DNA from: Candidatus Olsenella pullistercoris
Lineage (GTDB): Bacteria > Actinomycetota > Coriobacteriia > Coriobacteriales > Atopobiaceae
Direction of reading: 5' to 3'
DNA: 37,321 nt
NCBI GenBank assembly: GCA_019116525.1
Contig: DXBM01000028.1
Location: 1-37,321, forward strand
Shown: positions 1-37,321 of the stretch, piece after piece
Layout of the letters: the number at the start of each line of letters is the position of its first letter
Position numbering within the stretch: position 1 is the stretch's first letter
Translations under genes and position numbers: made by a program
The notes under the pieces: model-generated
Seen by the model: only the letters and a program-made list of their open reading frames with translations
Database searches by the model: none
What the model was told of the DNA's origin: nothing

Positions 1-252
1 CGGAAGATCTTCCTTGGCAGCGGGCTCAAGTGGCAGGTCGCCCACTATCGCCGGCGCCTCAACCTCACGATGAGCGACATCGCGATCTGCGGGCACACGC
101 ACACGCCCTACGTGGAGCGCGACGAGTGGACGGGCACGCTCGTGATGAACCCGGGCAGCCCCACGTTCCCGCGTCGCTCGCAGCCCTCCATGGGCCGGAT
201 TCTGGTGGAGGACGGCAAGGTCGTCGAGGCGAGGATCATCACCCTGGCATAG
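1..252 (+). CDS. Metallophosphoesterase, YfcE/MJ0936 type, C-terminal end (partial)
   Basis: The frame is open from base 1 and ends at a TAG at 250-252, so only about 83 C-terminal residues are present. The fragment has a GHTHTPY motif, the last metal-binding motif of calcineurin-like phosphoesterases, followed by MNPGSP, which is typical of the YfcE/MJ0936 group of small cytoplasmic phosphodiesterases. Family members use two metal ions to cleave phosphodiesters; the natural substrate is usually unknown. The start and the first metal motifs lie outside the window. The next gene is convergent, and a repeat-filled gap separates them. Confidence 0.8.
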   Translation, partial: RKIFLGSGLKWQVAHYRRRLNLTMSDIAICGHTHTPYVERDEWTGTLVMNPGSPTFPRRSQPSMGRILVEDGKVVEARIITLA

Positions 253-278
253 GCGCCGCCGCTGCCCCACTTGTACTA

Positions 279-311
279 GTGCCCCACTTGTACCAGGTAC
301 AAGTGGGGCAC
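279..311. repeat. Perfect 16+1+16 bp palindrome
   Basis: The arms 279-294 (GTGCCCCACTTGTACC) and 296-311 are perfect reverse complements around one A at 295. The left arm also has an imperfect direct copy just upstream, at about 263-277 (TGCCCCACTTGTACT). It lies between two convergent genes. There is no T-run, so it is not an ordinary intrinsic terminator. It shares the one-base A centre with the palindrome at 10894-10922. Confidence 0.85.
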
Positions 312-345
312 GGGGTTTCTTCTGCACCCCCGGCGCGTAAGAAAC

Positions 346-390
346 GCCGCCCCTGGGTAATTCTGGGGCGCAGAACTGCCCAGGGGCGGC
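346..390. repeat. 20-bp inverted repeat with 5-base loop
   Basis: The arms 346-365 and 371-390 match at 18 of 20 positions around a five-base loop, beginning GCCGCCCCTGGG and ending with its complement. In RNA the two differences can be G-U pairs on one strand. It is placed between convergent genes and could end transcription from either side, but no U-tract is present. Confidence 0.7.
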
Positions 391-405
391 AACTCCTCAA
401 CATCT

Positions 406-440
406 GGCGAGAAAAACTACCCACGCGCGGCACTTCTCGC
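406..440. repeat. GGCGAGAA...TTCTCGCC inverted repeat
   Basis: GGCGAGAA near 406-413 is mirrored by TTCTCGCC near 433-440, just downstream of the stop of the minus-strand phosphatase. The same octamer recurs throughout the window. On the minus strand it could form the 3' hairpin of the phosphatase transcript. Confidence 0.5.
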
Positions 441-467
441 CGTGCGGCGCGGCCCCTCCCGGCGGCG

Positions 468-1160
468 CTACTCGTGCTCGCGGTCAACGGCCACGAACGC
501 CGGCGCGACCACGCGCGTGTAGAAGACGAGCCACACGAGCGAGACGCAGAAGCCCGCGATCACGTCTGAGGCGTAGTGGACGCCCAGGTAGATGCGGCTC
601 ACGCCCACCATCACGATGACGAGGCCGAACACGACGCACCACACCACGCGCATGACGTCGCGGCGGTGGTAGCGCCAGACCATCCAGATGAGCAGGCCGA
701 AGAAGGCCATCGCCACCATCGAGTGCCCCGAGGGGAAGCTGTAGCCGGTCTCTGAGATGAGGCGGAAGCCGTCGGGGCGCGGGCGTTGCACGATGACCTT
801 GAGCAGCTGGTTGAGCGCGACCACGCCAACGAGGTTGAAGGTGACGCACCAGCCCGGCGCCTTTCCGGGCGCGAGCGCGGCGATCACCGCGGCGAGCACC
901 GCCAGCACGACCACGGACGCGAGCGAGGTGAACGCCTCCATCACCGGGGTCACGGCGTCGGAGCGGAGGCGCTCGACAAAGAGCTCGTAGGCAAGGGTGT
1001 CGAGGCGCATGATCTCGCCCTCGGCGACCTCGCCAAGCAGCAGAACAAAGACGAGCGCGGCGACAAGGACCGTCACCACGCGCAGGTTCTCCCTCAAGAG
1101 GCCCAGGGCGCCGTGCGAGACGTCGCGGGCGCCCTGGGCGATGTCAGACCTTCTCGACAT
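468..1160 (-). CDS. PAP2-family membrane phosphatase
   Basis: This 230-residue protein has the three motifs of the PAP2/type 2 phosphatidic acid phosphatase superfamily: K121 with RP at 126-127, PSGH at 143-146, and SR at 188-189 with H195 and D199. H195 should be the nucleophile and His146 the acid. About six hydrophobic segments (near 28-43, 75-97, 104-120, 147-163, 172-188, 198-216) indicate an integral membrane enzyme acting on lipid phosphates, possibly undecaprenyl pyrophosphate. That substrate is a guess from the family. The gene starts two bases after the end of thioredoxin on the same strand and may share its transcript. Confidence 0.88.
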   Translation of the reverse strand: MSRRSDIAQGARDVSHGALGLLRENLRVVTVLVAALVFVLLLGEVAEGEIMRLDTLAYELFVERLRSDAVTPVMEAFTSLASVVVLAVLAAVIAALAPGKAPGWCVTFNLVGVVALNQLLKVIVQRPRPDGFRLISETGYSFPSGHSMVAMAFFGLLIWMVWRYHRRDVMRVVWCVVFGLVIVMVGVSRIYLGVHYASDVIAGFCVSLVWLVFYTRVVAPAFVAVDREHE

Positions 1161-1162
1161 GC

Positions 1163-1480
1163 CTAGAGGTTGGCCTCGAGCTCGGAGACGAGCGCGGCCT
1201 TGGGCACGTTGCCGACGATGGTGTGCGCGACCTCGCCGCCCTTGAACAGGATCAGCGTGGGGATGGAGACGATGCGGAAGCGCGCGGCGAGGTCGGCCTC
1301 CTCGTCAACGTTGCACTTGTAGACGGCGAGACGGTCGGACAGCTCGTGGGATATCTCCTCGACGACGGGGCCGAGCGCGCGGCACGGGCCGCACCACGGC
1401 GCCCAGAAGTCAACGAGGACGGGCTTGTCGGACGAGCTGACGACGGCGTCGAACTCGGCGCCGGTAATCGCGTTTGCCAT
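1163..1480 (-). CDS. trxA: Thioredoxin
   Basis: The protein has 105 residues, normal for a single-domain thioredoxin. It carries the WCGPC active site (Cys30 and Cys33) after VLVDFWAP, and the conserved cis-proline segment SIPTLILFKGG. The ATG at 1480 is chosen because the strand reads AGGGAGGTTCCC just before it, a strong ribosome site, and because homology begins there. The open frame runs further upstream without similarity. It reduces disulfides in the cytoplasm. It is read away from the gene at 1647, so the palindrome-bearing gap 1481-1646 must hold both promoters. Confidence 0.95.
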   Translation of the reverse strand: MANAITGAEFDAVVSSSDKPVLVDFWAPWCGPCRALGPVVEEISHELSDRLAVYKCNVDEEADLAARFRIVSIPTLILFKGGEVAHTIVGNVPKAALVSELEANL

Positions 1481-1581
1481 GGGAACCTCCCTGGTCGGGG
1501 CTGTCTGTCTATTGGGGCTTATGCCCGGATTGCACCACTTCAAACGCGAGCACTTGACGCGGCAGAAAGGACGGGTGATTC

Positions 1582-1628
1582 TGACAGAGGGGACGGAGGC
1601 TTGACAGAACCCCCCGTCCCCTCTGTCA
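1582..1628. repeat. TGACAGAGGGGACGG palindrome, copy 1
   Basis: The 15-bp arms 1582-1596 and 1614-1628 are perfect complements. The loop contains a further TTGACAGA. A near-identical element is at 15079-15125. This copy is in the divergent spacer between thioredoxin and the gene at 1647, about 18 bases before that gene's start, so it would lie in the 5' leader. Confidence 0.85.
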
Positions 1629-1646
1629 AGTCTGAGGGAGGCGCAC

Positions 1647-2201
1647 ATGGCATCGGAGCGGGACGCGCGCCGCCGCGCGTACGTGGACAAGGCGGCGACG
1701 GAGCTCGAGGGGCTGGCCGCGCGTGGCGTGCGCATGGGGGGAAACGCGTTCTCCGCCGTCCTTCTCGCCAAGGGGGAGCTCTCGGACGCCGAGAAGGGCG
1801 GCGAGCCCGGATTTGGCGGCGAGGACGGGACGGCGCTCAGGGCGTCGCTCGCGCGCCTGGGCTACGCGCCCGAGGACTGGGCGACCCTGCTCACCGTGGG
1901 CGACGACGGCGCTCCGCTCGAGCCCGCGCTGGTGCGCGAGGCCGTCTGCGCGCTCGACCCCGCCACGCTCGTCTGCTGCGACGAGGCCGCCGCGGATGCC
2001 GTCCGCGAGGCGTACGCTGACGACCTCGCCGTCATCGAGCGCTTTGAGGAGGCACTGCTCGCCCCGGGCGTGGTGGCGCGCGTCTGCGGAATGCGCGTGC
2101 TCAACCTCGGCGGCTTTGCCGCGGCCCTCGCGGATTCCCACGACAAGCAGGTCATGTGGGCTCGCCTCAAGCAGATACCGCCGCTCGGAGAGCCCTTCTA
2201 G
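1647..2201 (+). CDS. Unidentified 184-residue protein, weak uracil-DNA-glycosylase-like look
   Basis: The ATG follows GGGAGG with good spacing. The protein is soluble and slightly acidic, with no signal peptide or membrane segment. I do not recognise the family with confidence. The layout of a segment LLAKGELSDAEKGGEPGF followed by GEDGTALRASL, then DPATLVCCDEAAADAV, then MRVLNLGGFAAAL recalls the order of strands in family-4 uracil-DNA glycosylases, but the catalytic motifs are not evident. It could be an inactive relative or unrelated. It is divergent from thioredoxin and upstream of the sugar operon, with no functional link visible. Confidence 0.75.
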   Translation: MASERDARRRAYVDKAATELEGLAARGVRMGGNAFSAVLLAKGELSDAEKGGEPGFGGEDGTALRASLARLGYAPEDWATLLTVGDDGAPLEPALVREAVCALDPATLVCCDEAAADAVREAYADDLAVIERFEEALLAPGVVARVCGMRVLNLGGFAAALADSHDKQVMWARLKQIPPLGEPF

Positions 2202-2352
2202 CGGTCCCGGCGGGGCCGCCCTCCGAGAGCGGCACCTCCCCGCGAGCGCCCTACCCGCGGGTTCGTTCAGCCGTTTTCCAAATCCCGGTGAAATAGCGGG
2301 CATGGAACCCTCTTCTCTGCGTTGGTAGGGTGAGAACGTGAGGGGAGGGGAT

Positions 2353-4287
2353 ATGGACGTTGAGACAGCGCGGCTCGTCATGTACATCGCAGACCACTCC
2401 GGCGCGCGCCCTGACGAGCTGGCAGAGCGCTACGGCGTGAGCTCGCGAACGGTGCGCAACCACGTGCACGCCGCAAACCGCGAGCTTGCATCCATTGCCC
2501 GTCTAGAGCTGCCACGCGGCGGAGGCTATCAACTCGTGGTTGATGACGAGGCAGCCTTTGGGCGCTGGGTGGAGAAGCAGCGCGGCCGCGATCGCCAAGC
2601 CCTGCCCCAGACGCCCGAGGCTCGCGTGAGCTATCTCCTGAACGACCTTCTCTCGCGCAATGACTACATCACGCTCGACGCGCTTGCGGGCATCCTCTTT
2701 GTCTCGCGCGCAAGCATCTCTAACGACCTCAAGCAGGTCGAGGCGCGACTGCTGCACTTTGGCCTTACGCTAGAGAAGCGGCCCCATCACGGGATCCGCG
2801 TCATTGGCTCCGAGATGGCGCGTCGGCTGTGTCTGGCGAGCCTTGCCATGGACGTGGCAGACGGCCCGTTCGCCGCAGGCACGAGTGACGTGGATGTTGA
2901 CGAGCGCCGCGAGCTTCTCGACGTGGTCTCCTCTTGCGTGGAGCGCGTGACCGCCGAGGAGCGCTTCTCGGTGAACTCGATGGCCTATCGCAACCTCGTC
3001 ACTCACATTGCCATTGCCATCCTCCGCATGCGGGCGGGTTGCTATGTCCCCATGGAGACCGAGCAGCTCGCCGCGATCAAGCGCTCGGCGGCATTTCCCA
3101 TCGCAGAGCGGATAGCGCATGCGATAGGCGCCGCCACGGGCATGAGCCTGCCCGAGGAGGAGGTTGCCTACATCGCCATCCACCTCTCAGGTCGTCAGAC
3201 GCTCGTTGACACCTCCGCCGAGGAGTCGGGCCTCGTGATCAGCGACGAGGCATGGGAGGTTGTCCAAGAGATGGTGGAGGTCGTTCGCCGGGTCTTCCGC
3301 TTCGACTTTCGCGGCGACCTCGAGCTGCTCATGAACCTTGCTCGCCATGTGGTCCCGCTTGCGGTGCGCCTTCGCTATCACCTCAAGCTGGAGAACCCCA
3401 TCCTCGCTGAGGTCAAGAGTCGCTTCTCGCTCGCCTTCTCGATGGCCCTGGAGGCCTCTTCGGTCCTTGCCGAGAAGTACGGCGCGGTTCCATCTGAGGA
3501 TGAGGTCGGCTATCTGGCACTTGCCTTCGCACTCGCGCTGGAGCGCCAGAAGACGGAGCTGCCCAAGAAGAATATCCTCGTTGTCTGCGCGACGGGCGCG
3601 GGCAGTGCTCGACTGCTCGAGTACCGCTACCGCCAGGAGTTTGGTGCCTACGTTGACAAGATCGTGACCTGCGACGCTGCGCATGTTCGCCATGTTGACT
3701 TCACCAACATCGACTACGTTTTCACCACCGTCCCGCTGGCAGAGAAGCTCCCCGTTCCCGTTCGCGAGGTGGGGTACATCCTTGAGCCGGATGAGGTCGA
3801 GAGTGTCCGAGCCCTGCTGACCTCGCGCTCCCGCGTTGACGCGCGCTCGCTTTTCAGGCGAGAGCTCTACTTCGACCACCTTGCATGCACGACGCGCGAG
3901 GAGGCGCTCGAGCGGCTCTGCGAGCGCGTGGCCTCTGTCGAGGACGTTGGCCCAGACTTCTACGAGCTCGTTGCGCGCCGTGAGAGGGCGGCCTCAACGG
4001 CTTTCGGCAACCGCGTTGCCGTGCCCCACCCCCTCGAGCCCGCGAGCCAGCGCAGTTTCGTTGCCGTTGCCCTGCTCGACCAGCCAGTTCGTTGGGGGCG
4101 ACAGGACGTTGAGGTGCTGCTCCTCCTCTCGCTCTCTGAGGATGCCGGTGACGCGCCGGAGGGCTTCCAGGAAGCCCTGGCGGAGCTCGTGCTTTCGGCC
4201 GAGGCAGTGGACAGGCTCCTCGCAGACCGCGACTGGGGAACCCTCATGGAGCTGCTCGACTCGCTCCGGGCGGGCACGAATCGCTGA
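2353..4287 (+). CDS. PRD-domain transcriptional activator with PTS IIB- and IIA-like domains (LicR/MtlR type)
   Basis: This 644-residue regulator has the full LicR/MtlR layout. A DNA-binding HTH occupies residues 1-60 (SSRTVRNHV) and a second HTH lies near 85-150 (VSRASISNDL). Two PRD domains follow at about 180-290 and 295-400, with conserved histidines. A IIB-like domain carries the CATGAGSA motif, and a C-terminal IIA-like domain carries VAVPHPLEP. The PTS proteins phosphorylate such regulators and so tie operon expression to substrate and to glucose supply. The ATG at 2353 is preferred over the in-frame GTG at 2338 because GGGGAGGGG precedes it. A weak promoter, TGGAAC and TAGGGT 17 bp apart, is at 2303-2331. 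It heads the PTS operon and most likely controls it. Confidence 0.92.
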   Translation: MDVETARLVMYIADHSGARPDELAERYGVSSRTVRNHVHAANRELASIARLELPRGGGYQLVVDDEAAFGRWVEKQRGRDRQALPQTPEARVSYLLNDLLSRNDYITLDALAGILFVSRASISNDLKQVEARLLHFGLTLEKRPHHGIRVIGSEMARRLCLASLAMDVADGPFAAGTSDVDVDERRELLDVVSSCVERVTAEERFSVNSMAYRNLVTHIAIAILRMRAGCYVPMETEQLAAIKRSAAFPIAERIAHAIGAATGMSLPEEEVAYIAIHLSGRQTLVDTSAEESGLVISDEAWEVVQEMVEVVRRVFRFDFRGDLELLMNLARHVVPLAVRLRYHLKLENPILAEVKSRFSLAFSMALEASSVLAEKYGAVPSEDEVGYLALAFALALERQKTELPKKNILVVCATGAGSARLLEYRYRQEFGAYVDKIVTCDAAHVRHVDFTNIDYVFTTVPLAEKLPVPVREVGYILEPDEVESVRALLTSRSRVDARSLFRRELYFDHLACTTREEALERLCERVASVEDVGPDFYELVARRERAASTAFGNRVAVPHPLEPASQRSFVAVALLDQPVRWGRQDVEVLLLLSLSEDAGDAPEGFQEALAELVLSAEAVDRLLADRDWGTLMELLDSLRAGTNR

Positions 4288-4358
4288 CCCCACGCGCCGC
4301 GCTTTTGCGGCACGACTCCAGGACCCCGTACGAACCGCACGTGAAGGGAGGTGCAATC

Positions 4359-4688
4359 ATGGCAGAGAGCACGTTCAACGAGGAGAACGAGGAGATTTCG
4401 TTCCAGATCATCGCTGCCGCCGGTCAGGCCAGGAGCCTTGCCTACGAGGCGCTGAACCGGGCCAAGGAGGGTGACTTCGACGCCGCTGACGACCTCATGG
4501 CGCAGAGCCGAGCCGCTGCGCTCGAGGCGCACCACGTTCAGACCGACCTGCTCACCAAGGAGGCGTCTGGCGACCACACGACCGTGGACGTCCTGCTCGT
4601 TCACGCGCAGGACCACCTGATGACCTCGATGCTCGCCCAGGAGCTCATCGGCGAGCTCATCGAGCTTCATCGAAAGGTCCAGCACTAG
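4359..4688 (+). CDS. PTS lactose/cellobiose-family IIA component
   Basis: The 109-residue protein matches the all-helical IIA(Lac/Chb) family. The sequence VHAQDHLMTS contains His82, the expected phosphorylated histidine, and Asp85, the metal ligand at the trimer axis. The ATG at 4359 is used because GAAGGGAGG lies just upstream; the open frame begins earlier without similarity. It passes phosphate from HPr to the IIB protein encoded next. It lies 71 bases after the regulator and 62 before IIB. A small GGGCGG/CCGCCC hairpin sits in the following gap. Confidence 0.93.
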   Translation: MAESTFNEENEEISFQIIAAAGQARSLAYEALNRAKEGDFDAADDLMAQSRAAALEAHHVQTDLLTKEASGDHTTVDVLLVHAQDHLMTSMLAQELIGELIELHRKVQH

Positions 4689-4750
4689 CCGTCGGAAGGG
4701 CGGACCCGACCGCCCGACCAGACGGAGAGACAGGCAAAGAGGAGGGAAAC

Positions 4751-5047
4751 ATGAAGGTCCTATTGGTGTGTGCGATGGGGATGTCAACGAGCATCCTCAT
4801 GAAGAAACTCGAGAAGTACGCTGCCGAGCAGGGCATCGACTTCCAGATCGCCGCGCAGAGCGCCAACAGTTACAAGACCGTCTGCCACGAGTACGACTGC
4901 ATCCTCATGGGCCCGCAGATCTCGTACCAGAAGGATCGTATCGCCCAGGAGTCCGGCATGCCCGTTGCTGTGATTCCTGCGGCCGATTACGGCGTGGGTA
5001 ACTGCGCCAACATCTTCAAGCTCATCAACTCGATCGTCGAGGGCTAA
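4751..5047 (+). CDS. PTS lactose/cellobiose-family IIB component
   Basis: The 98-residue protein begins MKVLLVCAMGMSTSIL, the phosphocysteine loop of IIB(Lac/Chb), with Cys7 as the phosphorylated residue. The pattern up to SYQKDRI and MPVAVIPAADYG is typical, and the length is normal for the family. It receives phosphate from the IIA protein and hands it to the sugar entering through IIC. GAGGGAAAC precedes the ATG. Confidence 0.94.
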   Translation: MKVLLVCAMGMSTSILMKKLEKYAAEQGIDFQIAAQSANSYKTVCHEYDCILMGPQISYQKDRIAQESGMPVAVIPAADYGVGNCANIFKLINSIVEG

Positions 5048-5055
5048 TCGCCCTT

Positions 5056-5078
5056 CCCGGCGGGACCCGCCCGCCGGG
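5056..5078 (+). other. Intercistronic hairpin between IIB and IIC genes
   Basis: CCCGGCGGG (5056-5064) and CCCGCCGGG (5070-5078) form a perfect nine-pair stem with a five-base loop in the 58-bp gap between IIB and IIC. There is no T-run after it. It may stabilise mRNA ends or set the protein ratio rather than stop transcription. Confidence 0.65.
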
Positions 5079-5105
5079 CCTTCGACCCCTCGCTAGGAGA
5101 AAACC

Positions 5106-6425
5106 ATGTCCAAGCTCGACAACCTCTACCAGTCGCCGGTGATGGTGAAGCTGCAGGAGTGGGGCGGCAAGCTCCAGTCCAACCGTGCGCTCGCCGCTAT
5201 CAGCGGCGGGATGATGGCCGCCATGGCGGTCATCCTCGCCGGCGCGATCTTCACTATCGTCGCCACGCTGCTCAACCTCGCTGGGGTGCTGCAGACGACC
5301 GACGCCGCCTATGTCTGGCTCACCACCCCCTACAACATGACCATGGGCATCCTCGGCGTGGTCGTTGCCTTTGCGGTGGGCTACATCTACTCCAAGAACC
5401 TCGAGATGGAGGGCGCGCTCGCCAACGGCATCGTCACGATGATCCTGTTCCTCATCGTGTGCGCCCCCGTCCAGAGCGTGACGCTCGAGGACGGCTCCAC
5501 CATGAGCGTTCTCGCCACGACCTACCTCGGTGGTACCGGTCTGTTCACGGCCCTCATCATCCCGCTCGTCTCGGTGAAGATCATTGACTTCTGCCAGAAG
5601 CATCACGTGAGCCTGCGCATGCCCGACGCCGTGCCGCAGTTCCTCGCGGACGCCTTTGCCACCCTCGTGCCGCTCGTGATCTGCATCCTGCTGTGGCACG
5701 GGCTCAACACCCTCGCCCAGATGACCATCGGCGTGGTCCTGCCCGGCGCCATCGCGGGCCTGCTCTCCATTCCGCTCACGCCTCTCATGTCGCTGCCCGG
5801 CATGTTCGTGCTCGCGTTCGTGTGCCAGCTCCTGTGGAGCTTTGGCATCCATGGCGCCATGGTTCTCTCGCCCGTCATCATGGCCCCGATGATTCAGTTC
5901 TATTCCACCAACGCCGAGCTCGTCGCCTCCGGTCAGCCCGCCGTCTTCGCGCCCATCGCCCTCTATGGCGTCATGAGCTGCTGCGGCGGCTCCGGCAACG
6001 TGCTCCCGCTCGCCATCCACTGCATGCGCGCCAAGTCCGAGCAGCTTAAGGCCGTCGGCAAGGCCGGCATCGTGCCCGCGATCTTCAACATCTCCGAGCC
6101 CATGGCCTTTGGCACGCCGATCATCTACAACCCGATCATGGCCATCCCGTTCATCCTGAACCCCATGATCATCATGCTCTTCGCTTGCATCCTCTATGCC
6201 GTTGACTTCTTCCAGCCCGGCTACATCCTGATCATGACCCAGCTTCCCGTGATCATGCAGAGCTTCATGCCGTCCCTTGCGTGGCAGAACCTCTTCGTGG
6301 CGCCGCTGGCGTTCGTGATCGCCTACCTGGTGTACCTGCCGTTCGTCAAGGTTTACGATCGCCAGCTCTGCGAGAAGGAGGCTGCCGAGAAGGCCGTCGA
6401 GACAGACGCGGCCATCGAGGCCTAG
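5106..6425 (+). CDS. PTS lactose/cellobiose-family IIC permease
   Basis: The 439-residue hydrophobic protein has about ten membrane segments and the family signature NISEPMAFGTPIIYNP in its C-terminal half, close to the substrate site. The length is normal for IIC of the Lac family. AGGAG precedes the ATG. It binds and translocates a beta-linked disaccharide, which is phosphorylated at the 6 position on entry. The neighbouring GH1 and DUF871 genes point to a beta-glucoside or an amino-sugar disaccharide. The short charged tail after residue 415 is not conserved in my reading. Confidence 0.94.
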   Translation: MSKLDNLYQSPVMVKLQEWGGKLQSNRALAAISGGMMAAMAVILAGAIFTIVATLLNLAGVLQTTDAAYVWLTTPYNMTMGILGVVVAFAVGYIYSKNLEMEGALANGIVTMILFLIVCAPVQSVTLEDGSTMSVLATTYLGGTGLFTALIIPLVSVKIIDFCQKHHVSLRMPDAVPQFLADAFATLVPLVICILLWHGLNTLAQMTIGVVLPGAIAGLLSIPLTPLMSLPGMFVLAFVCQLLWSFGIHGAMVLSPVIMAPMIQFYSTNAELVASGQPAVFAPIALYGVMSCCGGSGNVLPLAIHCMRAKSEQLKAVGKAGIVPAIFNISEPMAFGTPIIYNPIMAIPFILNPMIIMLFACILYAVDFFQPGYILIMTQLPVIMQSFMPSLAWQNLFVAPLAFVIAYLVYLPFVKVYDRQLCEKEAAEKAVETDAAIEA

Positions 6426-6437
6426 CTGCAACCCCTC

Positions 6438-6468
6438 GGTGCCGTCGGGGCACGCTCCCGACGGCACC
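6438..6468 (+). other. Perfect 12-bp hairpin between IIC and GH1 genes
   Basis: GGTGCCGTCGGG (6438-6449) and CCCGACGGCACC (6457-6468) form a perfect stem with a seven-base loop, without a T-run. It splits the operon after the permease gene. It could slow 3' decay of the PTS message or act as a partial terminator, giving less glycosidase than permease. Confidence 0.7.
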
Positions 6469-6513
6469 GTCGTTGAGGTGCGCCCCCTTCGCCATCACAC
6501 GCCGCACGCATGA

Positions 6514-7965
<1,452 letters not shown>

Positions 7966-7974
7966 GAGGACCAC

Positions 7975-9081
7975 ATGCGCGAGACGCGGCTAGGCATCTC
8001 AATCCATCCTGAGCGCGCAACGGAAGAGCAATGCGACGGGTACCTGAGGCTCGCGGCAGGGCTTGGCTACCGCGTGCTGTTCGTGGCGCTGATCGGCGTG
8101 CGCGACCCGCGCGAGGAGGTGGTCGCGCGCTACGCGCGCCTCACGACGCTCGCCCACGAACTGGGCTTTGAAGTGTGCTGCGACGTCAACCCTGGGGTGC
8201 TCGCGCGCTTCGGCGTGAACTGCAGCGTGCTGCGAGGTAAGCTCGACCTGAGGTTTCTGCGCGAGATCGGTGCGGACGCGATGCGGCTCGACACGGGCCT
8301 CTCCGAGCTTGAAGAGGCGTTTCTCACCCGCAACGCCGAGGGGGTCTCGGTGTGCCTCAACGCCGCCACTACCGCGCATGACCACGTGGGGGCCATGCTC
8401 GCCTCCGGAGGCGACCCTGCACGCGTGGTGGGCTGCCACAACTACTACCCGCACCGCTACACGGGCCTCTCGCTTGACTACTTCCTTCGCTGCTCGCGCA
8501 TCTGGAACGATCACGGGCTTCGGCTTCAGGCCTTTGTGAGCTCGCAGGAGCCAGGCGCGCGTGGCCCATGGCAGGTGGATGACGGCCTGCCCACGCTCGA
8601 GATGCACCGTGACCTGCCCGCCCGTGTGCAGGCGGCCCACCTTGCCCTACTCGGCTGCGTGGATGACGTCATCTTTGGCAACTGCTTCGCGAGCGAGGAA
8701 GAGCTCGCTGCCGTGGCGCGTGCCGTCGCGCACCCTGCTGAGCTCACGGTGCATGTGGAGCCGGGCCTGCCCGAGTCTGAGCGCGAGCGGCTTCGCATGC
8801 GCCTCTCGAGACGACCAGAGGTCTGCGACCACATGATCCGCACCGTGGAGAGCCGCATGGTGCCCGGGGAGGTGACGCCATTCAGTTGTGTGGACATCAA
8901 GCGTGGGGACGTGCTGGTCGACAACGTGGGCTACGGCCACTATTCCGGCGAGGTGCAGATTGCGCTCATGCCGATGGAGAACTCAGGGCGCACCAACGTG
9001 GTGGGGCACGTAGATCCCGCCGAGCTCTGCCTGCTCGAGTGCCTGGCTCCCGGCCAGCTCTTCTCGCTTCGCCTGGAGTAG
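7975..9081 (+). CDS. MupG-like TIM-barrel protein (DUF871)
   Basis: The 368-residue protein begins RLGISIHPE, the usual opening of DUF871, and contains CHNYYPHRYTGLS and DVIFGN, both conserved in this family. The characterised member MupG of Staphylococcus is a 6-phospho-N-acetylmuramidase that splits MurNAc-6-phosphate-GlcNAc. The large N-terminal barrel is followed by a small C-terminal domain that includes GDVLVDNVGYGHYSGE. AGGAGG lies eight bases from the ATG. Its tight coupling to GH1 and a Lac-type PTS suggests that it works on the imported phosphorylated disaccharide, but the substrate here is not shown by the sequence. Confidence 0.85.
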   Translation: MRETRLGISIHPERATEEQCDGYLRLAAGLGYRVLFVALIGVRDPREEVVARYARLTTLAHELGFEVCCDVNPGVLARFGVNCSVLRGKLDLRFLREIGADAMRLDTGLSELEEAFLTRNAEGVSVCLNAATTAHDHVGAMLASGGDPARVVGCHNYYPHRYTGLSLDYFLRCSRIWNDHGLRLQAFVSSQEPGARGPWQVDDGLPTLEMHRDLPARVQAAHLALLGCVDDVIFGNCFASEEELAAVARAVAHPAELTVHVEPGLPESERERLRMRLSRRPEVCDHMIRTVESRMVPGEVTPFSCVDIKRGDVLVDNVGYGHYSGEVQIALMPMENSGRTNVVGHVDPAELCLLECLAPGQLFSLRLE

Positions 9082-9204
9082 GAGAGCGGCGCGCGCAGCG
9101 CGGCGACGGTGGCAGCCCATCCGCTCGCGGCCCTTGTGGGCACGCGGGCGGCTGGTGGCGCTATCCTAAGAGCATCTATCGCTGCTCGGGGAAGGAGCAC
9201 CGCA

Positions 9205-10896
9205 ATGCCCACCATGCCAACTCCCGTTGACGCCACCTCCACGCCCGCGTGGGCCGCTCTCAAGGCCCACCAAGAAGAGCTCGCCGGCGGCTTCCACCTC
9301 AAGGACGCGTTCGCGTCCGACCCCGACCGCGTGTCAAAGCTCTCCTTCGACATGGACGACCTCCACTTCGACCTCTCCAAGAACCTCATGGACGACAAGA
9401 CCGTGGAGCTGCTCTGCGACCTCGGCCGCGCCGTGGGCCTTGAGGAGCGCCGCGACGCCATGTACGCCGGCGCGCACCTCAACACCACCGAGGACCGCGC
9501 CGTCCTGCACACGGCCCTGCGTCGTCCGGCGTCCGAGAAGGGCACGCTGATCGTTGACGGCCAGGACTGCGTGGCCGACGCCCGCGAGGTCCTCGACCGC
9601 ATGTACGCCTTTGCCGAGCGCGTGCGCTCCGGCGAGTGGACGGGCGTCTCGGGCAAGCGCATCGAGCACGTCATGTCCATCGGCATCGGTGGCTCCGACC
9701 TCGGTCCCGTCATGGTCTACGAGGCGCTCAAGCCCCTGGCCGACGCAGGCATCGACTGCCGCTACGTCTCCAACATCGACCCCAACGACATGGCCGAGAA
9801 GATCAAGGGCCTCGACCCCGAGACCACGCTCGTGATCGTGGTCTCCAAGACGTTCACCACGCTCGAGACCCTCACCAACGCGCGCGAGGCCAAGACGTGG
9901 CTGCTCGAGACGCTGCGCGCCCAGGGCGCCGTCGACGGCTCTGCCGAGCAGGACGCCGAGGCCATCAAGAAGCACTTCGTGGCCGTCTCCACGGCGCTCG
10001 ACCTTGTCGCCGACTTTGGCATCGACCCGGAGAACGCCTTCGGCTTCTGGAACTGGGTCGGCGGCCGCTACTCCGTTGACTCCGCCGTGGGCCTCTCGCT
10101 CATCATCGCCTTTGGCCCCGAGCGCTTCGAGGAGTTCCTCGCTGGCTTCCACGACCTCGACACCTACTTCGCCGAGACCCCGCTCGAGAAGAACGTCGTG
10201 GCGCTCATGGGCCTGCTCAACGTCTGGTACGTCAACTTCTGGGGCATGGGCAGCCATGCGGTCCTGCCGTACAACCAGTACCTGCACCGCTTCCCGGCCT
10301 ACCTCCAGCAGCTCACGATGGAGTCCAACGGCAAGAGCGTGCGCTGGGACGGCTCGCCGGTCACGTGCGGCACCGGCGAGGTCTTCTGGGGCGAGCCGGG
10401 CACCAACGGGCAGCACGCCTTCTACCAGCTCATCCACCAGGGCACCAACGTCATCCCCGCCGACTTCATCGCCTTCGTGAACACTCCCAACCCCACCAAG
10501 GACGGCGAGCAGGACGTTCACGAGCTCTTCCTTGGCAACTTCCTCGCACAGACCAAGGCCCTTGCCTTTGGCAAGACGGCTGACGAGGTGCGCGCCGAGG
10601 GCACGGCCGAGTGGATGGTCCCGGCCCGCGTCTTCGAGGGCAACCGTCCCACCACGTCCATCTTTGGCATCGAGCTCACGCCGCACGCGCTCGGCGAGCT
10701 CATCGCGCTCTACGAGCACATCACCTTCGTCGAGGGCACCGTCTGGGGGCTCGACAGCTACGACCAGTGGGGCGTTGAGCTGGGCAAGCAGCTCGCCAAG
10801 CAGATTACGCCCGCCTTCCACGACAACTCGGCGCTCGCCGAGCAGGACGCGTCCACGCGGGCGCTCATCGTTTACTATCGCGCGCACCGCAAGTGA
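9205..10896 (+). CDS. pgi: Glucose-6-phosphate isomerase
   Basis: The 563-residue protein interconverts glucose 6-phosphate and fructose 6-phosphate. It shows the family motifs [45 protein letters not shown] (catalytic Glu) and [15 protein letters not shown] (catalytic His), and ends with the lysine region LGKQLAKQI. The ATG at 9205 is supported by AAGGAG at 9192-9197; the frame is open further upstream without similarity. It takes the glucose 6-phosphate made by the flanking sugar operon. The TGA stop forms the first three bases of a perfect palindrome. Confidence 0.96.
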
Positions 10897-10922
10897 TACG
10901 AAGGGACAGTCCCTTCGTATCA
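10894..10922. repeat. Perfect 14+1+14 bp palindrome at the pgi stop codon
   Basis: TGATACGAAGGGAC (10894-10907) and its exact complement (10909-10922) surround one A. The palindrome begins with the stop codon of pgi. The GGGAC-A-GTCCC centre relates it to the GGGAC-containing palindromes at 1582 and 15079. Confidence 0.85.
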
Positions 10923-10925
10923 TTT

Positions 10926-10955
10926 CGGGCCGTCGGGCTTCTCGCCCGGCGGCCC
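10926..10955 (+). terminator. Hairpin with CTTCTCG loop, copy 1
   Basis: GGGCCGTCGGG (10927-10937) pairs with CCCGGCGGCCC (10945-10955) with one wobble, followed by a weak TTT. A 30-base exact copy is at 12524-12553 after the next gene. It is probably the terminator of pgi. Confidence 0.6.
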
Positions 10956-11029
10956 TTTGCGTTGCCGCTCGAGCCTGGTTCGCGTGGCGCGGGCGCTTTC
11001 TTGTGGCTCTGCCTCGTGGTTTGTGGCAA

Positions 11030-11035
11030 TATAAG
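11030..11035 (+). promoter_or_regulatory. Possible -10 box for the BspA-like gene
   Basis: TATAAG lies in a short AT-rich patch unusual for this region, about 75 bases before the ATG. No good -35 box is seen 16-18 bp upstream, so the call is weak. Confidence 0.35.
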
Positions 11036-11108
11036 ATTTTATGGGAGAGACCGGCGCGCTCTGTGCCGCTTCCGCGCGTTTGATTGCGAGAGGCAAGGAG
11101 GTCGCCCG

Positions 11109-12500
11109 ATGGGCGCGTGCAAGAGGATGCTCAGGGGAGAAGGACGTGCGCTCGCGGCGCTCGTTGCCGTGCTGGTGGCGCTCGTGCTCGCGTGGCCGGC
11201 CGCGGCGCAGGCGAGCGAGGTCGCGGGCCGCAGCGAGAACAACGATGCGTGGCACTGGTCGCTGAGCGACGACGGGACGCTCACCATCGGCGGACAGGGG
11301 ATTGAGACGACCGGACCAGGCTGGGAGGCCCTTTGGGAAAAGAGCCGGGTCAAGCGGGTCGTGTTCGAAAGCGGGTCAACGACCGGGGACTGCCTCTCCA
11401 ACATGTTTGACAGTTGCACGTCGCTCGAGAGCGTGGCGTGGAACGGGCTCGACACCTCGGCGGCCACGAGCATGGGGAACATGTTCTCCCAGTGCCTTGG
11501 CCTGCGCTCGATCGATTTCTCCGGACTCGACACTTCGTCCGTCACGGACATGGGGGGCCTGCTCAGGGAGTGCCCAAACCTTCTCTCCGTCACGTTCGGG
11601 AGCGACTTTGACACCTCGAGCGTGACGAACATGACCGCGATGTTCTACAACTGCGGCAACCTCGAGTCGCTTGACCTCTCGAGCTTTGACATGGTTGCCG
11701 TAGAAACGATGCACAACATGTTCTACGAATGCGATGATCTCGCCTCCGTCACGCTCGGTTCGGGGTTCACGTGGGTCAGCGGAAGCACCAACCCGTACCT
11801 GCCCGCACCCGCGGACGGCCTGACCTGGGTGCGCCTTGACGGCGCCACGGGGCTGCCCGTTGCAGGCGACAAGGGCTACACGCCCGAGGGACTGGCCGCC
11901 GCCTATCCCTCGAGCGCCCTTCCGGGCACCTACGTCTGGAACCGCTTCGTGACCATCAGCTTCAGCGGCAACGGGGACGGCGTCACCGGCGCGCAGCCCG
12001 TCCAGGTCGCGAACGCAGAGGGCAGCACAAAGCTCGCGGCCGCCGCGTTCGAGCGACCCGGCTATGAGTTCGTGGGCTGGAACACGGCGACAGACGGCAC
12101 GGGCGTCGCGTTCTCGGGCGGCGACACGCTGACCAAGAGCGACCTTACCGGCCACCTCGGCCAGACGCTCACGCTCTACGCGCAGTGGAAGGCCGTCGAG
12201 GGCCCGGCTGAGCCCGAGAAGCCCGTCGAACCCGAGCTGCCCACTGGCCCCGAGACGCCCACCGACCCCGAGACGCCCACCGACCCCGAGGCGCCCACTG
12301 GCCCCGAGGCGCCCGGGGACGGATCCGACACCGAGAAGCCCGACGAGACCGTGCGGCCCGCCGGCTCCGTTGCTACGACAACGAGCGCGCTCCCGCAGGC
12401 CGGGGACGCGACGAGCTCCGTGCTGCCGGTTCTTCTCGGCATCGCTGGGGCGGTGCTCGTGGTTGCTGTGCTGGTCATGAGGCGCCGCCGCGGAGAGTAG
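11109..12500 (+). CDS. BspA-like (DUF285) cell-wall-anchored surface protein
   Basis: The 463-residue protein has a signal peptide with a hydrophobic core near 15-33 and a likely AQA cleavage near 33-36. Four to five DUF285 units follow at about 95-225, each with the pattern SVT(D/N)M...F..C.NL.S. A Listeria-Bacteroides (InlB B) repeat with ERPGYEFVGWNT and TLYAQWKA spans about 281-361. A Pro/Glu/Thr spacer repeats PETPTD at 363-418. The sorting signal is LPQAGD (428-433), a hydrophobic stretch (437-456) and MRRRR. It should be linked to the wall by sortase and exposed, with an adhesion-type role by analogy. AAGGAG supports the ATG at 11109. The gene is bracketed by two identical hairpins. 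Confidence 0.9.
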   Translation: MGACKRMLRGEGRALAALVAVLVALVLAWPAAAQASEVAGRSENNDAWHWSLSDDGTLTIGGQGIETTGPGWEALWEKSRVKRVVFESGSTTGDCLSNMFDSCTSLESVAWNGLDTSAATSMGNMFSQCLGLRSIDFSGLDTSSVTDMGGLLRECPNLLSVTFGSDFDTSSVTNMTAMFYNCGNLESLDLSSFDMVAVETMHNMFYECDDLASVTLGSGFTWVSGSTNPYLPAPADGLTWVRLDGATGLPVAGDKGYTPEGLAAAYPSSALPGTYVWNRFVTISFSGNGDGVTGAQPVQVANAEGSTKLAAAAFERPGYEFVGWNTATDGTGVAFSGGDTLTKSDLTGHLGQTLTLYAQWKAVEGPAEPEKPVEPELPTGPETPTDPETPTDPEAPTGPEAPGDGSDTEKPDETVRPAGSVATTTSALPQAGDATSSVLPVLLGIAGAVLVVAVLVMRRRRGE

Positions 12501-12523
12501 GCGTCGCGCGTGGCGATTTTGCT

Positions 12524-12553
12524 CGGGCCGTCGGGCTTCTCGCCCGGCGGCCC
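12524..12553 (+). terminator. Hairpin with CTTCTCG loop, copy 2
   Basis: The 30 bases are identical to 10926-10955. An 11-pair stem (12525-12535 with 12543-12553) is followed by GTTTC. It is 24 bases after the stop of the surface protein and is its likely terminator. Confidence 0.6.
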
Positions 12554-12579
12554 GTTTCTGTGCGAAGCGGGCGGGGATG

Positions 12580-12802
12580 CTTAGGGGCGTGAAGGAAGTG
12601 CACGATTGGGTGACGCCGGTGCTTAAGGACGTGCGGGAAATGCGCTCTTTTGCGGTGTAGATCGCGCTCCGGTCAGACGGAGCGCGAAGTTTCCGCAGGT
12701 CGTTGTTCTTCTCGCCGCGGGGCGCCTTTCGCAAACCTGCTCTTCCCGTAGATTTCTAAGCGGGCAGGCCTGTCAACTCTGCACTTCCCGCACTTTCCTA
12801 AC
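12580..12802. repeat. Four-unit inverted element, core GGGAAGTGC, copy 1 (223 bp)
   Basis: Plus-strand units start at 12580 and 12622 (CTTAGG... GGAAGTGC and CTTAAG... GGGAAATGC), 42 bp apart. Minus-strand units start at 12802 and 12760 (GTTAGGAAA... GGGAAGTGC and CTTAGAAA... GGGAAGAGC), also 42 bp apart. The centre of about 55 bp holds a CGCGCTCCG hairpin and CTTCTCGCC. The whole gap from 12501 to 12938 has no coding sequence that I can support. It contains the hairpin at 12524, this element and the leader of the next gene. Confidence 0.85.
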
Positions 12803-12938
12803 ACACCCGCCGTGATCTTGTCTCGGCTCTTTTCCGCGTCCTGGTTTTATGATGCGGCGACAAAAACCTTGGCGTTGTCGAGGTCGCACGGGGCGCGAAG
12901 GGGTCTAATGAAGGAAACGGACGAACAGCGGAGGACTC

Positions 12939-13787
12939 ATGGCAGAGACAATCGCGCGCTCGAGGTTTGCCGAGAAGGACGCGGAGGAGGTTGCTCGAGC
13001 GTACCTGAGCTGGTACAGGCGGCTGCGCGTGGGCTGCGTGGTAGCTGCCGTCGCGCTTGGGGCCGGCACGCTGGCGGGTATATTCGTGCTGAACAGCTGG
13101 ACTCTCTACCTGCTGGGACTTTTCGTTTTGATTTGCATGGGCGTCTTTGTGCGCCGGCGCGTGTCGCGGGAGTTCCAGACGCTCGTGGACATCATCAACG
13201 TGGATTGCGACGTCGAGAAGTGGCGCGGAGTGATCGAGCGGATTCGAGAGCACGACCTGCGGCGACGGCGCTCGCGGGAGCTTTGCGAGTGCTACCTGGC
13301 GCTGGCCGACCTCGAGGAGCTGCGCCCCGCGGACGCGCTCGCGCGCATGGACGGCCTGAACTTTGGTCGACGCAGCATAATGAACGTGATGCTTTTCCAG
13401 AACCGCGCCGTCTGTGCCAACGAGCTGGGTGACGACGCCCTGCGCGACGCCTCGCTTGCGGCGCTGCGCGAGCTGACGGCGAGCTATCGCTCGGGCTCCA
13501 AGAGGCGCGCGCTGGCCGAGCGGCAGCTGGCGGATGTCGAGCTTTCCTTTAAGCCACGTGAGGCGTGGGGCGCGGCGGACGAGGAGCGGGCTCGTGAGCG
13601 ATGCGAGGCCGCGCCGTCCCACCGAGAGAGCGTCTCGTGGGCGCTGCTGCTGGCGGAGCGCGCACTGGTGATGGGTGACGCCGCGGCCGCGCGCGAGCTT
13701 TTGGACGAGAGCGTTCTTGCGCCGATGACGCCGCGCGCGTCCCAGCGACGCGACAATCTTCTCGCCCGCTGTCGACAACCCCTCTGA
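12939..13787 (+). CDS. Membrane-anchored protein with helical-repeat-like cytoplasmic part, function unknown
   Basis: The 282-residue protein has two adjacent membrane segments at about 31-51 and 53-71 with short charged flanks. A long, charged, alanine- and arginine-rich helical region from 75 to the end reads like TPR or similar repeats (RELCECYLALADLEEL, SVSWALLLAERALVMGD). No catalytic motif is seen. GGAGGACTC precedes the ATG. I do not recognise a named family. It precedes the XRE regulator by 130 bases in the same direction and might be linked to it. Confidence 0.8.
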   Translation: MAETIARSRFAEKDAEEVARAYLSWYRRLRVGCVVAAVALGAGTLAGIFVLNSWTLYLLGLFVLICMGVFVRRRVSREFQTLVDIINVDCDVEKWRGVIERIREHDLRRRRSRELCECYLALADLEELRPADALARMDGLNFGRRSIMNVMLFQNRAVCANELGDDALRDASLAALRELTASYRSGSKRRALAERQLADVELSFKPREAWGAADEERARERCEAAPSHRESVSWALLLAERALVMGDAAAARELLDESVLAPMTPRASQRRDNLLARCRQPL

Positions 13788-13917
13788 CCTGCGGATGCAA
13801 CCGCTGGGTGCGCGTCGGTTGGGGCAAATTTCCTACCGATGGTTGGTGGAGCGCGCCCGTCTGCTACCGTATCGTGAGCGGTGCCGGCAGACGAACGCCC
13901 CCAACGAAAGGCCAGCC

Positions 13918-14949
13918 ATGAGCTTCCGCGATAACCTCCAGCACCTCCGCGCCACGCGCAACATGACCCAGGAGCAGCTTGCCATGCTGCTCGGGGTCTC
14001 GCGACAGAGCGTCGCAAAATGGGAGGCCGAGAAGAGCAGCCCGGAGATGGACAAGCTGCTCAAGCTCTGCCAGATCTTTGAGTGCAGCCTTGACGACCTC
14101 GTTCGCGGCGACCTTACGGGGCGCGCCCCCGAGCCGGCGGCCGCCGTCCCCGCCGGGCCGCCAGCCGACGTCTGCGGCTACGACGAGCACCAGCGGCGTC
14201 TGGCGTGGCAGGTGCCCACCGGCGTCGCGGCGATACTCGTGGGCTGCGGCCTGGGCTTCCTCGCTGAGGGTCGCTTTGGGGTCCTGGGCGCGGACGAGGA
14301 CGTCCTCATGATCGTCCTGATTCTGCTCGGCGTGCTCGCAGGCCTCGCGTTTCTCATACCGGCCGGCATGGAGCACGTTGCGTTCGTGAAGGCGCACCCC
14401 TACGTCGAGGACTTCTACACCGAGGACGATCGCTCCGTCGCGCGCAGGGCGTTCTCTCGCGCCATGGTGGCCGGCATCGCGCTGATCTTTGCCGGGGCCG
14501 TCTGCATCATGGTCCTCGGCGAGCAGCGTGCCACCGAGCGCGAGGGGCTCTGCCTGCTCATGTGCTTCATCGCCGCGGGCGTGTGGTTCATCGTTCGCTA
14601 CGGCATGCTGCTCGGTCGCACCAACGTGGCCGAGTACAACAAGAACGCGGCGGAGGACCTCGAGGTGGAGGACATCGTCAAGGCCGAGGTAGACGAGCAG
14701 GTTCGCGAGGCGCTCCTCGAGAAGAAGCGCTCCGGGGAGCGAGTCGGCGCCGTGTGCGGTGCCATCATGATCGTTGCCACGATCGTGGCGTTCGTCCTTC
14801 TGTTCGCGCCGGTGTTCTCGTCCGGCGACCCCTCGAACTTCAGGCCCGAGGGCACCTCCGCCATGTGGTTCTGGATGGCATGGGTCGTGGGCGGCCTGCT
14901 CTGCGCCATCGTGAGCATCCTCATGGGCGCGTTCGGCCGCAGGGAGTAG
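13918..14949 (+). CDS. XRE-family regulator with C-terminal membrane domain
   Basis: The 343-residue protein starts with a clear XRE helix-turn-helix at about 5-60 (MTQEQLAMLLGVSRQSVAKWE). After a proline-rich linker at about 65-82 come roughly six hydrophobic segments near 96-112, 120-142, 180-200, 208-230, 278-298 and 315-335. Such HTH-membrane fusions are known in Firmicutes and Actinobacteria as membrane-tethered regulators; the signal is unknown. GAAAGG precedes the ATG at 13918, and the frame is open earlier without similarity. It faces the minus-strand esterases tail to tail. Confidence 0.87.
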   Translation: MSFRDNLQHLRATRNMTQEQLAMLLGVSRQSVAKWEAEKSSPEMDKLLKLCQIFECSLDDLVRGDLTGRAPEPAAAVPAGPPADVCGYDEHQRRLAWQVPTGVAAILVGCGLGFLAEGRFGVLGADEDVLMIVLILLGVLAGLAFLIPAGMEHVAFVKAHPYVEDFYTEDDRSVARRAFSRAMVAGIALIFAGAVCIMVLGEQRATEREGLCLLMCFIAAGVWFIVRYGMLLGRTNVAEYNKNAAEDLEVEDIVKAEVDEQVREALLEKKRSGERVGAVCGAIMIVATIVAFVLLFAPVFSSGDPSNFRPEGTSAMWFWMAWVVGGLLCAIVSILMGAFGRRE

Positions 14950-15078
14950 CCCGGCGTCATTTGTTGGGTGGTTTTTGGAGGGTACCTCAAGTACAGACGA
15001 GGAACCGGCTCACGCTTCCGCAGGCGCGAGCGGATGGGGCTGGCGCGGCCAAACGCCGCCACCCGATGCCGGAAAAGT

Positions 15079-15125
15079 TGACAGAGGGGACAGGGGCTTG
15101 ACAGATCCCCCCGTCCCCTCTGTCA
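15079..15125. repeat. TGACAGAGGGGAC palindrome, copy 2
   Basis: TGACAGAGGGGAC (15079-15091) and its complement (15113-15125) surround AGGGGCTTGACAGATCCCCCC, which again contains TTGACAGA. It matches the element at 1582-1628 almost base for base. It lies between convergent genes and ends three bases from the stop of the esterase, so it may end both transcripts. Confidence 0.85.
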
Positions 15126-15128
15126 GGT

Positions 15129-15989
15129 TTACTGGGGCTGCGGGCGCAGGCTCGTGAGGGCGGTGTAGTCCACGGCGGCGGAGCTCGGCTTCATTGGGCC
15201 GGGAGCGTACCAGTCGAGCGCGCAGTCAATCCACGCGTTCCAGAACGGCCACTCGTGCGCGCCGATGTCGGGCTCCCAGTACGTGACGTCAAAGTCGGCG
15301 CCGCGCAGCATCCTCACGAGGTCGCGGTTATTCTCGCAGAGGCTGTCGTGCAGGCCGCATGCCGAGTAGAAGCGCGGCTTGGGCAGCTCGGGGTTCTCGC
15401 GGAACTTGTCGATGAGGGCAACATAGTCCTTGTCGGAGCCGATGACCGTGTCGATGTCGCCAAAGAAGCGCTCGTAGTACTTGCGCTTGCGGGGCGAGCG
15501 CGACTCCACGGCCTCAAGGACGCGATCGCGCATGAAGGCGCCCGAGAGGATGATGATGTCGCCAAAGCGGTCGGGGCGGAGAAGCCCGTTGATGAGCGCG
15601 GTGTACGCGCCGATCGAGATGCCGGCGAGCGCCGTGTCCTCGCGCTTGCTCGAGAGCGGGAAGAGGCGGCGCGTGAAGTCAACGAGCTCCTCGCTGATGA
15701 ACTTTCCGTGCCACTCGTTGATCTCGGGCTTGTTGAGGTAGAGCCCGTCCTCGCCCGAGGGCATGATGAGCGCGATGTCGCGCGCCTCGGCGGTCTCGAC
15801 CACATGGGTCTTGTCGATCCAGTCGTAGTCCTGGCCAAAGAGGCCGTGCAGCAGGTAGACGGTGCGGTACGGTCCGCGCCGCTTCTTGGCGAGCTTGTCG
15901 CCCTCCATCTTGTCCACGGGCAGCACCGCGGTGAGCACCACGTTGCGCTCGAGGTAGTGCGAGTAGAAGTCCACCCTGAGAAGTGCCAT
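15129..15989 (-). CDS. Alpha/beta-hydrolase esterase, FrmB/EstA type (1 of 2)
   Basis: The 286-residue protein is a soluble esterase of the FrmB/esterase-D class. VYLLHGLFG gives the oxyanion region, Ser125 in GISIG is the nucleophile, and a late HEW (near residue 257) fits the catalytic His. Relatives hydrolyse acetyl esters on sugars or S-formylglutathione. The genome context of sugar uptake favours the deacetylation of carbohydrate, as an inference. It follows a paralogue with 72 bases between them and the same direction, probably one transcript. Confidence 0.88.
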   Translation of the reverse strand: MALLRVDFYSHYLERNVVLTAVLPVDKMEGDKLAKKRRGPYRTVYLLHGLFGQDYDWIDKTHVVETAEARDIALIMPSGEDGLYLNKPEINEWHGKFISEELVDFTRRLFPLSSKREDTALAGISIGAYTALINGLLRPDRFGDIIILSGAFMRDRVLEAVESRSPRKRKYYERFFGDIDTVIGSDKDYVALIDKFRENPELPKPRFYSACGLHDSLCENNRDLVRMLRGADFDVTYWEPDIGAHEWPFWNAWIDCALDWYAPGPMKPSSAAVDYTALTSLRPQPQ

Positions 15990-16061
15990 CTCTGTACCCC
16001 CTCGCGTGCGAGCAAGCGCGGGCGTCGCTGCGCCCGGGCGGCTGGGCTGCCTTCGCGCGAC

Positions 16062-16919
16062 CTACACCAGCCAGTCGAGCGCCCTGGGAAGCGCCGTGTT
16101 CCAGAAGTCCCAGTCGTGTCCGCCGCCCATCTCATGGTACGTGACGTCGAGTCCCGTATCACGCATACGCTGGGCCAACACGCGGTTGGGCTCGGCAAGC
16201 GGGTCCTCGCTGCCGCACGTCATGAAAATGCGCGGGCGGGGGCGGTCGCAGTAGACGAGGTCGGCGGCAAGGCGCGCGGGGTCCTTGTCGGAGCCGCGCA
16301 CGTGGGAGAGGTCGCCAAAGGTGTGCTCGAGGAAGTCGCGCGAGAGGAAGAAGAGGCCGTCGGAGGAGATGACCTGGTCGAAGGTGTCGATGATCATCGC
16401 CGAGGAGAGCGCGACGATGGCTCCGAACGTCTCGCAGTACTTGAGGCCGCCCCGCAGCGCGCCATAGGCGCCCATGGAGATGCCCCCGATGAAGGTGTCC
16501 TCGCGGCGCTCGGAGAGCGGGAACATCCGACGCGCCACCTCAACGAGCTCCTGTCCCACGAAGCGCCCGTAGTAGTTGTGCGTCTCGGGCTGGTCGAGGT
16601 AGAAGGCGTTGTAGCCGGAGGGCATGACCACGGCGATCCCGTGGGTCTCCGCCCAGTGGCGGATGCGCGTCTCGGAGATCCAGTCCGCGTGGTTGCCGGA
16701 GATGCCGTGCAGGAGGAAGAGCGTCCGGTAGGGCGCCTTGCGCGCGGGGTAGGGGCGCGAGGCCCACGCCTTGAGGTCACGGTCCAGATCGCCGCCCTCG
16801 CGCCGCATCACGGAGTCCGTGGCATAGGCGTCGCCCTGGTCGTCAAAGGGGAGGATGACCTCGAGCGTGGTGGTGCGCATGAGGCACGAGGAGAAGTAGT
16901 CAACGGTGATGAGCGCCAT
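16062..16919 (-). CDS. Alpha/beta-hydrolase esterase, FrmB/EstA type (2 of 2)
   Basis: The 285-residue paralogue of the next gene has FLLHGISGNHADW, Ser148 in GISMG, and HDWDFWN containing the likely catalytic His. The two share length and motif order but diverge elsewhere, so the duplication is old. The ATG at 16919 follows AAGGAGG on the minus strand; the frame is open beyond it without similarity. A minus-strand TATACT lies about 30 bases upstream of the start and may be its -10 box. Confidence 0.88.
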   Translation of the reverse strand: MALITVDYFSSCLMRTTTLEVILPFDDQGDAYATDSVMRREGGDLDRDLKAWASRPYPARKAPYRTLFLLHGISGNHADWISETRIRHWAETHGIAVVMPSGYNAFYLDQPETHNYYGRFVGQELVEVARRMFPLSERREDTFIGGISMGAYGALRGGLKYCETFGAIVALSSAMIIDTFDQVISSDGLFFLSRDFLEHTFGDLSHVRGSDKDPARLAADLVYCDRPRPRIFMTCGSEDPLAEPNRVLAQRMRDTGLDVTYHEMGGGHDWDFWNTALPRALDWLV

Positions 16920-17004
16920 GGGGCCTCCTTGGGGCTGTCGAGAAGAACGCGCACAGTATAGCGCGCCCGGGACAGGGCCGCCGTCGCCGCCCGGCGGGCC
17001 CTTA

Positions 17005-17331
17005 CTAGACCCGGTGGCGCACGGCGGTGTCTCGGAAGCAGAAGTGGTCGGGGCGGTGTCGGGACTGCGTGCGCTCGATGAGAAGCCCCTGCGCGTCAAA
17101 GGTCTGGCTCGTGACGACGGCAAGGTAGTCGATGTCGCCGAGGTCGAGCAGCTCGCGGTCGAGCTCGGCGGCCCGCTCTACGGTGATCGTGCGCTTGCTC
17201 ATTGCGATGGTGATGCCCAGGTCGTGCTCTATGTGGTCGTATATGGAGCGGCGCGCCACCTCCACGGTTATGCCCGGCACGGACGAGGTGCGGAAGTAGC
17301 TGAGGTCGAGGATCAGCGCCTCGCCGTTGGG
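17005..17331 (-). pseudogene. GntR-family trehalose-type regulator, C-terminal (UTRA) remnant
   Basis: Reading on the minus strand from about 17331, the frame gives NGEALILDLSYFR, then SIYDHIEHDLGI, and ends ERTQSRHRPDHFCF. This is the C-terminal half of a UTRA domain as in TreR-type regulators. Only about 109 codons remain, against about 240 in the family, and the whole N-terminal DNA-binding domain is absent. No ATG, GTG or TTG start with a ribosome site lies at the true beginning; the GTG at 17280 is inside the domain. Upstream of about 17331 the sequence is the opposite strand of the permease gene. The remnant cannot bind DNA. Confidence 0.85.
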
Positions 17332-17333
17332 AG

Positions 17334-19034
17334 GCCGCGGGCGCCAACCAGAACCCGCTCCAGCGCGCCATGGGCATCCTCGGGGAGATCTTTGCGCCGA
17401 TCATTCCCGCCCTCATCTGCGGCGGCCTGATTCTCGGCTTCCGCAACATCATCGGAGAGGTCAACTTCTTCAACGATGCCGGCGCCTTCGACCTCCAGCA
17501 CGGCACCCGCTCCATCGCGGACATGTGGACGTTCTGGAACGGCATGTACAACTTCCTGTGGGTCATCGGCGAGGCCGTCTTTCACATGCTCCCCGTGGGC
17601 ATCTGCTGGTCGGTCACGCGCAAGATGGGCACCACCCAGATCCTGGGCATCATCCTCGGCCTGACGCTCGTGTCGCCGCAGCTGCTCAACGGCTTCTCCG
17701 TGGCGACCGCAACCGCCGAGAGCATCGCCGCGCACACCTATGACTTCGGCTTCTACTCCTTCCTCGGCACCGGCTACCAGGGCCAGGTCATCGCCTCGCT
17801 CATGGCCGCCTTCGTGCTCGTGTGGCTCGAGAAGTTCTTCACCAAGGTGACGCCCGAGGTCGTGCGCATGAGCGTGGTGCCGTTCATGTCGCTCGTGCCT
17901 GCCGTGTTCATCGCGCACCTGGTCGTGGGGCCCATCGGCTGGACCATTGGCAACGCGATCGCCGACGTGGTGAACTGGGGCCTCTCCTCCGACGTCCGCG
18001 TGCTGTTCGCCGCGCTCTTTGGTGCCGTCTACGCGCCGCTCGTCATGACCGGCCTGCACCACATGACCAACGCCATCGACACCCAGCTCGTCAACCAGCT
18101 CGGCTACACGACCCTCTGGCCCATGATCGCGCTCTCCAACATCGCCCAGGGCTCCGCCGTGCTCGCCATGGCCGTGCTCCAGCGCAGGAACGAGCGGGCG
18201 GAGCAGGTCAACATCCCCGCGTGCATCTCCTGCTACCTCGGCGTCACCGAGCCGGCGCTCTTCGGCGTCAACCTCAAGTACAAGTTCCCGCTGGTCTGCG
18301 GCATGATCGGCTCTGCCCTGGCGGCAATGGTCTGCACGGGCTTCGGCGTCCAGGCCCTCTCCATCGGCGTCGGCGGCCTGCCCGGCATCCTCTCGATCGT
18401 GTTCAGCTTCTGGGGCGTCTTTGCCGCCTGCATGCTCATCGCCGTTGTCGTTCCGTTTGTGCTCACCCTGCTCGTTGGGTCCAGGAGGCTTGGCGAGAAG
18501 GACCGCGGCCTCGCCGCCGTCCCGAGCGCTCCCGAGCCGTCCGCTCCTGCCCCTGCCGCCGAGGCGACCCCGCGCGCCCTTCTCGCCCCGCTGTCCGGCG
18601 CGGTGAGGCCCATCAGCGAGATGCCCGACCCGGTCTTCTCGTCCAAGGCGATGGGGGACGGCCTGGCCATCGAGCCCGCTGCGGGCGCCGACACCGTGGT
18701 CGCACCCGCCGACGCCACCGTTGCCGCAACGATGCCGGGCTCCAACCACGCGATCGGTCTTGTGCTCGACGATGGCATGGAGCTCTTGGTGCACGTGGGC
18801 GTGGACACCGTGGAGATGGGCGGTGACGGGTTCTCCTGCCTCGTGGAGCAGGGCCAGCGCGTGAGCGCCGGGCAGCCCCTCATGACCTTCTTGACGGAGA
18901 AGATAGCGGCTGCCGGACACCCGACCACGGTCGCGTTCATCGTGACGGCCGAGGGCGCGGCGCGCGAGCTCGAGTTCGCGTCCGGGATGAGCGCCGAGGC
19001 TGGGCAGACCGTGGTTGCCAGCTACCTTGCCTAG
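17334..19034 (+). pseudogene. Trehalose PTS permease lacking the IIB domain (IIC-IIA remnant)
   Basis: The frame shows homology from about 17337 (AGANQNPLQRAMGIL), the linker that normally follows an N-terminal IIB domain. The IIC part then runs to about 18470 with ten or so membrane segments and TEPALFGVNLKYKFP, typical of the trehalose group. A IIA(Crr-type) domain follows with PISEMPDPVFSS and the phosphorylatable His in LLVHVGVDT. The IIB domain with its Cys is missing, about 100 residues. The first ATG, 17370, has no ribosome site. The downstream phosphotrehalase supports the substrate. Without IIB, or one supplied in trans, it cannot phosphorylate trehalose. Confidence 0.85.
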
Positions 19035-19078
19035 GCAGGGGCGGCCCCTTCCACCCTCAGAGAGGAGACAGCGTTTCG

Positions 19079-20764
19079 ATGGCAGCAATCGAGAAGGACT
19101 TTCACGGGAGCGTCGTCTACCAGGTCTACATCAAGAGCTTCTGCGACAGCGACGGCGACGGCGTGGGGGACCTGCCGGGCGTCACGAGCAAGCTCGACTA
19201 CCTGGCAGAGCTGGGCGTTGACTACCTCTGGCTCACCCCGTTCTACCCCTCCCCGCAGAGAGACGGCGGATACGACGTCTCCGACTACCGAGCGGTGGAC
19301 CCCGCCTATGGCACGATGGCCGACTTTGACGAGCTCGTTGCCAGGGCGCACGAGCGCGGCATCGGCGTGATGCTCGACATGGTGCTCTGCCACACCTCCG
19401 TGGAGCACGAGTGGTTCCGGCGCGCCCTCGCCGGGGAGGAGCGCTATCGCGCCTACTACATCCTGCGCGACGGGCGGGGCTCCTCTGGCCCTGGCGACCC
19501 CGGCCAGCCGCCCACCAACTGGGACTGCGCCTTTGGCGGGAGCGCCTGGAAGTGGGAGCCCCGCCTCGGCAAGTGGTACCTGCACCTTCACGACGTGAGC
19601 CAGCCCGACCTGGACTGGACCAACCCCGAGGTGCGGGCCGAGTGCGCGGAGGTGGTCCGCTTCTGGAAGGACCATGGCGTGGACGGCTTCCGCTTCGACG
19701 TGGTGAACCTCATCTCCAAGCCGGAGGTCTTTGAGGACGACCTGTGCGGCGCGGGCCGGCGCCTCTTCGCCGACGGACCGCACATTCACGAGTACCTGCG
19801 CGAGCTCGTTGCGCGCGCCGGGATCGGCGACATGCTCACGGTGGGCGAGATGGCCTCGACCGATCTCGCGAACTGCGTGCGCTACACGCGACCGGAGGAC
19901 CGCGAGCTCTCGATGTCGTTCAGCTTCCACCATCTCAAGGTGGACTATGCGGGCGGCAGCAAGTGGGAGCTCATGGAGCCCGACATCGCGCGCCTTCGCG
20001 AGATCTTCCTCGAGTGGCAGGAGGGGATGCAGGCGGGCGGCGGCTGGAACGCCCTGTTCTGGGACAATCACGACCAGCCCCGCGCGGTGACGCGCTTTGG
20101 GGGCCGCGAGGGCGTGGGCCTGCGCGGGAGCAGATGGGACCACGTGGGCAAGATGCTCGCCATCTGCGTGCACCTCATGAAGGGCACCCCCTATGTCTAC
20201 CAGGGCGACGAGCTCGGCATGGTGAACCCTGGCTACGACTCCATAGAGCGGTTCCGTGACGTGGAGACCACGAACTACTATCAGATCATGCTGGAGATGG
20301 GCAAGGGGCCCGAGGAGGCGCTGCGCGTCGTGAACGAGCGCTCGCGCGACAACGGTCGCACCCCGATGCAGTGGTCGGCCCGGCCCGGCGCGGGCTTCAC
20401 GGAGGGATCCCCCTGGCTCGAGATTCCGGCGAGCCACAAGCTCGTGAACGCGGAGGCCGAGGTGGGAGTGGTCGGATCGATGTTCGAGCACTATCGGGCC
20501 CTTATCCGCCTGCGCCACGAGCTCGACGTGATCGCCCGGGGCAGCGTGCGCTTCCTGGACGCGGGGCCCGCTGCTCCCAAGGTGATCGCCTACGAGCGAA
20601 CGCTGGGCGAGAAGCGCGTGGTGGTCGCGTGCTCGTTTGACGCCGAGCCGTGCTCGATCGCGGACCTGGGGGTGAGCGGAGCCGAGGTTCTCATTGGCTC
20701 CTACGACGACGAGCCGCCCGCGGGCGCGCTGCGTCCGTTCGAGGGGGTTGCCTGGATTATGTAG
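19079..20764 (+). CDS. treC: Alpha,alpha-phosphotrehalase, GH13
   Basis: The 561-residue enzyme hydrolyses trehalose 6-phosphate to glucose and glucose 6-phosphate. It has the GH13 regions in order: DMVLCHTS (D100-S107), GFRFD with nucleophile D207, GEMAST with acid/base E257, and NHDQPR with D332. FHHLKVDY and YGTMADFDELV are typical of TreC. The length is normal. AGAGGAGA precedes the ATG. It lies 44 bases after the damaged permease and would share its promoter, which the deletion probably removed. Confidence 0.92.
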   Translation: MAAIEKDFHGSVVYQVYIKSFCDSDGDGVGDLPGVTSKLDYLAELGVDYLWLTPFYPSPQRDGGYDVSDYRAVDPAYGTMADFDELVARAHERGIGVMLDMVLCHTSVEHEWFRRALAGEERYRAYYILRDGRGSSGPGDPGQPPTNWDCAFGGSAWKWEPRLGKWYLHLHDVSQPDLDWTNPEVRAECAEVVRFWKDHGVDGFRFDVVNLISKPEVFEDDLCGAGRRLFADGPHIHEYLRELVARAGIGDMLTVGEMASTDLANCVRYTRPEDRELSMSFSFHHLKVDYAGGSKWELMEPDIARLREIFLEWQEGMQAGGGWNALFWDNHDQPRAVTRFGGREGVGLRGSRWDHVGKMLAICVHLMKGTPYVYQGDELGMVNPGYDSIERFRDVETTNYYQIMLEMGKGPEEALRVVNERSRDNGRTPMQWSARPGAGFTEGSPWLEIPASHKLVNAEAEVGVVGSMFEHYRALIRLRHELDVIARGSVRFLDAGPAAPKVIAYERTLGEKRVVVACSFDAEPCSIADLGVSGAEVLIGSYDDEPPAGALRPFEGVAWIM

Positions 20765-20984
20765 CTGGGCGTGAGCAGCTCCGAACATGGACGAGGGCCC
20801 GGTGGCGCATGTCCTCGCGGGCCCCCACTTTGGCAGCTGCCAAGCTTTTCAAGCTCTACAGTGCGGGCCCACGCGATAGGTCGTCGTGTGCCCGCCCCCT
20901 GCGCAGTGACATCATTCCCCATTGCGCGCCCGCGCGACCCCGCGCTCCGGCGAACGGCGCTTTTCACCTTCGAAGCATAACTCG

Positions 20985-21012
20985 TGGACAACTCCTCCAC
21001 ATGCGCTAGGAT
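20985..21012 (+). promoter_or_regulatory. Promoter of the gene at 21043
   Basis: TGGACA (20985-20990) and TAGGAT (21007-21012) are 16 bp apart. The -35 region sits in a small GTGGA...TCCAC inverted repeat. The rest of the 278-bp gap 20765-21042 holds a weak GGGCCCG hairpin near 20798-20826 and nothing else that I can name. Confidence 0.45.
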
Positions 21013-21042
21013 TTGTCGGGTACACGAGCGAAGGAGTCAGGC

Positions 21043-21618
21043 ATGGCCAAGAAGTCCGGGAAGCAGGTCGCGCGCCGCAAGGACGCCGCGCGCGTCGCCT
21101 TTGACGACAAGAAGTACGGGCACGCGCTCTTCTCGGCGACGTTCGAGTACAGCGAGCTCACGTTCGCGCGCGCCTCGGAGCAGCTTGGGCTCAGGCTGCG
21201 GAGTGCGCTCACCGCGGCGTCGTTTGCCTCGCTCGTGGGGCTCATCCTCGTCATCCTGATTGACGAGTCGCTCGTGGTGCTCGTGGGCGTGCTGTTTGTG
21301 ATCTCGCTCGCACTCGTGTTCACGACCTCACGCTGGGGGGACATTCAGCTGCGCTACGCGCGCACGACCACCCTCGCCGCGCCCGCGACCGCCGAGCGCC
21401 GCCACGTGGTGGTGTGCGAGGACGCCGTCCACGTTGAGAACGAGGAGGGCGAGCTGGGTAGCTACAACCTCTCTGACCTGCGCGTCGTTCACGCGACGGG
21501 CGAGTTTGTGGTTGCGGGCTTTGGTCACGGCCGCTACGCCTACGTCCCGCGCTCCGCGCTGAGTGAGAACCGTTTCCACGAGCTCGTGCGCTTCCTCGAC
21601 GGGCGCTGCGGCCGCTAG
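21043..21618 (+). CDS. YcxB-like small membrane protein, function unknown
   Basis: The 191-residue protein has a basic N terminus, two membrane segments near 56-73 and 76-94, and a C-terminal domain of mostly beta character (VVVCEDAVHVENEEGELGSYNLSDL, then YAYVPRSAL). This fits the YcxB-like family. AAGGAG is six bases from the ATG at 21043. It is not clearly linked to its neighbours and its role is unknown. Confidence 0.75.
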   Translation: MAKKSGKQVARRKDAARVAFDDKKYGHALFSATFEYSELTFARASEQLGLRLRSALTAASFASLVGLILVILIDESLVVLVGVLFVISLALVFTTSRWGDIQLRYARTTTLAAPATAERRHVVVCEDAVHVENEEGELGSYNLSDLRVVHATGEFVVAGFGHGRYAYVPRSALSENRFHELVRFLDGRCGR

Positions 21619-21654
21619 GGCCCCGGGGCGCCGAGCGGGCCCCGGGGGGTGTGG

Positions 21655-23466
21655 CTAGGGCAGCAGGTCCTCCATCTCGAAGGTGAGGCAGTTCACGTAG
21701 CCGCGGTTGGTGAGGCGCAGCTCGGGCACGCAGGCGAGCGACATCACGCCCATCGTCATGAACGGGGAGGGCATCGAGCAGCCCATCTGCTCCCAGGCCC
21801 TTCTCGCCGCCGCGACCTTCTCGGCCACGACCTCCACGCGCTCGGTGCTCATGAGCCCACACACGGGCAGCTCCACGAGGGCGAGCACCTGCCCGTCCGC
21901 CACAGCGACCTCTCCGCCGCCGCACTCTGCGAGCGTCTTTGCCGCGAGGGCCATGTCCTCGTCGTTGTCTCCCATGACGAGCAGGTTGTGCGCGTCATGG
22001 CTCACGGTCTGCGCGAGCGCCCCGTGGATGCCGAAGCCGGTCACGAACCCAAAGGCGTGCGTCCCGGCCGACCCGTGGTGGCGGTCGAAGACGGCCACCT
22101 TGAGGACGTCGTGCTCGCGGTCTGCGAGGAGGGCGCCGTCGCGGACCGGCACCTCGACCACGATGTTGCGCGTGATCGTGTCGCCCGGCTCGATGCCCAT
22201 GGCGCGGACGCGAGCGGTCCCGTCCGAGCGTCCCGGCGCGGGGACGCGGAACGTCTCGGGCGTGGGCTCAAAGCCAAGGTTCATCGTGTGCGTCATGAAG
22301 TCGGGCCACTCGTAGGGGGCCACGTCGAAGAGGGCGCGGCCGTCCTCGGCCACCAGCTCGCCGTCGATGAACGTCATGCGTGCGCGGAAGCTCTCGAGGT
22401 CGTCGTAGAGCACGATGTCCGCGCACTTGCCGGGTGTGACGGAGCCCATGTCGTGCGCGAGGCCAAAGTACTGCGCGCAGTTGATCGTCGCCATCTGGAG
22501 GGCGGTCACGGGATCGAGCCCCAGCTCGACGGCCGTGCGCAGGATTCGGTCCATGTGACCCTCGTCAACGAGGGTGTGCGGGTGGTTGTCGTCGGAGCAC
22601 AGCAGGCACAGGCGCGTGTCCACCCCGCTCGCCACGAGCTGGGGGAGGTAGCCGGGGAGGTTGAGCCACGCCGAGCCCTGCCTGAGCTGCACGTACATTC
22701 CCAGGCGCAGTTTAGCCAGGACCTCGTCGAAGCTGCCCGACTCGTGGCACGACGAGACGCCGGCGGCGACGTAGGCGTTGAGGGCACGGTCGCGGTCGGG
22801 CGAGGGGAAGTGCCCCGTGACCACGCGGTCTGCCGCGAGCGTCTCGCGTATCTCGCCGAGGGCGTTCCCCTCGCGCGCGAGGACGCCGGGGAAGTTCATC
22901 ATCTCCCCGAGGGCGACAACGTTGTCCCAGGCCATGGTGTCCGCGATGTCCTCCGCGGTGATGGAGGCGCCGGTGTCCTCGACGCCGTGAACGGCCGGCA
23001 CGCACGAGGGCGGCGTCATCATGGCCTTGAGCGGCACGCGCCGCGCGTCCTCGAACATCGCCCGCACCCCCGGGAGGCCGGTGACGTTGCCGACCTCGTG
23101 CGGGTCGCAGAAGATGCCCGTGGTGCCGTGGGGCACGACGGCACGGGCGTACTCGGCCACGCCGATCATGGCGCTCTCCACGTGGATGTGGCTGTCCATG
23201 AGGCCGGGCGTCGCATAGAGCCCGCGCGCGTCGACGACCTTCGTGTCCGGCCCGATGCAGTGCTCTGCCGTGTGCTCTCCGAGCCCGAGGTAGGCAACGC
23301 GCCCGCAGGAGACGGCAATGTCGGTGTCCGGCAGGATTTCGTGCGTGGTGACGCTCACGAGGTTTGCGTGGCGAATAACGAGCTCAGCGGGTCTTTCTCC
23401 CTGGGCAACCTGGATGAGCTCCTCAGAGCACTCCCAGAGCGGGGACTTGCAAAAGCGGTTCCTCAT
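21655..23466 (-). CDS. ade: Adenine deaminase
   Basis: The 603-residue protein converts adenine to hypoxanthine and ammonia. The amidohydrolase metal motif is HIHVES (H93, H95, E97), and CDPHEVGNV follows at 120-128, as in adenine deaminases. The C-terminal domain contains VVEVPVRDG and MGDNDEDMA, also typical. The ATG at 23466 follows CGGAGG on the minus strand; an upstream in-frame ATG at 23499 has no ribosome site. The stop is close to the end of the opposite gene, so the two converge. The promoter must be in the same gap as the SRP RNA. Confidence 0.95.
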   Translation of the reverse strand: MRNRFCKSPLWECSEELIQVAQGERPAELVIRHANLVSVTTHEILPDTDIAVSCGRVAYLGLGEHTAEHCIGPDTKVVDARGLYATPGLMDSHIHVESAMIGVAEYARAVVPHGTTGIFCDPHEVGNVTGLPGVRAMFEDARRVPLKAMMTPPSCVPAVHGVEDTGASITAEDIADTMAWDNVVALGEMMNFPGVLAREGNALGEIRETLAADRVVTGHFPSPDRDRALNAYVAAGVSSCHESGSFDEVLAKLRLGMYVQLRQGSAWLNLPGYLPQLVASGVDTRLCLLCSDDNHPHTLVDEGHMDRILRTAVELGLDPVTALQMATINCAQYFGLAHDMGSVTPGKCADIVLYDDLESFRARMTFIDGELVAEDGRALFDVAPYEWPDFMTHTMNLGFEPTPETFRVPAPGRSDGTARVRAMGIEPGDTITRNIVVEVPVRDGALLADREHDVLKVAVFDRHHGSAGTHAFGFVTGFGIHGALAQTVSHDAHNLLVMGDNDEDMALAAKTLAECGGGEVAVADGQVLALVELPVCGLMSTERVEVVAEKVAAARRAWEQMGCSMPSPFMTMGVMSLACVPELRLTNRGYVNCLTFEMEDLLP

Positions 23467-23547
23467 GGCATACCTCCGAGGCTCGTGGCGTTTTGACAAG
23501 GGTAGCGCGCGCGTGGCGAAGATGCCGCAACTTTGCTAGAGTGTTCC

Positions 23548-23660
23548 GCGAGCGCGTTCGATGGGTTCGGGTGACGCAACACCTCGAACCTGGTCAGGGC
23601 CGGGAGGCAGCAGCCATAAGGGGCCTCTGGCGGGCACCCGTTCCCATCGAGCGCGCTTTT
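23548..23660 (+). ncRNA. ffs: Signal recognition particle RNA, small bacterial type
   Basis: The core GGTCAGGGCC, then GGGA, then GGCAGCAGCC is the Ffh-binding helix 8, with a GGGA tetraloop that fits GNRA. The ends pair as a long rod: GCGCG TTCGATGGG TTCGGGTG at the 5' side with CACCCGTTCCCATCGAGCGCGC at about 23635-23656. A TTTT follows and is a likely terminator. A TAGAGT just before the 5' end may be the -10 box. End positions are estimates. Confidence 0.92.
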
Positions 23661-23754
23661 CTCATGCCGCGGCGCGGCGTACGCCGTTCCGACCGTCCGT
23701 GTGACCTGACGGTTGGAGGCAGGGCGGCTTGGCCTCGGCCCACGGTTTACATAA

Positions 23755-23970
23755 GATCTGAGAATTGCTCACGAGTGACACCGGAAGCCCCTGAAATTTG
23801 AAAAAGCCACGCGAGTGACACGGTAAAACGGCCTCGGAGAGCGTTTTCGCCCAGTAGTCGCCCGCAAAGTCCCTGTTGAATACTGGACGAGCCTCAGATT
23901 TTCGTGTCACTTGCGAGCCTTTTTCAAATTTCAGGGGCTCCCAGTGTCACTCTCAGGGGTTTTTCAAATC
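23755..23970. repeat. Four-unit inverted element, core GAGTGACAC (216 bp)
   Basis: Plus-strand units start at 23755 and 23795, 40 bp apart. Minus-strand units start at 23970 and 23930, also 40 bp apart. Each unit is GATTTGAAAAA-like, then GAGTGACAC, then AAGCCCCTGA in the outer units. The centre 23835-23890 is about 56 bp. The non-coding gap 23467-24044 holds the SRP RNA, this element and the leader of the next gene. Confidence 0.88.
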
Positions 23971-24044
23971 TGCGTCGAGCTGAGGCCGGCTGCCGCGTTC
24001 TCTGTGTAAGAATGGGGCATCCAGCCAGCGACCCAAGGAGTGCC

Positions 24045-24524
24045 GTGAGCGATTTTCCCTCCCATCGCCTTGACCCGAGGATGTTGCGCGTGTGGTACGT
24101 GTCCGGCGTCATCGCCATCGTTGTCGTGGCACTCGTTGCGGTTGCCGCCTGGCTCGCCGTTTGGGCCGCGGGCGGGGACGTCCTCTGGGTCTACCTCGCC
24201 GCCGGCGTCCTGGAGGTCATCTGCGTCGTGGACCTCGCCGTCTCGCCGCGCATCCAGTACGCCACGTGGCGCTACGACGTAACCCCCACCGACGTTGACC
24301 TCTACCGCGGCGTCTTCGTCAAGAAGCGCACGCTCGTCCCGCTCGTTCGCGTCCAGCACGTGCAGACCAAGCAGGGTCCCATTCTGCGGGCTCACGGCTT
24401 GGCGAGCGTGACCGTCTCCACGGCGGGGGAGAGCTTCGAGATCCCCGGCCTCGCCGAGGATGAGGCGGGGCGCCTGCGCGACCGCGTTGCCGAGCTCGCG
24501 AGGCTCGCAAAGGAGGACGTGTGA
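24045..24524 (+). CDS. Bacterial PH (bPH2) membrane protein, YdbS-like
   Basis: The 159-residue protein has two membrane segments at about 17-40 and 45-66, followed by a bPH2 domain at 71-150 with RYDVTPTDVDLYRGVFVKK and LVRVQHVQTKQGP, the usual signature. The GTG at 24045 is chosen because AAGGAG lies four bases upstream and homology starts there. The reading frame is open earlier through the repeat element. It overlaps the next gene by four bases (GTGA), so the two are translationally coupled and probably form a complex, as YdbS and YdbT do. Confidence 0.85.
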   Translation: MSDFPSHRLDPRMLRVWYVSGVIAIVVVALVAVAAWLAVWAAGGDVLWVYLAAGVLEVICVVDLAVSPRIQYATWRYDVTPTDVDLYRGVFVKKRTLVPLVRVQHVQTKQGPILRAHGLASVTVSTAGESFEIPGLAEDEAGRLRDRVAELARLAKEDV

Positions 24525-26302
24525 GTCCTGCACCCGGAGAGAAGGGCGATCGCCCGCCCGTTCCCACGGGTGCGGAGGCCTTTGCACCGTCTGCGCCGCT
24601 CCCGCCCGAGCGCCCGCCCGCGCCCCCGGCGCCCACTCTCGACCAGGTTGAGCGCGAGGTCGAGAGCCTCACGGTTCCGCGACGCTCCTTCTTCGAGGCG
24701 CAGTCCTGCGCAACGCCCGAGGCCCTGCTCGGCGTGAGGCGTGCCAACCCCCTCTCGGTGGCCGTGAGCGCCGTTCGCGGCGCCTGGGGCCTCATCGTCC
24801 TTGTCGCCTTTGGCCTGGCGGGGGACATCCTTGCCGGCGACCTCCGCGCGCTTGGCATCCTGGCAGCGGCGTCCGTGCTCATTCTGGTCGCGTGCGCCGT
24901 CCTTTCATGGGTGTCCTGGAGAACCCGCACGTGGGAGCTCGCCGACGAGGGAATCGTGCTCTGTCACGGCGTCCTCAACAAGAAGCGCCTGCAGGTGCCC
25001 TACGAGCACGTTCACACGATCCAGATGGGGTCTGGCCTGCTCGAGAGGCTCTTTGGCCTCATCAAGCTTGACTTTGACACCGGCGCTGCCGTAGCCGAGG
25101 GCGAGGCAACGACGATAGAGGGACTGCGCGCCGGGGAGGCCCAGGCGCTGCGCGAGGAGATCTTTCGTCGCAAGCGCCTGGCGGTGGCTCGGGCGACCGG
25201 CGTTGCCGACTCCAACGATGCTGATGCCTGCCCCGGGGCCGAGCACGAGGAGCGCCCGGAGGAGCGCCCGGTCGCTACCTACAGGCTGAGAGGCAGGGAG
25301 CTCCTGCTCGCCGCCGCGTCGCAGACGAGCGCGGTCACGCAGGCTGCCGCGCTTCTCGTTCTTCTCGCCAATGGGGCCAACCAGCTGATCGAGTGGGGCG
25401 TGCTCGACATCGTGGACACGGGCGACGAGCTCATGCGCGTTCCCCTCACGACGCTCGTGCCGGTTGTGACGGTAACGATCGTTCTCGCGTTGCTCATCGG
25501 CGGAGTTGCCTCCTTTGCCATCAACCTGGTGCGCTACGGGGGCTATCGCGCGGAGCGCTTTGCTGACCGCGTGACCATCGAGCACGGGCTCATCTCCCGA
25601 TCGTCGCGCACCCTCGCCCTCGAGCGGGTTCAGTTCGTGCTGATCACCCAGGGCCTCCTGCGCCAGCTCCTCGGCTACGCCGAGGTGCGCGCTCAGGTGG
25701 TTGCCTCGCCGGGGGAGAACGAGGGCGAGCCCTCGGGCGCGGTGCTGCTTCACCCGTTTCTGCGGACGAGCGAGGTGGGCGCGTTCCTCTCTGAGGTCCT
25801 TCCCTCCTATGCGGGGGTCCTCGATGCCGTTGAGCTGGGGCGCCTTGAGAGCGTCGCCCGCCGTCGCGCTGTGGTGCGCGCGATTGCGTGGCTGCCGCTC
25901 CTTCTGGCGCTCGTGGCCGCGACGGCCTGGCTCCTCACCGCCGGGCCCCTCGAGGAGGCGGAGTGGCTGCTGCGCCCGATGCTCGTTGCCGCCTCGTTCG
26001 CAAGCGCACTGGCGCTCGTTGTGCTCGTGGTCGACGCGCTGCGCGGGTGGTCCGCCGCCCGGTACGGCCACACCCCGCGTGAGCTGGTGCTCGTTTCCGG
26101 CGGCCTCACGCGCCGAACGGCAATAGCACCCCGTTCCCACCTGCAGCGCATGGAGCTCTCGAGAAGCCCCTTCCAGCGGAGGGCGAAGGTGGCCACGCTG
26201 TCCGTGCGCACCGCGTCGATCAACGCCGAGGGCCTGCGGCTCCGTGACGTCCCGGACGCTGCCGCCGAGGAGCTTCTCGCCTGGTTCCGCCCGCGCGGCT
26301 GA
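24521..26302 (+). CDS. Large bPH2-domain membrane protein, YdbT-like
   Basis: The 593-residue protein has a proline-rich N-terminal tail (to about 45), and three bPH2 units at about 140-200, 335-410 and 520-590. Membrane pairs come before them near 85-130, 270-325 and 445-510. WELADEGIVLCHGVLNKKR, SRSSRTLALERVQFV and RTAIAPRSHLQRM mark the repeats. YdbT-type proteins are linked to membrane stress and antimicrobial resistance in Bacillus; here the role is inferred from that. It begins with GTG overlapping the previous stop. Confidence 0.85.
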   Translation: MSPAPGEKGDRPPVPTGAEAFAPSAPLPPERPPAPPAPTLDQVEREVESLTVPRRSFFEAQSCATPEALLGVRRANPLSVAVSAVRGAWGLIVLVAFGLAGDILAGDLRALGILAAASVLILVACAVLSWVSWRTRTWELADEGIVLCHGVLNKKRLQVPYEHVHTIQMGSGLLERLFGLIKLDFDTGAAVAEGEATTIEGLRAGEAQALREEIFRRKRLAVARATGVADSNDADACPGAEHEERPEERPVATYRLRGRELLLAAASQTSAVTQAAALLVLLANGANQLIEWGVLDIVDTGDELMRVPLTTLVPVVTVTIVLALLIGGVASFAINLVRYGGYRAERFADRVTIEHGLISRSSRTLALERVQFVLITQGLLRQLLGYAEVRAQVVASPGENEGEPSGAVLLHPFLRTSEVGAFLSEVLPSYAGVLDAVELGRLESVARRRAVVRAIAWLPLLLALVAATAWLLTAGPLEEAEWLLRPMLVAASFASALALVVLVVDALRGWSAARYGHTPRELVLVSGGLTRRTAIAPRSHLQRMELSRSPFQRRAKVATLSVRTASINAEGLRLRDVPDAAAEELLAWFRPRG

Positions 26303-26369
26303 CCTGTCCCGCCCCGCGGCCGCGGCGAGAAGAACCTGTGGGCGCGCGGCGCTCGCTGCTGGCGCCGGG

Positions 26370-26375
26370 TATACT
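26370..26375 (+). promoter_or_regulatory. Possible -10 box for dnaX
   Basis: TATACT stands 34 bases before the dnaX ATG in GC-rich surroundings. No convincing -35 box is seen. Confidence 0.35.
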
Positions 26376-26408
26376 GGGGGCTTGGAAGCAACTTGCCCCG
26401 GAGGACGC

Positions 26409-28742
26409 ATGGAATCGCTGTACACAAAGTACCGCCCGCAGACGTTTGAGCAGGTGGTTGGCCAGGGTCACGTGGTCGAGACCCTCAAGCGCGCCGTGCT
26501 TGAGGGGCGTACGAGCCACGCCTACCTCTTCTGCGGCCCGCGCGGGACGGGCAAGACGACCATGGCGCGCATCCTCGCGAAGGCGCTGCTGTGCGAGAAG
26601 GGCCCCGGGGCGCTTCCCGACGGCACGTGCGAGCAGTGCTCCCTCATCGCCGCGAGCGAGCACCCCGACGTCATCGAGCTCGACGCGGCCTCGCGCACCG
26701 GCGTCGACAACGTGCGCGAGGAGATCATCTCCCGCGTGAGCTACGCCCCGGTGCGCGGCAGGGCCAAGGTCTACATCATCGACGAGGTCCACATGCTCAC
26801 GCCGGCGGCGTTCAACGCGCTGCTCAAGACCCTCGAGGAGCCCCCCGAGCACGTGGTCTTCATCATGTGCACCACCGACCCGCAGAAGATCCTCGCGACG
26901 ATACTCTCGCGCGTGCAGCGCTTTGACTTCCACGCCATCGGCAACGACGAGATGCAGGCGCACCTCGCCTACGTCTGTGGCCAGGAGGGGTTTACCTACG
27001 AGCAGGCCGCGCTCGAGCTCATCGTGCGCCACGCGCGCGGCGGCATGCGCGACGCCCTCACCGCCCTCGAGCAGCTCTCCGTGTTCGGCGCGGGCGACAT
27101 AAGCCTCGCGGCGGCGCAGGAGATGCTCGGGGAGGTCTCGCATGCCGTGCTCGGGGAGGTTGCCCTGGCGATTGCCCGTCGCGACACCGCCGAGCTCTTC
27201 TCTCAGGTTGCTCGGCTCGTGGACGAGGGGCGGGACCCGCTGCAGTTCACGCGCGAGCTGGCCGCCCACCTGCGCGACACCTACGTGGTCAGCGTAGCCC
27301 CGGGCGCCAGCGGCTCGGTCGCGCAGGGCGCCGACGAGCTCGAGGCCCTGCGCGCAGAGGCAGGGGCGTTTGGGTCGGCGGATCGCCTCGCGCGCGCCCT
27401 TGCCGTTCTCGGCGACGCCTCGAGCGAGATGCGCACCGCCGCCAACCAGCGCCTCGTTTTGGAGATCGCGCTCACGCGCCTCGCGCGCCCGGAGACGGAC
27501 CTCACCCTCGAGGCCCTCGCCGAGCGCGTGGCCGACCTCGAGCGCCAGGTCGCCATCCTCGCAGAGCCCGGGACCCGCGCGGCGGCACCGGCGCCCGCTT
27601 CTGCGCCAGCGCCCGTGCCCGCTCCGACGCCCGTGCCAGCCCCCGTCGTCGAGAAGCCCGTCGAGCCCGTGGCAGCCCCGACTCCCCTGCCGGTTGACCA
27701 CGGGGATGCCGCGACGCCTGCTCGGCGGGGTGATGCCGGTGCCGGGGCGGCCGCCAGCGCGAGCCACGAGGTGAGCGAGCCGCATGGCGGCGAGCGCCAA
27801 GCGGCTGGGGGCAACCCCGGCTCCGGCGGCCTCTCGAACGGAAACCTCCAGCGCACCTGGAAGCAGGTTGTAGACCAGCTCGTCTCCGAGAACGCGGCCA
27901 AGGGGTCGCTTCTCCTGTCGTCCACGGCCGTCTCCGACGACGGCGAGAAGCTCATGGTCTCGCTGCCAAAGGGATCGCACTTTGCCGCGAGGATGCTCGA
28001 GCGCCAGGACGTGCGCGAGATCGTTGACGCGGTCGTGGCGCGATGCATTGGGCACAGGCAGGTCGTCTACGTGGAGTCGAGCCTTGCGAGCCAGGCGATT
28101 TCTCGCGCCGACCGATCGGCGGCGCGTCCGGCGCCCGCCCCGGAGCCCTTCCGTGCGCCAGAGCCTGCTCCGGCCCCGGCGCCCGCTGTGACGCCCGCGC
28201 CAGAGCCGGCCCCAGCGCCCGCTGCGGCCCCCGCTCCCGAGCCGGCCCCGTCGCCGGCTCCCGCCCCGGAGCCCGCTCCCGCCTATCCCACCCCGTGGGA
28301 CGAGCCCGCGCCCGACCCTGACCCCGTTCCCTACACGGACGCCGACGCGGCCCCCTACGAGGACGATCCCTTCCCCGCGGCCCCCGACGTCCCGACAGCG
28401 CCTCCGGCCCCCGCGCCCGAGCCCGTGCCCGAGCCCCCCGCCAGCGACGCCTCCCCCGCGCCTCGCGCGGTGAGCGGCGAGCAAGGCGAGGAGCGCCGGG
28501 CAGACGAGGGCGACGGAGGAGCCGCCGGCGGCGCCGACCCCGCCGACCCCGCCCTCACCCCCGAGTTCGCCGAGCTCGCCTCCCGCCTCGCCGCCGCGTT
28601 CGGGCCGCCGCTCTCCGTGAGCGTCGAGGCGGCGGTCATCACCTCGGACGAGGATGCCGCCGTCGAGCTCGCGCGCGAGGGGGCCGCCCCGGCCGACGAG
28701 GGGTACACCGACGAGCCCGTCGAGGACGGGGACGACGACTAG
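26409..28742 (+). CDS. dnaX: DNA polymerase III subunit gamma/tau
   Basis: The 777-residue clamp-loader ATPase has Walker A GPRGTGKTT at 43-51, DEVH at 125-128, and the sensor region ARGGMRDALTALEQ. Domain III ends near 385, then come proline-alanine-rich linkers (about 390-480 and 570-690) with a folded segment near 480-570. An acidic C-terminal tail closes it. One of the four usual zinc ligands is Asp71 instead of Cys (others C62, C74, C77). GGAGG precedes the ATG. It heads dnaX-ybaB-recR, a common arrangement. Confidence 0.96.
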   Translation: MESLYTKYRPQTFEQVVGQGHVVETLKRAVLEGRTSHAYLFCGPRGTGKTTMARILAKALLCEKGPGALPDGTCEQCSLIAASEHPDVIELDAASRTGVDNVREEIISRVSYAPVRGRAKVYIIDEVHMLTPAAFNALLKTLEEPPEHVVFIMCTTDPQKILATILSRVQRFDFHAIGNDEMQAHLAYVCGQEGFTYEQAALELIVRHARGGMRDALTALEQLSVFGAGDISLAAAQEMLGEVSHAVLGEVALAIARRDTAELFSQVARLVDEGRDPLQFTRELAAHLRDTYVVSVAPGASGSVAQGADELEALRAEAGAFGSADRLARALAVLGDASSEMRTAANQRLVLEIALTRLARPETDLTLEALAERVADLERQVAILAEPGTRAAAPAPASAPAPVPAPTPVPAPVVEKPVEPVAAPTPLPVDHGDAATPARRGDAGAGAAASASHEVSEPHGGERQAAGGNPGSGGLSNGNLQRTWKQVVDQLVSENAAKGSLLLSSTAVSDDGEKLMVSLPKGSHFAARMLERQDVREIVDAVVARCIGHRQVVYVESSLASQAISRADRSAARPAPAPEPFRAPEPAPAPAPAVTPAPEPAPAPAAAPAPEPAPSPAPAPEPAPAYPTPWDEPAPDPDPVPYTDADAAPYEDDPFPAAPDVPTAPPAPAPEPVPEPPASDASPAPRAVSGEQGEERRADEGDGGAAGGADPADPALTPEFAELASRLAAAFGPPLSVSVEAAVITSDEDAAVELAREGAAPADEGYTDEPVEDGDDD

Positions 28743-28800
28743 CGACCCGGCGCCCCGCGCCAGCACCGTTCTTATCGCCATGCGACGAAAGGAAGCAAGG

Positions 28801-29136
28801 ATGTCCAAGGGATTCAACATGGGCGGCATGAACCGCAACCAGATGATGGCCCAGGCCCGCAAGATGCAGGAGCAGCTGCTCGCCGCGCAGCAGAAGGCAG
28901 CCGAGACCGAGGTCTCTGCCAGCGCCGGCGGCGGGGCGGTCAAGGTGACCGCCACGGGCGCGCTGCGCCTGACCTCGCTCACGATCGACCCGCAGGCCCT
29001 TGACCCCGAGGACGTCGAGATGCTCCAGGACATGATCCTGGCGGCTGTGAACGACGTGCTCGAGTCGGCCGAGCAGATGACCAGCCAGCAGCTCGGTGCC
29101 GTGACCGGCGGGCTTAACATCCCGGGCCTGTTCTAG
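28801..29136 (+). CDS. YbaB/EbfC nucleoid-associated protein
   Basis: The 111-residue protein has the family pattern of an N-terminal helix rich in Met and Gln ([12 protein letters not shown]), a beta section ([21 protein letters not shown]) and a C-terminal helix ([15 protein letters not shown]). YbaB dimers bind DNA and often lie between dnaX and recR, as here. AAAGGA precedes the ATG. It is 58 bases after dnaX and 11 before recR. Confidence 0.94.
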
Positions 29137-29147
29137 GCGGCTCCTCG

Positions 29148-29756
29148 ATGCAGCCAGTCGTGAACGACGGCCGCGCGCTCCAGCGCCTTCTCGACGAGCT
29201 GGGCAGGCTTCCGGGCATTGGTCCCAAGTCCGCGCAGCGCATCGCGTACCACCTGCTCGAGGCGGACGCGGAGGAGGCGCGCCGGCTCGCCGCGGCCATA
29301 CTCGAGGTCAAGCAGCAGGTGCACTTCTGCCCCGTGTGCTTCAGCTATGCCACGCGCGATACCTGCGACGTCTGCGCGGACGGCTCGCGCGAGCGCTCGC
29401 AGATCTGCGTTGTCTCCGAGCCGCGCGACGTTACGGCAATTGAGCGCACGGGCAGCTACCATGGCCTCTATCACGTTCTGGGCGGCGTGATATCCCCGAT
29501 GGACAAGATCGGCCCCGACCAGCTCCACGTGCGCGAGCTGCTCGCGCGCCTGGCGGACGGGGAGGTGGGCGAGGTCATTCTCGCCACCAACCCCGACGTG
29601 GAGGGGGAGACCACCGCAACGTACCTCGCTCGCGTCATCCGGCCGCTTGGGGTGCGCGTGTCGCGCCTGGCGAGCGGGCTGCCGGTGGGCGGGGACTTGG
29701 AGTACGCTGACGAGGTGACCCTGGGACGCGCGATCGAGGCGCGCCGAGAGGTCTAG
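29148..29756 (+). CDS. recR: Recombination protein RecR
   Basis: The 202-residue protein has an N-terminal helix-hairpin-helix ([14 protein letters not shown]), a four-Cys zinc finger (C61, C64, C73, C76) and a Toprim domain ([17 protein letters not shown]). The C-terminal segment [32 protein letters not shown] is typical. It acts with RecO and RecF in recombinational repair. The start is 11 bases after ybaB, and the gene is clearly in the same operon. Confidence 0.96.
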
Positions 29757-29776
29757 CCGAGAAGGGCGGAGGGACG

Positions 29777-30607
29777 ATGACCACCAACGACCAGGGCAGG
29801 CGCCGACACGCGTCGCATGCGGCTCCCGCGCACGGGGCGCAGAAGGCCCCGAGCGCTCGCCGCGCTTCCGCGCCGCGTCGCCTTGCGAGCGAGTCGACGA
29901 GCATAGAGACCATACGGACCGGCCAGGGGGCGCGCGTCACCACGCGCAAGAACGCCGCCGAGGCGGCGGGCCGCGCCCGCAAGAGCGCCGAGCAGCGCTA
30001 CCTCTCGCGGCACCCCGAGGCCCGCGCGAGCCAGGTCGGCCCGAAGCGCTCCGCGGGCAGGACGGTCCTGCTCGTGATAGCGGCTATTCTCGTCCTTGCC
30101 CTGGTGTTCGCGCTGGGGACGTGCGTGAACGCGATGCTCTTCCCGCCGCAGGAGGAGCAGGGCACGACTGACCAGACGCTGCACCTCACCGAGTCCGAGC
30201 TTGCCATGCTCGAGGAGCAGGAGGCGCACGACAAGGGCCAGGAGGTCGTTGCCCCCGACGGCAGCGTGAGCCGTGCCGGCGTGACGTACTCGCTGCAGCA
30301 GCAGGAGGACGGCAGCTGGGCCATGATCGCCACCGAGAACGGCAGCTCGAGCACGCTCTTTGTGCTCGAGGGGACGCCCGTGACCCTGGCGAGAAGCGCT
30401 GATCTGCTCCTTGTCGTTGAGAACCGCGACGGCGGGTGGGACGTGGTCTGCTACATGATTGACGGCCACTCCGATGCGACGTATCTCGTGGGCTCGGACG
30501 GCCAGCAGTGGGGCGGAGAGGGCGATGCTGCGTCCGCCGAGCTCAGCGGCTCGTCGATTCGCGTGACCGACGCCTCGGGGGCCACCTCGGAGACGCCCTT
30601 CGAGTAG
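29777..30607 (+). CDS. Single-pass membrane protein with extracellular domain, function unknown
   Basis: The 276-residue protein has a long basic, disordered N-terminal part (1-90), one membrane segment at about 96-117, and an outer domain with beta-rich text (GVTYSLQQQEDGSWAMIATENGSS). The basic part would lie in the cytoplasm. No catalytic motif is seen and I do not recognise the family. It follows recR by 20 bases and may be at the end of that transcript. GGAGGG precedes the ATG. Confidence 0.75.
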   Translation: MTTNDQGRRRHASHAAPAHGAQKAPSARRASAPRRLASESTSIETIRTGQGARVTTRKNAAEAAGRARKSAEQRYLSRHPEARASQVGPKRSAGRTVLLVIAAILVLALVFALGTCVNAMLFPPQEEQGTTDQTLHLTESELAMLEEQEAHDKGQEVVAPDGSVSRAGVTYSLQQQEDGSWAMIATENGSSSTLFVLEGTPVTLARSADLLLVVENRDGGWDVVCYMIDGHSDATYLVGSDGQQWGGEGDAASAELSGSSIRVTDASGATSETPFE

Positions 30608-30666
30608 CGTTCGGCCCCGTGAGGCCCGTCCTTCACGCGACCTCCAAAGTTTTTCTAGGTTAGGGG

Positions 30667-30695
30667 TTGCCAGAAGCGCGGGGGTATGCCAGAAT
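30667..30695 (+). promoter_or_regulatory. Promoter of tRNA-Asp
   Basis: TTGCCA (30667-30672) and CAGAAT (30690-30695) are 17 bp apart and end 20 bases before the tRNA. The match is five of six and four of six to the consensus boxes. Confidence 0.5.
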
Positions 30696-30715
30696 AACCT
30701 CCGCGCAAGGCGAAC

Positions 30716-30792
30716 GGGGTGTTAGCTCAGCTGGTTAGAGCGCCGGCCTGTCACGTCGGAGGTCGAGGGTTCGAGTCCCTTACATCCCGCCA
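30716..30792 (+). tRNA. tRNA-Asp (GTC)
   Basis: The 77-nt gene folds as a standard cloverleaf. The acceptor GGGGTGT pairs with ACATCCC, the D-arm is GCTCAGCTGGTTAGAGC, and the anticodon loop CTGTCAC holds GTC. The T-loop is TTCGAGT and CCA is encoded at 30790-30792. Confidence 0.96.
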
Positions 30793-30804
30793 TTGCACGT
30801 TTCA

Positions 30805-30828
30805 GGGGCCCGAGAGGGCCCCTTTTTT
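30805..30828 (+). terminator. Intrinsic terminator of tRNA-Asp
   Basis: GGGGCCC (30805-30811), loop GAGA, GGGCCCC (30816-30822) and then TTTTTT. This is a strong classic terminator. Confidence 0.9.
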
Positions 30829-30857
30829 GTTGCCGTTGCCTCGTCCCGTTGCGGCCG

Positions 30858-31005
30858 CTCGTAAATTGCCGCACGTCCCAGCCTCCTGCGCGCCGCCGTT
30901 CCAAAAACGCGCCATGTCCCAGTTTTGGGGGAGGTTTCGGCTGGGACATGCCGAGATTTTGGAGCAAATCGCCCTTCTCGGCTGGGACATACGCCGATAT
31001 GCGAG
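30858..31005. repeat. Four-unit inverted element, core TGTCCCAG (148 bp)
   Basis: Plus-strand units start at 30858 and 30899, 41 bp apart (CTCGTAAATTG...CGTCCCAG and TTCCAAAAACG...TGTCCCAG). Minus-strand units start at 31005 and 30964, also 41 bp apart (CTCGCATATCG...TGTCCCAG and CTCCAAAATCT...TGTCCCAG). The centre is shorter than in the other elements, so the inner units overlap. It sits between two strong terminators. Confidence 0.85.
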
Positions 31006-31010
31006 CGACA

Positions 31011-31041
31011 AGGGCGGCTCCTGCCGGGGCCGCCCTTTTTT
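31011..31041 (+). terminator. Intrinsic terminator downstream of the TGTCCCAG element
   Basis: AGGGCGGC (31011-31018) pairs with GCCGCCCT and is followed by TTTTTT. A strong stem with a T-run and no gene ending before it implies that something is transcribed through 30830-31010. Confidence 0.8.
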
Positions 31042-31141
31042 ATGCGCCGCCCTGCGCCCCGCCGCTCACCGGCTGCCTCCCGCAATTGCGCACCGCGCGG
31101 TATCATATGCAAGTCAGTTCAGGTGCGAGGACAGGACGCCC

Positions 31142-31840
31142 ATGCAGCCCACCGAGAGCGAGCGGTCGAGCAAGACGGCGGTGGCGGTCTTTGACTTTGA
31201 CGGGACCGTCGTCGACGGCCAGTCCGGCGCGCTGTTCACGCGCTACCTCTTCACGAGCGGTCGCATGTCCCCGCTTCGCCTCGCTCGCCTTGCGTGGTGG
31301 GGCATCCGCTACAAGCTGCACCTGCCCTATCGCCAGGGCGAGGCGCGCGAGCTCGTCTTTGGCGCGCTGCGCGGTCGCACCTCGGAGGAGGTCGACGCCA
31401 TCATGACCTCCTTCCACGACGAGGTCCTCGCCCCGCTCTACCGGCCTCAGGCCGTCGCGGAGGTGCAGCGCTGCCACGAGCGTGGGCTCGTCGTCCTGCT
31501 CGTCTCTGCGACCTTCGAGCCCATCGCGGCGGTGGCCGCGCGCGACCTCGGCGCGGACGGCTTCATGGCAACGCGCATGGAGCGCGACGGCAGCGGGGGC
31601 TACACCGGAAAGGTCGACGGCCCCGTGATCGCAGGCGCCGAGAAGTACCGCGCCGTCGAGCGCTGGTGCGACGCGAACCTCGGGCCGGGCCGCTGGGAGC
31701 TCTCGCGCGCCTATGCCGACCACCATACCGACGCGGACCTTCTCGCGCGCGCGGGCGTCGCCTGCGCGGTCTGCCCCGGCACGACGCTCGAGGTGAGCGC
31801 AAGGCGCCGCGGCTGGCAGATTCTGGACTGGGACGCGTAG
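31142..31840 (+). CDS. HAD-IB family phosphatase (SerB/CicA-like)
   Basis: The 232-residue protein has FDFDGTVVD (D18 nucleophile, D20), motif II VSAT, the motif III Lys in GAEKYRAV and motif IV ADHHTDADLL. The helical cap between residues 30 and 110 matches the HAD-IB hydrolases. Relatives act on phosphoserine or lipid/sugar phosphates; the substrate is open. The ATG at 31142 is chosen because similarity starts there, although the frame is open back into the tRNA. The next gene is 22 bases downstream, so they may share a transcript. Confidence 0.88.
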   Translation: MQPTESERSSKTAVAVFDFDGTVVDGQSGALFTRYLFTSGRMSPLRLARLAWWGIRYKLHLPYRQGEARELVFGALRGRTSEEVDAIMTSFHDEVLAPLYRPQAVAEVQRCHERGLVVLLVSATFEPIAAVAARDLGADGFMATRMERDGSGGYTGKVDGPVIAGAEKYRAVERWCDANLGPGRWELSRAYADHHTDADLLARAGVACAVCPGTTLEVSARRRGWQILDWDA

Positions 31841-31862
31841 GAGCGCGCCCGCTGGAGGCACC

Positions 31863-32369
31863 ATGGACCTTTCGAGAAAGACCGACTACGCCCTCAAGAT
31901 GCTCTCCGCGCTCGTGGAGAACCCCGACGGGGTGCTCTCGGTGCGCACCGTGGCACGCAACGCCGACGTACCCTACTCGTTTGCCCGCTCGATCCAGCAC
32001 GACCTCGCCGTGGCGGGCATCGTGGAGAACACGCGCGGGGCGAACGGCGGCATGCGCCTCTCGGCGGATCCGCGCGAGGTCACCCTGCTGCAGGTTGTGG
32101 AGGCGGTCCAGGGTCCCGTGGCGCTGTCACCGTGCCTGGGCGCGGGCCGCGACGGCGCGACCTGCCCCAATCGCTCCGAGTGCCGCTACACCGCCGTGTG
32201 GTGCAACGCCACCAACGCCCTGCGCGCCATGCTCGGGAGCGTGACCCTCCACCAGCTCGTGGTCGAGCGCCTGTCGCCGGTCATGGAGGGATCCTTCAGG
32301 CTCGTGCCCGAGCCGCAGGCTCGCGCCCGCTGCGACTCGGCGGGCGGGGAGGGTGGCGCAACGGCATGA
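31863..32369 (+). CDS. Rrf2-family regulator with four cysteines
   Basis: The 168-residue protein has an N-terminal winged helix (MDLSRKTDYALKMLSAL, then VPYSFARSIQHDLAVAGIV and GANGGMRLS), the Rrf2 layout. Four cysteines, C91, C101, C107 and C114, could hold an Fe-S cluster, as in IscR, NsrR and RsrR. It should sense iron-sulfur or redox/nitrosative state. Rubrerythrin downstream fits a redox theme. GGAGGCACC precedes the ATG. Its stop overlaps the next start (ATGA). Confidence 0.88.
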   Translation: MDLSRKTDYALKMLSALVENPDGVLSVRTVARNADVPYSFARSIQHDLAVAGIVENTRGANGGMRLSADPREVTLLQVVEAVQGPVALSPCLGAGRDGATCPNRSECRYTAVWCNATNALRAMLGSVTLHQLVVERLSPVMEGSFRLVPEPQARARCDSAGGEGGATA

Positions 32370-33259
32370 CGACCTCTCCCGAGCCGTCTCAGCGCGCCAT
32401 TTCTGACCAGCGGATTGTTGCCTTCCGGGCAACAGTTCTCGAGCGCGGCGGCGAGCTCTACCGCGACCTCCCCTGGCGCCGCACGCGCGACCCCTACGAG
32501 ATCTGGATCTCGGAGGTCATGCTCCAGCAGACGCAGACGACCCGCGTGGACGGCAGGTGGCAGCGCTGGCTCGAGCGCTTCCCCACGATTGGGGCGCTTG
32601 CCGCCTCGAGCCCGGCGGACGTGCTCGAGGAGTGGCAGGGCCTCGGCTACAACCGCCGCGCCCTCGCGCTCCTCCGAGCCGCGCGCGAGGTCGCCGAGGC
32701 GGGCGGGGCCATGCCCGAGGGCGAGCGCGAGCTCACGGCCCTGCCGGGAATCGGGCCCGCCACGGCTGCCGGAATCCGCGCCTTTGCCTTTGACCTGCAC
32801 TCCGTTTACCTTGAGACCAACGTGCGCACGGTCTTTCTCCACGAGCTCTTCCCGGGTGAGGAGGGGGTGTCCGACCGCACGATCGCGCCCCTGGTCGGCC
32901 TGACCTGTCCCGCGGACGCGAGCGATCCGGACGACGACCCGCGCACCTGGTACTACGCCCTGCTCGACTACGGCGCCTACCTCAAGCGGACCGTCCCCAA
33001 CCCCTCTCGCCGCTCGAGCTCGCACGTGCGCCAGTCCCGCTTCGAGGGGTCGCACCGGCAGAAGCGTGCCGCGCTGCTCCGCGTCCTTCTCGCCCACGGG
33101 AGTTCTGGCGCGGACATCGCGACCGTTTGCGAGGAGCTCGGAAAGAAAGAGGCGGGGGCGGGTAGAAGCCCACTAGGCGAGAAGGACGTGCGCTCCCTGC
33201 TCGATGAGCTCTCTGCCGAGGGCTTCTGCCGACAGGAGCGAGGCGTCTGGGTCGTCTAA
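32366..33259 (+). CDS. MutY-like HhH-GPD DNA glycosylase without Fe-S motif
   Basis: The 297-residue protein has LPWR at 35-38, SEVMLQQTQ with E50 at the position of the MutY catalytic Glu, and the helix-hairpin-helix LPGIGPATAAGI at 126-137. The usual catalytic Asp in LDGNV is Glu150 here (YLETNVRTV). The C-terminal four-Cys cluster motif of MutY is absent; the region reads LDYGAYLKRTVPNPSRRSS. A short winged-helix-like tail ends the protein, so an NUDIX-like MutY domain is also missing. It removes damaged or mispaired bases by inference. The ATG overlaps the stop of the Rrf2 gene by one-base-shifted ATGA, so the two are coupled. Confidence 0.85.
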   Translation: MTTSPEPSQRAISDQRIVAFRATVLERGGELYRDLPWRRTRDPYEIWISEVMLQQTQTTRVDGRWQRWLERFPTIGALAASSPADVLEEWQGLGYNRRALALLRAAREVAEAGGAMPEGERELTALPGIGPATAAGIRAFAFDLHSVYLETNVRTVFLHELFPGEEGVSDRTIAPLVGLTCPADASDPDDDPRTWYYALLDYGAYLKRTVPNPSRRSSSHVRQSRFEGSHRQKRAALLRVLLAHGSSGADIATVCEELGKKEAGAGRSPLGEKDVRSLLDELSAEGFCRQERGVWVV

Positions 33260-33260
33260 A

Positions 33261-33269
33261 TGATATAAT
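33261..33269 (+). promoter_or_regulatory. Extended -10 promoter of rubrerythrin
   Basis: TGATATAAT is a perfect extended -10 (TGn then TATAAT), 85 bases before the ATG. No -35 box is clear, which is usual for extended -10 promoters. Confidence 0.6.
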
Positions 33270-33354
33270 GTCTCAATAAGGTCGGGCGGAGGGCTCGGCC
33301 GGGGCTCGGGTGCGCCCGCGCCAGAATCGCCCCGCGGGGCGGAGAGGAGCAACG

Positions 33355-33900
33355 ATGGCCGTCGACTTTGAGAACTCCCAGACCAAGAAGAACCTCGAGG
33401 CAGCCTTTGCCGGCGAGTCCCAGGCCACCAACAAGTACGCCTACTACGCGAGCAAGGCCAAGAAGGAGGGCTACGAGCAGATCGCCGCGATCTTCACCGA
33501 GACCTCCGGCAACGAGAAGGAGCACGCCAAGCTCTGGTTCAAGTACCTCCACGGCGGCGAGGTGCCCGACACCCTGACCAACATCCGTGACGCCGCGGCC
33601 GGCGAGAACTACGAGTGGACCGACATGTACAAGGGCTTCGCCGAGACGGCCGACGCCGAGGGCTTCACCGAGATCGCGGCCCGTTTCCGCATGGTCGGCG
33701 AGGTCGAGAAGCACCACGAGGAGCGCTACAACAAGCTCGCCGAGCGCGTCGAGAAGGGCGAGGTGTTCGCGCGTCCGGGCGTGAAGGTGTGGAAGTGCCG
33801 CAACTGCGGCCACCTGCACGTGGGCGCCGAGGCTCCCGCGGTCTGCCCGGTCTGCAACCACCCGCAGGCCTACTTCGAGGAGCAGGCGATCAACTACTAG
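33355..33900 (+). CDS. Rubrerythrin
   Basis: The 181-residue protein reduces hydrogen peroxide in anaerobes. The di-iron ferritin-like domain (about 10-135) has E21, the EKEH segment (E54, H57) and the second-half [10 protein letters not shown]. The C-terminal rubredoxin-like domain has WKCRNCGH and CPVCNHP (C148, C151, C164, C167). Length and order are typical. GGAGAGGAGC precedes the ATG. It follows the Rrf2 regulator and glycosylase genes and may be under redox control. Confidence 0.95.
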
Positions 33901-33912
33901 TCGCCTGACCAA

Positions 33913-33996
33913 GTACGCGCTGGGAGAGGCCCCGGCTTCCATGCGAGAGCGCGCTGCGCGGAACTCTCGCCCGGGAAGCCGGGGCCTCCCGCGTAC
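33913..33996. terminator. Long nested hairpin after rubrerythrin
   Basis: Three nested arms pair: GTACGCG (33913-33919) with CGCGTAC (33990-33996); a perfect 15-bp arm (33926-33940 with 33974-33988); and GCGAGAG (33943-33949) with CTCTCGC (33964-33970). The structure starts 13 bases after the stop. It lacks a T-run, so a terminator role is inferred, and a repeat or mobile origin is possible. Confidence 0.6.
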
Positions 33997-34010
33997 CGAA
34001 TGCTCCCGCC

Positions 34011-34130
34011 GCCGTCCTTCTCGCCGTGTCCACCCGCCGCCCTTCTCGCCGGGTCCACCCGCCGCCCTTCTCGCCGGGTCCACCCCCCCCGCCCTTCTCG
34101 CCGGGCCCATCTCCTGCCCTTCTCGCTCCG
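34011..34130 (+). repeat. 25-bp tandem array on the word CCTTCTCGCC
   Basis: Three full 25-bp units (34011-34035, 34036-34060, 34061-34085) are almost identical, each with CCCTTCTCGCC and GGGTCCACCC. Two shorter, diverged copies follow to about 34126. The array leads straight into the four-unit element at 34132. The gap 33901-34661 contains the hairpin, this array, the element and about 300 bases with no recognisable gene. Confidence 0.85.
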
Positions 34131-34131
34131 G

Positions 34132-34354
34132 CTTAGAAAAACGAGGGAAGTGCAGAATAACGATTGCCGCGCGCTTAGAAAAGTCGAGTAAATGCGGGCG
34201 AGAAGGACGTGCTCGTGACAGGGCGAGCTTCCTAGCTGCTCAAATGCAACAGCACCTATGACCGTAGGCCTTGGAGGGGCGAGAAACCCTGCAATTCGTC
34301 GCTCTATCTAAGCGCACGGAAGGCGAAATCGCGCACTTACGCGCGTTCCTTAAG
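34132..34354. repeat. Four-unit inverted element, core GGGAAGTGC, copy 2 (223 bp)
   Basis: Plus-strand units start at 34132 and 34174 (CTTAGAAAA... GGGAAGTGC and CTTAGAAAA... GTAAATGC), 42 bp apart. Minus-strand units start at 34354 and 34312 (CTTAAGGAA... GTAAGTGC and CTTAGATAG... CGAATTGC), also 42 bp apart. All four spacings and the total length equal those of the copy at 12580. Short open frames across it are not convincing genes. Confidence 0.88.
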
Positions 34355-34542
34355 CGAGCAGGGGTGCTGACGGGTGGGGCTGGCGGGCGCGACCATGGAC
34401 TGAGCAGTAAAGGGCGCCTGCGTGCCGCTGCGCATGGGGGTATGGTGCCGCGACCCCGTCGCGACCGGCGAGCGGCCTCTGCTGCGGGTGCGAGCGGCAC
34501 GCACACAGAGAGCGCTTCCGCTCGGGCGAGGGTCCTTGGAGG

Positions 34543-34573
34543 GGCGCCCGCCTCTAGGTTCTTCTCGGCGCGT
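34543..34573 (+). repeat. Direct repeat flanking the nuclease-like gene, left copy
   Basis: These 31 bases, with TTCTTCTCGGCGCG near the end, match 35757-35787 at about 25 of 31 positions. The left copy is about 90 bases before the gene at 34662. Confidence 0.55.
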
Positions 34574-34661
34574 CACTTTGGTGAGAGCCAGGTGTCAGCC
34601 TTGCGCCCACGTATTTGAGATTCTCGCAGCCACAGGCCGCCAATGGGGATAGCGTCGAAGC

Positions 34662-35756
34662 ATGGACGTTTTTCTCTCACATACCACCGCGCTTGCTGCC
34701 CTGCGCTCCTGGGGCCTGCGCCGTGCCCTTGAGCGCGGCGAGCGGGAGAACGTAACGGTTCCCGAGGGGCTGCCAGGTTCCGACGAGCTCTCTGAGCTGC
34801 GCCGCAGGCTCCCTGCATCTGTGGGTGAGGGAGAGCTCGAGCTTGCCGTGCGCTCCGGTCGGCCCGGCCTGCGTCGGCGCAGCGGCGTGCGGGTTCGCCG
34901 CGAGGGGGAGCCGCTGCCGGAGGGGGCGGCCGTGCGCGTGGCGGACGGCGTGGTCTGCTCGTCCCCGGAGCTCGTGGTTGTGCAGATGGCGCCGCAGCTC
35001 ACTGATCTCGAGCTCGCGATGCTGCTCTGCGAGCTCCTGGGGCGCTACGCCGTGAACCCGGACGCTGAGGATGGCATGCTCCAGCGCGACGTCCCTGTCA
35101 CGACACCCGAGCGGCTCCGCGCCTTCCTTGACGGGTTGGGCTCGCGCCGTGGGGTGCGTCGCGTTCGCAGGGCGATTTCGCAGGCCTGCGTGGGCTCAGG
35201 CTCCCCGCGCGAGAGCAAGCTCTCCCTGCGCTTCACGCTACGGCCCGGCCTAGGGGGCTGGAACCTCGACCTCCTCTCAATGAATGCCCCCGTTGAGGTG
35301 CGGCGCATTCACAACGCACTGAGTCGTGGCGTTCGCAGGCCGGATATCCTCCTGTGCGCGGGCGGGCCAGGGGGCCAGCGCCGGGTGGTCGCGGTTGAGT
35401 ACAACGGTCGTCGCCACGACCACCCCGCTCGCCTGGCGGCCGACGCTTTGCGCACCAACGAGCTCAAGGCCATGGGCATCGGCGAGTACATCGTGCGCCG
35501 CGAGCAGTACGAGGACCTCGACTACATGGATGGCCTCGTCGAGCGGATCCGTCGCGACCTCGCCCTCCCGCGAACGGGCCTGACGAGCGAGGAGGCCGCG
35601 CGCCGCCGTGCGCTGCGCCAGCGGCTTTACGAGGAGCTCGAGCTCATCGACGGCGTTCACTGGAACGGTCGGGAGCGGGCCAGGCGCCGTTTGGCGGCGT
35701 CGGACGGGGAGGCGGCGTGGGACGTGGTCCCTGTGGAGGCGTACGGGATTGACTAG
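34662..35756 (+). CDS. Two-part protein: AbiEi/winged-helix-like N-terminus and DUF559/Vsr-like nuclease C-terminus
   Basis: The 364-residue protein begins MDVFLSHTTALAALRSWGLR. The first 160 residues resemble the DNA-binding antitoxin-type (AbiEi) proteins in overall pattern, with VVCSSPELVVVQMAPQL in the middle. The C-terminal part has the restriction-endonuclease-like order of PRESKLSLRF (E184), RRPDILL (D228) and VAVEYNGRRHD (E246, N248, H252), then RTNELKAMGIGEYIVRREQYEDL. This is the pattern E...D...ExDGxxH of DUF559 and Vsr nucleases, with Asn for Asp at 248. No ribosome site precedes the ATG; GATAGC nine bases upstream could be a -10 box for a leaderless message. It is flanked by two copies of the GGGAAGTGC element. 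The role is unknown. Confidence 0.7.
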   Translation: MDVFLSHTTALAALRSWGLRRALERGERENVTVPEGLPGSDELSELRRRLPASVGEGELELAVRSGRPGLRRRSGVRVRREGEPLPEGAAVRVADGVVCSSPELVVVQMAPQLTDLELAMLLCELLGRYAVNPDAEDGMLQRDVPVTTPERLRAFLDGLGSRRGVRRVRRAISQACVGSGSPRESKLSLRFTLRPGLGGWNLDLLSMNAPVEVRRIHNALSRGVRRPDILLCAGGPGGQRRVVAVEYNGRRHDHPARLAADALRTNELKAMGIGEYIVRREQYEDLDYMDGLVERIRRDLALPRTGLTSEEAARRRALRQRLYEELELIDGVHWNGRERARRRLAASDGEAAWDVVPVEAYGID

Positions 35757-35787
35757 GGCGCCTGCCTTCGGGTCCTTCTCGGCGCGC
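35757..35787 (+). repeat. Direct repeat flanking the nuclease-like gene, right copy
   Basis: It starts directly after the stop codon and matches 34543-34573 at about 25 of 31 positions, including CTTCTCGGCGCG. Confidence 0.55.
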
Positions 35788-35796
35788 TGTGGGTGG

Positions 35797-35997
35797 GTTA
35801 GAGAAGCTCGGGAAGTGCGGGATTTGATCGTTGGGGCGCTTAGGAAGGTAAGGGAATTGCACCATTTTGGGCCTCAGGAGCCATGAGAAGTACGGGCGAA
35901 CTGGGGTTTTGTTGGGAAGGTCACTGAGAACGACGCACTTGGGGGTAGTTTTTAAGCGCTAGGAAGGCCAGTCGCGCAATCACGCCCAGTTTCTAAG
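35797..35997. repeat. Four-unit inverted element, core GGGAAGTGC, copy 3 (201 bp)
   Basis: Plus-strand units start at 35797 and 35839 (GTTAGAGAA... GGGAAGTGC and CTTAGGAAG... GGGAATTGC), 42 bp apart. Minus-strand units start at 35997 and 35956 (CTTAGAAAC... GTGATTGC and CTTAAAAAC... CCAAGTGC), 41 bp apart. The centre is 21 bp shorter than in the other two copies. The gap 35757-36173 contains this element, the direct repeat and the leader of the branching enzyme gene. Confidence 0.83.
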
Positions 35998-36088
35998 CCC
36001 CGAGAACTCTGCGCCGCAAGAACCCTGCGCTCCGAGGCCCCCGCGTGACCCGCACGCCGCGCTCCCCGGCGCACTCACGGCAATTTTG

Positions 36089-36117
36089 TGGACATCTGAT
36101 GGTGAGCGTTGGACAAT
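36089..36117 (+). promoter_or_regulatory. Promoter of the branching enzyme gene
   Basis: TGGACA (36089-36094) and GACAAT (36112-36117) are 17 bp apart. The leader to the ATG is about 50 bases. Confidence 0.5.
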
Positions 36118-36173
36118 GTCTGTGTCCTGCGCCCGCGCGCAGGGCGTCGTGCAACCAACCGGAGGAGCGAGGC

Positions 36174-37321
36174 ATGGAATCTCTCGACAGCACCCTCTAC
36201 CTGAGCAGCGACGACCTGTTTCTGTTTGCTCGCGGCGAGTGGTACCGCAGCTACGAGAAGCTCGGCGCGCACCCCGCGGTGACGGACGACGGCACCAAGG
36301 GCTATCACTTTGCCGTCTGGGCGCCCGACGTCAAGAGCGTCCACGTCATCGGCGACTTCAACGGCTGGGATGAGTGGGCCACGCCGCTTGCCCCCACTGA
36401 GACGGGCGGCGTCTGGCAGGGCTTTGTTCCCGGCGTCGAGGAGGGCGTCCTCTACAAGTACCTCATCGAGACCACTTCCGGCCAGAAGCTCTACAAGGCC
36501 GACCCGTACGGCACCTACGCCGAGGTGGCGCCCGGCACCGCCTCGCGCACCTTTGACCTGGCCGGCTACGAGTGGGGCGACGACTCCTACCTCAAGGCCC
36601 GCGCGGGGCGTGACATGTTCGCCGAGCCGCTCAACATCTTCGAGGTGCACCTCGGCAGCTGGCGTCGCCACGGAGACGAGCCGCAGGGCGAGCCGCGCCC
36701 GGACGGCACCTACCCTGGCCCCGGCGACCAGTTCCCCGCCCAGCGCGGCGTCATGTACAGCTACGACGACCTCGCCGACGAGCTCGTTGCCTACGTCAAG
36801 GACATGGGCTACTCCCACATCGAGATCATGCCCGTCAACGAGCACCCCTTTGACGGCTCCTGGGGCTACCAGCCCACCGGCTACTACGCCGCCACCGCGC
36901 GCTACGGCAACCCCAAGCAGTTCATGCACTTCGTTGACGCCTGCCACAAGGCCGGCATCGGCGTGATCTTCGACTGGGTCTGCGGCGGGTTCTGCGCCAA
37001 CGCCGAGGGCCTCGCCAACTTCAACGGCGAGATGCTCTACGAGCACAAGATCCACCCCAACTGGAGCACGCACCAGTTTGACTACGGTCGCGGCGAGGTC
37101 CGCAGCTTCCTCGTCTCCAACGCCCTCTACTGGGCCGAGAAGTTCCACGCCGACGGCATCCGCATGGACGGCGTCTCGTCGATGCTCTACATGAACTTCG
37201 GCATCGACGACCCCGGCCAGAAGCGCTTCAACGAGAAGGGCACCGAGGAGGACCTCAACGCCTCCGCCTTCATCCGCCAGACCAACACGGTCATGGGCAA
37301 GGAGCACCCCGACGTCATGAT
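36174..37321 (+). CDS. glgB: 1,4-alpha-glucan branching enzyme, N-terminal part (partial)
   Basis: The open frame begins at an ATG eight bases after GGAGGAG and runs off the window end after 382 codons; the family has about 630-730. An N-terminal CBM48 domain (FAVWAPDVKSVHVIGDFNGWDEW) and the linker YEVHLGSW-like region (NIFEVHLGSWRRHG) come first. Then GYQPTGYYA and the GH13 nucleophile D332 in GIRMDGVSSMLY follow. Region I reads DWVCGGF (from D267), where the family usually has DWVPGHF. It should add alpha-1,6 branches to glycogen. Neighbouring glg genes are outside the window. Confidence 0.9.
   Translation, partial: MESLDSTLYLSSDDLFLFARGEWYRSYEKLGAHPAVTDDGTKGYHFAVWAPDVKSVHVIGDFNGWDEWATPLAPTETGGVWQGFVPGVEEGVLYKYLIETTSGQKLYKADPYGTYAEVAPGTASRTFDLAGYEWGDDSYLKARAGRDMFAEPLNIFEVHLGSWRRHGDEPQGEPRPDGTYPGPGDQFPAQRGVMYSYDDLADELVAYVKDMGYSHIEIMPVNEHPFDGSWGYQPTGYYAATARYGNPKQFMHFVDACHKAGIGVIFDWVCGGFCANAEGLANFNGEMLYEHKIHPNWSTHQFDYGRGEVRSFLVSNALYWAEKFHADGIRMDGVSSMLYMNFGIDDPGQKRFNEKGTEEDLNASAFIRQTNTVMGKEHPDVM

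Follow-up and report, generated by a model that had tools for sequence, protein, structure and literature searches.

Three inverted elements and a nuclease-like gene

The DNA analysed here (the window) is a 37,321-nucleotide stretch of Candidatus Olsenella pullistercoris and represents contig 8 of its genome (G000; 1.88 Mb, 81.5% complete). It contains three elements with one and the same layout, i.e. two units on the plus strand, a centre and two units on the minus strand, and the second and third of these lie upstream and downstream, respectively, of a gene for a 364 aa nuclease-like protein (Table 1). The three elements had been described in the first-pass annotation, and both their positions and their spacing were reproduced: same-strand units start 42 bp apart in five of the six pairs and 41 bp apart in the sixth, and the inner units of elements 1, 2 and 3 start 138, 138 and 117 bp apart, which makes the inner distance of the element downstream of the gene 21 bp shorter than that of the other two.

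Searching the window with the unit pattern (up to three mismatches) gave six matches where 0.06 were expected, a number reached by none of 100 shuffled sequences. A 30-bp unit matrix, derived from the three window elements and seven others of the same genome, detected 12 units scoring at least 9 bits in the 37 kb of the window, every one of them inside the three elements. The string originally given for the unit was too strict, as just one of the 12 units matches it without mismatch; the consensus over 19 arms (GCTTAGRAAnnnnnGGnnAnTGCnnnnTT) is more degenerate. The centre of element 1 also contains a perfect inverted repeat (Table 1), which was not seen in the other centres displayed. About five tandem copies of a unit of near 25 bp (CCGCCCTTCTCGCCGGGTCCACC) precede element 2, at about 33994-34126.

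Table 1. Features of the window discussed in the text
Feature	Position	Strand	Units and description
Element 1	12580..12802		12580-12601 (+), 12622-12643 (+), 12739-12760 (-), 12781-12802 (-)
Perfect inverted repeat CGCGCTCCG...CGGAGCGCG	12663..12686		Centre of element 1, ahead of the central TTTCCGCAGGT motif; identified by eye
Second-family element	30857..31006		30857-30881 (-), 30898-30922 (-), 30941-30965 (+), 30982-31006 (+), second and fourth by eye; unit about CTGGGACGTGCCCCGATTTnnGAGC, period 41; paralog gene G000:C40:9560-10666
Element 2	34132..34354		34132-34153 (+), 34174-34195 (+), 34291-34312 (-), 34333-34354 (-)
Nuclease-like gene	34662..35756	+	364 aa; Vsr/MTES_1575-like family features; proposed arm-binding protein; elements 2 and 3 lie on either side
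Element 3	35797..35997		35797-35818 (+), 35839-35860 (+), 35935-35956 (-), 35976-35997 (-)

A dispersed element family with helically phased gaps

We expanded the search to the whole genome using a two-unit profile and the unit matrix, and found 18 elements, one of which has three units and two of which have an extra fifth unit. As only one lone unit was found besides these 18 elements, the family consists neither of randomly scattered single units nor of copies restricted to the window by recent duplication, the two outcomes that had been named as refuting it. The elements are located between predicted genes, with two overlapping a predicted ORF start, and their neighbours include leuS, thrS, pyk, glmU and rpsO (names assigned by eye). 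The flanking genes can be in tandem, convergent or divergent orientation, and follow no obvious rule.

A test for steps of 10-11 bp between the inner distances had been suggested, and such steps were found in a set of 41 elements from five genomes with two clean units per side, some of which are orthologous and hence not all independent: the distances are found at 68, 99, 120, 131-132, 141-143, 152-153 and 163-164 bp, and are quantised at 10.6 bp (R 0.94), a value not attained by any of 20,000 jittered sets (shifts of at most 5 bp). The same was true for the 16 elements of G000 alone (R 0.97, 0/20,000 jittered sets). Because the gaps are quantised in this manner, they support the earlier suggestion that a protein may bind the elements on one face of the DNA. 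Neighbouring units on the same strand are spaced by 42 bp in 93 of 104 cases and by 41 bp in nine, and in the sister families described below (52 paralogs) the most frequent distance between units is 40-42 bp in 32, 30-31 bp in nine, 62 bp in two and another value in nine.

A scan of named genomes gave 30 matching stretches, of which 12 are from Olsenella or other Atopobiaceae, while the rest look unrelated. The latter score low with the unit matrix, although one Myxococcales contig stands out, its four units reaching 13.6-16.1 bits. The stretches from Prevotellaceae were rejected as family members, since they consist of a 21-bp tandem repeat; one genome of Prevotellaceae UBA4332 has 21-bp units in tandem on four contigs (L075, L078, L099 and L100), with GCTTAGCAAGG or the inverse of it, and these look like a separate array family in the Bacteroidota.

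Within the genus, 46 pairs of elements from different genomes have homologs in common among their nearest genes, and several of these pairs keep both immediate neighbours, e.g. leuS, thrS and pyk. Array types and element positions do vary between species: for the convergent site on contig 11 of G000, the matches of the flanking genes are as close as 51 bp in G003 and as far apart as about 12.9 kb in G023, and the guaB-leuS region contains other repeats in other species of the genus, some of these forming inverted rows around a centre (by eye). In four genomes (G013 L149, G019 L170, G023 L145 and G030 L159) the guaB-leuS repeats are 21-bp GGTTATGCGC units located upstream of leuS, and their inverted rows surround a centre with GCAGGT (by eye). 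The motif CGCAGGT is located 4 bp from the centre in several CTTAG elements of 225 bp, but was dropped as a candidate for a universal cut site, since it could not be recognised in other families at the corresponding place. Another short motif, GGCGAGAAG / CTTCTCGCC, occurs 23 times in the window (1.2 expected, 0/100 shuffles), for instance at 12708-12716 and 34017-34102; by eye it is also present in the guaB-leuS region of many genomes, directly after the stop codon and before leuS, often as GGCGAGAAGAACC, and some array centres contain it as well. Neither a cleanly bordered insertion nor a target-site duplication was found, the latter having been looked for by eye at the flanks of ten elements, and the genome comparisons gave one suggestive breakpoint: in G004 the similarity to G015 stops at the outer edge of an element, with a different gene beyond.

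A conserved protein family with nuclease-type residues

The gene between elements 2 and 3, which had been overlooked in the first-pass annotation, is the likely partner gene of the arms, as judged from its position and from the comparisons below. Its homologs are present in all 31 genomes of the genus, with 4 to 13 matches each (E 1e-6). Across the Atopobiaceae, a profile search was positive in 125 of 140 genomes, and 30 of the 35 genera were represented. When the phylum was sampled evenly, a match was obtained for 34 of 396 genomes, and 33 of these were among the 35 genomes from the same order; the family is therefore nearly confined to the Coriobacteriales in this sample.

Database searches of Pfam, NCBIfam, PADLOC and the sequences of the PDB gave nothing firm on the identity of its domains. 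For the window protein, Pfam gave no match and NCBIfam none close to its cut-off, while the best that the PDB sequences offered, a TRIM5 chimera (E 0.013), was discounted as a probable chance hit. Matches to MTES_1575, all below the Pfam gathering score, were obtained for two of the first 34 family members (E up to 0.01), for which it is the sole Pfam family touched, and for six of ten further members (E up to 0.1), one of the ten also having a DUF559 match below the gathering score. The residues E184, D228 and H252 are present in all 45 full-length rows of the family alignment and D261 in 44 of these, in what we take to be the order of the EDxHD motif, a motif with a link to Vsr. Together, the conserved residues and the sub-threshold Pfam matches give the family a resemblance to the Vsr/EDxHD-like nuclease fold. 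The dN/dS ratio ranges from 0.12 to 0.42 in 12 pairs, which shows the family to be under purifying selection. The profile alignments of two paralogs in G000 (G000:C30:16556-17632 and G000:C12:73804-74907) each cross one in-frame stop.

Paralogs tend to be flanked by their own type of array

From several hundred homologs, 88 Atopobiaceae paralog loci were searched de novo for repeats (a set without the duplicate locus L209, and without L214, which yielded no gene). Inverted units, on both strands in both flanks, were found for 57 of the 88 paralog loci, compared to 3 of 51 neighbour genes from the same loci, and the positive loci are divided into 45 of 68 within the genus and 12 of 20 in the other genera of the family. 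The median array score was 50 for the paralogs vs 19 for shuffles; 43 of the 88 loci combine the two-flank test with an array score of at least 45, whereas 5 of the 51 control genes reach this score at all. When units on both strands in at least one flank are counted, the number rises to 85 of 88, and among the 31 loci failing the two-flank test there are 28 with inverted units in one flank. The gene of the window is one of the loci failing the test, because the repeat finder took the nearby 25-bp tandem repeat, while the unit matrix places CTTAG units on both of its sides. For the remaining two families of the order, the two-flank test was positive at only 4 of 20 loci. The centre gap is usually equal in the two arrays of one gene.

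The similarity of the arms tracks the identity of the proteins (Mantel r 0.59, 0/5000 permutations, 54 paralogs with good scores; r 0.62, 0/5000, without two rows where the finder picked another repeat). An arm is shared (similarity over 0.6) in all 23 paralog pairs with at least 70% protein identity, in 7 of 23 pairs at 60-70%, and in none of the 553 pairs under 40%. Inheritance of the gene and its flanks as one block partly explains this co-variation and inflates the Mantel result, while searches for dispersed copies of the arms are less open to this effect. In these searches the arm TTGGAGG, carried by the paralogs at the rubrerythrin locus of G019, G023 and G026, has 97, 116 and 54 units in these genomes, respectively, vs 0 to 5 in the other 28, and the arm GACAAGGGCGGCGATTCCT, found with paralogs of 75-82% mutual identity in G013, G024, G030 and G003, has 173, 122, 110 and 70 units in these, vs 0 to 7 in the remaining 27. 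For the second paralog of G000, 28 units of its arm were counted in G000 itself, and between 0 and 5 in each of the 30 others. By this count of arm sequences, the three non-CTTAG arm types appear concentrated in the genomes where the matching paralog was found. With regard to the CTTAG arms, these extend beyond the genomes with a CTTAG-flanked gene, with 82 matches in G007, 22 in G004 (99% complete) and 12 in G024, and no CTTAG-armed paralog was found among the homologs examined there (3 of 6, 7 of 10 and 2 of 9 matches, respectively). CTTAG arrays in genomes with no matching gene found are a point against the interpretation given below, as are the 31 loci failing the two-flank test, the few positive loci in the other families of the order and the low share of common arms at 60-70% protein identity.

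The rubrerythrin locus provides an example of the different states of such a gene. The gene adjoins rubrerythrin in seven genomes, on the same strand in G000, G015, G020 and G029 and on the opposite strand in G019, G023 and G026. In G024 and G007, rubrerythrin is followed by array units without the gene and then by glgB, while another 17 genomes have glgB after rubrerythrin, with neither the gene nor CTTAG units (G004, G005, G022, G025 and G030 being unclassified). Recombination between the two palindromic arrays that flank the gene, with inversion or deletion as the outcome, would explain these states.

The elements as probable target arrays of a resident nuclease-type family

We consider it probable that the elements are DNA target arrays of this fast-diversifying nuclease-type family of the Coriobacteriales, in a system which resembles REPIN-RAYT but is built on another type of protein. 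In the proposed mechanism, protein subunits would occupy one unit after another along the same face of the DNA, so that two rows of protein converge on the centre of the inverted array, where the Vsr/EDxHD-like domain may cut or nick. The arrays would then spread and be homogenised, either because the cut array is released or because the break is repaired from another copy, and recombination between the two arrays flanking a gene could invert or delete that gene. A system of this kind, behaving like REPIN-RAYT, would be resident in the genome and either selfish or domesticated. Comparative sequence analysis gives the pairing of protein type and arm type, the phasing, the dispersal and the purifying selection, and from these we infer that the nuclease-like protein may bind, cut and mobilise the arrays. 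We put forward more tentatively, and with a little less than even confidence, that the Coriobacteriales contain several parallel resident systems of nuclease and array, each reading its own phased unit and driving or maintaining the scattered arrays built from it, in which recognition has often been re-invented and for which the recognition code may be readable from the co-variation.

REPIN-RAYT systems (PMC3116915, PMC8049555) have a dedicated enzyme gene with flanking repeats, dispersed intergenic inverted doublets and more than one enzyme-repeat pair per genome, with the repeats not seen on plasmids. REPINs are also described from E. coli genomes without a RAYT (PMC8049555). The Coriobacteriales system is alike in having repeats flanking the enzyme gene and an enzyme-specific repeat dispersed in the same genome (with the CTTAG arms of G004, G007 and G024 as the exception), and in having several pairs per genome, a negative plasmid search (see below) and repeats in genomes where no gene was found. 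In contrast to RAYTs, the protein has no Y1 (HUH) transposase match, with MTES_1575 being the only Pfam family among the 34 members, the arms consist of several units in rows of 31 or 41/42 bp, the opposing inner arms of the CTTAG family do not match at their variable positions, and the family is restricted almost entirely to one order in the phylum sample. Because of the lack of a Y1 transposase match and the mixed hairpin results given below, we set this system apart from REPIN-RAYT.

The protein also has similarities to EDxHD (Vsr-like) homing endonucleases such as I-Bth0305I, in the conserved order of E, D, H and D, and to MTES_1575/DUF559 (Vsr-like restriction-endonuclease fold, PF18741 / PF04480), for which all matches were sub-threshold. 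Unlike the genes of these homing endonucleases, the genes found here are flanked by arrays of many units which recur elsewhere, and no intron or intein was seen. The attP sites of tyrosine recombinases have arm-type and core-type sites, and share with the elements an arrangement in which inverted arm sites surround a centre and keep register with the helix, in some elements with a central TTTNCGCAGGT motif; the 18 scattered copies without cargo are unlike attP, and the displayed centres of the other families look different. According to PMC6083498, the EDxHD and PD-(D/E)XK motifs are related.

If the elements are indeed such target arrays, then an unrecognised class of enzyme plus repeat shapes the intergenic DNA in an order of gut and oral bacteria, and would be a second dedicated bacterial enzyme with its own repeat population, apart from the RAYTs. 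This second case would therefore test ideas on why such repeats persist. The dozens of paralogs with differing arms are a natural data set for changes of DNA specificity within a protein family, with a possible use in the design of sequence-specific DNA tools. Our results point to a lock-and-key DNA system which has not been described previously: the literature searched, with thin coverage of subscription journals and hence short of proving absence, contained no description of such arrays or of the protein family, and neither did it contain a repeat class with this geometry, as the first-pass annotation had also noted.

Alternative explanations and folding of the elements

An architectural or regulatory role is an unlikely but serious alternative. 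A DNA-binding protein would then bridge or loop the scattered arrays, and so organise the chromosome or tune the neighbouring genes, with the nuclease-type residues having a different catalytic role or none and the arrays being static. A looping complex would go well with phasing to the helix and with the inverted symmetry, some element positions are common to related species, and six orthologous element pairs of G004 and G015 show 4.2% difference in the core vs 10.1% at the other unit positions (P 0.005) and 10.9% in the spacers (P 0.0009). This count leaves out the pair L113/L136, which did not align properly, its flank being 50% different (with that pair included the core is 14/300). However, the difference between the core and the flanks (6.9%) is not significant (P 0.11), the variation in array type and position between species of one genus and the lack of a rule in the flanking gene order do not favour such a role, and the nuclease-type residues are invariant.

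We think it improbable that the family is a defence or toxin system, in which a nuclease effector is restrained or guided by arrays acting as decoys or self marks. The many paralogs per genome would be consistent with this, as would the rapid divergence of orthologs at the rubrerythrin locus, which are 54-61% identical to the window protein, compared to 93-96% for rubrerythrin in the same genomes. None of the 34 members had a match to the PADLOC profiles (E 0.01), though, and tblastn searches with the window protein at E 0.001 found no homolog among 72,556 records of plasmids and 50,697 of phages, while the locus next to rubrerythrin is common to seven genomes.

It is even less probable that the nuclease-like gene is a bystander and that the elements are ordinary MITEs, belonging to a transposon which has escaped notice. 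While inverted ends, dispersed intergenic copies and positions differing between species are all MITE-like, the ten copies compared have the phased motif and not the full-length sequence in common. Inner and outer units begin alike in the arm comparison, so there is no special terminal sequence; the quantised gaps are not expected for MITEs, and the arm type follows the nuclease-like paralog.

Finally, we compared the elements with hairpins of RNA or single-stranded DNA, such as attC-like folded sites or terminators. The folding of element 1 surpasses that of 200/200 shuffles (z -3.08), helped by its perfect internal inverted repeat, and the second-family element is matched by 5/200 shuffles (z -2.16), but for element 2 there were 22/200 shuffles folding as well (z -1.27). 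In the CTTAG family, the variable positions of opposing inner arms match at 0.377 vs 0.376 for shuffled arms, and those of the outer arms at 0.428 vs 0.382, a slight excess reached by 0.15% of the shuffles. The earlier argument against an RNA stem, that the variable parts of opposing arms do not pair, therefore stands for the inner arms but not fully for the outer ones. Folded hairpins are thus the least credible of the explanations, as the unmatched inner arms weaken a full hairpin despite the good folding of element 1 and the near-perfect inverted repeats formed by the inner units in several short-centre families, and Rfam has no RNA family or tRNA at the element positions. The Rfam search of the window identified only tRNA and SRP RNA, the latter being a small SRP RNA at 23558-23653 which reached the gathering score.
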